DNA from: Halothermothrix sp.
GTDB lineage: Bacteria > Bacillota > Halanaerobiia > DY22613
DNA length: 49,565 bases
NCBI GenBank assembly: GCA_016841825.1
Contig: JAENYK010000023.1
Location: 1 to 49,565, forward strand
Direction of reading: 5' to 3'
Shown: one piece after another, positions 1 through 49,565 of the stretch
Numbering within the stretch: the stretch's first letter is position 1
Layout: each line of letters starts with the position of its first letter
Translations under genes and position numbers: made by a program
Notes under the pieces: model-generated
What the model saw: only the letters and a program-made list of their open reading frames with translations
Told to the model about the DNA's origin: nothing
Database searches by the model: none

Positions 1-10
1 AATGATACTA

Positions 11-41
11 TAGCCTCTACCTCGTTTCAAGGTGGAGGCTA
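11..41. repeat. Imperfect inverted repeat at the left edge
   Basis: A 13-base arm (TAGCCTCTACCTC) is followed by a 5-base loop and a near-complementary arm (AAGGTGGAGGCTA). The hairpin begins a few bases past the premature stop of the truncated PAPS-reductase-like gene. There is no good T-run on either side, so it is a weak terminator candidate. It could instead be the end of a small mobile element that cut the gene. The window edge prevents a decision. Confidence 0.5.
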
Positions 42-49
42 TTTGACGC

Positions 50-751
50 TTACTTTATAAATGTACAACACCATCTCATCACTCTATTGGGAAGACCAAA
101 TTCCTCAACTAATGGTTCATCTATAGGCAAAAATGGAGGACACAATGGTTTGTCGTTAAACCGTTCTATATATTCATATGTAAAAAGTAATTCCAAAGTG
201 GTACCTCCAAATACGTGCAAAATATTTATATCATTTAATACCTTGATTACCAAATCAGATACTACCGTCGAATCTTTACCTCCACTAAAGGATACTATTG
301 GTAACCGTATGTAGTCTTCTTTAATAAGTTCCGAAAATGCATACTGAACATGACGATAACGGTTGTAATTCGCCTTTATAAAATTAATGAAATCAACATT
401 CCGATTATTCATAGTCATCTTTATGTTTATTTCCCTATTAACACCTTCCATTCTACTAGCCAGCATGATATCCTGTATTGATATATCAACTTTTTTCCCA
501 TTTATAAGATAACCTCTACCAACACTGTTCCAGATATGTAGATTGATGTAATCTTTCTGAGTCAATGCACTCAAAAAGATTCTCTCTGGTATAAACACTA
601 TTAGAATATCAGTCCCAACATATTTTGTCTGCTGTCCGCAAAACGAACATTCAACTTTCTCTAATGATTTCCCATCATCTAGGTTTATAATAATTCCTAT
701 TATTATTTTATCAAAACTCTTATCCTCAGTACTTGATTTATTCTTTATCAC
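50..751 (-). pseudogene. Truncated phosphoadenosine phosphosulfate reductase (PAPS reductase)-family protein
   Basis: The frame encodes 233 residues of the adenine-nucleotide alpha-hydrolase / PAPS-reductase fold. The ATP-binding P-loop SGGKDSTVVSDLV lies near residue 155 and FGGTTLEL follows. The frame stops straight after RWCCT, where family members (usually about 400 residues or more) continue with a C-terminal domain. A Cys-x2-Cys knuckle (CSFCGQQ) near residue 36 resembles the N-terminal zinc finger of longer relatives. The nominal start is GTG with no ribosome-binding site, so the N-terminus is probably damaged too. The stop is followed within a few bases by an inverted repeat, suggesting insertion or deletion at this point. 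Family assignment is fairly sure. Substrate is unknown, and whether the fragment is expressed is doubtful. Confidence 0.65.
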
Positions 752-984
752 GGACTATAAATTATCAGACATTTACAATTATCACAACGATATATTTTCA
801 ATTTTATCACTTGTTCTATGTTTGATAAAAAATTAATACTTTCATACACATAACCATCTTCTTACAAAATTTTTCTTTTAAATTAACTTCCATTTTTATT
901 TCATTTTATTTCAAGTTTAGTTCACCAACAAAGCAACAAAGGTGAATACTGTCCCTTCAAAGATATCTGGGAATTAGCTTAATC

Positions 985-1195
985 TCAATCCACCCAAAAA
1001 AGAAGACGACTCTGTAACCCATTTTATTCCTAATTTTCCACCTTTCACACCTCAACCCCCAGCGTCATAGTATACATTACCAACCAAAACTGAACTGGTT
1101 GGGCAATCCCCGACGATCCAACTGCAAAACCTGTAATACCTTCAGGTTCTCAGTATACGACGTGCTCTTTCTATTTCTCCTTCAAGCACTAATAT
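985..1195 (-). pseudogene. Frameshifted remnant of an unrecognised protein
   Basis: Read leftwards, one frame gives LEGEIERARRILRT then a stop. A second frame continues with EPEGITGFAVGSSGIAQPV and FWLV. A third frame gives GNVYYDAGG, a stop, and GVKGGKLGIKWVTE. The pieces follow each other in order and look like one protein broken by at least two frameshifts and a stop. I do not recognise the family. The reading is by eye, so the boundaries are approximate. Confidence 0.4.
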
Positions 1196-1215
1196 GTTTC
1201 TGACAAAAGTAATCT

Positions 1216-1244
1216 AAAAGGCGTATCCTCGCGATGCGCCTTTT
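1216..1244. terminator. Hairpin with flanking A/T runs, possible bidirectional terminator
   Basis: AAAAGGCGTATC and GATGCGCCTTTT form a 12-bp stem with one wobble pair and a 5-base loop. The flanking A and T runs allow it to work in either direction. It lies beyond the terminator of the transporter gene. Confidence 0.55.
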
Positions 1245-1253
1245 ATTAAAAAA

Positions 1254-1279
1254 GCTCTTCACCACTGACGGTAAAGAGC
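1254..1279 (-). terminator. Rho-independent terminator of the ArsB/NhaD-type gene
   Basis: On the minus strand, GCTCTT and AAGAGC pair around a 14-base loop and are followed by a run of T. It lies about 30 bases after the transporter stop codon. Confidence 0.7.
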
Positions 1280-1308
1280 ACTAACTAACATTCCTGGCAC
1301 ATTTTCTC

Positions 1309-2583
1309 CTATAATAAATACCGTAAATACACATAGATAGCCGAAATCAATACTGTCAAAAGCATTATTGGAAGACCGACTCTAAGATATGTCATAAATC
1401 CAAGTTTATAATTACTCTTTTCAGCAATGCCCGCTACAACCAGATTCGCTGATGCACCTACTAAAGATCCATTCCCCCCTAGACATGCCCCCAGAGACAA
1501 TGCCCACCATAGAGGTTGAATATCCAGATCTGGACCAGCAGTCTGCCCGATGGCATTTATCAGTGGAATCATTGTTGCCACAAAGGGAATATTATCAATA
1601 ATACTGGATGCCAGGGCTGAAACCCACAGCAAAAATAATGTGGTCAAGACAAAGTGACCTTTGGTAAAACTCAAAGTATGTTGAGCCAACCAGCCAATTA
1701 CTCCAACTTTCTCCAGACCACCGACCAGCATAAACAACCCTGCAAAGAATAATAACGTAGTCCATTCGATCTCCTTTAAGATCTGCTCAGGATATACATC
1801 ACTGATCAGCAGCAGCAGTGCAGCTCCAGCTAATGCCACTGTCGAAGATTCAATACCAACCACATCATGTAATAAAAACATCAAAATAACTAGACTTAAC
1901 ACACACAGCGATTGAACTAACAACTTTTTATCCTTAATTGCTGTTTTTTCATCAAAATAACGAATCTTCACCCGTTTCCGTTTACTTATCTGCAGATCTT
2001 TCCGATAAAAGATTAACATAATTCCCAACACAATCGGAATAATTAGCAGAATGATCGGTGTCAAATTCAGCATAAAACTAAGAAAACTCAGATTCGTACT
2101 GGTACCGATCATGATATTGGGTGGGTCACCAATCATTGTAGCTGTACCCCCAATATTAGACATCACAATCTCTGTAATCAGAAAAGGCATCGGATTGATC
2201 TCCAGGGCTTTACAGATTACCATAGTTACAGGTGCAATTAATAGAACTGTAGTAACATTATCGAGAAATGCTGAACCAAATGCAGTAATTAGTCCAAAAA
2301 TCACCAGAATCCTTGCCGGAATTCCGCCTGCCCACTTGGCTGTTTTAATTGCTATATAATGAAACAATCCTGTCTCTTTAGTTATATTTACGATTATCAT
2401 CATACCCAGAAGCAGCCCGATGGTATTAAAATCAACAAATTCAAAAGCCTCTTCCTGGGTTATAATCTTAATTACAACTAATGCCATCGCACCACTCATT
2501 GCTGCAGTGGCTTTAGTTATTCTTTCCGACACTATCAATAAATACGTAATAATAAAAATCGCTACTGTTATAAATACACTCAT
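1309..2583 (-). CDS. ArsB/NhaD family ion transporter
   Basis: A 424-residue inner-membrane protein of the ion-transporter superfamily that includes NhaD Na+/H+ antiporters, ArsB arsenite carriers and the human P protein. About 11 hydrophobic segments cover the whole length. Family signatures are visible in each half: SAFLDNVTTVLLIAP with GGTATMIGDPPNIMIG in the N-half, and ASSIIDNIPFVATMIP with GGNGSLVGASANLVVAG in the C-half. These are the paired re-entrant hairpins of the fold. The frame opens at a GTG four codons earlier (2595), but GAAGGGTG lies nine bases before the ATG at 2583, so the ATG is preferred. No ars genes are adjacent, so Na+/H+ antiport or another anion substrate is as likely as arsenite export. 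Monocistronic, with its own terminator. Confidence 0.85.
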   Translation of the reverse strand: MSVFITVAIFIITYLLIVSERITKATAAMSGAMALVVIKIITQEEAFEFVDFNTIGLLLGMMIIVNITKETGLFHYIAIKTAKWAGGIPARILVIFGLITAFGSAFLDNVTTVLLIAPVTMVICKALEINPMPFLITEIVMSNIGGTATMIGDPPNIMIGTSTNLSFLSFMLNLTPIILLIIPIVLGIMLIFYRKDLQISKRKRVKIRYFDEKTAIKDKKLLVQSLCVLSLVILMFLLHDVVGIESSTVALAGAALLLLISDVYPEQILKEIEWTTLLFFAGLFMLVGGLEKVGVIGWLAQHTLSFTKGHFVLTTLFLLWVSALASSIIDNIPFVATMIPLINAIGQTAGPDLDIQPLWWALSLGACLGGNGSLVGASANLVVAGIAEKSNYKLGFMTYLRVGLPIMLLTVLISAIYVYLRYLL

Positions 2584-2713
2584 TACTCGTCTCACCCTTC
2601 ACTTCAAATTTTAATAAACATTAAAATGCACAAATCTATTATTTTTATGCAGGATTTTTTAAAATATTGTGGAATATATTGATAAAAATTATTTTTAAAG
2701 GAGGCTGTTGTTA

Positions 2714-3031
2714 ATGAATAATGACAATCTAAGATCCTTCAATTTAAAGAAAATCGATCAGGAACTCTATAACAACACTCAACAGATTGTACTGGAGATC
2801 CTGGAAGACTTTTTATCAAAACCACAGTTTGAACATGTCTGTACCTGTGAAAAATGTCTTAAAGATATGGCTGCCTTTGCCCTAAATCGCTTACCCGCCA
2901 AATACATTCCCAACTCTGAGGGTGGATTGCATACCAAAATTTTGGAATTTGAGAATAGAGTTCATCTTGATGCGCACAAGATCATTGAAAAGGCAATTAA
3001 AGTTGTCTCCAAAAATCCACGTCATTCCTGA
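2714..3031 (+). CDS. ComFB-family (late competence development) protein
   Basis: A 105-residue soluble protein matching the ComFB family: an N-terminal helix beginning YNNTQQIV, then CTCEKCLKDMAAFALNRLPAKY, which has the family's closely spaced cysteines and RLP-Y signature, and an ending EKAIKVVSKNPRHS. ComFB sits in the B. subtilis comF operon, and relatives elsewhere bind cyclic dinucleotides. The role here is unknown, and no comFA or comFC gene is adjacent. AAAGGAGG lies nine bases before the ATG at 2714, so the upstream TTG at 2708 is rejected. Convergent with the histidine kinase gene, with only about 20 bases between the two stops. Confidence 0.85.
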   Translation: MNNDNLRSFNLKKIDQELYNNTQQIVLEILEDFLSKPQFEHVCTCEKCLKDMAAFALNRLPAKYIPNSEGGLHTKILEFENRVHLDAHKIIEKAIKVVSKNPRHS

Positions 3032-3051
3032 TACTTCTTATTAATATACCT

Positions 3052-4455
3052 TCATGTAAGTGGCAGATACACTGTTAACATAGTCCCCTTACCTACCTTA
3101 CTTTTGACACTGATCTGTCCTCCATGCGTTGTCGCGATCCACTGGCAGATAGATAATCCCAAGCCTGCTCCACCTTTACTTCTGGAACGGGCTTTGTCTA
3201 CTCTATAGAACCTTTTAAAGATATGATTTTGATGTTCCTCAGGTATTCCAATACCATTATCAATTACATCTATTCTGACCATGTCTTTAATCTGTTTCAT
3301 CCGAATAACTATCGTACCATTTTCCGGTGTATACTCAATCCCATTGTCCAACAGGTTTAATAACAGCTGAATTATTTGACTCTGATCCGCAAAAACGATA
3401 ATCTTATCTTTCTTCACAACTGTATGAATTAGTATGTCCTTTTGATTAGCAACTAATTGCATCTCTTCAGCAACTGCTGTTATTACATCAACCAGATTGA
3501 ATTCTTCTTTCTGCAGCTGATTTTGCCTTCGATCAGACCTTGCCAGTAATAATAACTGTCCGATTAACGAACTCATATGTTCAGTCTGCTTTTTGATCTC
3601 TTCCAAAGCCTTTCTGTATTCTTCAACTGTCCGGGTCTTACCCAGTGCTTCCTCAGCCTGTGCCCTGATTACAGATATGGGCGTTCGCAATTCATGAGAT
3701 GCATCTGTGGTGAACTGTTTCTGTCGCTCAAAAGCACTCTCTAATCTATCAAGTAATCCATTCAAAGTATCTGTCAAACGACCTATCTCATCATCTATAT
3801 ATCTCCTCTCAATACGTCTAGACAGATTGGAATGACTTATTTTTTGGGTAATTGTTGCTATCGCATCTATTGGTTTTAACGCTTTTCGAGCCAGAATATA
3901 TCCGCCCAGGCTGGCCAAAACCAGAGTGACAGGCACTCCTAAATAAAGGATGGTTAATAGATTCATTAAGGTTTGATCTTCACTTTTTAAAGATCGACTC
4001 AACCGAATCCAACCAATTACCTTTTCATCCTTCTTTCTCGGCATGGTAATTACCGCCCAATTATTCTCATTATATTGCAATACAGAATACTTTTGAACTG
4101 TTTTGATCTTGTCTGGCATTATCGAATCAGGTAAGTTTCTGAATTCCATCTTGCCATCTACATCGTAAAAAGCTACATAGACGCCTTTATCAGCCATGTG
4201 TTTGATAATACCATCGGTATATGTATCTTCTGGTTTTAACCGATCCTGCATATTTTCTTTAAGATTTGACTCAACGCTAATCTGTTGAGCTTCAATATAG
4301 AGAAAGTTTTCTACCTCTTCATATAATTTTTTCTTCATATTCAAATATAAGACCGAACTCAGTGCCACTAATACTATACAGAGGATAACAATATACCAGA
4401 TAGTAAGAATCGTTTTTATGGCTAAAAATCTTTTCCATACACCCTTAACTATCAT
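3052..4455 (-). CDS. HAMP-domain sensor histidine kinase
   Basis: A 467-residue membrane sensor kinase. A first membrane helix spans about residues 11-38, an extracytoplasmic sensor region about 40-160, and a second membrane helix about 164-188, followed by HAMP. The dimerisation/phosphoacceptor motif DASHELRTPISV has its histidine at 254. The ATPase domain shows the N box (LLLNLLDNGIEYTPENG), G1 (DVIDNGIGIP), F box (FKRFYRVDKARSR) and G2 (GAGLGLSI). The start overlaps the end of the response-regulator gene by 11 bases, so the two are translationally coupled. The domain order is that of ArlS/CusS-type kinases. The signal is not known. Confidence 0.93.
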   Translation of the reverse strand: MIVKGVWKRFLAIKTILTIWYIVILCIVLVALSSVLYLNMKKKLYEEVENFLYIEAQQISVESNLKENMQDRLKPEDTYTDGIIKHMADKGVYVAFYDVDGKMEFRNLPDSIMPDKIKTVQKYSVLQYNENNWAVITMPRKKDEKVIGWIRLSRSLKSEDQTLMNLLTILYLGVPVTLVLASLGGYILARKALKPIDAIATITQKISHSNLSRRIERRYIDDEIGRLTDTLNGLLDRLESAFERQKQFTTDASHELRTPISVIRAQAEEALGKTRTVEEYRKALEEIKKQTEHMSSLIGQLLLLARSDRRQNQLQKEEFNLVDVITAVAEEMQLVANQKDILIHTVVKKDKIIVFADQSQIIQLLLNLLDNGIEYTPENGTIVIRMKQIKDMVRIDVIDNGIGIPEEHQNHIFKRFYRVDKARSRSKGGAGLGLSICQWIATTHGGQISVKSKVGKGTMLTVYLPLT

Positions 4456-5128
4456 TATCCACCACCTTTAACCTATACCCTTTGCCCCGGACTGTCTCAA
4501 TCAGCTTAACCTCAAAATCATCATCAATCTTTTTGCGCAAAAATCTTATATATACATCCACTATATTGGAACTATTAAATTCTCCATACTCCCAGACATG
4601 TTCTTCAATCTGACTTCTGGTCAATACATAACCTCGATTTCGCATCAGATATTCCAGTAAAATATATTCTTTTGAAGTCAGTGGTATTTTTCGTCCCGCC
4701 CTTGTCACCTGATATTTGGCCGTATCGACGATTAGATCTCCATTCTTCAAAATGTTATTCTCTTCTTTTATTTTTCGTCTTAACAGGGCTTTTATTCTGG
4801 CCAACAATTCTTCAAAAGCAAATGGTTTGGTCAGATAATCATCGGCACCTATATTTAAACCCTCAACTTTATCTTCAACCTTATCTTTGGCAGTTAACAC
4901 TAATACCGGAACTTTATGACCAGCCTGCCTTAACTCGCTTAAGAGCTCCAAACCACTCTTTTTGGGCAGCATTAAATCAAGAATTACTACATCATACTCA
5001 TTTACAAAGAGTAATTCTAATCCTGAATCTCCATCTGATGCAATATCAACGACGTAATATTCATCTGTCAGTTTTCTCTGAATAATCTCTGCCAGAGTAA
5101 CTTCATCTTCTATAATTAGAATCCTCAT
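4445..5128 (-). CDS. OmpR/PhoB-family response regulator
   Basis: A 227-residue two-domain regulator. The receiver domain has acidic residues IIEDE near the N-terminus, the phospho-accepting aspartate in VVILDLMLPKKSG (about residue 51), the TAKD switch region and the KPF lysine. A winged-helix DNA-binding domain follows (LTSKEYILLEYLMRNRG ... VDVYIRFLRKKID ... TVRGKGYRL). The open frame extends seven codons upstream, but those codons contain the AGGAGG ribosome-binding site, so translation starts at the ATG at 5128 or the adjacent GTG. It partners with the overlapping kinase downstream and follows the small RHH gene. Direct repeats in front of the operon suggest autoregulation. Confidence 0.93.
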   Translation of the reverse strand: MRILIIEDEVTLAEIIQRKLTDEYYVVDIASDGDSGLELLFVNEYDVVILDLMLPKKSGLELLSELRQAGHKVPVLVLTAKDKVEDKVEGLNIGADDYLTKPFAFEELLARIKALLRRKIKEENNILKNGDLIVDTAKYQVTRAGRKIPLTSKEYILLEYLMRNRGYVLTRSQIEEHVWEYGEFNSSNIVDVYIRFLRKKIDDDFEVKLIETVRGKGYRLKVVDNDS

Positions 5129-5149
5129 CACTAACTTCCCTCCTGACAA

Positions 5150-5365
5150 TCAAAATCTTCTTATATTTCTCATCAATTTGTTGACCAGATCGCCTTTTCT
5201 CTCTTCTTCAATCTCCTGTTTTTCTAAATATTCTTCCAATATATCGATGATAAAATCAGTCTCACTCACATCTTTTTCTTCCAGAAATGCTGCCAATCGC
5301 TCCCTTAATGATGTCGGTAAGTCCAGCTTTATCATTGCCTGACGTATACTATTTCTCATTACCAT
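5150..5365 (-). CDS. Small ribbon-helix-helix-like protein leading the two-component operon
   Basis: About 71 residues. MIKLDLPTSLRERLAAFLE followed by EKDVSETDFIIDILEEYLEKQ reads as a short beta strand, helix, turn and helix, the layout of CopG/Arc-type DNA-binding proteins. A charged C-terminal tail follows (EEERKGDLVNKLMRNIRRF). The frame extends ten codons upstream, but GAAGGAG overlaps those codons, so the start is the ATG at 5365 or 5359. It ends only about 20 bases before the response-regulator start, so it is in the same operon. It could be a transcriptional modulator of the system or an antitoxin-like protein without a toxin. Function is inferred from the predicted fold only. Confidence 0.6.
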   Translation of the reverse strand: MVMRNSIRQAMIKLDLPTSLRERLAAFLEEKDVSETDFIIDILEEYLEKQEIEEERKGDLVNKLMRNIRRF

Positions 5366-5411
5366 CAATTCTCCTTCCATAATAGAGCATATCATCGAAA
5401 AATTCTTTTCG

Positions 5412-5445
5412 ATTATAACAAGGATTTATTAAAATTAGATTAAAA
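5412..5445 (-). promoter_or_regulatory. Candidate OmpR-type direct-repeat operator and -10 box of the two-component operon
   Basis: On the minus strand TTTTAAT occurs twice with exactly 11 bases from start to start (5439-5445 and 5428-5434), followed 10 bases later by a TATAAT -10 box (5417-5412). There is no good -35 hexamer. Eleven-base direct repeats replacing the -35 are the known layout of PhoB/OmpR-family activator sites. Autoregulation by the operon's own regulator is an inference. Confidence 0.5.
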
Positions 5446-5509
5446 ACCTCTTAATATTCACAAGATAAGTCATATTATACGATTAAGTTTTCAATATCTT
5501 TACATAAAA

Positions 5510-5539
5510 AGACCCTTCACCTTAATAGGCAAAGAGTCT
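5510..5539 (-). terminator. Rho-independent terminator after the PEP carboxykinase-like gene
   Basis: On the minus strand AGACTCTTTGCC pairs with GGTGAAGGGTCT (several G-U pairs) and is followed by TTTTTA. It lies about 70 bases past the stop codon. Confidence 0.65.
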
Positions 5540-5608
5540 GAGGGTACCTTTCCAGCTAACAATTAGTGTATTTTACTAATATTTAAACACATTTTTCAAA
5601 AAATAATA

Positions 5609-7279
5609 TCAAATTCCCATCGATAATTCAGATACGATTTTTTGTAATATTTCCAGTGCCTCAGCTGGCAGTCTGTCAAATCCACCCCTCTCTAAATTAC
5701 ATGATTCAACAAACTCAATCCTATCCATCATCCCTTTGATTAATTGTTTCCTATATTTCTCATCATTCATTGCCGGAATATAACCTTCGATTTCCATAAT
5801 CTCCAGCTCCGAAAAGTTACCCCATTTTACAAATTTATTCCTCTCCTCAATAATATTTTCCAATATTTTTAAAGTTAGCTGTGGAGGAATTTTTTTATCC
5901 ATAAAGTATCCTGTATTCAAAATATAGCACTTCACTTCTCTTTTTTCAAACAGATCTCTAAATTTCCTATAGTCCTCAGCTAATGGATAAGTTCGAAATG
6001 GATTGGCATAGGGTTCTACCACTAAAGCATCGGGATCAACTCCTTCTGGCAGCCTTTCAGCAGAAGTCCGTTTGGTTGCCAGAGTTGCCCCCAACACTGA
6101 AGCAAGAATACTCCCCTGCACCTTAACCACAGGTGGTAGAGTAGGATCTTTCATCAGCCAAAAGATAGCATCAACTGGTTCGACAAACCTATCTACTCTA
6201 CTAGGTGACCACAGCCTCGACTTAACAGCTCTGCCATTCCCGTTACGAATGTCCTCTGTTACCAGGACGATTTTCCCATCGATATCCTTAGTACATCCAT
6301 TATTCTGTACAGTTAACAGGTATTTATTATCTTCTGAACTCGCGGGATAATCCTGAGTCTTATCAAAATATGCAGGTTCTAAGGCTACAGAAGAGCCATC
6401 TTCCATGGAGATAATAAATGCATCATCGTGCAGGACAGTTATATCATATCGCCCATCATGTTTGGCATGGGTAATTGTAGACTTTCCGGAACCTGACAGA
6501 CCAAATACCGCAGCTACATACTTTTCCCCTTCAGATAGGTTGTAGCGTTTCAAACCGCCATGACAGCAAACATATCCATTTCGATTGGCGATACCCCAGG
6601 CCAGGGTCAATGTTCCCTTCTTATGTTCCCCAAAATACCGCATCCCCAGAAGTGCCGCACAATTGTGTTCCGGATCAAAAAAACTTAAACCTAATGGATG
6701 GTCAGGATGTCTCCAGTCGGGGTCAGAAAAGATATAAATGTCACCTTCCTTTTCCAACATCTTCGACATCCCATACAAAGAGTCAAACTCTTCAGTGATA
6801 TATTGAAAGTTCAGTAACCAGGAATAGAGAATATTCTCTTCCCCCTCCGGGATTAGCAGATGAGCTCTAACCATAAAATCTTTATCAAGACCAATATAAG
6901 CGGCTGCGTGATACAACTTTCGATAACAGGTATTATAGATCGCTTCCCGAATTTTAGCTGCATATTCCTCCCTGTCTACCCCTGGTTCCCCCAGTATTCT
7001 TCTGGCAGCAGCTGCCCTTCCCTTAACAGCACCATCATTGAACAGAAGAACTTTAGTACCGGCCTCTAATCCCAGTTCTTCTGGTCGATAGACTAACATA
7101 TCTGTAACAATGGTTCCCGCTGAATTCACAGCCAGCTGATACGCCTCTTGTGGCACTGCCACTGGTATCACATTATTTTGATAAAATGCTGACTCAATAG
7201 TTACTCTGATCTGAGAAAAAATCGGATTGTGCCATCCAATCTCCTGTACAGCATAATTTGCCTTGCTCCCCATCTTCAA
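5609..7279 (-). CDS. ATP-dependent phosphoenolpyruvate carboxykinase-like protein
   Basis: 556 residues, close to the usual 520-550 of the ATP-type enzyme, which interconverts oxaloacetate + ATP and PEP + CO2 + ADP. The kinase-1a loop is FGLSGSGKSTITH (about residues 262-274), kinase-2 is LHDDAFI, and the substrate lysine pair appears as FGEHKKGTL. A histidine in CCHGG occupies the metal-ligand region. The sequence diverges from textbook PckA: GSGKS replaces GTGKT, the metal motif is HDDA, and N-terminal residues differ. It may therefore be a lineage-specific subgroup, and the exact substrate or nucleotide should be treated as inferred. Monocistronic with its own terminator. In this fermenter it would link PEP to the C4 acids handled by the fumarase/malic enzyme operon at 39.8-42.5 kb. 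Confidence 0.75.
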   Translation of the reverse strand: MKMGSKANYAVQEIGWHNPIFSQIRVTIESAFYQNNVIPVAVPQEAYQLAVNSAGTIVTDMLVYRPEELGLEAGTKVLLFNDGAVKGRAAAARRILGEPGVDREEYAAKIREAIYNTCYRKLYHAAAYIGLDKDFMVRAHLLIPEGEENILYSWLLNFQYITEEFDSLYGMSKMLEKEGDIYIFSDPDWRHPDHPLGLSFFDPEHNCAALLGMRYFGEHKKGTLTLAWGIANRNGYVCCHGGLKRYNLSEGEKYVAAVFGLSGSGKSTITHAKHDGRYDITVLHDDAFIISMEDGSSVALEPAYFDKTQDYPASSEDNKYLLTVQNNGCTKDIDGKIVLVTEDIRNGNGRAVKSRLWSPSRVDRFVEPVDAIFWLMKDPTLPPVVKVQGSILASVLGATLATKRTSAERLPEGVDPDALVVEPYANPFRTYPLAEDYRKFRDLFEKREVKCYILNTGYFMDKKIPPQLTLKILENIIEERNKFVKWGNFSELEIMEIEGYIPAMNDEKYRKQLIKGMMDRIEFVESCNLERGGFDRLPAEALEILQKIVSELSMGI

Positions 7280-7506
7280 GAATCCCCTTTCTAGTTATAA
7301 TAATCTGCTACACTTTTTAGCAACATTACCCAGATACAGTATATCCTTATTGTATTAAACATAACTTTATTCTGTGATTATCGCTATTAATATAACTTTT
7401 TTGAGGTCTTCATTGATATTTGAGTAACATATTTGGGGATAAAATTCTATTTTTATATTTTCATAGAAGATACCGACTAATGATAATAAACAATTTCAAT
7501 TTAATA

Positions 7507-7531
7507 AACCCGACCGCTAAGCGATCGGGTT
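7507..7531 (-). terminator. Terminator of the GH13 gene
   Basis: AACCCGATCGC and CGGTCGGGTT form a GC-rich stem with a 4-base loop on the minus strand, followed by TTATT. It lies just past the stop codon at 7540. Confidence 0.75.
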
Positions 7532-7539
7532 CTTACTCA

Positions 7540-9510
7540 CTATTTCCGCAAAATCACTCTAAACTCTCCGGGCTGGAAATCTTCATCAATTACCTCTAAA
7601 GCTGAACTAATCAGCACCTCACCTGTTTCTGTTACATCCTTCCCCACACAATAATCCAGATTCACCAGACAGACTAATTCCTTCTCTTTATCCCGATAAC
7701 CAAATCTAATCACATCTGACTCTATCTCTCCATCCAGATAAAAAGCATTCCGCTCATTGAGCAGACTCCAGTACTCTTTCCGCAAACTCTGAGCCCGTCG
7801 CAGCAGAGTTAACATCTCTTTTGATCCCTCATTCAACCAGTGCATCTGATAACGATCAAAAAATGCCAGTCGCCCATAATACAGATCACTCTCCCCCAGC
7901 ATATATCGACCTTCTTCAGTATTATCCAGACCGAGATTCATTGGTTGACGCTCATACAGATCAAAACCATTGCTGATAAAGGGGATACTATTAGGTAGAA
8001 AATAATTCATCACGCCAACCAGACGACAGAACACTCTACCGCCATCCCGTGAAGCAGCACGTGGAGTGTCAGGAGTCTCTGCACAGGCAAAAGATGGGAT
8101 ACTCAGAGTTGGTAACTCTCTGAGTAACTTTTCCAGATTCTCCACATCCAGACGACCTTCACTGGACCAGGATTCTCCAATAATGCTATGATACCCTTTT
8201 TTACTGGCGATCTCATGGTTGGAGTTCTGCAAATCTTCAGAGATAAATTTAAAATCTGGATCAAACTCCAGAACTCTGGAGATGATCATTCTCTCTAGGT
8301 CTTCGGGAAGAGCATGGGCCATATCAATTCTTGCTCCATCTATCCCAAAATTCTCTTGATAATGTCTGATGATTCCGGACAGATACTTCCATAAATCCTG
8401 ATTAGGAACCTTACCCCGATACCAGTTAGTCTTGATGGAATCAAAGAACAGAAATGGAGGAGTGGTGTCATCAAAGAAACCTTCTCTAACTAGTGGTTCA
8501 TCCAGATATAATCGCAGAAATGTTATATCATCCCAACTGGGTTGCGGATCATTAATCCAGTCAGCATAAGCCGGTGCAGTTGTTAATCCATAACTTTCTT
8601 CTATAAGGTCGAGAATATTTTCCTCTTCATCCCGGAACTTAGCAGCCAAGCTATCCCAGAGATGAAGATCTAATTTGTTAGGAGCATAACTAAACATCTT
8701 AATATACTCCAAAGTTTCAGGTAAATAGTAGATCTTATGCAATCTCTCCGGAGTAGCTGCAACATGCACACCCAGACAGTCATATTCGGGAACCTGATAA
8801 TTGGGTAGTTGATCCTTTTTAATCCAGTAAAACCACTCCGGATGATCTTTGAGCAGATCATTATCTCTGGAGGCAGTTCTCAGTGGGAAATCAAAAATAA
8901 CCCTGATACCCAGAAGATGACAGGCTTCAATAAATGCCTTGAATTCCACCTCCATTGGGAATATTTCTCCGGGAAGATCTAACAGAGGATCATGCAAATC
9001 ATCATTCAGCTGATAAAAATTCTTGATAGCATAAAAAGAACCTAACTCACCTTTACCATACACATCTCCGGTCTTTAGGATTGGAAGTAAATATAAGATA
9101 TCAATTCCCAATCTCTTAATATGAGGTAACAATAATAATGTTTTTAAAAATGTACCTAACTCACTTACTTCTTCACCCCGCGCAACAATAGCTCGATCTC
9201 CATTGTGATCCCAACTACTGGCCGTTCGTACATCCAGACAGTAGATACTACCATTAGCTAACCAGTTTTCATCTCTGTTGGCAAAAGATAAAGGTAACAG
9301 ATAATCTTTAACTTCCGAACTAACCCTGGAATATAAATAATCCTGTACAAAATCTGTATAATATTCCACTGGATTAATGCAGATAACTCCCTCTTCTTCT
9401 CTCCGATAATCCCAGACTCCTGGTATCAGATATTCTTCTCCTAATGCATTCCCGGACAGTCTCCTTAATCTGTGCAATAGCAGATCCAAATTAGTACACG
9501 AACTCCCCAT
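7540..9510 (-). CDS. GH13 (alpha-amylase) family glycoside hydrolase / glucanotransferase
   Basis: 656 residues with no signal peptide, so the enzyme is cytoplasmic. GH13 signatures in order: LGIDILYLLPIL (barrel strand), LLGIRVIFDFPLR (region I), FGIDGARIDMAHALP with the catalytic nucleophile aspartate near residue 396 (region II), FKFISEDL with the general acid glutamate near residue 425 (region III), and CAETPDTPRAA where region IV lies. The TPD wording of region IV recalls maltosyltransferase-type GH13 enzymes more than classical amylases. Action on intracellular maltodextrin or glycogen is likely, but specificity is unknown. GGGAGGT lies seven bases before the ATG at 9510, so the upstream in-frame ATG is rejected. 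A LacI-type palindrome lies 60-80 bases upstream. Confidence 0.8.
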   Translation of the reverse strand: MGSSCTNLDLLLHRLRRLSGNALGEEYLIPGVWDYRREEEGVICINPVEYYTDFVQDYLYSRVSSEVKDYLLPLSFANRDENWLANGSIYCLDVRTASSWDHNGDRAIVARGEEVSELGTFLKTLLLLPHIKRLGIDILYLLPILKTGDVYGKGELGSFYAIKNFYQLNDDLHDPLLDLPGEIFPMEVEFKAFIEACHLLGIRVIFDFPLRTASRDNDLLKDHPEWFYWIKKDQLPNYQVPEYDCLGVHVAATPERLHKIYYLPETLEYIKMFSYAPNKLDLHLWDSLAAKFRDEEENILDLIEESYGLTTAPAYADWINDPQPSWDDITFLRLYLDEPLVREGFFDDTTPPFLFFDSIKTNWYRGKVPNQDLWKYLSGIIRHYQENFGIDGARIDMAHALPEDLERMIISRVLEFDPDFKFISEDLQNSNHEIASKKGYHSIIGESWSSEGRLDVENLEKLLRELPTLSIPSFACAETPDTPRAASRDGGRVFCRLVGVMNYFLPNSIPFISNGFDLYERQPMNLGLDNTEEGRYMLGESDLYYGRLAFFDRYQMHWLNEGSKEMLTLLRRAQSLRKEYWSLLNERNAFYLDGEIESDVIRFGYRDKEKELVCLVNLDYCVGKDVTETGEVLISSALEVIDEDFQPGEFRVILRK

Positions 9511-9571
9511 AAACCTACCTCCCATTTATCAACCCGTATCTCACGGTATAATTAAAATATCAATCTTATCA

Positions 9572-9593
9572 ATTGTGCCAACGTTTGCACAAT
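9572..9593. promoter_or_regulatory. LacI-family-type operator upstream of the GH13 gene
   Basis: ATTGTGCCAAC and GTTTGCACAAT form a 22-bp near-perfect palindrome around a central AACGTT. This is the half-site layout of LacI/GalR-family regulators, including CcpA-like and maltose regulators. It lies about 60 bases upstream of the GH13 start. The cognate regulator is not in the window. Confidence 0.65.
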
Positions 9594-9604
9594 TATCAAA
9601 AGTT

Positions 9605-9631
9605 AAAAAGGAGCCTGAAACACTCCTTTTT
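9605..9631. terminator. Bidirectional terminator between the membrane protein and GH13 genes
   Basis: AAAAAGGAG and CTCCTTTTT pair around a 9-base loop. Read leftwards it follows the 152-residue membrane protein gene by about 70 bases and precedes the GH13 operator. Confidence 0.7.
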
Positions 9632-9702
9632 CCTTATGTAACACCATACCAATTACATTATATACCACAAAAAAGGCATTGGCAACCCTCAAATAATTCA
9701 AT

Positions 9703-10161
9703 TCATTCAGACAAATAGTGCTCTGTTCGCATGATATACAATGCCAAAAAAGTATGGGCTGCTATCGCCAGTAAAAAGGTATATAAATAATTCCAATTAT
9801 AATTCCGCCACATGCCCAGGGCAACAAATCCAATCTGCATTACCACCGATCCGACAGCAAATAATAACACATAGGCTACTTTTGAGATAGCCGAATCATT
9901 CTTAGGAAAGTAATTGCCAAAGATGACTGTTGGAAAAAACCAGCCAATTATTGGTAATAATCCGATCCCATAAAACTGAATAGAACCAACTGTAGTCCAA
10001 TATTTTAGAACAGATGAAAATACCAAAAAAATACCTATAGCCAGAAGTATTCCACCGACTAAACCATAGACAAACAATTCTTTAATCCGTTCGAACGGTA
10101 CAACTATTAGCATAGCTATGAGTAAAACTATATCTAATCCCATCCATAGAACTAATTGCAT
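9703..10161 (-). CDS. Small multi-pass membrane protein, unrecognised
   Basis: 152 residues with about five hydrophobic segments (approximately residues 3-21, 29-50, 61-80, 90-112, 122-145) and no catalytic motif. The end RTEHYLSE is polar. Its size and layout resemble the uncharacterised small membrane proteins common in spore-forming and related Bacillota. GGAGGTGGGAG immediately precedes the ATG. It is monocistronic, between coaD and the GH13 gene, and its neighbours give no clue to function. Confidence 0.7.
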   Translation of the reverse strand: MQLVLWMGLDIVLLIAMLIVVPFERIKELFVYGLVGGILLAIGIFLVFSSVLKYWTTVGSIQFYGIGLLPIIGWFFPTVIFGNYFPKNDSAISKVAYVLLFAVGSVVMQIGFVALGMWRNYNWNYLYTFLLAIAAHTFLALYIMRTEHYLSE

Positions 10162-10232
10162 TCTCCCACCTCCATATCAGTTAATCCTATTTTGTGATAA
10201 CTGGAGGTTAAATATGCTAGGTTAATTCCGAT

Positions 10233-10739
10233 TTACTTCAATCTTTTCTCTTTAATCTCTTTAATTCTGTGGAACATCTTTGCTTCAACATAGGGAGGAA
10301 CCAAACCTCGAATGCAGCCACCAAAAAGAGCTGCTTCTTTGACAAGACTGGAACTTAAAAAAGCATGTTCATTACTACTCATTAGAATCAAAGTCTCAAT
10401 CTCGGGAGCCATCTTCTTATTAATAGATGCTTTTTGGAACTCACCTTCAAAATCAGAAACCGCCCGTATTCCCCGAATTATTACTTTGGCCTTTTTTTGC
10501 TTTACATAATCAATTAATAATCCTTCAAATGCATCTACTGATACATTAGAAAAATCTTTAACAGCTTCTTCTAGCATTTTCACCCTTTCCTCCATAGAAA
10601 ACAATGGTTCTTTAAATGGATTACAAAATACAGCAACAATCACATTTTCAAAAATCTTACTACTTCGCTCAATAATATCCAAATGTCCATTGGTTATGGG
10701 GTCAAAACTCCCCGCATAAATTGCAACCTGTTCTGTCAT
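10233..10739 (-). CDS. coaD: Pantetheine-phosphate adenylyltransferase
   Basis: 168 residues, the usual CoaD length. The enzyme adenylylates 4'-phosphopantetheine to dephospho-CoA, the fourth step of CoA synthesis. It shows the nucleotidyltransferase motif AGSFDPITNGHLDII (TxGH-type, residues 9-23), IRGIRAVSDFEGEFQ with the conserved RG-R, and SSSLVKEAALFGG at the C-terminal ISS-x-VRE position. The gene follows rsmD with only two bases between stop and start, the conserved Firmicutes arrangement, so the two are cotranscribed. Confidence 0.96.
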   Translation of the reverse strand: MTEQVAIYAGSFDPITNGHLDIIERSSKIFENVIVAVFCNPFKEPLFSMEERVKMLEEAVKDFSNVSVDAFEGLLIDYVKQKKAKVIIRGIRAVSDFEGEFQKASINKKMAPEIETLILMSSNEHAFLSSSLVKEAALFGGCIRGLVPPYVEAKMFHRIKEIKEKRLK

Positions 10740-10741
10740 AT

Positions 10742-11296
10742 CTAGTTCCCCTCTCTCTTAATTCCAAAAAATGTTAGATTACTCTCGCCATAAGTCTTGG
10801 TCTTCAATAGTTCAAATAATTCGCATGCTGTAGATAACAGTTGGATATTATGTTCACAAACTAATACTCCTTCTGAAGACAGCAAATTATGTTCAAATAT
10901 CAACTCCAATGTCCTGTGATACAACTCTTCTTCAGCATAAGGTGGGTCTATATAGATTAGGTTAAAACTATTCGCTAATCTGGGTAACACCCGCAGCACA
11001 TCTCCGGCGATGACCTCAGCCCTGTCTATAAATCCAGTCATCCTTAGATTTTCTTTGATAATTCTTACATGATTTGAATCCTCTTCGACAAAAGTCACTC
11101 TCTTAACTCCACGACTTATAGCTTCAATACCAATACCACCAAATCCTGCAAATAAATCCAAAAACTCCGCTTCTGGGAGATAATTCATTATAATATTGAA
11201 CAGAGCTTCTTTAACCCTATCGCTTGTAGGCCTGGCCTTTTGACCTTTACCACTCTTTAATTTACGACCTTTGGCCTCACCAGATATTACCCGCAT
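10742..11296 (-). CDS. rsmD: 16S rRNA (guanine(966)-N(2))-methyltransferase
   Basis: 184 residues. The protein begins MRVISGEAKGRKLK as RsmD proteins do, followed by RPTSDRVKEALFNI, the SAM-binding segment FLDLFAGFGGIGIEAISRG, and the catalytic motif IYIDPPY (an NPPY-type motif). It methylates N2 of G966 of 16S rRNA in the small-subunit head. The start follows a GGAGGG-type site. It sits immediately before coaD, as in many Bacillota, with about 230 bases separating it from recG. Confidence 0.95.
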   Translation of the reverse strand: MRVISGEAKGRKLKSGKGQKARPTSDRVKEALFNIIMNYLPEAEFLDLFAGFGGIGIEAISRGVKRVTFVEEDSNHVRIIKENLRMTGFIDRAEVIAGDVLRVLPRLANSFNLIYIDPPYAEEELYHRTLELIFEHNLLSSEGVLVCEHNIQLLSTACELFELLKTKTYGESNLTFFGIKREGN

Positions 11297-11526
11297 CTAA
11301 AAACCCTCCTTAAAGTCCATAGAGAACTATGTCAGCACATCATTTAGAAATGTCAGTAAAAAGCCCATTCTTAATGCATACTTTTCAAATAACGTGTTAA
11401 ACTATAGGCAGTAAGAAATCGTTGAAGTAGTTGAAGTCCTCCCCATTAACTCTTCCTCCGATTTCTCCTCTCCCTTAGAAATTGGTGATCGCGGATCGCC
11501 AATTTCTATTATTTTTCCATATATTA

Positions 11527-14025
11527 TTATTCTTCAGCAAAAAAGCTTCCTTTGAATCGCATTCTGAGGATTTTTTGCAACAATTGTGAACCAATCAATT
11601 CAGGTGTCTGTTTGAGCATCTCCTGTACTTCTTCCCGCACTACCTCTAATACTTCCCAATCTCGAATCAAATTAGCAATTTTAAATTCGGGAAGTCCATG
11701 CTGTCTGGTTCCAAAAAACTCTCCAGGACCTCTAATTGCCAGATCTTCTTCGGCAATCTTAAATCCATCATTAGTCTCAACCATGACTTCCAAACGTCTT
11801 TCACCCTCGGGTGTAGTCGCATCTCCAATAAGAATACAATAAGATTGAGCTTGTCCACGTCCAACCCGTCCCCGTAATTGGTGGAGTTGAGCCAATCCGA
11901 ACCTCTGAGCATCCTCAATAATCATAATGCTAGCATTGGGCACATCTACCCCAACCTCAATTACTGTAGTCGCGACCAGAATATCAATTTTTCCATCCCG
12001 AAAATTTCGCATCAGTTGATCCCGTTCATCCCGGGGAGTCTGACCAGTCAATAGAGCCACCTGATACTCATAAAAAACCTCTTCAGTCAGATATTCAGCC
12101 ATTTGAGTCGCTGACTCTACATCTATAACTTCTGATTCTTCGATCAGTGGGCAGACCACATAGGCCTGTTTACCCTGATCTAACTGTTCTTTGACAAAAG
12201 AGTAAATCTTATCTCTGGTCTCAGATCCCCGCCAGGCAGTAATAATAGGTTTTCTCCCGGGAGGTAGCTGATCAATAACCGACAGATCTAGATCACCATA
12301 GATGGTCAGAGCCATCGATCGGGGAATTGGAGTAGCAGTCATAACCAATACATGCGGATGTAACCCTTTCTTTCTTAACAATTCCCGCTGTTCCACTCCA
12401 AAACGGTGCTGTTCATCAATAACGACAACACCTAATTTGTCAAATTGAACTTCTTCCTGAATCAGAGCATGTGTCCCAATGACCAGATGGATCTCTCCCG
12501 ATTGCAAAGCCAACAACTTCTCTTCTCTACTTTTCTTCTTCATACTCCCTGTCAAGAGTTCTACTCTGAGATCTAAAGTTTCAAACCAATTTTTTATCGA
12601 CAAATAATGCTGTTCAGCCAATATCTCTGTGGGAGCCATTAGTGCTCCTTGCAGACCATTCTCTATTCCCTTGATCAAAGTCATGGCGGCTACCACAGTC
12701 TTACCTGAACCTACATCACCCTGGAGTAACCGATACATAGGTTTCTTCTTCTCCATATCCTGACTAATCTCATGCCAGACACGGCTTTGAGCTTCTGTCA
12801 GTTTATAGGGCAAAAAATTTAAAAAAGCTTGCAGTATTTCCCGATCATCCCGACAGAGATAACCAGATGCTTCAAATCTGACTGTATTCCTTTTGACTAG
12901 TATTCCCAGCTGTAATAAAAAGAAATCTTCAAAGATTAATCTCCGTTTTGCTTCATCCAATAAAGCTCTATTCTCTGGAAAATGAATGGCTCTTAAAGTG
13001 GCATCTATACCCAAAAGTCCAAACTTTCTACGAAAAACCTCCGGAATCAATTCAGGCATCTGATACAAATATTCATCTAAAGCATTTTTAGTCATCTCTC
13101 TGACGACTTTCTGACTCAAACCCTCAGTTAGAGGATAAATGGGAACAATTCTCCGAGTATGCACATATTCATCAGATTCCAGATTCTCATAAATTGGGTT
13201 GTTTAACTCAATCTTTCGATATCGGTTATAATTCTTCTGATTCATTTTACCGCTAAAAATCACCTTATCACCATTCTTAAACTGATTTTTGATGTAAGGT
13301 TGATTAAACCAAACCCCAAAAGCCAGTCCAGAATCATCGTGAATTCCAACTTTGACGATCTTCATCCCCCGTCTGGGACTGTTCTCCTGAATCGAGACAA
13401 CTTGACCCTCAATAGTAACTTCTCCTTCAATGTTCTTGACTTCTGCAATGGGTAGAACTTCTGAACGATCTGAGTACTCTCTGGGTAGATAATATAACAT
13501 ATCCATAACATTCGTCACATTCAGCCGTTCCATGATTTTCGCCCTTTTGGGACCTATACCTTTGATATATTGAACAGACTTATCTAATACCCGTAAATTA
13601 TCTAATAACTGTTGATCCAGAGATTTCTTTTCTGGAATATCTTGGTTCTCTGAAGATTCAACCTGGGACAAATTATCCCCGGATTTATTTGCATTGTTAT
13701 CGTCATTTGACTCCTCAATGCTTCCCATTCCTGCAGCCTCTTTATCCAACAATTGAATTAGAGGAATAGCCTGCCTAATGCACTCCTGACGTTCATCTGG
13801 ACCTATAGTTCTATAGGTCCTAAATAACTGTTTTAAATCATCAACAGCCTTTAATACATCTGTTGGATCAATAATTTCCGCACCTGTCTGAACTTTGATC
13901 TGAAGTTGATCTAAATGGCTTAAGATATATTTATCAAAACCACCAAAGACTGAGGTGTTCAAAAAGCCTGATTTAACCTCAGCTTTGAAGGGGCGTTTTA
14001 ACTTTTCAATTATCTCTTTTAACAT
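11527..14025 (-). CDS. recG: ATP-dependent DNA helicase RecG
   Basis: 832 residues, longer than the about 680 of typical RecG. Roughly 150 extra N-terminal residues include a very acidic, asparagine-rich linker (about residues 110-140). A helical N-terminal extension is also known from Thermotoga RecG. The core is canonical: YIKGIGPKRAKIMERL, the wedge OB domain, Walker A (LLQGDVGSGKTVVAA), Walker B DEQH (VIDEQHRFG), motif III (MTATPIPRS) and motif VI (QLRGRVGRG). RecG remodels stalled forks and Holliday junctions. GAAAGGGGAG precedes the ATG at 14025, so the ten upstream codons are leader. Confidence 0.96.
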   Translation of the reverse strand: MLKEIIEKLKRPFKAEVKSGFLNTSVFGGFDKYILSHLDQLQIKVQTGAEIIDPTDVLKAVDDLKQLFRTYRTIGPDERQECIRQAIPLIQLLDKEAAGMGSIEESNDDNNANKSGDNLSQVESSENQDIPEKKSLDQQLLDNLRVLDKSVQYIKGIGPKRAKIMERLNVTNVMDMLYYLPREYSDRSEVLPIAEVKNIEGEVTIEGQVVSIQENSPRRGMKIVKVGIHDDSGLAFGVWFNQPYIKNQFKNGDKVIFSGKMNQKNYNRYRKIELNNPIYENLESDEYVHTRRIVPIYPLTEGLSQKVVREMTKNALDEYLYQMPELIPEVFRRKFGLLGIDATLRAIHFPENRALLDEAKRRLIFEDFFLLQLGILVKRNTVRFEASGYLCRDDREILQAFLNFLPYKLTEAQSRVWHEISQDMEKKKPMYRLLQGDVGSGKTVVAAMTLIKGIENGLQGALMAPTEILAEQHYLSIKNWFETLDLRVELLTGSMKKKSREEKLLALQSGEIHLVIGTHALIQEEVQFDKLGVVVIDEQHRFGVEQRELLRKKGLHPHVLVMTATPIPRSMALTIYGDLDLSVIDQLPPGRKPIITAWRGSETRDKIYSFVKEQLDQGKQAYVVCPLIEESEVIDVESATQMAEYLTEEVFYEYQVALLTGQTPRDERDQLMRNFRDGKIDILVATTVIEVGVDVPNASIMIIEDAQRFGLAQLHQLRGRVGRGQAQSYCILIGDATTPEGERRLEVMVETNDGFKIAEEDLAIRGPGEFFGTRQHGLPEFKIANLIRDWEVLEVVREEVQEMLKQTPELIGSQLLQKILRMRFKGSFFAEE

Positions 14026-14078
14026 ACTTAACTCCCCTTTCTCAAACCTATTCAATCTAATTCAGCAATAATCACAAA

Positions 14079-14122
14079 AAAGACATATGTCAGTGTTATG
14101 GTATCCCTTGACATATGTCTTT
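14079..14122 (-). terminator. Terminator between degV and recG
   Basis: AAAGACATATGTCA and TGACATATGTCTTT form a perfect 14-bp stem, followed on the minus strand by TTTTTTG. It lies just after the DegV stop, so recG is transcribed largely separately. Confidence 0.85.
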
Positions 14123-14127
14123 CATTA

Positions 14128-14988
14128 TTATGATGTCTTTTTATGAAAGATCACTGCTAAAACTCCTGGACCTATATGTGTCCCAATCAGGGGTCCTACT
14201 TGAGTAATTATAATATCTCTAATGCCATATTCAGCTTTAATCCGTTCAGCCAGGTTATCAGCTTCTTGATGATTATCTGTGTGCAAAACAGCAAGATTAA
14301 TCTTATCTTTGCCACCAAATTGCTTAATAGCCTTTTGAACTAATTCCATTAAACGTTGAAAAACTCGCTTTTTACCTCTGATCTTCTCAAAAGGAGCAAC
14401 TATACCATCTTCTATAGTTAATAAAGGTATGATATTTAATAGCCCGCCTAAAAAGGCTGTAGCTTTACCAATACGACCACCTTTAACCAGATAATCCAGA
14501 CTGGGAACCGATAAATATACTTTAACAGTATCTTTCACCTCTTGTATCCGTGCCAACACCTCATCAATCTCCGCCCCTTCCTCAATAGCCTTAGCCGCCT
14601 CAATTACCTGAAATCCATAACCCAGAGCAGCATTCCTGGAATCAATACAGATAACCTGAGCATTATCAACCTCTAAGGAAGCTAAACGCGCAGAATTGAA
14701 GGTTCCGCTTAATGGTGAAGATAGATGAATTGAAAGAATTATATCTGCTTCTTTCGCCAGTTTTTCATATGCTTCTTTAAATTCGATAGGTGTAATCTGA
14801 GAAGTTGTCGGAAATCCGCCGAACTCCTTCAATTTGGGATAAAATAGATCAGTGTTTATGTCTATCCCATCCCGAAACATCTCATCTCCAAAATAGATCG
14901 GAAAAGGTAAAACAGTAATATTATAGCGTTCGAGAATCTCCCGGGGAATATCTGTTGCACTATCTACTACTATCTTAATCTTAGCCAT
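14128..14988 (-). CDS. DegV family fatty-acid-binding protein
   Basis: 286 residues, the standard DegV/FakB length. Motifs are IVVDSATDIP at the start, FPTTSQITP, HLSSPLSGTF, the SLDYLVKGGRIGKA segment, and VGPLIGTHIGPG near the C-terminus. DegV (FakB) proteins bind a fatty acid and present it to the kinase FakA for phosphorylation. It lies 19 bases downstream of the fakA-like gene in the same orientation, which supports a FakA-FakB pair feeding host or exogenous fatty acids into phospholipids. Confidence 0.93.
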   Translation of the reverse strand: MAKIKIVVDSATDIPREILERYNITVLPFPIYFGDEMFRDGIDINTDLFYPKLKEFGGFPTTSQITPIEFKEAYEKLAKEADIILSIHLSSPLSGTFNSARLASLEVDNAQVICIDSRNAALGYGFQVIEAAKAIEEGAEIDEVLARIQEVKDTVKVYLSVPSLDYLVKGGRIGKATAFLGGLLNIIPLLTIEDGIVAPFEKIRGKKRVFQRLMELVQKAIKQFGGKDKINLAVLHTDNHQEADNLAERIKAEYGIRDIIITQVGPLIGTHIGPGVLAVIFHKKTS

Positions 14989-15007
14989 TCATACACCTCC
15001 ATATTTA

Positions 15008-16669
15008 CTATTCAACAGAGAAGATATAATCATATAGCGGTTGGCCTCCATAATATAACTCAATATCTAAATCTGCAAATTTATCTTCTAAAAGAGCTTT
15101 TAACTCTTCTGCCTGCTCCTCACTAATGTCGGAACCATAATATACTGTGATTAAATAATCATCTTCAGTAATCATTTTAGATAAAAGCTCATGCGCAGTA
15201 TTCTGACTATCCCTACCTACTACCTGAATATCTCCATCATATAATCCTAAACAATTTCCAGATTTAATCTCCATTCCATTAACCCGGGAATCCCGAACTG
15301 CATGAGTAATCTCTCCCGTCTTCACCTCATCTAAACCATGAATCATAATCTCTGCATTATCATTAAAATTAACCTCGGGATTAAGCTTCATCAATGAACC
15401 AATTCCCTGCGGAATGGAACGGCTGGGTATAACTATTATCTCCTTCTTGCTGATATTCTTAACCTGTTCAGCAGCAAAAATTATATTTTTATTATTGGGT
15501 AATATTATCACATGTTCAGAGTTAATCTTCTCTACAGCTTCGACCAGATCCTGGGTACTGGGGTTCATGGACTGTCCCCCCCGAACTACCTGATCCACAC
15601 CTAAACTTTCAAAAATCTCTGCCAGACCTTCGCCAGCAGCAACAGATACTATTCCAAAAGGCTTCTTCGGTGTGACAATAACAGATTCTCTAGCCATCTT
15701 CTCTTCACGCTGTTGAGTCTGTTCTACCATATTCTCAATCTTTATCTTAATTAATGAACCATGAGTCAAAGCGTAATCAAGAACCAAACCTGGATTATTG
15801 GTATGCACATGAACTTTAACCAAATCTTTACTCCCTACCACTAATAAGGAATCTCCAAACCCTTCTAAATGTTCTCTTATTTTATCAATTGGGGCATTCT
15901 CTCCGACAATCATAAATTCAGTACAGTATTGAAATTCAATATTCTCATGCGAGATACCCTCTGGTTGCGCTCTCTGAATATCTTCAGATTTCTTATTCTC
16001 GATAACTTTTAGATCAGATTCTACCGGTTGGCCTTTCAGCACCCGTAAAATCCCTTCTAACAGAAACAGATATCCTTGTCCACCAGCATCAACAACATTA
16101 GCTTCCTTCAAAACCGGAAGCAGCTCAGGAGTCTTCTTTAAAGCGATCTCCCCTTCTTTGATAGCTGTTTCCAATACTTGAATAACATCCTCAGAGGTCT
16201 TAGCTTTCTCAACTGCTCCAACTCCAACATATCGGGCAACAGTCAAAATAGTTCCCTCAACTGGTTTCATAACAGCTTTGTAGGCCATATCGGAGGCAGA
16301 TTTTAAAGCATTAGCCAGATCACTGGCTGTCATAATCCTTTTTCCACGCAGTCCTTTAGCAATCCCACGGAATAATTGGGATAAAATAACCCCAGAATTG
16401 CCTCTGGCTCCCATCAAAGCACCTTCCTGTAAAGCATCAGCAATATCGCTGACATAATCAGATTCAGTACTCTGAACCTCCTTGGCTGCATTTAAGACAG
16501 TCAAATACATATTGGTTCCAGTGTCCCCATCTGGCACGGGGAATACATTTAGAGAATCAACGTAATCTTTATGTTCATTTAACCAGCAAGTTGCGGCTAA
16601 AATCATTTTCTTAAATTCCCTGGAACCTAATTGCTTGATCGTCTGTTTTGAAGTATTAGTATGTAGCAC
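15008..16669 (-). CDS. fakA: DAK2-domain fatty acid kinase FakA (YloV)
   Basis: 553 residues with the YloV/FakA domain order: an N-terminal DhaL-like ATP-binding domain (NVFPVPDGDTGTNMYLTV, GARGNSGVILSQLFRG, DAGGQGYLFLLEG), a middle domain and a C-terminal EDD/DegV-like domain. The kinase phosphorylates the carboxylate of a fatty acid held by a FakB/DegV protein, and the next gene encodes one. The start is a GTG overlapping the end of the asp23 gene by 14 bases, implying translational coupling. Confidence 0.93.
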   Translation of the reverse strand: MLHTNTSKQTIKQLGSREFKKMILAATCWLNEHKDYVDSLNVFPVPDGDTGTNMYLTVLNAAKEVQSTESDYVSDIADALQEGALMGARGNSGVILSQLFRGIAKGLRGKRIMTASDLANALKSASDMAYKAVMKPVEGTILTVARYVGVGAVEKAKTSEDVIQVLETAIKEGEIALKKTPELLPVLKEANVVDAGGQGYLFLLEGILRVLKGQPVESDLKVIENKKSEDIQRAQPEGISHENIEFQYCTEFMIVGENAPIDKIREHLEGFGDSLLVVGSKDLVKVHVHTNNPGLVLDYALTHGSLIKIKIENMVEQTQQREEKMARESVIVTPKKPFGIVSVAAGEGLAEIFESLGVDQVVRGGQSMNPSTQDLVEAVEKINSEHVIILPNNKNIIFAAEQVKNISKKEIIVIPSRSIPQGIGSLMKLNPEVNFNDNAEIMIHGLDEVKTGEITHAVRDSRVNGMEIKSGNCLGLYDGDIQVVGRDSQNTAHELLSKMITEDDYLITVYYGSDISEEQAEELKALLEDKFADLDIELYYGGQPLYDYIFSVE

Positions 16670-17018
16670 CTATCCTCACTCCCTGAACATTAATATTTAC
16701 TTTAGAAGGTCTTACTCCTGTCATCTTCTCTACAGTATAACTAACTTTATCAATAACATTGTTAGCAACTTCAGTAATGTTGATACCGTACTCAACAATG
16801 ATGAACAGTTCAATAATTACTTCCTCCTCTTCGATCTTAACTGCAACTCCTTTGCTCAAACTCTCACGCCCAAGAAGTTCTGCTAGACCGTCTTGTAATT
16901 TTTGCGAAGCCATTCCGACCAGGCCATAGCATTCCATGGCTGCAAGCCCTGATACTATAGCTATTACTTCGCGGGAAATGCTAATTTTACCAAAACTATT
17001 GCTAAACTCTTGCCCCAT
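16656..17018 (-). CDS. Asp23/Gls24 family envelope stress response protein (YloU)
   Basis: 120 residues. FGKISISREVIAIVSGLAAM and ECYGLVGMA form the typical N-terminal half, followed by GVAVKIEEEEVIIELFIIV and a conserved ending (VNINVQGV). Family members are small soluble proteins linked to envelope stress. This position, divergent from rpmB and directly before fakA, is the conserved yloU-yloV arrangement of Bacillota. Confidence 0.94.
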   Translation of the reverse strand: MGQEFSNSFGKISISREVIAIVSGLAAMECYGLVGMASQKLQDGLAELLGRESLSKGVAVKIEEEEVIIELFIIVEYGINITEVANNVIDKVSYTVEKMTGVRPSKVNINVQGVRIGATY

Positions 17019-17172
17019 TATATACCCTCCTTAAGCTTATAATCTACTTTTAAAATATTCATATTTAGCGAAAATTATTATTAACTGTTCTGAACATTAT
17101 TGCTCCCCTAAGACTTATTCAACATTTTTTTCTTAAAATCCTGCTTTGTATTCAATAAAATACGAATTTCCC

Positions 17173-17201
17173 TTGCATGCCGCTACTGTTTGTGTTAAAA
17201 T
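17173..17201 (+). promoter_or_regulatory. Promoter of rpmB
   Basis: TTGCAT and TAAAAT are separated by 17 bases. The predicted start is near 17208. The leader then contains a compact hairpin, ACGCGA-GAA-TCGCGT (about 17217-17231), ahead of the ribosome-binding site. Confidence 0.65.
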
Positions 17202-17275
17202 TATAGAAGTGAGTGCACGCGAGAATCGCGTTTGGCATCTTATAGTTGATGTAGTTATCAAAGGAGGTGTGATAC

Positions 17276-17506
17276 ATGGCACGCGTATGTGATATTTGTG
17301 GAAAAGGTGGCATTAAAGCCAGATCCATCGTTAGACGTGGTAAAGCCAAAAGAAAAGGCGGGGTTGGTCGTAAAGTAACTGGAATAACCTTGCGTACTCA
17401 AAAACCAAACCTGAAACAAGTTAAAGCTCTCGTCGATGGAAGTCCTAAACGGATTAAAGTTTGTACAAACTGTCTGAAATCCGGCCGGGTTGAGAGAGCC
17501 ATATAA
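17276..17506 (+). CDS. rpmB: 50S ribosomal protein L28
   Basis: 76 residues, slightly longer than the usual 62. The start is MARVCDICGKGG, followed by the basic segment RRGKAKRKGGVGRKVTGI, with VCTNCLKSG at the C-terminal end. The two Cys-x2-Cys pairs make it the zinc-binding form. AAAGGAGGTG precedes the ATG. Monocistronic, with a promoter at 17173 and a terminator at 17521. Divergent from the asp23-fakA operon, as in many Bacillota. Confidence 0.97.
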   Translation: MARVCDICGKGGIKARSIVRRGKAKRKGGVGRKVTGITLRTQKPNLKQVKALVDGSPKRIKVCTNCLKSGRVERAI

Positions 17507-17520
17507 TATAACCTGAAGAC

Positions 17521-17548
17521 AAAATCGCCCACTAAAAGGGCGGTTTTT
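17521..17548 (+). terminator. Terminator of rpmB
   Basis: AAATCGCCC and GGGCGGTTT pair around a 7-base loop and are followed by TTTTTG, 15 bases past the stop. Confidence 0.85.
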
Positions 17549-17567
17549 GTTTTCACATATTTAGTTT

Positions 17568-18071
17568 TCATAAAAACCTTCGCATCAAAATCGGTTTCGG
17601 CAGAAAATAATCAGCCAATATTCCACCTTTATAAGTTCTGATCTCCAGCGAATTGGCAGTAACCATTTCAAAATCATGTTTCAGATAGAAATTAACTGCC
17701 CAATAGGCTTCCTGATGCGCAAAAAGCAGCAGCTCTTTATAACCATCCCCTCGCAGGTCTGTAACAAATTCTTCCAACGCCATACTACCAAGTCGCATTC
17801 GGTGATAGTCATTATGCAGATAAAAGGCGGCCAGATAGACCACTTCTGAGTCTAAAGATTCCGCCCCGAAAAAACCTAAAGGTTCACCCTTGTTCACGAT
17901 CAACCAGATCTCATAGTTTATCGGAAACTTCCTCCAGACACGAAACTTTTGAATCTGTCTTTCAAAAGCACCTGGAATCAAATCTTTATATAATGGGAGT
18001 ATAGATTCTACTACCTCAGCAAGAAAATCCAAATCATCATCCACAGCTTTAACAAATTGCATTTTTCGCAT
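17568..18071 (-). CDS. GNAT family N-acetyltransferase
   Basis: 167 residues with GNAT layout. A GEPLGFFGAESLDSEVVYLAAF strand pair leads to the acetyl-CoA site HNDYHRMRLGSMALEEFV (the Q/R-x-x-G-x-G/A position reads R-M-R-L-G-S), then YKELLLFAHQEAYWAVNFYLKHDFEMV, where an NFY-x-K-x-x-F segment matches motif B. AAGGGGTGG lies just before the ATG. The substrate cannot be inferred and neighbouring genes are not functionally linked. Confidence 0.82.
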   Translation of the reverse strand: MRKMQFVKAVDDDLDFLAEVVESILPLYKDLIPGAFERQIQKFRVWRKFPINYEIWLIVNKGEPLGFFGAESLDSEVVYLAAFYLHNDYHRMRLGSMALEEFVTDLRGDGYKELLLFAHQEAYWAVNFYLKHDFEMVTANSLEIRTYKGGILADYFLPKPILMRRFL

Positions 18072-18152
18072 CTCGCCACCCCTTCCTGCCTACAACACAT
18101 TCGTCAAAACTCTTACTTTTCCTGCAAAACAGAAGGGATTTTCTATAATTTT

Positions 18153-18884
18153 TTACTCTAGTGAATTAGGCTCCAAAATGGTTATCTGTCTAATTCCTAC
18201 TTTGAACTTTTCTAATCTGGTATACTCTTCATCCTGTGCTACCTGCCTCTTATCCGCAACTATAGCAACAACAGATGTAGGTTTGAGCACCACTAATAGA
18301 TTATGCAAGAATTTGCCCAGATTATCGTCATTCCCATTAGACCATTGTACAATATTACCATATGGTACATCGGTAATAACTAAATCGACCTTTTCGTCAA
18401 TATCATCAATAGTTAATGCATCCGCCCGAAAGCACCTTACATCTATCTGTTTCCGACGTCTTCCGATCATGTTCTTTAATCTATTGCCACTCTCTAAAGC
18501 TGCTTTATGTGATTCTTTATGAAATTCCTCAATATAACCTTTGATCTGATTAATACGCTGTTCTAATCCTTCCAGAGTTAATAAAGATAAGTTACTTTTT
18601 GCTAATTTCAACATATCTTCATCTATATCTGATACCATAATTCTGGAAAAATCCTTCTCATGTAAGAAAGCTAAGATAGTAAGCAGATACGCTCCTCCAC
18701 AACACGGATCATATACACTAAAAGGAGTCTTAACACCCTTATCCTGTAGATGTTTTTTACACCGCAAATAAATCTCACTACCTAATCTAACTGGAAAAGA
18801 TGTAGCACCACTTTGATTATACAGAACCCGACCGCTGGCAAAATCTTCATAATTCTTAGCCTCTGTCTCATAAATATACTTCAT
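18153..18884 (-). CDS. AviRa-like rRNA methyltransferase
   Basis: 243 residues. The SAM-binding motif is VYDPCCGGAYLLTILAFL, then IMVSDIDEDMLKLAKSNLSLL, and the catalytic-loop motif VDLVITDVPYGN. The extended DPCCG-AYLLT signature, the long helical insertion (EEFHKESHKAALES...) and the ending GIRQITILEP match AviRa, the avilamycin-resistance enzyme that methylates the guanine base in helix 91 of 23S rRNA. GGTGATTTG precedes the ATG at 18884. No antibiotic-biosynthesis genes are nearby, so it may be a housekeeping or intrinsic-resistance methyltransferase. The family assignment is from memory of motifs. Confidence 0.75.
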   Translation of the reverse strand: MKYIYETEAKNYEDFASGRVLYNQSGATSFPVRLGSEIYLRCKKHLQDKGVKTPFSVYDPCCGGAYLLTILAFLHEKDFSRIMVSDIDEDMLKLAKSNLSLLTLEGLEQRINQIKGYIEEFHKESHKAALESGNRLKNMIGRRRKQIDVRCFRADALTIDDIDEKVDLVITDVPYGNIVQWSNGNDDNLGKFLHNLLVVLKPTSVVAIVADKRQVAQDEEYTRLEKFKVGIRQITILEPNSLE

Positions 18885-19133
18885 CAAATCACCTTTCTTT
18901 TATAGGTCAATTCCCTAATTATTTTTTAGTATTCAACATTCTTTCAAAAATATCCTGTCACAACTCAATAAAACTAACAAATAACTAACTCTCCCCTGTG
19001 AACAAATTGGCCAATCGACCGCTCTCTTTTCTCCAGGTGTTTTGTTTAACAATGATAGAATATAACTGCTTTTTTGTTGAATCTTCTCGATATATCATAA
19101 TCAAGGAGGAGATTTGATCAAACAACAGAAATA

Positions 19134-19904
19134 CTAGATTACCCTTTCCCCATGAGTATATATATTCATCCTTCTCCCTCTGGCAAAACCGATCAAAGTA
19201 ACCCCTAACCGATAAGCTAACTGAATCGCCATATCTGTTGGAGCAGAACGGGATACCAATATTGGAATTTGTCTCCTTACGGTTTTGAGTAACATCTCAG
19301 CAGAAATTCGACCAGTCGTTACCAGAATCTTATCATCTGCTGTCAAATCATTTAAAACCAGATGGCCAACCAATTTATCTACAGCATTATGTCTACCGAT
19401 ATCTTCCCGAAAGATTAAAAACTCTCCTTGACAGTCCCCCAGCAGGGTATTATGTACCCCACCAGTCTCTTTAAATAGCTTCGAAAGATTATTTAACTCT
19501 GATGAAAGTTGAAGTATCCGCTGATGAATTACCTGAACTTCTGAACGAACTTTGACTAATCCTGTTCCATAGAGATCTGTATAGACTGTACTCCTACCAC
19601 AGCCACTGGTGATAATTCGATGAGGCAGTTCCCCCATTCCTTTGGTCATCTCTGATAGTTCTACTGTTACCGCATCCTCAACCAAAGTTATCTGCAAAAT
19701 TTGAGATTTATCTTCAATGAATCCTTCGGAATAGAGATAACCTGCTGCCAATTCATCCAAGTAGTGGGGACTACACGCCAGGGTAACCACTTCTTCATCA
19801 TTGACTATAATCTTTAAAGGAAATTCCTTAACTACCTGATCTTCTTCTTCTTTAAAAGTATCATCAGCTAAGCGAATAATCTTAAACTCAGTAGTTAAAT
19901 CCAT
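19134..19904 (-). CDS. fdhD: Formate dehydrogenase accessory sulfurtransferase FdhD
   Basis: 256 residues. FdhD transfers sulfur from a cysteine desulfurase to the molybdenum/tungsten bis-MGD cofactor of formate dehydrogenase. Motifs are PLKIIVNDEEVVTLACSPHYLDELAAGYLYSEG, IITSGCGRS (the catalytic loop), GGVHNTLL, FREDIGRHNAVDKLVGH and LVTTGRISAEMLLK. The loop has one cysteine (SGCG), where E. coli FdhD has a CxxC; single-cysteine variants are known in the family. GGAGG lies eight bases before the ATG at 19904. It lies directly downstream of the formate dehydrogenase genes, though a terminator at 20047-20072 separates them. Confidence 0.95.
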   Translation of the reverse strand: MDLTTEFKIIRLADDTFKEEEDQVVKEFPLKIIVNDEEVVTLACSPHYLDELAAGYLYSEGFIEDKSQILQITLVEDAVTVELSEMTKGMGELPHRIITSGCGRSTVYTDLYGTGLVKVRSEVQVIHQRILQLSSELNNLSKLFKETGGVHNTLLGDCQGEFLIFREDIGRHNAVDKLVGHLVLNDLTADDKILVTTGRISAEMLLKTVRRQIPILVSRSAPTDMAIQLAYRLGVTLIGFARGRRMNIYTHGERVI

Positions 19905-20046
19905 CACCATCACCTCCAAAACCTTTATTCAATATTGTAAACATATGACAATATTCTAGTCATCATCGTACTCGCATGTTGAAAACCAGAACATTTTATA
20001 ATTTTTCATCCTATCGCCTTTTCATCAATCAGACTCTATATCAAAG

Positions 20047-20072
20047 AACCCTCACCAAAATCAATGAGGGTT
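20047..20072 (-). terminator. Terminator after the formate dehydrogenase catalytic subunit gene
   Basis: AACCCTCA and TGAGGGTT form an 8-bp stem around a 10-base loop, followed on the minus strand by TCTTTG. It lies about 20 bases after the stop codon. Confidence 0.7.
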
Positions 20073-20090
20073 AAAGGTTGCATGAAAAAT

Positions 20091-22778
20091 TCACATATTA
20101 ACTTTTTCCAACTTAACCGCAGATACTTTCAACTCAGGAATCTTGGCAATCACATCTAATACGGGGTTAGTCAACCTATTAGCAGGACTCTCGGCATAGT
20201 GGAATGGCATGAAAAGTTGCCCTTCCTGAACTCGCTCGCCTACTCGTGCATAGGTTTCAACTTCACCCCGGCGAGAAGTAACTCTAACGCGCTCACCATC
20301 TTCGATGCCTAAACGTTTTGCATCTGCTAAATTAATCTCAACATACGCATCTGGCTCATATTGGTCAATGGCTGGTGAACGTCTTGACATCGTTCCTGTA
20401 TGGAAATGATATAACATCCGACCTGTCATTAACAGATAACTATATTCAGAATCAGGCTCCTCAGCAGGTGGAATATAACTTACAGTGTGAAACTTACCCT
20501 TACCGTGAGTGAACTGGCCCTGATGCAAAAACTTAGTCCCTTGATGCTCTCTAGAAGAACAAGGCCACTGCAAACCTGTACCCTCTAATCGATCAAAATG
20601 AATACCACCATAAATCGGTGTTAGTTCTGCAATCTCTTCCATGATCTCTGCCGCTGAGTCATAACTCATCGCGTAATCCATACGTTGTGCTAGATCACAG
20701 ATAATCTCCCAATCATATCTCGACTGACCAGGAGCATCAATAGCTTTTCTTACCCGTTGAATCCGCCGCTCAGTATTGGTAAATGTTCCATTTTTCTCTG
20801 CGAAACTAGCCGCAGGAAGCACTACATCAGCATATTGAGCAGTTTCAGTCAAAAAGATGTCCTGTACCACCAACAAATCAAGGCTCTCTAGAGCCGCAAT
20901 AACGTGATTCTGGTCTGGATCTGAAAGAACTGGATTCTCACCCATGATATATAATCCTTTTATATCTTTACCTGCTGCATTTAAAATCTCTACAACAGTT
21001 AAACCAATATCATCTGATAATTGTGTACCCCAGGCTTTTTCAAACTTTGCTTTGTTCTCTGGTAGATTTACTGCTTGATAACCGGGATAGACGTTGGGAA
21101 GTGCACCTAAGTCACAGGCTCCCTGCACGTTATTTTGACCACGTAATGGGTTAACCCCTGTACTCTCTCGACCTAAATTTCCGGTTAGCATAGCCAGATT
21201 AGCCAGAGATAATACATTATCAGTACCAGTCTTATGCTGGGTAATCCCCATGGCATAATAGATAGATCCCTTATTCGCAGAAGCAAAAAGACGAGCAGCT
21301 CGGATAATATCTTTAGCAGGTACTCTTGTTATCGCTGACACTTTTTCTGGATTGTACCCAGCAACTATACTTTCCAATAATTCAAAATTAACTGTTCTCT
21401 CTTCAACAAAAGTCTGATCGTATAAACCTTCTTGAATGATCACATGCATCAAACCATTAACCAAAGCTACGTCAGTTCCGGGCTGCTGGTAGATCGCCAC
21501 ATCAGCCAGACCTGTCAGCTCAATCTCCCGGGGATCGGCTACAATCAATTTCGCACCTTTCTTCAAAGCCCGTTTGATCTTACTGCCGATAACCGGGTGA
21601 TTCTCCGTTGGGTTAGAACCAATGACAAATATAACGTCAGATTCTTCTACTTCACCAATAGAATTAGTCATTGCCCCAGAACCAAATGCTCTAGCGAGAC
21701 CCGCTACAGTAGAGGCATGGCATAGTCGAGCACAGTGATCCACACTATTGGTCCCGACAACTGCACGGATAAACTTTTGCATTACATAATTCTCTTCATT
21801 AGTACACTTAGCTGAACTAAAACCGGCAATCGCCTTACTTCCATAGATCTCCTTAATCTGGATTAATTTCTGAGCTACATAATCCAGGGCCTCATCCCAG
21901 GAAACTTCCTCAAACTGACCATTACGTTTGATCAATGGGGTAGTCAACCGATCTTCATGATTTACATATCCGTAACCAAAGCGACCTTTAACACAGGTTT
22001 CACCTACAGGATTGGGAGAACCAACTTGATAGACAGAACCTACCTTAATAACTTTGTTATCTTTGACATGCAATTCCAACTGACAACCTACACCACAATA
22101 TGGACAGGTAGTCACAATTTTCTGAAATTCATAATCTCGACCCTTACCTTTAGATGGTTTGTAAGTTAAAGCACCTGTTGGACACATCTCCACACACTGA
22201 CCACAGAAGACACAGGTAGAATTATCACCATCCAATCCTTCCTCAAATGGTGTTCCAACTATGGAGTCAAATCCCCGGTGAACAAAATCTATAGCATATG
22301 AACACTGAATCTCATGGTCTACTCTGACACACCTTCCACACAGGATACATTTATCAGGGTCTACCTCAAGGAATGGATTATCTGCTCGAATGGAAAATCT
22401 GGACTCGCGTTTGCTACCAAAACTGGACTCCCGTAAATCATATTGATATGCCAGGTCCTGAACTTTACAATCACCGTTAGCTTCACAGGTCATACAATCA
22501 AGAGGATGATCTGAAAGAATCAGATCCAGGATAGTTTTTCTCCCTCCAATAACCCGCTTACTATCAGTCAATATTTCCATTCCATCCCTTGCAGGAGTGG
22601 TACAGGACGCAACCAGTCTGTTATCACACTCTACAACACACATTCGACAGGCTCCTGCAATACTTAAAGCAGGGTGGTGACATAATGTTGGTATCTCTAT
22701 CCCGTTAGCCCGGGCGATGTCAAGTATGGTCTGGCCCGGTTGGGCTTCATATTGGCGGTGATTTATGTTAATTAACAT
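20091..22778 (-). CDS. fdhA: Formate dehydrogenase catalytic (alpha) subunit, cysteine form
   Basis: 895 residues, soluble. Domains in order: an N-terminal [2Fe-2S] ferredoxin domain (CHHPALSIAGACRMCVVEC), a His-Cys [4Fe-4S] segment (DHPLDCMTCEANGDC), two [4Fe-4S] ferredoxin motifs (CILCGRCVRV, CVFCGQCVEMC), the bis-MGD-domain cluster CPYCGVGC at about residue 225, and the large molybdopterin body ending in the molydopterin-dinucleotide-binding domain. The Mo/W ligand position reads DHCARLCHAST: cysteine (about residue 353), where many anaerobe FDHs have selenocysteine, followed by the catalytic histidine. The start overlaps the upstream gene; GGAAAGGGG precedes the ATG at 22778. With the NuoF- and NuoE-like partners it forms a cytosolic NAD(P)-linked, possibly ferredoxin-bifurcating, formate dehydrogenase. 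Confidence 0.92.
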   Translation of the reverse strand: MLININHRQYEAQPGQTILDIARANGIEIPTLCHHPALSIAGACRMCVVECDNRLVASCTTPARDGMEILTDSKRVIGGRKTILDLILSDHPLDCMTCEANGDCKVQDLAYQYDLRESSFGSKRESRFSIRADNPFLEVDPDKCILCGRCVRVDHEIQCSYAIDFVHRGFDSIVGTPFEEGLDGDNSTCVFCGQCVEMCPTGALTYKPSKGKGRDYEFQKIVTTCPYCGVGCQLELHVKDNKVIKVGSVYQVGSPNPVGETCVKGRFGYGYVNHEDRLTTPLIKRNGQFEEVSWDEALDYVAQKLIQIKEIYGSKAIAGFSSAKCTNEENYVMQKFIRAVVGTNSVDHCARLCHASTVAGLARAFGSGAMTNSIGEVEESDVIFVIGSNPTENHPVIGSKIKRALKKGAKLIVADPREIELTGLADVAIYQQPGTDVALVNGLMHVIIQEGLYDQTFVEERTVNFELLESIVAGYNPEKVSAITRVPAKDIIRAARLFASANKGSIYYAMGITQHKTGTDNVLSLANLAMLTGNLGRESTGVNPLRGQNNVQGACDLGALPNVYPGYQAVNLPENKAKFEKAWGTQLSDDIGLTVVEILNAAGKDIKGLYIMGENPVLSDPDQNHVIAALESLDLLVVQDIFLTETAQYADVVLPAASFAEKNGTFTNTERRIQRVRKAIDAPGQSRYDWEIICDLAQRMDYAMSYDSAAEIMEEIAELTPIYGGIHFDRLEGTGLQWPCSSREHQGTKFLHQGQFTHGKGKFHTVSYIPPAEEPDSEYSYLLMTGRMLYHFHTGTMSRRSPAIDQYEPDAYVEINLADAKRLGIEDGERVRVTSRRGEVETYARVGERVQEGQLFMPFHYAESPANRLTNPVLDVIAKIPELKVSAVKLEKVNM

Positions 22779-22797
22779 TCTTATAAACCCCTTTCCT

Positions 22798-24591
22798 TTA
22801 GGATATAGCATCTACAGGACATGTAGTAACACAAACTCCGCAGACTGTACATTTGTCTGAATTAATCTTATATGGCTGCTTCTTCTCACCTTTTATCGCC
22901 TCTACAGGACATTTCTTCGCACACAAACCACAACCAACACATTTCTCCGGATCAATAGTGTAACTTCCAACCAGAGCTTTACAGTGACGGGCAGGGCAAT
23001 TTTTCTCATTAATATGGGTCTCATATTCATCTCTAAAGAACTGTAAAGTGCTCAAAACTGGATTAGGTGCGGTCTGACCTAATCCACATAAGGAAGTCTC
23101 TTTGATAGTATTACCCAGAGAAATTAATCTGTCAATATCTCCAGACTGACCTTCGCCTATAGTAATCCTTTCCAAAATTTCTAACATCCGCTTAGTGCCA
23201 ATTCTACAGGGAATGCATTTACCACAGGACTCATCCTGGGTAAAATCTAAAAAATACCTGGCCACATCCACCATACAACTTCGATCATCCATAACAATAA
23301 GTCCACCAGAACCGACAATAGCTCCGATCTTCTTCAATGATTCATAATCTATCGGAAGATCTAAATATTCCGGAGGAATTGTTCCGCCAGAAGGCCCACC
23401 TGTCTGCGCTGCCTTAAACTCACGACCACCAGGAATTCCCCCCGCAATATCAAAAATAATCTCCCGTAACGTCGTTCCCATCGGTACTTCGATCAACCCG
23501 GTCTGGTTCACATCGCCGGCAATAGCAAAAACCTTAGTTCCTTTACTGGTTTCAGTTCCAATACTATTAAACCATGAGCTTCCCTGTAAAATAATTGGTA
23601 CAATATTCGCATAAGTCTCTACATTATTAATTAAAGTAGGCTTACCCCATAATCCTGAATTGGCTGGAAAAGGTGGCTTTGGTCTGGGTTGACCTCTCTC
23701 CCCTTCAATCGAAGCAATCAATGCTGTCTCTTCCCCACAAACAAAAGCCCCTGCTCCTACCCGAATCTCCAGATCAAACTTAAATCCCGTATTAAAGATA
23801 TCCTCACCCAGATATCCAGCTAATCTGGCATCCTCAATAGCTAAACTTAAATTCTTCACAGCCAGTGGGTACTCTGCTCTAACATACACATAACCCTGAC
23901 CTGCACCTACAGAATAACCAGCGATAGTCATCGCTTCAATAATACTATGAGGATCTCCCTCAAGAATACTTCTGTCCATAAACGCTCCTGGGTCACCCTC
24001 ATCAGCATTGCAGACCACATACTTCTGATCTCCAACAGCTTTTCTAGTAAATTCCCATTTCAAACCAGTAGGAAAACCCGCACCACCCCGTCCCCTTAAT
24101 TGTGAGGTTTTGATCTCCTCTATAACCTGCTCCTGACTCATCTCTGTCAGAACTTTATGCAAAGCTTTATATCCATCTTTAGCAATATAATCATTAATAC
24201 TATTGGGATCAAGTAAACCAGTGTTCCTGAGAGCAATTCTCATTTGACCTTTCATAAAATCAATCTGAGTATAATCCTCAATAGGGTGATGATGACTATC
24301 TTCTGTCAATAATGAACTAACTACTTCTCCCTTCATTAAATGTTCTTCAACGATTATCTCCACATCTGAAACCTGCAATCGACCATAAAAAGTCTTTTCT
24401 GGCATGATAATCATTGTGGGTCCAAGACTGCAGGGGCCAAGGCAGCCAGTTTTTTTAATAACTTCCTTTACTGGGTATTCTTTCTCTAGATCGTGTTGTT
24501 TTAATAGTTCAACTAATCTCGCTTCTATATCTTCAGCCCCTGATGATAAACAACCTGTACCTGTACAGATTAATATCTCTTTATTTGCCAT
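22798..24591 (-). CDS. nuoF: NuoF-like NAD(P)H/FMN-binding subunit of formate dehydrogenase
   Basis: 597 residues. An N-terminal thioredoxin-like [2Fe-2S] domain has cysteines at CTGTGC and GCLGPC. The NuoF core follows: GRGGAGFPTGLKW (NADH site), CNADEGDPGAFMDR (FMN site), GAGAFVCGEETALI, an SLBB domain, and the N3-type [4Fe-4S] motif ESCGKCIPCRIGTKRM. Two C-terminal [4Fe-4S] ferredoxin motifs (CVGCGLCAKKCPV, CTVCGVCVTTCPV) complete it. This architecture is that of HydB/HylB-type diaphorase subunits of soluble hydrogenases and formate dehydrogenases, several of which bifurcate electrons between NAD and ferredoxin. It lies between the nuoE-like gene and the catalytic subunit gene in one operon. 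Confidence 0.92.
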   Translation of the reverse strand: MANKEILICTGTGCLSSGAEDIEARLVELLKQHDLEKEYPVKEVIKKTGCLGPCSLGPTMIIMPEKTFYGRLQVSDVEIIVEEHLMKGEVVSSLLTEDSHHHPIEDYTQIDFMKGQMRIALRNTGLLDPNSINDYIAKDGYKALHKVLTEMSQEQVIEEIKTSQLRGRGGAGFPTGLKWEFTRKAVGDQKYVVCNADEGDPGAFMDRSILEGDPHSIIEAMTIAGYSVGAGQGYVYVRAEYPLAVKNLSLAIEDARLAGYLGEDIFNTGFKFDLEIRVGAGAFVCGEETALIASIEGERGQPRPKPPFPANSGLWGKPTLINNVETYANIVPIILQGSSWFNSIGTETSKGTKVFAIAGDVNQTGLIEVPMGTTLREIIFDIAGGIPGGREFKAAQTGGPSGGTIPPEYLDLPIDYESLKKIGAIVGSGGLIVMDDRSCMVDVARYFLDFTQDESCGKCIPCRIGTKRMLEILERITIGEGQSGDIDRLISLGNTIKETSLCGLGQTAPNPVLSTLQFFRDEYETHINEKNCPARHCKALVGSYTIDPEKCVGCGLCAKKCPVEAIKGEKKQPYKINSDKCTVCGVCVTTCPVDAIS

Positions 24592-24659
24592 CAGTATCTC
24601 CCCTCAATAGTTATTTCATTAATCAGACCTAATTGGTACAAAATTTCTGATATATCGGA

Positions 24660-25118
24660 TTAGTATTTATCCAAAATATCGGGAATCTTTTCAGGTGTCA
24701 ACTGTCCATAAACCTTCTCATCAATCATCATAACCGGAGCCATACTACAGGCTCCCAGACATCTGGTGATAGTCATGGTAAATCGCCCATCATTACTGGT
24801 TCCCCCTGTTTCAATCTCCAATTCCTCTTTGATCTTCTCTACAATTCCCTCTACCCCCTTCACATAACAGGCTGTCCCCAGACAAACCCCAATTGTATGC
24901 TTACCTTTAGGAGTAGTAGAAAAAAACGAATAGAAAGTCACAACGCCGTAAACCTTACTGAAAGGTACTTTGAGTTTGGCTGCTACATATTTTTGAACAT
25001 CCATTGGCAAATAACCAACTTTATTCTGAACTTCGTGTAGTACTGGAATTAGATTACCTGACTTGTCTCTGTACTTTTCAATGATTGAGTCAAGCTCCTG
25101 AAAATTACAGTTCTCCAT
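24660..25118 (-). CDS. nuoE: NuoE-like thioredoxin-fold [2Fe-2S] subunit
   Basis: 152 residues. The helical N-terminus LIPVLHEVQNKVGYLP and VYGVVTFYSFFSTTPKG lead into the cluster-binding motifs CLGTACYVKG and TRCLGACSMAPVMMI, four cysteines that hold one [2Fe-2S] cluster. The end is YGQLTPEKIPDILDKY. It is the first gene of the soluble formate dehydrogenase operon and would relay electrons between the catalytic subunit and FMN in the NuoF-like protein. AAGAAAAGGGG precedes the ATG. Confidence 0.94.
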   Translation of the reverse strand: MENCNFQELDSIIEKYRDKSGNLIPVLHEVQNKVGYLPMDVQKYVAAKLKVPFSKVYGVVTFYSFFSTTPKGKHTIGVCLGTACYVKGVEGIVEKIKEELEIETGGTSNDGRFTMTITRCLGACSMAPVMMIDEKVYGQLTPEKIPDILDKY

Positions 25119-25353
25119 AATTCAACCCCTTTTCTTAAATAAGTTTTACAAAATTATATTACTAAATTCCGCTGGAAATGTCAATTTTTTTTCAAATTTT
25201 TCTACTTTGTGAAATTATAGTCATATTAACAGCGAACTATTAGGGCTTTTAGTTTAACAATTTCGATAAGACTTGCACCTCCGCCAAAGTAAACACTATT
25301 TAGTTATTTTTACTACCTATAGAAAACTGGGAGAGTCACCTTTTAAAACATCG

Positions 25354-26073
25354 TTAAAATTCAAACCACACGATATTTTTTAATCTTTTGAATCCCATCT
25401 TTTCCGATAATCTAATAGAAGCATAATTGGTTTGCACAATATGCATAAATGGAACCTGACCAATCTGTCTTATTTTACAAATCAGATCATAGGTAACCTC
25501 TTGAGCATAACCTCTACCCCGATATTCAGGGATTACATACATAAAACCCATAGCTCCATCATCCTGCATTGCTGCCCAGGCGACGGGATTATTATCCACA
25601 TATTTCACAGCCGAGATTCCATATTCCAATTGGTTACGAATATATTCTCTGGTCCAATCGGCATCATAACTCCAGGTTTGTGCTATTAATTCAGTCATCT
25701 CAACTGGTATAGATGGAAGTCCAGGTTGATCTAAAATCCCAACATTTGCAGGCAGATAATAAGTATAGCAGTGCTCCACCCACTCAACCTCTACTTCTCG
25801 AACAATCAGAGAGTAAATCCATTCCTCCAATCCAGCAAATCTCTTTTCCTCTTTTAATCGGGGTATCAAATTCTTTACTTCGGCCTCTGTATCAACAGCC
25901 AGAAGCCCCCACTCTAAGCCATCTCCACTAAGTATCCGGGCCAGTATCCCTCCATCCACCTCCTCAATGGCGATCACTGAATTCAACTTAAGATAGTTAA
26001 TCAAAGAAGTATAACGATTACCATCAACCTGTAATTTTTCTATAGCTGCCTGTAATTTAATCTGTTTTTCCAT
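25354..26073 (-). CDS. GNAT family N-acetyltransferase
   Basis: 239 residues. The C-terminal half (about 140-239) is a GNAT domain: AWAAMQDDGAMGFMYVIPEYRGRGYAQEVTYDL contains the acetyl-CoA loop RGRGYA, and IVQTNYASIRLSEKMGFKRL is the usual N-x-x-S-x-x-L-x-x-K-x-GF ending. The N-terminal half is a divergent, possibly GNAT-like, domain. GGAAAGGTGGGG precedes the ATG at 26073, so the nine upstream codons are leader. Substrate unknown. Confidence 0.85.
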   Translation of the reverse strand: MEKQIKLQAAIEKLQVDGNRYTSLINYLKLNSVIAIEEVDGGILARILSGDGLEWGLLAVDTEAEVKNLIPRLKEEKRFAGLEEWIYSLIVREVEVEWVEHCYTYYLPANVGILDQPGLPSIPVEMTELIAQTWSYDADWTREYIRNQLEYGISAVKYVDNNPVAWAAMQDDGAMGFMYVIPEYRGRGYAQEVTYDLICKIRQIGQVPFMHIVQTNYASIRLSEKMGFKRLKNIVWFEF

Positions 26074-26107
26074 CGTTATCCCCACCTTTCCACAAAACAA
26101 TAAAAAG

Positions 26108-26126
26108 CCCCAACTGATTTCAGGGG
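26108..26126 (-). terminator. Terminator downstream of the orphan histidine kinase gene
   Basis: CCCC and GGGG arms (with TGA/TCA inner pairs) are followed on the minus strand by TTTTTA. It lies about 110 bases after the kinase stop and just before the GNAT gene. Confidence 0.55.
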
Positions 26127-26232
26127 TTAGCAGAATAGCAAACTATTTATGTTCATTAATTTCTGTATCTGCTTCACAGAATCCTGCAAACTTTTTACTT
26201 CCAGAGCGCAACTAAAACATCATTAATCTGAA

Positions 26233-28008
26233 CTAAGCATAGATATCAGAAAGTTCAATATCAACTCTGTCAATAGTATCCTCATTTATAAAATTAGTTA
26301 TATCAACCATATTCTCCGGCAATTTCCCGGTTGGTAGATAGATGGTAAACTCACTGCCTTCCCCATATTCACTGATCAGCCCAACAGAGCCATTATGCAG
26401 TTCAGTCAAAAGTTTAACTATATAAAGCCCCAGACCGCTTCCTTCATGAATCCTACGAAAAGATTTATCCACTTGATGAAAACGTTCAAAAATAATCTTT
26501 TGTTTATCCACCGGAATCCCGATGCCTGTATCTTTGACAGATACAATTACTCCATCATTTTTTAGACTAAGGTTCACCCAGATCTCATCATTATGTTCCG
26601 TAAATTTTAGTGCATTGGAGATTAGATTGAGCACGATTCTTTCCACAAGAAATGGGTCACATACGATAATTTTCTGTTGTTTTTCAGAATTAAAATGTAA
26701 TATTCGTTCCTTTTCAGCAGTGTAGTCTGCGACCGAATCGACAATCTTCTGTATAAGTTGAACAATATCGCAAGGTTGTTTTTTAATCTTAAATTGGTTA
26801 GAATTAATTTTGGTAACATCAATGATATTGTCTACCAGTTTTAACATTCGAAAAATATTCTGCTTAATAACGTGTAAGTACTTTTTTGAATGTCCCGAAC
26901 TGGCTTCCGGAGAATAAAAAGTTAACATTTGAATGGCTGAGAACATTAAGTTCAAAGGTGTTCTCATCTCATGAGAAAGATTAGCAAAAAACTGAGTGAT
27001 CAACTTATTATATTCCAGTTGATGTTGTAAGATTTTTCGTCTTGTAATATCAATACCTGAGCAGAGTATTCCTTCAAATCTATCCTGCTCATCCTTTAAA
27101 CTAGTACATGTCCACAAAATCTCCCTTTCTTCCAACTTATTGTTAATGATTGAGCATTCACAATGACCAACATTTTGAGTAGTTTTATTAAGCATAGTGC
27201 TAAATTTTTGTTCTACTTTATATAAATCCTCCTGCTTGACATAATTAAAAAAATTTTTCCCTTCAATCTCACTAATTGAATGACCAAAAATTTCAGTTCC
27301 TTTCTTATTTATCATCTTTATCCGATGATTTTTATCAAGGATTAGGACGATAACTTCTGCCACTCCCAAATATCTCTGAAGCTTCTCTTTCTCCTTCTGT
27401 AGTTCTTCATTCCTCTTCTGTAAATTATTGTGCATTATATGTCCCTGTGTCGACTCATAAACAATCATCAGAATGGCAATTAAAGAGACCATCGAAAACA
27501 GATACATAGAGACAGATATTGTGAGATACTTCTGCAAAGGAAATGACAAAAAAATTAAAGAAATAATAGTCTTAGTCAAGAAATATATACTAAAAACTTT
27601 TAAAGCTTTTTTGATGTTGACCAAATCCTGATAAAATATTAACTTCTCTCTAAGAGAAGCCGCAAATACTATGGGTAAAAGAATATTTGTGAGTAAACAG
27701 AATCCGATAACCCCTCCATTTAAATATAGTCGAAAAATAGTCGGAAAAAGTCCAGTCAGAATACCAGGAACCCATCCACCTAAATAAGCAGATAGATAAA
27801 TTGGCACACTGCTCAAATAGTATAATGTATCTCCTTCTTTTATCGGATCTAACATAACCAGAACAGCCATCAATCCATTGGTCAGTGTTAAAATTAAATT
27901 TAAAACCAATTTATATTTTCTCTTTTTTATTAAAGTGGACTTTATTCTAACAGTTATCAAAACTAAAAAAACCATAAGGGTCATATTATGAAAAAACGAG
28001 ATTAACAT
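26233..28008 (-). CDS. PAS-domain sensor histidine kinase with LytS-type 5TM receptor
   Basis: 591 residues. The N-terminal 190 residues are membrane-embedded, and the motif YLSAYLGGWVPGILTGLFPTIFRLYLNGG marks the 5TM receptor of the LytS/YhcK type. A short coiled coil (NNLQKRNEELQKEKEKLQRY) leads to a PAS domain (about 205-325). HisKA follows with FFANLSHEMRTPLNLMFSA, then the ATPase with N box LNLISNALKFTEHND, G1 VKDTGIGIP, F box FERFHQVDKSFRR and G2 GSGLGLYI. No response regulator is adjacent, so it is an orphan kinase. The ending after YLPTG is about 30 residues, not a receiver domain. AAGGAGA precedes the ATG. Confidence 0.9.
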   Translation of the reverse strand: MLISFFHNMTLMVFLVLITVRIKSTLIKKRKYKLVLNLILTLTNGLMAVLVMLDPIKEGDTLYYLSSVPIYLSAYLGGWVPGILTGLFPTIFRLYLNGGVIGFCLLTNILLPIVFAASLREKLIFYQDLVNIKKALKVFSIYFLTKTIISLIFLSFPLQKYLTISVSMYLFSMVSLIAILMIVYESTQGHIMHNNLQKRNEELQKEKEKLQRYLGVAEVIVLILDKNHRIKMINKKGTEIFGHSISEIEGKNFFNYVKQEDLYKVEQKFSTMLNKTTQNVGHCECSIINNKLEEREILWTCTSLKDEQDRFEGILCSGIDITRRKILQHQLEYNKLITQFFANLSHEMRTPLNLMFSAIQMLTFYSPEASSGHSKKYLHVIKQNIFRMLKLVDNIIDVTKINSNQFKIKKQPCDIVQLIQKIVDSVADYTAEKERILHFNSEKQQKIIVCDPFLVERIVLNLISNALKFTEHNDEIWVNLSLKNDGVIVSVKDTGIGIPVDKQKIIFERFHQVDKSFRRIHEGSGLGLYIVKLLTELHNGSVGLISEYGEGSEFTIYLPTGKLPENMVDITNFINEDTIDRVDIELSDIYA

Positions 28009-28139
28009 GTGTTATCGTCTCCTTAATCGGAAAATGTACTAATTCTTAGGCCCAATTTTTATATATTTCTATTTTTCTACATATCACCAAAAAATCCTCT
28101 CTGTTTTTTACATATGTTGACTATTTTTTTGTACAAAAC

Positions 28140-28185
28140 AAAAAGGTCTTCAACGTGTTCGTTTACAATTGTCAAATACCTTTTT
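28140..28185. repeat. Orphan inverted repeat with terminal AAAAAGGT / ACCTTTTT arms
   Basis: Eight-base perfect outer arms enclose weaker internal complementarity (TTCAAC near TTGTAAAC on the other side). Either strand would give a hairpin with a T-run, a terminator-like design, but no gene ends here. Confidence 0.45.
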
Positions 28186-28478
28186 ATAATTACATGTGAT
28201 TATAGTCATATGTATGCTAATTTTATATCAATTTAGTAATAATTTTAAATTACAATTTAATATTTGTAAATTTCCGTAACTTCCACAAAAATTTAGCGGT
28301 ATCATCCGGTACTATCCTTAACTCCAGAAGTCAACAGCATTCCAACCACCTTCTGAACAAACTAGTTAATAGAAATATTACATGCTTGCCCTATTCACAT
28401 CTAGAGACTGACATCCGCAAAAAACTAAAGGGTAATTCAGTAAATACAATTATTTTTTGGGTTATAATAAGTAAAATA

Positions 28479-28507
28479 TTGACATTTTAAAGAAAATATA
28501 TTATAAT
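28479..28507 (+). promoter_or_regulatory. Consensus sigma-A promoter of the TolC-like gene
   Basis: TTGACA and TATAAT are perfect hexamers with a 17-base spacer. The predicted start is near 28514, giving a leader of about 125 bases. Confidence 0.8.
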
Positions 28508-28640
28508 AAAACAGTAAACAAATTTAATGGAAAAGAAGTGACTGTATAACCAATACATATTTTGGTCTTTCACTTTCCCACTATCATCACTAGAATTTCA
28601 ATCTTCAAATTAATCCAAATTTTAAGAAAGGGTGATTTTT

Positions 28641-29879
28641 GTGAGAAAAATACAAATCATTATCATTACTTTTGGAATTCTCTTCCTTGTGTCAACAGCA
28701 GTCTTTGCTGCAAAACAAGACATATCTTTAGAAGAGATGGTTAGAGTAGGTCTGGAAAATGTAACACTCTCTACTGATCTTTCTCCAGAGTTAAGCTTAT
28801 CTCAAGACGGATTTGACATCAACATTAATCTAAACCAGGATATACTAACCGATATTCCCGGGAGTATTAGTTTAAACAGTGGAATTGTCTGGGACCCTTT
28901 TAAAGATAAAACATATCTCACTAACCAACAACTAATCACCGATTTAACTCGGCAGGCAGAAATTGTAGATAATACAGAACAGTTAATTAATACCTATTAT
29001 CTATACTATACCTACCATAATGTCGTCAAAACTTACAAAGAATATGAAAAACACCTCCAGGAATTCATTGATACAAGATCCCAGGAAATGATTAATCCTG
29101 CATACATAGAAAAGTTTAATCTTGAATTACTCTCTTATGAAAATGACTTAAATCTACTGGGTGAGGAAATACGCTGGAAATTACAGTTATCATCTGACTG
29201 TGAACCAAATCTCAGTACTCCTCAACCTTTTAGTGCTCATCGGGAAATTACTTTAGACCAATTAATAAACATTACTACTTTGGAGAAAGTTTTAACAACT
29301 AATTTAAGATTAAGAAAAGCCAGATTAACTCTGGAGAATACGCTTAAAAACTCCACAGCTAACCTAATCGACATTGACCCAATTCGTTTTGAAACCAGTT
29401 TACAATACACCGAAAACTGTTTAACACCTGCATTAACCATAAGAAGTAAGATTAAATCCCTGGGAACAGATATTAATCCATCAATTAGTTTTTCGCAGAA
29501 TTCTATACACCTTAATGTAAGTGCTCAATTATATGATTCTTTACAAGCCACCGACGACACCAGTATTCAATCTCGCCATGATGCAGAACAGACTGAATAT
29601 ATGCTAAAAATGAACTTTTTGCAAACCCGGGACAAACTGACTCAATCCTATTTACAACTAAACCTAATTAATAGAGAAATCAATACCTTAGAACAGGATA
29701 CGAAATACGCAAAGAGCAACACTAACCCCAATCAATATCTAAATTTACAATTAACCATCCTGGAGAATAAAATTAATTATCATTTCCTACTTAACCAGGT
29801 AATCAAAGGATATCTTCATTTATATATTTTGCGGGATCAAGAAAATTTTAGCATAAAAAATATTATGATTAGTCAATAA
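28641..29879 (+). CDS. Secreted TolC-like protein (putative outer-membrane efflux channel)
   Basis: 412 residues. The signal peptide is hydrophobic (IIIITFGILFLVSTAVFAA) with likely cleavage after VFAA. The mature protein begins ISLEEMVRVGLENVTLS, the opening pattern of TolC-family proteins. Two halves follow, each with short beta-like segments (DININLNQD; SISFSQNSIHLNVSAQLYD) and long amphipathic helices, consistent with the duplicated TolC layout. Identity to named proteins is not claimed. AAAGGGTG lies six bases before the GTG at 28641, so the GTG at 28632 is rejected. No membrane-fusion protein or RND/ABC pump is adjacent. If right, it implies an outer membrane, as in Halanaerobiales. Confidence 0.6.
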   Translation: MRKIQIIIITFGILFLVSTAVFAAKQDISLEEMVRVGLENVTLSTDLSPELSLSQDGFDININLNQDILTDIPGSISLNSGIVWDPFKDKTYLTNQQLITDLTRQAEIVDNTEQLINTYYLYYTYHNVVKTYKEYEKHLQEFIDTRSQEMINPAYIEKFNLELLSYENDLNLLGEEIRWKLQLSSDCEPNLSTPQPFSAHREITLDQLINITTLEKVLTTNLRLRKARLTLENTLKNSTANLIDIDPIRFETSLQYTENCLTPALTIRSKIKSLGTDINPSISFSQNSIHLNVSAQLYDSLQATDDTSIQSRHDAEQTEYMLKMNFLQTRDKLTQSYLQLNLINREINTLEQDTKYAKSNTNPNQYLNLQLTILENKINYHFLLNQVIKGYLHLYILRDQENFSIKNIMISQ

Positions 29880-29917
29880 AAATAAATTAGTTTCTAGAAA
29901 TTTTTGTAATTTTATTA

Positions 29918-29946
29918 TTGACAAATTAAGGTATTTATTTTATAAT
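29918..29946 (+). promoter_or_regulatory. Consensus sigma-A promoter of the small secreted protein gene
   Basis: TTGACA and TATAAT, both perfect, are separated by 17 bases. The predicted start near 29953 falls after the first in-frame ATG at 29949, so that ATG cannot be the translation start. Confidence 0.85.
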
Positions 29947-30011
29947 AAATGTATAGAAGTAAGCTTTGGGTTTTTTTCTATAATATGAAAAATAATAAGG
30001 GGGTACATAAA

Positions 30012-30473
30012 ATGAGAAAAGCCAAAATTTTACTCTTTGCATTTGCTTTGATTATGATTTTGTCCATAAGTGTATCAGCTGATCTTTATTGTGTAACCAC
30101 TGCTACTGGTAATTACCATTCCTGGACACACAAGACTGGTATGAACAACAACAGTAGTCTACCTGTCGAGTTTGGTTATGGCGAAACCATTACTGATACT
30201 AAAACCTGGGAGATAGGTTGTAGTGCTGGATATAAAGGTATAGTTGAAGGACATATTAACTACAACTCCAGTCATCAGGTTTCTATTTCTACTACTATTG
30301 ATGTAACAATTCCTGCATATACCGGATGGCATCTATATGCGGTTACCTATTGGTATTATCAAGATGGTGAAATCTGGGATGATCCATGGTATGCAGGACC
30401 ATCATTGGTCGGTTATTTTACCTCTGACAAGCCTCTTTCCAGTTGGTGGGAAACAGACTCTTTCGCTCTGTAA
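30012..30473 (+). CDS. Small secreted protein of unknown family
   Basis: 153 residues. A signal peptide (ILLFAFALIMILSISVSA) is followed by a mature protein of about 130 residues rich in Tyr, Trp, Ser and Thr with little charge: CVTTATGNYHSWTHKTG, GCSAGYKGIVEGHINYNSS, HQVSISTTIDVTIPAYTGWHLYAVTYWYYQDGE. The alternating polar/aromatic pattern predicts a beta-sandwich or beta-barrel. There are two cysteines, about 45 residues apart, in the mature part. AAGGGGGT lies seven bases before the ATG at 30012. The perfect promoter suggests high expression. I do not recognise the family. The TolC-like gene upstream could be related to its export, but that is a guess. Confidence 0.75.
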   Translation: MRKAKILLFAFALIMILSISVSADLYCVTTATGNYHSWTHKTGMNNNSSLPVEFGYGETITDTKTWEIGCSAGYKGIVEGHINYNSSHQVSISTTIDVTIPAYTGWHLYAVTYWYYQDGEIWDDPWYAGPSLVGYFTSDKPLSSWWETDSFAL

Positions 30474-30507
30474 GATAGGATTTGCTAGCAACAATTCCTG
30501 AGCTTCG

Positions 30508-30595
30508 GGGCTTCAGATAGGGATTCAACCCCACCTGAAGTTGAACAAGGCAGCTCCAACTTATAGAAGTAGGAGTCATAGAACTTAGATATATT
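30508..30595 (+). repeat. Structured repeat, copy 1 (IS200/IS605 right-end / omega-RNA-like)
   Basis: Two hairpins. CTTCAG...GGG pairs with CCC...CTGAAG around ATTCAA. Then CTCCAACTT pairs with AAGTAGGAG around ATAG (one mismatch). A conserved tail TCATAGAAC-TAGATATA follows. Copy 2 at 43709-43798 is about 85 percent identical and keeps both hairpins. The second hairpin and following GGAGTCATAGAAC resemble the right end of TnpB-encoding IS605-type elements, where it forms part of the guide-RNA scaffold. No tnpB or tnpA frame is adjacent. Confidence 0.6.
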
Positions 30596-30708
30596 TACCA
30601 GACAAAATTACTAAATAATCCTTTAATACCTCAAAGCTTACTTCGGCAAAACTTTTGTCCTGTGAAATATAGAAATTTTTGTTTACTTATAATAGATACT
30701 TTATAAGC

Positions 30709-30749
30709 AGACGAAAACCTCCAGTTAGTCTACCTGAAGGTTTTCGTCT
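30709..30749. terminator. Long hairpin, terminator at the end of the grd operon or of the rightward transcript
   Basis: AGACGAAAACCTCCAG and CTGAAGGTTTTCGTCT form a 16-bp stem with one wobble pair and a 9-base loop. No strong T-run follows on either strand, so termination efficiency is uncertain. It lies about 260 bases past grdD. Confidence 0.55.
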
Positions 30750-31006
30750 ATCTTAAGCATTCTTCATAGTTAAGTCGTGTTAACATCAAGTTATCTGGGC
30801 TTAAGTTACAGGATAAGCAATACACTCTAAGCAAATTGTATCAACCAGGGTGGTGCACAACCACCAGCTGCAATTCCACAAATTCCAGGATTAATTCGCT
30901 CCAAAATTATGCTTATGGAGATCACTTAAGATTTGCTTATTAGTAGACCGTGGTCGCTTAACTAAAAAGCTTTCATCTCTTAACGTTAACGTAAATGGCA
31001 AGTAGT

Positions 31007-32161
31007 TTATGAGATATATCCTGCTTTTATTAGAATTTCTTTTGCTCTATCTCCTTCCGCTATTGGAACCAACACTACCGGGCCAGTACATCCCATACCT
31101 GTTTCAGCATAGATACCTGCCTTCCAGACTGCTTTTACTGCCTCATCAATCTGCAAGATATCCACACCAGGTATCTCCTCATCCACGATTACCTTGGGTG
31201 GTGCCTGAATTCCCTGGTTTTGCGTAATAGCACCAGTCTTGCCCAAATCGGCAAGCATTTCAGTCAAACCAGCTTTTTTGGCAGCCTGAATCTCTTTAGT
31301 AGCCACATCAGTAATCCTCCCTGCAGCTACTTCAGCTGCATAACGGATAGCATTGGCTACTACTGGAGCACCAGAAGCCCTGGATAGAATACAAATAATC
31401 ATTGGAAAATCTTCTCCAACACCTGGACCATAACCGTAACCTATAGCTTCATAGCTTCCCCCGGTGGTAAAACTGGAAAAAATCTTCATCAAAAGATTAC
31501 CCGTCAATGTATCAGTAACCATAACATCCGGGGTTCCCAACAACAAATCATTCCCCCTCATGACTATTCCACCATCAGCACGTACAGACTCAGTAAAGTG
31601 GATACCATAACCATTGGTTTGTAAATCTTTAAGAATTTTTTCGCACTGTCGAGCACCATCAACATTTAAAATTCCAACTTGAGGTTCAGCTATACCTACA
31701 GCCTTAGCAGCTGCTACCCCATAAAGAGCATTCTTCACCATAGCCCCGACCCGGTTAGTATCCGATGTACCGGTCGTAGTCGCAACAATCATCTCTCGAC
31801 CAATACCCGGAGTAATTACCCGACCGACAGTAGATACCCCAATTGGGAAATTATAGTGCATAGTAACAGCAGCATCTGCCGCACCGCTCTTTAATAACTC
31901 TTCCATCTTTTCATGAGCTTCCTTTTCACAATCAGTCGCGTAGAGTTCCAAAGTGGTATCACAATCCGGACCGATAAGGATCACTTCCAGATCACTATTG
32001 CGGGCCTGAGCCAGTTCAGCACCTTTAACCAGTTCCAAATATCCATGTTCGCTACCACCAGTGGTCAGAATTACTCTGGTCTTCTTACCAAAAGAACCGG
32101 TCTCAATAGCTTCAGCAATCTGGTTAAATATTTGTCCTAACTGTTTTTTCTTATCTGGCAC
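31007..32161 (-). CDS. grdD: Glycine reductase component C, GrdD subunit
   Basis: 384 residues. With GrdC it forms protein C, which takes the carboxymethyl-selenoether from GrdA and releases acetyl phosphate for ATP synthesis. The sequence has the PlsX/phosphotransacetylase-like fold of GrdD, and the motif AETGMGCTGPVVLV near the C-terminus carries the conserved cysteine that carries the acetyl thioester. VRADGGIVMRGNDLLLGTPDVMVTDTLTGNLLMK is the PlsX-like central region. The start is GTG after AGGAGGTGATATT. It is the last gene of the operon, 28 bases after grdC. Confidence 0.95.
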   Translation of the reverse strand: MPDKKKQLGQIFNQIAEAIETGSFGKKTRVILTTGGSEHGYLELVKGAELAQARNSDLEVILIGPDCDTTLELYATDCEKEAHEKMEELLKSGAADAAVTMHYNFPIGVSTVGRVITPGIGREMIVATTTGTSDTNRVGAMVKNALYGVAAAKAVGIAEPQVGILNVDGARQCEKILKDLQTNGYGIHFTESVRADGGIVMRGNDLLLGTPDVMVTDTLTGNLLMKIFSSFTTGGSYEAIGYGYGPGVGEDFPMIICILSRASGAPVVANAIRYAAEVAAGRITDVATKEIQAAKKAGLTEMLADLGKTGAITQNQGIQAPPKVIVDEEIPGVDILQIDEAVKAVWKAGIYAETGMGCTGPVVLVPIAEGDRAKEILIKAGYIS

Positions 32162-32189
32162 AATATCACCTCCTGGATTGGCTGCCCAA

Positions 32190-33731
32190 TTAATCTTCTT
32201 TAAGCAAAATTTCTGCTAATTGACGCATTGCATCAGCAACCATCGTCTTCAGAGCAGTATCATCCTGACCTGCGGCTGCTTCTTCTATAATACCTGCATT
32301 TCGCTCCATAACAAAAGAAGTACCATCAAACAAGTTGGTCATCCGTCCCAGGAAAAGACTACCTTTACCTATAATCATTGCTCTTTGAATCTGGCCTGCT
32401 TTCATCAACTTCAGAGCTGGACCGATGAACGGAACACCAGATGGAATATGACCTTGAGTCGGAGCATACCCAGGCATACCATGTTTCTCAACAAAGTTCA
32501 TAATCTCAGCCCGTTCCAGATCTCCACGTTTTACTCCCAAAGCAGCAATCATCTTATAGTTAGCTTCCGGTACATTTCCGGCTCCAGCAGGTTTTGTAAT
32601 CTCTGGATTCTGCATCTCTACGGAATATCTATCAATATCGGTAATCTTTAAATTACCTCTATCCAGTGGATCGGTTACCAATGAAGTAATCACTGCCTGA
32701 GGAGAAGAACCGGTACCAACGGTATGCCGTCCAACCAGATCGGTTCTAATAATCGGACTCTCACCGTCATTAGCAGTAATTAAAATTGCAAAAGCACCTA
32801 AACAATCTTCTAACAATGGTACACCTTTGGCAATATGATCTTTACCATTCATACCCAATTTGGCAACAGCACCTCCAGCGATCACAGCAACTTTCTGATA
32901 AACACCAGCCTTTACCAGGGAAGCGGCATTGATCAGAGCATGGGCAGGAGCAGCGCAAAAACTCCGGACATCACAACCGCTTGCATTTACACAGCCAGCA
33001 CCTTCAGCCATAGCTTTAGCAAAGTTACCACCCCCACGTTGATTCACATCACCACATGCTTCTTCTGAAGCTTCAATCACATATTCGATATCGGTAATAT
33101 CATAACCTAGTCTCCCCAAATTCAACAATGCTAAAATGCCAGAAGCTTTAGTCATTGAGTTTTCTAACATCACATGAGCATTTAAATTTGGATCAGTGTC
33201 ATGAGCCTGTTTTACACAACCAATAAGTTTATGTTCAAAATATAAACCATCTGCCACATGTTTGTTCACTAATTCGTCAATCTCATTAAACTCTACCCCT
33301 TCGCTCAAAGCCTTCAGGTCTTTGTCTTTGAAGATCGGATGAATTTTTAATTTAGCTTTAACCAATTCTGTAAATTCTTGAGTCAATTTTACCAGATCAA
33401 AACTGTCATACATCTTTACCAGACCTAAGAATTCATCCTCCGGCATTATCTCACCCTGAGCTCCAAAGCGAGATGCATCTGCTACAGGATTATCATACCA
33501 TGGTTCTGCAATATTTCCCAGTTCATCAGGCAGCAGATTACCTATATAGGCCTGGTTCGGGGCATAGCCAACACAGGCTTCAAAACTTCTCAAATGCCCG
33601 GGGATCTGCTTTAAATATTCTGCATTAGGATCTTTTTGTCGGGTCTGAGTCTGTGTAGAACCATATTGAAAAAGAGTAGAAGGAGCTTGAACCAGTATAT
33701 AACTGGCTCCTTTAACTACAGGTAGTGTCAT
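32190..33731 (-). CDS. grdC: Glycine reductase component C, GrdC subunit
   Basis: 513 residues, typical for GrdC. The protein has a thiolase/ketoacyl-synthase-like body (GAGCVNASGCDVRSFCAAPAHALINAASLVKAG with the active-site-region cysteines; VAVIAGGAVAKLGMNGKDHI; GHIPSGVPFIGPALKLM). It pairs with GrdD to convert the carboxymethyl-Sec intermediate on GrdA into acetyl phosphate. GGAGGTGAC precedes the ATG. The 114-base gap after grdB carries no recognisable terminator. Confidence 0.95.
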   Translation of the reverse strand: MTLPVVKGASYILVQAPSTLFQYGSTQTQTRQKDPNAEYLKQIPGHLRSFEACVGYAPNQAYIGNLLPDELGNIAEPWYDNPVADASRFGAQGEIMPEDEFLGLVKMYDSFDLVKLTQEFTELVKAKLKIHPIFKDKDLKALSEGVEFNEIDELVNKHVADGLYFEHKLIGCVKQAHDTDPNLNAHVMLENSMTKASGILALLNLGRLGYDITDIEYVIEASEEACGDVNQRGGGNFAKAMAEGAGCVNASGCDVRSFCAAPAHALINAASLVKAGVYQKVAVIAGGAVAKLGMNGKDHIAKGVPLLEDCLGAFAILITANDGESPIIRTDLVGRHTVGTGSSPQAVITSLVTDPLDRGNLKITDIDRYSVEMQNPEITKPAGAGNVPEANYKMIAALGVKRGDLERAEIMNFVEKHGMPGYAPTQGHIPSGVPFIGPALKLMKAGQIQRAMIIGKGSLFLGRMTNLFDGTSFVMERNAGIIEEAAAGQDDTALKTMVADAMRQLAEILLKED

Positions 33732-33845
33732 AAAATGTCACCTCCAATTAAAGTCGCATTACAGTAAACTGTTAATACCTCACTGAAATGTCGTTAAATA
33801 AAAGGGGTAATGAGTAATCTGATAACTACCCATTACCCACCTATC

Positions 33846-35156
33846 CTAATCTTCAAACACAGTTTGTTCGTGTATTTCAGTCTCTAAAGCTCGCAAAGAT
33901 TTTTCAACCAGGGCACGACGCAGTTTCTTCTCTTCAGTGCAATCCATTTTCGGATTGCCCAATGGATAAGGAATCGCGATAGCAGGGACGATTCTGTTCG
34001 CACCTACAGTTAAGGAGATTGGAACCACGGTAGCCACATGAACTACGGGGATACCTGCACGTTCAATCTCTTTTACCATCGTTGCACCGCAACGAGTACA
34101 GGTTCCTCAGGTACTGGTTAAAATAACTGCTTCAACACCATCGGCAACCAGATCTTTAGTAATGTCAGCTGCATATTTCTTAGCATTAGCAACAGAAGTA
34201 CCATTACCAACAGTTGCATACCAGTAATCGTGCAGAGTACCAATTTTTCCTTCTCCTACCATCTCTTTTACAACATCCAGAGGTACTACTCGATCTGCAT
34301 CCTGATTAGCATAAACCGGGTCATAACCACCATGAGCAGTTTCACTGTTATCCTCAGTAAATTCCAAAAGATCAGTTAATTTATATTTCCCATACTTAGA
34401 TGCACTGGAAGATTCAATCCGGTCAGGATTACCTTTAGGTACGATACCACCAGAGGTAACCAGAGCGACTTTAGCTTTGCTAATATCGGCAACCGGAGGA
34501 TTTGGAGCAACCCGATCAAAATCAGGCATTGGATACTCGGTCTTAAATTCTTCAGTTTTCAATTTTCTAATTAGCATTTCAACAGCTCTCAACGAACCTC
34601 GCTTTTCAGCGAAGAAATTCTTCCGAATACCCCGCGGAAAATAACCTGCTGCTTCAGGGCTACCAACTTCACCATCTGTCTCAATAAATTTCTTCACAAA
34701 ATTGATTATAGCAGGAACGGCCTTTCTCATACCAGCAGCGGAGTCAGCAGTTGGTATGATATATGCATATTTGGCGAAAATCTCAACACCTGGATTTTCT
34801 TCGTACATGGCTGTAATTACCGGAATACCCTTTTCAGCTGCAACTTCTGCTACATGACCACAAGCCATCCCGTAACGACCAGCGTTAAAAGCAGGGCCAG
34901 CAATCACCAGATCAGGCTTAACTTCATCCAGATAATTCTGAATGGCAGCTTTCGCCTCATCTAGATTTTCGTTGAAGTAACTATCACCACAGATTACTGT
35001 ATTAACAATCTCAGCAACTTCCTTCAAACCTTGATTCAAAGCCATCCCCGGTCCTACCTGGCCTTCTTTAATCATTGGAGATATATCAGCTTTATCTTCA
35101 CCACCAATTTGACCAAAGAATTGGTTCAAATAATGTAAGATCCGTCTTTTACTCAT
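33846..35156 (-). CDS. grdB: Selenocysteine-containing glycine reductase component B, GrdB subunit
   Basis: 436 residues when the in-frame UGA at 34109-34107 is read as selenocysteine (residue 350); simple frame-calling splits it in two. The context VEAVILTST-Sec-GTCTRCGATMVKEIE is the GrdB active site, with the conserved downstream CTRCG. GrdB is the substrate-specific subunit that attacks glycine (held by the GrdE pyruvoyl group) and passes a carboxymethyl group to GrdA. Twelve bases after the UGA is a perfect hairpin with a GGU loop, the expected bacterial SECIS element. AGGGGGGAAAACG precedes the ATG. It follows grdA by 35 bases. Confidence 0.96.
34080..34094 (-). promoter_or_regulatory. 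SECIS-like hairpin in grdB
   Basis: On the minus strand CGTTGC-GGT-GCAACG forms a perfect 6-bp stem with a GGU apical loop, starting 12 bases after the UGA. A GGU-containing apical loop at about this distance is the known requirement for SelB binding in bacterial selenoprotein mRNAs. Confidence 0.7.
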
Positions 35157-35191
35157 CGTTTTCCCCCCTTCACCCGGGACTTGATTATCAT

Positions 35192-35659
35192 TTACAGAAA
35201 TTGACAGTACTGATTACGATATTGAGATACTTCAGCAATAATTTCCTCAACATCTAATACCATTTCCATCATACTTACTTGTTCATCATATACAACAGGG
35301 TCAATCAGATCTTTAACTTCAGGTTCAAAAATATGATAACACAAGAGTCCTAACTGAACTCCAGCTAATGGACCTGCAAAAGTAGGATCTCCATTAGTAA
35401 CAGTCTCACATGCCAGACCGGAAGCCTCGGCCTCAGCACCACCTAAGATAATTACTAAATTTTCTGCCCCATGTTTTTCGGACAGTTCCTTGATCCTTGC
35501 TTGAATTTCCAGGTCCATAGCACCTGCAGCAGTTCAGACAAAACACTCAGTTGTCGTCATCAAAACTTCGGCACCTGTTGTCTTAATGCATTCTTCAATG
35601 GCTGGACCCGGAATACCATCACGATCACCAATGATCGCCACTTTTTTGCCCTTAAGCAT
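35192..35659 (-). CDS. grdA: Selenocysteine-containing glycine reductase selenoprotein A, GrdA
   Basis: 155 residues when the UGA at 35536-35534 is read as selenocysteine (residue 42). The N-terminus [20 protein letters not shown] and the redox motif CFV-Sec-TAAGAMD are diagnostic: a Cys-x-x-Sec active site that receives the carboxymethyl group from component B and is re-reduced by thioredoxin. Conventional calling would start only at the Met after Sec and lose the first 47 residues, including the active site. GGAGGTG precedes the ATG at 35659. It lies between grdE and grdB, the standard order. Confidence 0.97.
35510..35526 (-). promoter_or_regulatory. SECIS-like hairpin in grdA
   Basis: CAGGT and ACCTG pair around GCTATGG, beginning 7 bases after the UGA on the minus strand. 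Position and size fit a bacterial SECIS element, although the apical GGU is less clean than in grdB. Confidence 0.5.
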
Positions 35660-35708
35660 GAGTACTCACCTCCATTAATTTATTTTTAAAATTTAGAAGA
35701 TATATAGA

Positions 35709-36995
35709 TTAATAACCTTGAGCAGACATCTTATTAAAGCCCAGCTCATTGGTTGCACCTGTAATTGCCTGAATCTCTACGGTAATACTGCCATCTTTCG
35801 CCAGAGAACCGGCAAAACCACCAGCAATGACATCTGCCGGCTCAACATGACCAATTACCTTCTTCATTGACGGTAGAGTAATAACTTCATTAGCGTTACC
35901 ACCAGTTACTACAGCTGTAGCTGCCGGATTAGCATCAGCCAGAGACTGAGAAGCACCATCCCGACCAGCATACTCATCTGTAATTAACACTGTCTTAATT
36001 CCTTGAACTTCTAACTTTTTGCAGTTCATAATCAGATCTGCATCAGGATTGCCGAAACCTTCTTCGGAAACGATAGCCGCATCCAGATTTAACATGCTCG
36101 CTAACTTGGCAACATAATTGGAAGAACGCTCTTTGTCAGCCAGGGTAACGTTCTCATTAGTGATAATCACACCGACAAAATTATACTCTTTGCCATGATA
36201 TTTATACAGATCCTCAATTACTGGACTATTCAAATGATGATAAGTTGTGTTCTTATCACAGGCTGATACACAATTACCACTAATGATCGCACCATCAAAC
36301 ACTTCAGTTGCATAGATAAATGTTGGGATAATCTGTTTTACATCCACTCCATAAACATAAGTGTCATGGAGTAATCCCTGACTTTGCAGCATATAGACAT
36401 ATGCTACTCTTGGTAAATCTCTATACTTCTCAGTACCTTCAAAGAATGGCAATGCTTCATATACATCGACTTCATCTGGTTGTATATTCCGTCCTGTTTC
36501 ACCAATATAGGCAGCCGCTTTTAACCCGATCATTCTCACAGCAGCTTCATGCTCGTGCTGCGGCAGTTTTTCTATAGGTTCAGCGATAATTACCACATTA
36601 TTGATTCTTGAAAATGGTGTATACTCTGCACCTGGACCTGACATATCAATAATACCTTCCTGGAAACCAACTACCTTGCCTGTGGTAACCACAGCAGCCC
36701 CCTTTAGAATATGGGTCCGCCCAGAACCAACTGTCTCAACTTTGGAGATCCATCCCGGAAATATCCCACCATTACCTTCAACCTTTACTCTTGGTTCGAT
36801 AACGTCTTTTACCGGAATAATTCTGATCTCCTCGCCCGGTTTAGCCAGTTCGACATTAATAGAAGCGATCCGTGGATCACCACTGATTTTTTTGATCAGC
36901 TCCTCTTTATTGACAGTAAGGACTCCTTTATTCACTTCTGTCTTACTACCAAATTGTACATCTTTAATAAAAATCTTTCCTAATTCAAGGCGCAT
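35709..36995 (-). CDS. grdE: Glycine reductase component B precursor, GrdE
   Basis: 428 residues, the usual proprotein length. GrdE is cleaved between Asn241 and Cys242 in AIISGNCVSACDKNT. The new N-terminal cysteine becomes the pyruvoyl group that forms a Schiff base with glycine. The Asn-Cys site sits at the same position as in the characterised Clostridium sticklandii protein. Other family segments are MRLELGKIFIKDVQFG and MKKVIGHVEPADVIAGGFAGSLAKDG. GGGAGGTGA precedes the ATG. It lies upstream of grdA in the operon. Confidence 0.96.
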   Translation of the reverse strand: MRLELGKIFIKDVQFGSKTEVNKGVLTVNKEELIKKISGDPRIASINVELAKPGEEIRIIPVKDVIEPRVKVEGNGGIFPGWISKVETVGSGRTHILKGAAVVTTGKVVGFQEGIIDMSGPGAEYTPFSRINNVVIIAEPIEKLPQHEHEAAVRMIGLKAAAYIGETGRNIQPDEVDVYEALPFFEGTEKYRDLPRVAYVYMLQSQGLLHDTYVYGVDVKQIIPTFIYATEVFDGAIISGNCVSACDKNTTYHHLNSPVIEDLYKYHGKEYNFVGVIITNENVTLADKERSSNYVAKLASMLNLDAAIVSEEGFGNPDADLIMNCKKLEVQGIKTVLITDEYAGRDGASQSLADANPAATAVVTGGNANEVITLPSMKKVIGHVEPADVIAGGFAGSLAKDGSITVEIQAITGATNELGFNKMSAQGY

Positions 36996-37066
36996 TGATT
37001 TTCACCTCCCTGCTTCTTGTACAACATATCCCAGAGGCCCGTTAAAGCTCACTGGTAAAGCCAGCT

Positions 37067-37393
37067 CTAAACAAATTTTAGTATCTCTTCTTCGATTTCC
37101 ACAGCTGTCAAATCATCACCAGATAACTGGGATACTTTCTCTCCATCTTTGTAAAAACACATGGTTGGTAAACCCAATACCTTTTGACCAATAGCCAGAC
37201 GACGATTTTGAGTAATATCTAATTTACCGAATTTCATCTTACCATCATACTTTTCAGCCAGTGCATGTACTTCAGGCATCAGTTCTTGACAAGGTTCACA
37301 TTTTGGACTGTAATAATCAACCATTACAGGCATAGATTTAGAAATTTCCAAAACCTCAGCATCAAAATTCTCCTTATTAAGTTCGAGCACCAT
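37067..37393 (-). CDS. trxA: Thioredoxin of the glycine reductase operon
   Basis: 108 residues with the thioredoxin fold. The active site is YYSPKCEPCQELMPEV (Cys-Glu-Pro-Cys rather than the canonical Cys-Gly-Pro-Cys) and lacks the usual preceding Trp. The cis-proline motif is GLPTMCFYKDG. It reduces the Cys-x-x-Sec pair of GrdA each catalytic cycle. AGGAGG lies five bases before the ATG at 37393, so the two-codon extension is rejected. It is encoded between trxB and grdE. Confidence 0.92.
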   Translation of the reverse strand: MVLELNKENFDAEVLEISKSMPVMVDYYSPKCEPCQELMPEVHALAEKYDGKMKFGKLDITQNRRLAIGQKVLGLPTMCFYKDGEKVSQLSGDDLTAVEIEEEILKFV

Positions 37394-37471
37394 GTTCACC
37401 TCCTCTCAAAAATTTCATTTATGTATTACAAACTATTTGTGCAAATCATGGAACAACATCTAAGACTCATC

Positions 37472-38683
37472 CTAATTTTTAATTAAGTTAAGGGTGTTCT
37501 CTCTGGTCACCTCTTCTGTACGCCCAACAACTTCACCCTTAACAAAGCGCAGAAGAGTTGGAATCTTTTTAATCTGATAACGATCAGCGATCAGACGATT
37601 TTTGTAAGTATCTATTTTGACGAGTTTGATCTCTTTACCTTGCACTGAGTTTTCTAACATGTTAATTGTTTCAAATGTTGATTCAACAGTTGGACTCCAG
37701 AAGATAACCAGAGCTGGTTTGTCAGCATCCAGTACATCTGTTTTGAAACCTTCTTCTTCGGCAATATATTTTTCGGCAGCAGTAGCAGCAATAGCACCAT
37801 CAGCTGCAGCAGTAACAACCTGACGCAGATATTTTTGTCTAATATCTCCAGCTGCAAAAATGCCAGGAACATTAGTTTCCATCTTATCGGTAGTTGGAAT
37901 ATACCCAAAATCGTCCATCTCAACTAAACCTTTAACAAAATCAGTCTTTGGAACAGTACCGACAAAGAAAAATACTCCATCACAGTTTAGGTCACTGATC
38001 TCACCAGTTTTAATATTTTTCACTTTGACACCTGTCACTAAATCATCCCCAACTATCTCATCAACTACAGAATTCCAGATAAAGTGAATCTTTGAATTAG
38101 CAAAAGCTCTCTCCTGAATAACTTTCGTGGCATCCATCACACCTTCATCATGAATAACAATAATAGTAACTTTATTAACAAATTTCGTCAGATAGATAGC
38201 TTCTTCCACCGCAGCATCTCCATTACCAACAACTACTACATCCAGATCAGTGTAGAAATCCGCATCACAGGTTGCACAATAAGAAACACCGCGTCCCCTA
38301 AATTCACCTTCACCTTTAATTCCAAGGATTCTTGGTTCTGCGCCAGTTGCGACAATGATAGTCTTACCAACCAATTCTTGCCCATCCCTAGTTATTACAA
38401 TTCGTTTTTCTCCCTGACACCTGACCTCTACTACATCAGATTTGATAATCTCAGTCCCAAATGCCACAGCATGTTCAGTCATCTTTTTGGTCAACTCCGG
38501 GCCAGTAGTCCCATGAGCAAAACCTGGATAGTTCTCCATCTCTTCAGTCGTCGCAGCTTGCCCGCCAGGATTTCTCTTCTTTTCAATAATTGCTGTCTTC
38601 ATTTTGGAGCGAGATCCATAAATACCTGCTGCCAAACCAGCAGGACCACCTCCCACAATTAACAGGTCATATTCTTTGTTCAT
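37472..38683 (-). CDS. trxB: Thioredoxin reductase fused to a C-terminal cysteine-less thioredoxin-like domain
   Basis: 403 residues. Residues 1-310 are a complete thioredoxin reductase: FAD motif LLIVGGGPAGLAAGIYGSR, redox pair CATCDADFY, NAD(P)-binding VVVVGNGDAAVEEAIYL, FAD ribityl motif GIFAAGDIRQKYLRQVVTAAADGA. About residues 318-403 add a thioredoxin-like domain (ALVIFWSPTVESTFETINML ... DRYQIKKIPTLLRFVKGEVV) in which both active-site cysteines are missing but the cis-proline motif IPT is kept. Typical TrxB is about 310 residues, so the fusion is unusual; it may dock GrdA or TrxA. It directly precedes trxA in the grd operon. Confidence 0.92.
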   Translation of the reverse strand: MNKEYDLLIVGGGPAGLAAGIYGSRSKMKTAIIEKKRNPGGQAATTEEMENYPGFAHGTTGPELTKKMTEHAVAFGTEIIKSDVVEVRCQGEKRIVITRDGQELVGKTIIVATGAEPRILGIKGEGEFRGRGVSYCATCDADFYTDLDVVVVGNGDAAVEEAIYLTKFVNKVTIIVIHDEGVMDATKVIQERAFANSKIHFIWNSVVDEIVGDDLVTGVKVKNIKTGEISDLNCDGVFFFVGTVPKTDFVKGLVEMDDFGYIPTTDKMETNVPGIFAAGDIRQKYLRQVVTAAADGAIAATAAEKYIAEEEGFKTDVLDADKPALVIFWSPTVESTFETINMLENSVQGKEIKLVKIDTYKNRLIADRYQIKKIPTLLRFVKGEVVGRTEEVTRENTLNLIKN

Positions 38684-38695
38684 ATAGTTCCCTCC

Positions 38696-39079
38696 TTAGC
38701 TTAAATTACCAAAACTTTGATAACCACTGGTTACGAGAGTCAAGTCTATAAGTTGAAAATCTTGTAAAACTTTTTCAGTCCACTCAGGTGTAGGATGATC
38801 CCGATAGAACTGTGCATATATCTGAATAGCTCCTTCGATCAAAGACAGAGAAGTATAATCTAATTGTTCTGCGTTCTGACTAACCATTAAGGAACGATAG
38901 GGTGTCTCGTTAGGCTTAACACTTCCCGCCAAAGGATGGTTAAGTAATTTATGCCCCAGATGAACAAGATCTCTGGTTTTAAGCAAAACTTCCACTGCTG
39001 TTCCCTGAGTGATCAGTTGAAGTTTTTGGTATTTTTTTATTACAATCGGATTATTTGTCAAAATTATAATGGGTTTCAC
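38696..39079 (-). CDS. grdX: GrdX protein
   Basis: 127 residues, matching GrdX, the small protein encoded first in many glycine/betaine reductase operons, whose function is not established. Features are MKPIIILTNNPIVIKKY, a NHPLAGSVKPNETPYRSL central segment, and LSLIEGAIQIYAQF. The start is GTG after GAGGTGATATT. It lies directly downstream of the glycine riboswitch and 12 bases before trxB. Confidence 0.9.
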   Translation of the reverse strand: MKPIIILTNNPIVIKKYQKLQLITQGTAVEVLLKTRDLVHLGHKLLNHPLAGSVKPNETPYRSLMVSQNAEQLDYTSLSLIEGAIQIYAQFYRDHPTPEWTEKVLQDFQLIDLTLVTSGYQSFGNLS

Positions 39080-39201
39080 AATATCACCTCAAGATCACAT
39101 CTTAGTTTAACCAGTTCAGCAAGTTTAATGACATACACTACCTGGTCTCGATTAAAAAACTCAGGATTATGTACTAAATTTCACAAAATACAGATAAAAA
39201 A

Positions 39202-39232
39202 GCAATGCACGGATAGTATACCCACGCATTGC
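39202..39232 (-). terminator. Expression-platform terminator of the glycine riboswitch
   Basis: On the minus strand GCAATGCGTGGG pairs with CCGTGCATTGC and is followed by a run of six T. It begins immediately after the second aptamer (AGGACAGA), so glycine binding would prevent its formation and let transcription continue into grdX. Confidence 0.85.
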
Positions 39233-39490
39233 TCTGTCCTCGACCTGAGAGTTTACCATCATCTGTGCAAAAGATGAAAGTTGCTCCTTCGGTGTCACTG
39301 AATGACTTTCCAGAGTCCTGTCAAGATACGGTCCCTTTAACCTGAGAGCTTCTCTTCGAAACTAGCGTGAATCGAAGATTTCTCCTTCGGTGCTCGCTTT
39401 AAGCAAAATCATGAAGACTTATCTACTTTGCGCATCATGCGCCTCCAACCTACTTAAAACTTTCAGCAAGAACTCTCCCGCATCTATCAT
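39233..39490 (-). promoter_or_regulatory. Tandem glycine riboswitch (gcvT type) controlling the grd operon
   Basis: Read on the minus strand, two aptamers follow each other. Aptamer 1 has GCGGGAGAGTTC, GCACCGAAGGAG, CTCTCAGG and AAAGGGACCG. Aptamer 2 has TTGACAGGACTCTGGAAAG, CACCGAAGGAGCAA, CTCTCAGGTC and AGGACAGA. These are the conserved P1/P3 core sequences of the glycine riboswitch, and the very short linker is typical of cooperative tandem forms. Glycine riboswitches usually switch genes on. Here the substrate glycine induces its own reductase. Confidence 0.95.
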
Positions 39491-39785
39491 CCAGATTTGT
39501 GAAGTTTTCAACAAAGTCTCTCAAAAAAAATTACTCACGCTTACGATAATTATTATTCTACCTTATTAACAAATTTCCTGCTCTTACGCAAATTTTTTTT
39601 AATATTTATTAAATTATTTCTACTCATTCTTTCAATAATAGTCTATGCACGATTGATTAGATTAGTGATAAAAATTATTGATATTAAAGGTTTTAGAGGG
39701 GATTTTACAAGCAAATAATCGACTTAAATACTAGATATATAAAAAAAATTTATAGTGAGTATATTTAAATTTTATTTAAATAAAT

Positions 39786-39822
39786 CCCCTCCTCAGACTT
39801 TCCGTTTTTCTGATGGGGAGGA
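39786..39822 (-). terminator. Terminator of the fumarase/malic enzyme operon
   Basis: TCCCCATCAGA pairs with TCTGAGGAGGGG (with a small bulge) on the minus strand, and an AT-rich tract follows. It lies 14 bases past the malic enzyme stop. Confidence 0.65.
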
Positions 39823-39835
39823 CGAACGTTAGCTT

Positions 39836-41083
39836 TTATTTGTGGATATTGGCTAATAGTTTCTGAGTGTGAGCAATAATCTCTTCTCCCGGGATCGGCT
39901 TGCGTGCCACACCTGATTCTATAGCTGCTCTGGCAACTGCAGCTGCGACCAGAGGAGCCACCCTTGCATCAAAGGGGTTAGGAATGATATAATCAACAGA
40001 TAATTCAGCTTCAGTTATCAGATCTGCCAGAGCGTGAGCTGCAGCAACCTTCATCTCTTCATTGATGTCAGTTGCTTCCACATCTAATGCCCCTCTAAAC
40101 ACCCCCGGAAATGCTAAAACATTATTAATCTGATTAGGATAATCTGAACGGCCAGTACCGATTAATCTTGCTCCTGCCTCTCTGGCATCTTCTGGCATAA
40201 TCTCTGGAACAGGGTTAGCCATTGGAAAGAGAATCGGATCAGCATTCATTGTTTTAACCATGTCTTTAGTCACCACATTAGCAGCGGAAAGACCAATAAA
40301 GACATCTGCTCCGATAAATGCACCAGCCAGGTCTCCCTGATAGCACTGACCATTAGTTAGTTCTGCGATATACTGTTTGTATTCATTCATACTTTCAGCA
40401 CGACCTTTATAGATAGCACCCATACGATCACACATGATAATCTTTTGAGGATTAGCACCAGCAGAGATAATCAGTTTACTTACTGCAATGGCAGAAGCTC
40501 CAGCACCGTTCAATACAATTTTGATATCTTCTATCTGTCTATTAGTAACTTTTAACGCATTGAGTAATGCACCCAGGGTAACTATAGCTGTACCATGTTG
40601 ATCGTCATGGAAGATAGCCATGTTAGTCTCCCTCTTTAATCTCTCTTCTATCTTAAAACATTCTGGTGCAGCAATGTCTTCAAGATTAATTCCAGCGAAG
40701 GTAGGTTCCAATAATTTAACAAAATTCACTACTTGATCAACATCAGTAGTACTGATACACAATGGAAAAGCATCCACTCCAGCAAAGTTTTTAAAAAGAA
40801 CAGACTTACCTTCCATAACAGGTAAAGCTGCTTCTGGACCAATATCCCCCAGACCCAGAACAGCCGTACCAGTTGAAACTACAGCTACCAGATTACCTCT
40901 GGCAGTATATTCGTTGAGTTTACTTCTATCGGCATGAATTTCTTTACACGGTTCAGCAACTCCCGGAGAGTAGGCTAGACTAAGATCCCAACTATCTTTT
41001 ACCAGGATTTTGCTTTTGACTTCTAATTTACCCTTTTTTTCACGATGCATCTGTAATGCTTCCTCACGTAAATTTCTCATCAT
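39836..41083 (-). CDS. NAD-dependent malic enzyme (malate dehydrogenase, decarboxylating)
   Basis: 415 residues, the short bacterial malic enzyme. It oxidatively decarboxylates malate to pyruvate. Motifs are [11 protein letters not shown], the catalytic-lysine region [26 protein letters not shown], metal-binding EDIAAPECF and FHDDQHGTA, and the NAD-binding segment [17 protein letters not shown]. The ATG overlaps the stop of the fumarase beta gene (ATGA), so it is cotranslated with fumarase. The operon converts fumarate to malate to pyruvate. Confidence 0.95.
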
Positions 41084-41658
41084 TCTTCCCTCCCACTCTT
41101 AGCCTTTTTGCGGTATTGCCGCACTCCTTCCTCGTAGAGGTCGCCACCGTAAATATCGTTGACCACTATTAAGGGAAAATCCTTAACAACCAAACGACGA
41201 ATCGCTTCTGCTCCCAGGTCTTCATAAGCAATCAGTTCTGCCGCCTGAATTCTTTCCGAAATCAAAGCAGCTGCTCCACCAACTGCTCCCAGATAGACCG
41301 CTTTATATTGTCTCATGGCTTCCTTGACTTCCTGTGAACGTAAACCTTTGCCAATCATGGCTTTAAGACCCTTTTCAATTAATAAAGGTGTGTATGGATC
41401 CATTCGATAACTGGTGGTTGGCCCTGCAGATCCGATAACTTTACCAGGTTTTTCAGGAGTTGGGCCTGCATAGTAAATAACCTGTCCTTCAATATTAAAA
41501 GGTAAATTCCTGCCCTCAGTAAGCAAATCAATTAATCTGGCATGGGCTGCATCCCGGGCAGTATAGATAGCCCCTGATAGAAGCACCCTGTCACCAACCC
41601 TGAGAACTTCCAAATCTTCAGCGGTCAAGGGTGTTGTTAAGTGTTTCATCACTGACAC
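41080..41658 (-). CDS. Class I fumarate hydratase, beta (C-terminal) subunit
   Basis: 192 residues of the Fe-S hydro-lyase C-terminal domain: LRVGDRVLLSGAIYTARDAAH at the start, IYYAGPTPEKPGKVIGSAGPTTSYRMD (the substrate-binding region), MIGKGL and YLGAVGGAAALI. In two-subunit class I fumarases and tartrate dehydratases this chain closes over the [4Fe-4S] cluster held by the alpha chain. It lies 3 bases after the alpha gene. L-tartrate dehydratase is a formal alternative, but the malic enzyme neighbour supports fumarase. Confidence 0.93.
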   Translation of the reverse strand: MSVMKHLTTPLTAEDLEVLRVGDRVLLSGAIYTARDAAHARLIDLLTEGRNLPFNIEGQVIYYAGPTPEKPGKVIGSAGPTTSYRMDPYTPLLIEKGLKAMIGKGLRSQEVKEAMRQYKAVYLGAVGGAAALISERIQAAELIAYEDLGAEAIRRLVVKDFPLIVVNDIYGGDLYEEGVRQYRKKAKSGREE

Positions 41659-41661
41659 CTC

Positions 41662-42501
41662 CTACAATATCACTTCTTTATGTCTGGCAGCATGACAATT
41701 AAGATTAACAGCTACCGGAAGGCTGGCGATATGACACGGAAAAATCTCAATGTTCACACCCAACGCCGTGGTAGTTCCCCCTAAACCAGCAGGGCCAATA
41801 CCCAATTGATTGATCTCAAATAACAGTTCTTGCTCCAGTTCTGCAATCTCCCGCTCATGATGTGCTGAATTAAGATCTCGCAACAGAGCTTTCTTTGCCA
41901 GATATGCTGCTTTTTCAAAAGTACCACCAATACCCACTCCTACCACAATAGGTGGACAAGGGTTGGGGCCAGCTTCATCCACTACCTGAAGAACGAAATC
42001 CTTTACTCCCTGGCGACCGTCAGCAGGTTTCAACATTTTAATCTGGCTCATATTTTCACTACCGCCACCTTTCGGAGCAACTATTATCTTAAGTCGATCA
42101 CCAGAGACGACCTCGGTATGAATTATTGCCGGAGTGTTATCACCCGTATTCTTGCGTTTAAATGGATGCTCAACGATAGATTTTCGAAGATAGCCTTCAG
42201 CATAGCCCAGACGTACTCCTTCCTGAATGGCAGAGTATAGATTGCCCTGGACGGTCAAATCCTGACCTAATTCCAGAAAAACTACTGTAAATCCTGTATC
42301 CTGACACATGGGAACTTGTTCTTCACCAGCAATGTTCGCGTTTTGGATTAATTGCTCCAATATCTCGCGACCTGTTTCGGATTCTTCCCGTTCCAGAGCT
42401 GCCTTAAATTCATCTATTACATCTTTACCCAAAAAAAAGTTGGCTTCCTGACATAGTCTAGCCACTTCCTGAGTTATAATCTCGGCTTTAATAGTTCTCA
42501 T
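41662..42501 (-). CDS. Class I fumarate hydratase, alpha (N-terminal) subunit
   Basis: 279 residues. The [4Fe-4S]-binding cysteines are visible in [50 protein letters not shown] and the C-terminal [30 protein letters not shown] and [13 protein letters not shown] are further family motifs. With the beta subunit it hydrates fumarate to malate. AAGGAGGGATTG precedes the ATG. It is the first gene of the operon. Confidence 0.93.
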
Positions 42502-42810
42502 AGCTTTACAATCCCTCCTTGCTATTATAATTCCCCCTGACTATTCAAAATATTGTTCATCTGCTTATTTTTTCCTTCTTCCTCTAAAATAATTTCGCTA
42601 ATCAAAGATTAACTCCTGCCAGAGAAGTAAAAAATTTCTGGGTTTTACGAATGTTTTTTAACATATGAAGAAATTTGTTCGGTCGTATGCTTCTGATGAT
42701 TTCAATATTTCCACTTAACTAAAATCTAGATCAGGTTTATAGTATTCATCTGCTTATTTAGTATGTTTCCTGACAATTTCGCTAACACTAATTACGAAAG
42801 GGGTGAATCT
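42502..42810. other. Divergent promoter region between fumarase and the manganese-catalase-like gene
   Basis: AT-rich. A TATAAT box on the minus strand close to the fumarase start (about 42525-42530) lacks a well-spaced -35. The rightward promoter at 42715-42743 is listed separately. Nothing else is supportable. Confidence 0.55.
42715..42743 (+). promoter_or_regulatory. Probable promoter of the manganese-catalase-like gene
   Basis: TTAACT and TATAGT are separated by 17 bases, 68 bases before the ATG at 42811. Confidence 0.5.
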
Positions 42811-43509
42811 ATGTTTAAACATGAGAAAAAATTACTACATGAAGTCAAAGTTGATCGTCCAAACCCGACTTATGCAGTTTTACTGCAGGAACAGTTAGGT
42901 GGTCCAAATGGTGAATTAAAGGCGGCATTACAGTATATCTCCCAAAGTTTCCGGATCAAAGATAAAGCCATCAAAGACTTATTCTTAGATATCGCTGCTG
43001 AAGAATTAAGTCACATGGAAATGGTTGCTACCATGATTAATCTGCTCAATGGTCATGATGTCGATGCCGCAAGAGTACAGAGTGGTGTAATTGAACAACA
43101 CACTCTGGGCGGCTTATCCCCAATGTTGGTTAACTCTTCTGGTGCTCCATGGTCTGCCAACTACGTTAACGTTACCGGAGATTTACCTGCAGATTTACTT
43201 TCCAACATTGCTGCAGAACAAAGAGCTAAAGTGGTGTACGAATATCTTTACCGTCAAATTGAGGACAGAGGTGTTCAGGAGACCATCGATTTTCTCTTAA
43301 ACCGTGAAGAAGCTCACAATGCCTTATTTAGAGAAGCTCTAAATAAAGTAGGTGTTCAGGGTTCTAATCGAGATTTTGGAGTCGATGAAGATGCCAGACT
43401 GTATTTTGATCTTTCAACACCTGAGCGCTACTTCGATAATCCCGCACCAACTCCTACTACTTTCAGCAATCCACGACGAAGTCAATATAATCCAGATCAT
43501 ACCCATTAA
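42811..43509 (+). CDS. Manganese catalase / CotJC-family ferritin-like protein
   Basis: 232 residues. It begins KHEKKLLHEVKVDRPNPTYA as CotJC-type proteins do, then the four-helix ferritin-like body with metal ligands: QEQLGGPNGELKAALQYISQ, DIAAEELSHMEMVATMI (E-x2-H), NIAAEQRAKVVYEYL and FLLNREEAHNALFREAL (E-x2-H). The family includes dimanganese catalases and the CotJC spore-coat protein. A polar C-terminal tail with histidines (QYNPDHTH) extends beyond CotJC length (about 190). Likely role is peroxide removal in an anaerobe. No cotJA or cotJB is adjacent. GAAAGGGGTGA precedes the ATG. Confidence 0.88.
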   Translation: MFKHEKKLLHEVKVDRPNPTYAVLLQEQLGGPNGELKAALQYISQSFRIKDKAIKDLFLDIAAEELSHMEMVATMINLLNGHDVDAARVQSGVIEQHTLGGLSPMLVNSSGAPWSANYVNVTGDLPADLLSNIAAEQRAKVVYEYLYRQIEDRGVQETIDFLLNREEAHNALFREALNKVGVQGSNRDFGVDEDARLYFDLSTPERYFDNPAPTPTTFSNPRRSQYNPDHTH

Positions 43510-43517
43510 ATAACTTA

Positions 43518-43549
43518 CCAGGTTGTATTCTCTCAGGAGAACAACCTGG
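43518..43549 (+). terminator. Terminator of the manganese-catalase-like gene
   Basis: CCAGGTTGT and ACAACCTGG form a 9-bp stem around a 14-base loop and are followed by TTGTATTTTT. Confidence 0.8.
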
Positions 43550-43624
43550 TTGTATTTTTACATCAACCCCAGTCTACCCTTTTTACAAGATTCCGTTTTC
43601 TCTCAATCAATTTTCCAAAAAACC

Positions 43625-43653
43625 TTGAAATCGCTTCACATTAGTGCTATGAT
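43625..43653 (+). promoter_or_regulatory. Strong extended -10 promoter upstream of the structured repeat
   Basis: TTGAAA and TATGAT are separated by 17 bases, with TG one base before the -10 (extended -10). The predicted start near 43660 would transcribe the structured repeat and then possibly the ABC exporter operon. Confidence 0.7.
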
Positions 43654-43708
43654 ACAATCATATGCAGAAATATTTCCGGTGAACTCGTTCAACTAACGCT
43701 AAATCTCT

Positions 43709-43798
43709 GGGCTTCAGATGAGGATTCAACCCCACCTGAAGTAAAAACAAGGCAGCTCCCACTTATAAAAGTGGGAATCATAGAACATAGATATAATT
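43709..43798 (+). repeat. Structured repeat, copy 2 (IS200/IS605 right-end / omega-RNA-like)
   Basis: Same layout as copy 1: a CTTCAG...CTGAAG hairpin with loop ATTCAA, the spacer ACAAGGCAG, then CCCACTT-ATAA-AAGTGGG (a perfect 7-bp stem here) and the tail ATCATAGAAC-TAGATATAA. Differences from copy 1 mostly spare the stems; the CCCACTT/AAGTGGG stem is perfect here and has one mismatch in copy 1. Transcription is likely from the promoter at 43625. Confidence 0.6.
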
Positions 43799-43903
43799 TA
43801 TCTTGTTCAGTACATAGACACATATAATCTAAACACATCATTCTGCTGTCATTCAGAAACGCTACTATTATTAAGATTCACCAGACTGAAAGGAGGCTTT
43901 TAA

Positions 43904-44599
43904 ATGCTTAATATTATTAATCTCACGAAACAATATGATAAAACACTGGCTGTTGATAATATCAGTTTTGAAGTCAAATCCGGAGAGATTGCCGTACTTC
44001 TTGGACCTAATGGTGCAGGGAAGAGTACAACGATCAAAAGTATAGCTGGACTGCTCAGGTACACCGGTTCTATCGAAATCTCCAACTTCCCTAACAAAAG
44101 TCTGGAAGCCAAAAGGCTTTTTGGTTATGTTCCAGAAGTGCCAGCTTTGTATGATATGCTCACCGTTTACGAGCACTTAGAATTCATCGCTCATGCCTAT
44201 AATGTTTCCAATTATCAACAGAAAGCGGAAATTTTGCTCAAACGATTTGAACTGGACGATAAACGGGACAAGCTAGGCAAAGAGTTGTCCAAAGGTATGC
44301 AGCAAAAAGTCAGTATCTGCTGTGCTTTACTACCCGAACCTGAAGTCATCTTATTTGATGAGCCAATGATTGGTCTTGACCCAAAAGCTATCAAAGAGTT
44401 AAAAAAACTTCTTTTAGAGCTTAAAGAACAGGGTAAAACTGTAATTATCAGTACCCACATTATTGATAGTATTGAAGAGATTTGGGACAAAGTTCTTATT
44501 ATGAATAATGCTAAGATTGTTCTCGTCAAAACTCGCGAAGAACTGGCTCAAGAAGCCCAATCCCTTGAGGATATCTTCTTTAAAGTTACGGAGGGATAA
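43904..44599 (+). CDS. ABC transporter ATP-binding protein
   Basis: 231 residues. Walker A is LGPNGAGKSTTIKS (about residues 37-50), the Q-loop region GYVPEVPALYDMLTVYEHL, the ABC signature reads LSKGMQQKVSI, Walker B is PEVILFDEPMIGLDP, and the H-loop STHIIDS. The arrangement matches export-type (ABC-2) ATPases. AAAGGAGG precedes the ATG. The permease gene starts one base after this stop, so the pair is translationally coupled. Confidence 0.94.
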   Translation: MLNIINLTKQYDKTLAVDNISFEVKSGEIAVLLGPNGAGKSTTIKSIAGLLRYTGSIEISNFPNKSLEAKRLFGYVPEVPALYDMLTVYEHLEFIAHAYNVSNYQQKAEILLKRFELDDKRDKLGKELSKGMQQKVSICCALLPEPEVILFDEPMIGLDPKAIKELKKLLLELKEQGKTVIISTHIIDSIEEIWDKVLIMNNAKIVLVKTREELAQEAQSLEDIFFKVTEG

Positions 44600-44600
44600 T

Positions 44601-46169
44601 ATGAGAGCACTTTACTATTTATTAATTACCAGTTTAAAAAATACTATCAAGGAACTAAAGAGAAAACCACTGGCACTAATTTTTTATATCGTTATTATTA
44701 TTGGCATGGGATTTCTGATCTTTATCAGTTTTCGTAAACCCATTCAAGCAGACCAGTTGAAGGGTTCTCAAGATCTCTTTACAGCCATCATCACTGGAGT
44801 TCTGCTGTTAATTTCCTACTTCTCTCTAAAGAATGGAATTGAGAAAGGGAGTTCTTTCTTTCGAATGGCTGATGTCAATCTGACATTTTCTGCTCCTATC
44901 TCACCGAAAAGTATTCTTATTTATGGATTTATCAAACAATTAGTGACTACAATTTTCACTATGGTCTTCTTTCTTTTCCAATTACCTTCACTCAGATTAA
45001 ACTTTGGAATTAGTGGTTCAAGCATAACGATTATTCTGATTAGCTTATTCTGCTTATTTGTCATCTTACCTCTCTTAGGTATTATTATCTATGCCTATGC
45101 TTCCAAATCGAGAAAGAACCGCAAATTGTCCAAAAATATTTTAAACGGTATTCTCTTTCTGACTCTGGGTATTTTTCTCTATGTACTGGTTCGAACCCAA
45201 AATTTTCTTCAGGCACTGATCATATTCCTTTCAAATGATATGTTAAACGCGATACCGCTTGTTGGTTGGTTTAGAGCTGTGATGGTTCAATCTGCTCAGG
45301 GTTTTAACTCTCACATGTATCTATACATTAGTTTGATTGTCGGTTTCTCTCTTTTATTGCTATACATTTTTGGTCGATTAAAAACTGATTATTATGAAGA
45401 TGTTCTGGAAGCTACTGAATATAAAGAATCTGTCTATAGAGCCAAAAAGGAAGGCACTAGTATCGAAGGTCTGCAAAATGATAAATTGAAGAAAGTTCAT
45501 TCCAGATATACGGGAACGGGAGCTAAAGCCATCTTTACCAGACACATGACAGAATATCGAAAGACCGGTTACTTCCTGATTAATCGAAATACCATTATTT
45601 TAGCCATTGTTGGGCTGGCTTCCAAATTCTTTTATTCCGGTGGAAATATTCGAACTGTTCTATACATGACTATCTATATGCTATTTTTCTTCTCTTTCCA
45701 GGGGAAATGGCTGCAAGAAACCAAAAAACCATATATCTATCTATTCCCCAGCAGTTCAGCGAGTAAACTGTTCTACGCAACTCTGGCGGATAATTTAAAA
45801 AATCTGGTTGATGGTTCATTTATTTTTATCGCAGCAGGAGTTGTTCTTAAAGCAGATATCTTGTCAATTCTATTATCCATCATTGCCTATACTTCCTATG
45901 GTAGTATTTACATCTATGGCGATGTACTGGGAAGAAGACTTTTTGGGGAAGTTCATAACAAGATTCTCAATGGAGCATTATCTATCCTGCTCTTAATATT
46001 TGCCATTGCTCCCGGTCTGATCATATCAATAATTGTTCAATTTAAGTTTGTACAAATCCCCTATATTAACTATTATTCCTATCTGATGCTAATCGGTTGG
46101 AATCTGTTAGTTGCTTCGATAATCTTAATCTCCAGCAGAGGCATCTTTAAGTATGTAGAAATGGAATAA
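44601..46169 (+). CDS. ABC exporter permease
   Basis: 522 residues with about 10-12 hydrophobic segments, starting MRALYYLLITSLKNTIKELKRKPLALIFYIV, the opening of the 'putative ABC exporter' permease family. A large cytoplasmic loop lies near residues 265-320 (TDYYEDVLEATEYKESVYRAKKEG). GGAGGGATAAT precedes the ATG at 44601; the open frame extends upstream inside the ATPase gene and is rejected. With the ATPase it forms a two-gene exporter. Substrate unknown; no bacteriocin or lipid genes adjacent. Confidence 0.88.
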   Translation: MRALYYLLITSLKNTIKELKRKPLALIFYIVIIIGMGFLIFISFRKPIQADQLKGSQDLFTAIITGVLLLISYFSLKNGIEKGSSFFRMADVNLTFSAPISPKSILIYGFIKQLVTTIFTMVFFLFQLPSLRLNFGISGSSITIILISLFCLFVILPLLGIIIYAYASKSRKNRKLSKNILNGILFLTLGIFLYVLVRTQNFLQALIIFLSNDMLNAIPLVGWFRAVMVQSAQGFNSHMYLYISLIVGFSLLLLYIFGRLKTDYYEDVLEATEYKESVYRAKKEGTSIEGLQNDKLKKVHSRYTGTGAKAIFTRHMTEYRKTGYFLINRNTIILAIVGLASKFFYSGGNIRTVLYMTIYMLFFFSFQGKWLQETKKPYIYLFPSSSASKLFYATLADNLKNLVDGSFIFIAAGVVLKADILSILLSIIAYTSYGSIYIYGDVLGRRLFGEVHNKILNGALSILLLIFAIAPGLIISIIVQFKFVQIPYINYYSYLMLIGWNLLVASIILISSRGIFKYVEME

Positions 46170-46240
46170 TTCAAAATCCTATTCATTCATCCCTTACCTA
46201 TAAAGGGTGGGGAATTTTCTGATAATCATAGGTCAAATTT

Positions 46241-46266
46241 AAAAGCAGGGTTCTCTCCCTGCTTTT
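46241..46266. terminator. Bidirectional terminator between the ABC permease and the 67-residue protein genes
   Basis: AAAAGCAGGG and CCCTGCTTTT form a perfect 10-bp stem with a 6-base loop. A and T runs serve both convergent genes. Confidence 0.88.
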
Positions 46267-46281
46267 ATCTTTTCCATGCTA

Positions 46282-46485
46282 TTATTCTCCTCCCCCGCGA
46301 ATCAATTTTAAAGGAGAATTATTTTGTGGAGCGGAAGCTATTTTTACAAGACTTTTCAGAGGTAAGACCGTAGTTAGTGGCAGATCGATAACCTTCAAAA
46401 TTGCCCTATCTCCGTCAAAAGCAGTAATCTGAAAGATCAGACTTTCAGGATCATTCCGGTTTATCACCAGATCACCTAATCTCAT
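46282..46485 (-). CDS. Small conserved-looking protein, unrecognised
   Basis: 67 residues: MRLGDLVINRNDPESLIFQITAFDGDRAILKVIDLPLTTVLPLKSLVKI, then a polar tail. The short beta-strand pattern (GDLV-x-FQI-x-AILKVIDLPL) resembles the SH3/KOW-like N-terminal segment of the sporulation protease YabG, but the protease domain is absent. AAGGGGATG lies five bases before the ATG, and it has a proper terminator, so it is probably a real gene. Function unknown. Confidence 0.65.
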   Translation of the reverse strand: MRLGDLVINRNDPESLIFQITAFDGDRAILKVIDLPLTTVLPLKSLVKIASAPQNNSPLKLIRGGGE

Positions 46486-46742
46486 AAAAACATCCCCTTA
46501 TTATCTCAATTACTAGATAATATGCTAAGGATGAGTTGAATATTCTAAATACTTAAATATCTCCTTTCTTTAATCAACAGATGCTTTGTAGCTGAGCAAA
46601 CACATTCCTTTCAGTTAATTATCGACAAACTCGTCATAACCTCATATTATATTCTATAAGAAAATTCAATACTGAACTCAGGCGACTAGCCTGAACATTA
46701 TACACTTTAAAAATATTGGACTTCTTTGCCCGATGAGTAACC

Positions 46743-47684
46743 TTAACAGGTATTCTGATTTATCTTCACAATAAAGTTAACTATATATTCTTCCAGTTGA
46801 CTCAATGCTGGTTGCTCAATCGGAAAATGACCACCATTCTCTAATATCTTCAAATATTTCTTACCCGTAAACTTATCAAAAGTCAGCTTACTCAAACTCA
46901 GTTCAGTCCATCTATCATCTCCTGGGTGAACCAATAAAAGTGGACATTTATTGAATTCTTCAGGTTCTACTTCCGGATGATAGTTTACCATTGAAGTTAT
47001 GAATTTTATCGGTACACTTGCTCCTGATGATGTTCTATCATTTATTAATAAACTTAAGATATCTTCATTATTCACGATAGCGTTCATATTTGCAACCATC
47101 TTCATAGGTATTTTAATTCTACTATTTAGCTTTTGTAATAACTCTAGTAGTATCAATCCAAGTCTACTAACATATTTGTTCACAGCCGAATGGTCCCGAA
47201 CTAACTGTAACCTTTGATCCAACAGATTTGTAAAGATCAAACCTGCCAGATGATCACTATTACACCCAACATGATAAGCTAACATTCCACCTGCACTTAA
47301 CCCAAACAAAATAATTGGCTTATTATCTTTTTGGGATTCATCTTCAACAAGATCTTTAACTAAATTTACCCAGTTAGAATATTCAAGATTACTCCCATCT
47401 GTCTGGGTAAACCCATATCCAGGGAGATCTGGACAGATGACTTCATAGCCCCGTTTAAAGAGTGGTACTCCAATAAAAGATAATAACCTTCCATTGCCTC
47501 CGACACCATGTAATAGGATTATTTTGACTTTTGCCGATGGATTAGGATAATAATCGATATGTACTCTGCAATGACCCCACTCCCAGTATCGTTCAAAAGG
47601 GTAATGATCCTCAGTAATTCTATTCTCATCGGGCAAAAATTTTTGCACTGTCTTCCAGGTTTCCTGTGTCCAATATGTCTTCAT
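46743..47684 (-). CDS. Alpha/beta hydrolase
   Basis: 313 residues with no signal peptide. The fold markers are ILLHGVGGNGRLLSFIG (oxyanion HG), VICPDLPGYGFTQ, nucleophile elbow LFGLSAGGMLAYHVG (Ser), acid LLVHPGDDRWTEL (Asp) and the histidine ENGGHFPIEQPAL. This is a complete catalytic triad. Lipase/esterase or lysophospholipase-like activity is the usual outcome for such sequences, but the substrate cannot be inferred. Monocistronic. Confidence 0.87.
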   Translation of the reverse strand: MKTYWTQETWKTVQKFLPDENRITEDHYPFERYWEWGHCRVHIDYYPNPSAKVKIILLHGVGGNGRLLSFIGVPLFKRGYEVICPDLPGYGFTQTDGSNLEYSNWVNLVKDLVEDESQKDNKPIILFGLSAGGMLAYHVGCNSDHLAGLIFTNLLDQRLQLVRDHSAVNKYVSRLGLILLELLQKLNSRIKIPMKMVANMNAIVNNEDILSLLINDRTSSGASVPIKFITSMVNYHPEVEPEEFNKCPLLLVHPGDDRWTELSLSKLTFDKFTGKKYLKILENGGHFPIEQPALSQLEEYIVNFIVKINQNTC

Positions 47685-47799
47685 AATATCTACTCCTTCA
47701 AAGTTCTCCGATCTGTCAAAATTTCAATTATCTAAAACCGTAAACCACTAATAATTATCGTATTTCGGAGAGAGATTATACCAACAGAAAACTCATCAA

Positions 47800-48333
47800 T
47801 TATCCGATTGCCGAGAAATAGCCACCTAAACTCATAAACATGATTACTATAACTAATATTCCCATGGCTATATTCCATATTTTAGATGGTTTTTTATACC
47901 AATTATAAATTCCCAATGACAATATTAAAGTCTGTAACACAACTTCTGGCAAACCAAATAAATGCTCTTTTAATGATACTGTTGTATAAATAACCCCTTC
48001 AACCGAACCGGGAGTAGGCCCACTCGTACCCAATATTGCCAACCCAAGGAATAGACCCCACAAGATTAACCAACCCTTACTTTTCTCCACAATAATTTCT
48101 TTAATCGGCCAGAGTACAATACTAAAGATGAGACCTCTAACTATCTGCAATAATGGTCCCAATGCTACCCAGGGAGAATCAGTTGGTCGCATAAATAAAG
48201 CTAAAGAACCTGAAGTAAATCTATCTGCATAGTTTAAAAAGAGAAGGGCCAGCAATCCCATCAGAAAATACGATACAATATGACAGGAAGTAATTCGCCA
48301 GAAAAACTTTAACCATTGTTTATAGTTTTGCAT
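47800..48333 (-). CDS. Multi-pass membrane protein, unrecognised
   Basis: 177 residues from MQNYKQWLKFFWRITSCH. There are about five hydrophobic segments, including FLMGLLALLFLNYA, LLQIVRGLIFSIVLWPI, WLILWGLFLGLAIL and IAMGILVIVIMFMSLG. The segment LGTSGPTPGSVEGVIYTT is conserved-looking. AAGGAGG lies eight bases before the ATG at 48333, so 21 upstream codons are rejected. The next gene upstream also encodes a small membrane protein and probably shares its transcript. Confidence 0.7.
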   Translation of the reverse strand: MQNYKQWLKFFWRITSCHIVSYFLMGLLALLFLNYADRFTSGSLALFMRPTDSPWVALGPLLQIVRGLIFSIVLWPIKEIIVEKSKGWLILWGLFLGLAILGTSGPTPGSVEGVIYTTVSLKEHLFGLPEVVLQTLILSLGIYNWYKKPSKIWNIAMGILVIVIMFMSLGGYFSAIG

Positions 48334-48376
48334 ACAATACGCCTCCTTGAAGATTAATAGTAAAATCTTGCGAAAA

Positions 48377-48679
48377 CTATTCTTTTGGCTTTTCATACCT
48401 TTTACATCCTACAGCAATCCTGATACTAAACAAAATTACAACAGTAACAAATATAACGGATATCCAAACTGTTTCGCAAAACCAGTATCCCAGAATACTG
48501 ATGAATACCAAAACTATACCCATAAAGATCAAATTGGTTCCAACCCATTTTGTCAAACCCTGCTTATCGATTATTCTTTTTTCTTCATATCCAGCAATTA
48601 TCTCTACAAAATTAAATTTCCAAATAGCACCCCCTAATCCTAGCACAAGTACACCAATAATGAAAAAAACAATTAACAT
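48377..48679 (-). CDS. DUF3784-like small membrane protein
   Basis: 100 residues. An N-terminal membrane helix (VFFIIGVLVLGLGGAIW) is followed by IIAGYEEKRIIDKQGLTKWVGTNLIF, the AGY-x-x-x-x-x-x-D-x-x-G-x-x-K/R-x-x-G pattern seen in DUF3784 proteins, then two membrane helices and a basic tail. GGGAGG lies seven bases before the ATG. Function unknown for the family. Confidence 0.72.
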   Translation of the reverse strand: MLIVFFIIGVLVLGLGGAIWKFNFVEIIAGYEEKRIIDKQGLTKWVGTNLIFMGIVLVFISILGYWFCETVWISVIFVTVVILFSIRIAVGCKRYEKPKE

Positions 48680-49073
48680 TAATCATCCTCCCTCGACTTC
48701 TAGTCTACTCATCGTTCCTCATAAAACCCAAAATTTTGATCGATCAGACAACTTGCTTCAGTCATCTTTCCCATTTTCTAGCCATCACTTCTGCTTTAAT
48801 CTCAAATATTCTTCACTACCAAATCTTAGAGCTTCAGGGATACTTCATACCACAATTGAACAATCTTATCAATATCTCTCCTCGTTTTTTCTTATCATAA
48901 CAACCTCCTCCCCTTGAGAAATCAATTCTCTAGAGTATGTGGTAACTTGAAGCTTTAATATTAGATATTGTGACAACTTTTCTAAGTAGCATAGGTTTTT
49001 CAATTATACTCCAATTAATAGACTATCTTCTTCGCTAACATCTAAACTGACCGATTCTTTAGTTAGTTAAAAT
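48680..49073. other. Gap containing a GNAT pseudogene
   Basis: No intact gene. The leftward promoter of the DUF3784-like gene should lie here, and a frameshifted acetyltransferase remnant occupies about 48735-48898. The right part, 48915-49073, is AT-rich with nothing I can support. Confidence 0.6.
48735..48898 (-). pseudogene. Frameshifted GNAT acetyltransferase remnant
   Basis: A good ribosome-binding site (GGGGAGGAGG) precedes ATG at 48898. The first frame gives MIRKNEER, a second frame gives IDKIVQLWYEVSLKL, then the first frame resumes with LRFGSEEYLRLKQK. Together they match the N-terminus of a common GNAT subgroup that begins MIRK-x-x-x-x-D-x-x-x-I-x-x-LW-x-x-x-S-x-KAHDF. The rest of the domain, including the acetyl-CoA loop, is missing. 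Confidence 0.6.
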
Positions 49074-49523
49074 CTAATAACCATAAAAAATCTCTACCTT
49101 ATGTGCACTTGATTCTTCCCTATCCCGCAATTTTAGCAATAAAGGACGAATAAACCCTCCCAGGTCATATTTATCAATATCGACCAGATCTACCCAGACA
49201 TACTCTTCAGCTTCTTCATTTAATACCACATTAGTAGAATTTGTTTTGCATTGATAGTCGATAAATATAAAATGCTTATTTTCACTGAGGGTTGTGCTAA
49301 ATATACTCTCTTTTACGCTTATCAGTTGAATATCGTAAATTTCTAAACCAGTTTCTTCCAAAATCTCTCTTTTAAGAGCCGCTTCCATCTTTTCGCCCAA
49401 TTCTATATGACCACCGGGAATGATATATTTGTTATTCCATTTATGAGATTTACAAAGAAGTATCTTGTTGTCCGGATTAAAAATAATCGCACTAACCGTT
49501 GGTTCAGGATTGTAGCGCGCCGA
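49074..49523 (-). pseudogene. Nudix hydrolase frame without a usable start codon
   Basis: The frame is open from 49523 to the stop at 49074. It reads SARYNPEPTVSAIIFN, then YIIPGGHIELGEKMEAALKREILEETGLEIYDI, a complete Nudix box (G-x5-E-x7-R-E-x2-E-E-x-G), and ends VEIFYGY. Relatives normally start a few residues before R-x-NPEPTV, but here a TAG (49526-49524) lies directly upstream and no ATG, GTG or TTG occurs before the Nudix box. Internal initiation at the Met at 49400 would destroy the catalytic motif. So either the start was lost or there is a sequence error near the GC-rich GCGCGCCGAC just upstream. It would otherwise hydrolyse nucleoside-diphosphate-linked compounds. Confidence 0.65.
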
Positions 49524-49565
49524 CTAGTTTAATAATTTAAGTCATTTACAATGATAATTTATAAG

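Follow-up and report, generated by a model that had tools for sequence, protein, structure and literature searches.

The window, by which we mean the whole 49,565-nt stretch of Halothermothrix sp. DNA analyzed here, carries two copies of a dispersed repeat on its minus strand. Copy A is of full length (43679–43790, left end at 43790 and right end at 43679, within a covariance model match to 43678–43797), while the right end of copy B (approximately 30498–30588, model match to 30475–30595 with 109 bits) is truncated or diverged. The genes nearest copy A are a Mn-catalase and a PF16962 ABC exporter pair; downstream of it are a ribosome-binding site and the start of the exporter, with the ABC transporter ATPase gene at 43904–44599 on the plus strand (PF00005). 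On the other side, a promoter-like sequence with an extended −10 element, TTGAAA-N17-TATGAT, is located at 43625–43653 on the plus strand, in unique flank outside the repeat. Elsewhere in the window, a glycine riboswitch (39319–39490, minus strand; RF00504, 49.5 bits) lies upstream of a glycine reductase cluster, which includes a GRDB-type selenoprotein gene (34107–35156, minus strand), directly preceded by a SECIS_4 element (34069–34106, minus strand).

A search of the genome with the window copy returned E-values of 3e-63 for the self match and of 1e-23 to 1e-33 for the listed relatives, far beyond chance, and at least 40 places were scored, all well below the chance level. It confirmed both copies that a sequence-only reading of the window had reported. 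A covariance model built from 31 copies raised their number in the source genome from these two to 84. The element is a real repeat, as that reading had held, but its size is not the proposed ~90 bp: aligned copies share a block of ~117 nt, corresponding to a unit of ~112 nt and a 5-nt target. Beyond both ends similarity vanishes, with the information per position falling from >1 bit inside the repeat to ~0.1 at the boundaries, and the flanks of the copies are unrelated, except in one trio from a duplicated region. The copies diverge from their consensus by 7.7% on average. At 112 nt, the unit is too short to encode a transposase, and it has imperfect palindromes near its termini but no terminal inverted repeats. 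The window and related copies matched no Rfam family at gathering score, and there was no match to the consensus in phages and plasmids, to a degenerate pattern for a 24-nt core in viral contigs, or to a core 29-mer in genome contigs.

After the 29-mer search had given nothing, we found the wider family through the pattern of its first hairpin (H1, GTGAACTCGTYCAGCTAARGCTG), which occurs in no fewer than 115 stretches from named genomes. Hosts include Desulfosporosinus, Desulfotomaculaceae, Desulfotruncus, Tepidibacillus, Paenibacillus mesophilus and a Dethiobacter MAG, among others, and one diverged copy comes from a family other than that of the source organism but within its class (G017). 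The open-licence papers searched contained no description of this repeat family, which seems to be undescribed and is wide-ranging.

Two further observations concern copies of this family. Many Desulfosporosinus copies contain an extra hairpin-rich block within the second hairpin (H2), in one orientation in L151, L211, L150 and L198 and reversed in L158, L196 and L207, which recalls the SMR-A elements of Haloquadratum, whose targets are PATE palindromes (PMC3119063). In addition, an upstream open reading frame often terminates with the TGA inside AGTGA, the start of the element (L145, L161, L172, L213, L217, L256), as if insertion beside a TAA-containing target had replaced the gene's stop codon.

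The sequence-only reading had recognized two hairpins. These are present, but the consensus forms three (minimum free energy −45.7, z-score −5.3), all on the minus strand in copy A: the right-end hairpin H1 (43684–43711), the middle hairpin H2 (43712–43741) and the left-end hairpin H3 (43756–43777). H1 is supported by the consensus fold and by covariation but is worn in copy A, which as a whole folds with a z-score of −3.0; H2 folds, with compensatory changes between families in seven of its pairs, and H3 is likewise supported by folding and covariation. Copy B folds poorly (z-score −1.7), having lost the H1 region and acquired an A–A mismatch in H3. The order H1-H2-H3 is kept in the relatives wherever parts are not deleted. 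Covariation, which had been named as a check on the element, is strong between families, where 94.8% of the pairs are maintained and 13 pairs changed on both sides, compared to 6.4 in shuffles and two to four in a control with slid partners. In contrast, it is absent among the copies of the source genome (92.6% paired, 92.6% in shuffles), whose substitution rate is the same, 6.8%, at paired and unpaired sites. Since covariation is seen between families but not among the source-genome copies, the alignments suggest that the hairpins mattered while the element spread and no longer did in the resident copies. Template-switch correction of palindromes could also yield compensatory changes in H2.

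To define the inserted DNA, we searched the joined flanks of 14 Desulfosporosinus copies in 15 genomes (as a single 5,600-nt string). Clear empty counterparts existed for three copies: L191 (compared with L266 and L269), L173 (with L279 and L288) and L164 (with L277); this evidence comes from Desulfosporosinus relatives only and not from the genome of the window. At these loci the insert is [GTGAAC...GAATTG]. In L173, the empty site CTA|ATTAATG becomes CTA[GTGAAC...GAATTG]ATTAATG, and in L164, CCA|ATAAACTG becomes, with one substitution, CCA[GTGAAC...GAATTG]TTAAACTG. In L191, the insert abuts ATCAAAA, with a discrepancy of 1–2 nt at the other junction. None of the three pairs of filled and empty sites shows a target duplication, and the restored reading frames at the joined flanks gave no clear sign of gene disruption. 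The pentamer ATNAA, which follows the insert on its 3′ side, is already present in all three empty sites and is therefore part of the host. By analogy with these sites, we set the boundaries of copy A such that the ATATA at 43791–43795 (TATAT on the minus strand) would be its host target and lie outside the inserted DNA; the ATATA of copy B (30589–30593, minus strand) was assigned on the same basis. The source-genome copies carry ATNTA, whose middle base likewise varies (53 ATATA, 5 ATCTA, 4 ATGTA), and in the other genomes we counted 30 ATAAA, 7 ATTAA, 7 ATCAA and 5 ATGAA.

Read on the minus strand, the pentamers of the three Desulfosporosinus sites are TTAAT, TTTAT and TTGAT (consensus TTNAT), the target of L191 being exactly TTGAT. 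ISDra2 inserts 3′ of TTGAT without duplication (PMC8612924). Because the position of the TTNAT pentamer matches this rule, we take the minus strand to be the transposon strand, with the left end at H3 and the right end at H1. The sequence-only reading had therefore seen the element in reverse: the transposon's right end lies 5′ on the plus strand (...GCTGAACGAGTTCAC on the minus strand), and the "fixed 3′ tail", TAGATATA, consists, judged by the relatives' empty sites, of the outermost left end together with host target.

The guides of IS200/IS605 elements sit 5′ of the palindrome (PMC8266576). On the minus strand, the left guide of the repeat is AAGA with TTNAT in most relatives and ATGA with TANAT in the source genome. 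The guide and target of IS608 pair according to an exact rule, and the shift alters guide and target together where this rule pairs them, although it is a single change identified by eye. At the right end, the guide GAAG agrees with TCAC in most copies, which is also the case for TnpB elements of relatives, but in the GAATCAG-type relatives (Paenibacillus, Tepidibacillus) the fit to TCAC is incomplete. As these fits were read by eye and without a chance estimate, we regard the apparent match of guide and target as supporting evidence only.

Neither tnpA nor tnpB adjoins the element, as had been noted from the sequence. The Y1 transposase genes of the source genome are all fragments, and besides two tnpB relics it has a single TnpB of intact length (378 aa, L009). 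The latter lies beside an internally deleted tnpA (L009/L012, G000 C22:430777–431988) and is thus a tnpB without its transposase. Its right end differs from that of the repeat (GAAT/TCAA, ending in TTCAA), and the repeat model did not match its locus (E-value 5.4), nor any of ~29 tnpB loci of relatives (best non-self E-value 0.24); a tnpB gene ending in the repeat, as the sequence-only reading had envisaged, was thus found neither in the source genome nor among the sampled loci. Tblastn searches with TnpA and TnpB of relatives around 115 related loci yielded no tnpA or tnpB except for one tnpA, 2–3 kb from its element. The Y1 genes of nine Desulfosporosinus genomes were not flanked by element ends, and the one IS200 copy that adjoins an element apparently does so by chance. 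An 845-bp element with the same ends (L259, G000 C38:419966–420811) was considered as an autonomous parent and rejected: it has unrelated DNA inside, with a 155-aa open reading frame, and resembles a copy that has been broken or interrupted. Overall, neither the source genome, nor the tnpB loci sampled from 40 relatives, nor the surroundings of the Y1 genes in nine Desulfosporosinus genomes yielded an autonomous element with matching ends. Many described PATEs, though not all, share their ends with such an element; for this family, the partner may exist elsewhere or be extinct.

The position of copy A upstream of the exporter had raised the possibility of a leader or riboregulator RNA driven by the promoter at 43625. 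The TTGAAA-17-TATGAT sequence exists, followed by the element, the ribosome-binding site and the exporter start, and if it works as a promoter, it would transcribe copy A within a 5′ UTR. However, the scan found two promoter-like sites, no excess over the 1.8 found in shuffles, and the flank with this one is outside the unit and shared by no other copy. The repeat also occurs behind, between and antisense to unrelated genes, not at a constant same-strand position upstream of related ones. Of 71 classified copies, the downstream gene is co-directional in 32, and the neighbor orientations are random (−,− 25; +,+ 20; +,− 14; −,+ 12), based on open reading frames and not on curated genes, so that single rows are unreliable; that of copy A took a spurious minus-strand frame instead of the exporter. 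Only 4 of 78 copies overlap an open reading frame of at least 100 aa. The orientation bias in GC skew is weak (mean −0.05, 31 of 78 positive) and we did not use it as evidence. Together with the worn first hairpin of copy A and the lack of structural constraint among the copies, this makes a leader highly unlikely; nothing points to a regulatory role of copy A, which in our reading came to lie by insertion between the exporter gene and what may be a promoter.

A family of trans-acting guide RNAs (omega-RNAs), whose transcribed copies would guide a distant TnpB, finds a potential partner in L009, and the minus-strand right end of the repeat, a hairpin followed by GAGTTCAC, resembles the right-end RNA (reRNA) of TnpB elements, such as L136, L137 and L139 of relatives, which end in GGTTCAC. 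Against it, the scaffolds are not similar, the family model matches no tnpB locus among those of relatives and L009, whose right end is different, no adjacent or cognate tnpB continues into the RNA, and Rfam gives no match. The bases after the presumed tail, which were to be compared with genomic or phage targets, are at the wrong end to be a guide, and the 20-nt flanks had no exact viral match. As mutations in the copies are equally frequent at paired and unpaired sites, without covariation within the genome, we consider this origin very improbable. Equal mutation of paired and unpaired sites, random orientation and the location of the promoter in unique flank thus render both leader and trans-guide function unlikely. 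It is also quite improbable that the repeat is REP/REPIN-like and moved by a RAYT (TnpA-REP) instead of an IS200/IS605 transposase: seven of nine Desulfosporosinus genomes do have at least one longer, RAYT-like Y1 gene (open frame of 185–322 aa), yet these lack flanking element ends, the usual GTAG guide of REPs is absent from the hairpin feet, no Y1 gene of the source genome, whatever its type, is intact, and the pentamer targeting fits IS200/IS605.

We conclude that the repeat is very probably a non-autonomous, transposase-less IS200/IS605-type element (PATE), first noticed from its reverse strand, since at the Desulfosporosinus sites it inserted without duplication beside TTNAT, which is the signature of this group. 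Its multi-copy dispersal, sharp ends and conserved hairpins, and the pre-existing pentamer in the empty sites of relatives, agree with this. The earlier idea of a solo IS remnant thus holds insofar as the element has IS200/IS605-type ends only, but it is a propagating non-autonomous family and not the worn end of a full tnpB element. We infer that a Y1 (HUH) transposase acting in trans would recognize the hairpins at the two ends, H1 on the right and H3 on the left, and that one DNA strand would be excised and pasted 3′ of a TTNAT-like pentamer, of which TANAT would be the variant in the source genome, without target duplication. The mover would since have been lost from this genome, leaving the resident copies as neutral fossils. 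Counting against a PATE are the missing autonomous partner, the 1–2 nt discrepancy in L191, the incomplete right guide of the GAATCAG-type relatives and the conserved internal hairpin, which PATEs do not usually have.

Like the PATEs described from Haloquadratum walsbyi (PMC3119063) and the PATE-like element of Halanaerobium hydrogeniformans (PMC7290912), the repeat has near-terminal palindromes but no terminal inverted repeats, causes no target duplication, is too short for a transposase and is present in high copy number in a genome whose IS200-type transposases are broken. It differs in forming a bacterial family that extends across several Firmicutes families, in having a middle hairpin that is conserved and covaries, and in lacking a detectable related autonomous IS605 element. 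With ISDra2 and IS608 it shares duplication-free insertion 3′ of a pentamer of TTNAT type (TTGAT for ISDra2) and, close to either end, a hairpin preceded on its 5′ side by a putative guide, but it has neither tnpA nor tnpB, and its target in the source genome is TANAT.

The absent mover and the conserved middle hairpin pose concrete questions about this family. A speculative answer, which we consider rather unlikely, is that H2 acts in its own right, either as RNA or in the form of single-stranded DNA, so that the family would not be a passive ends-only relic; an orphan element might thereby have been able to move between Firmicutes families although no IS matches it, for instance through the recruitment of a TnpB or of Y1 transposases unrelated to it. 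More generally, a repeat of hairpin and tail that resembles a guide-RNA scaffold can turn out to be a miniature element of IS200/IS605 type seen on its reverse strand, and its "tail" can be the host target.
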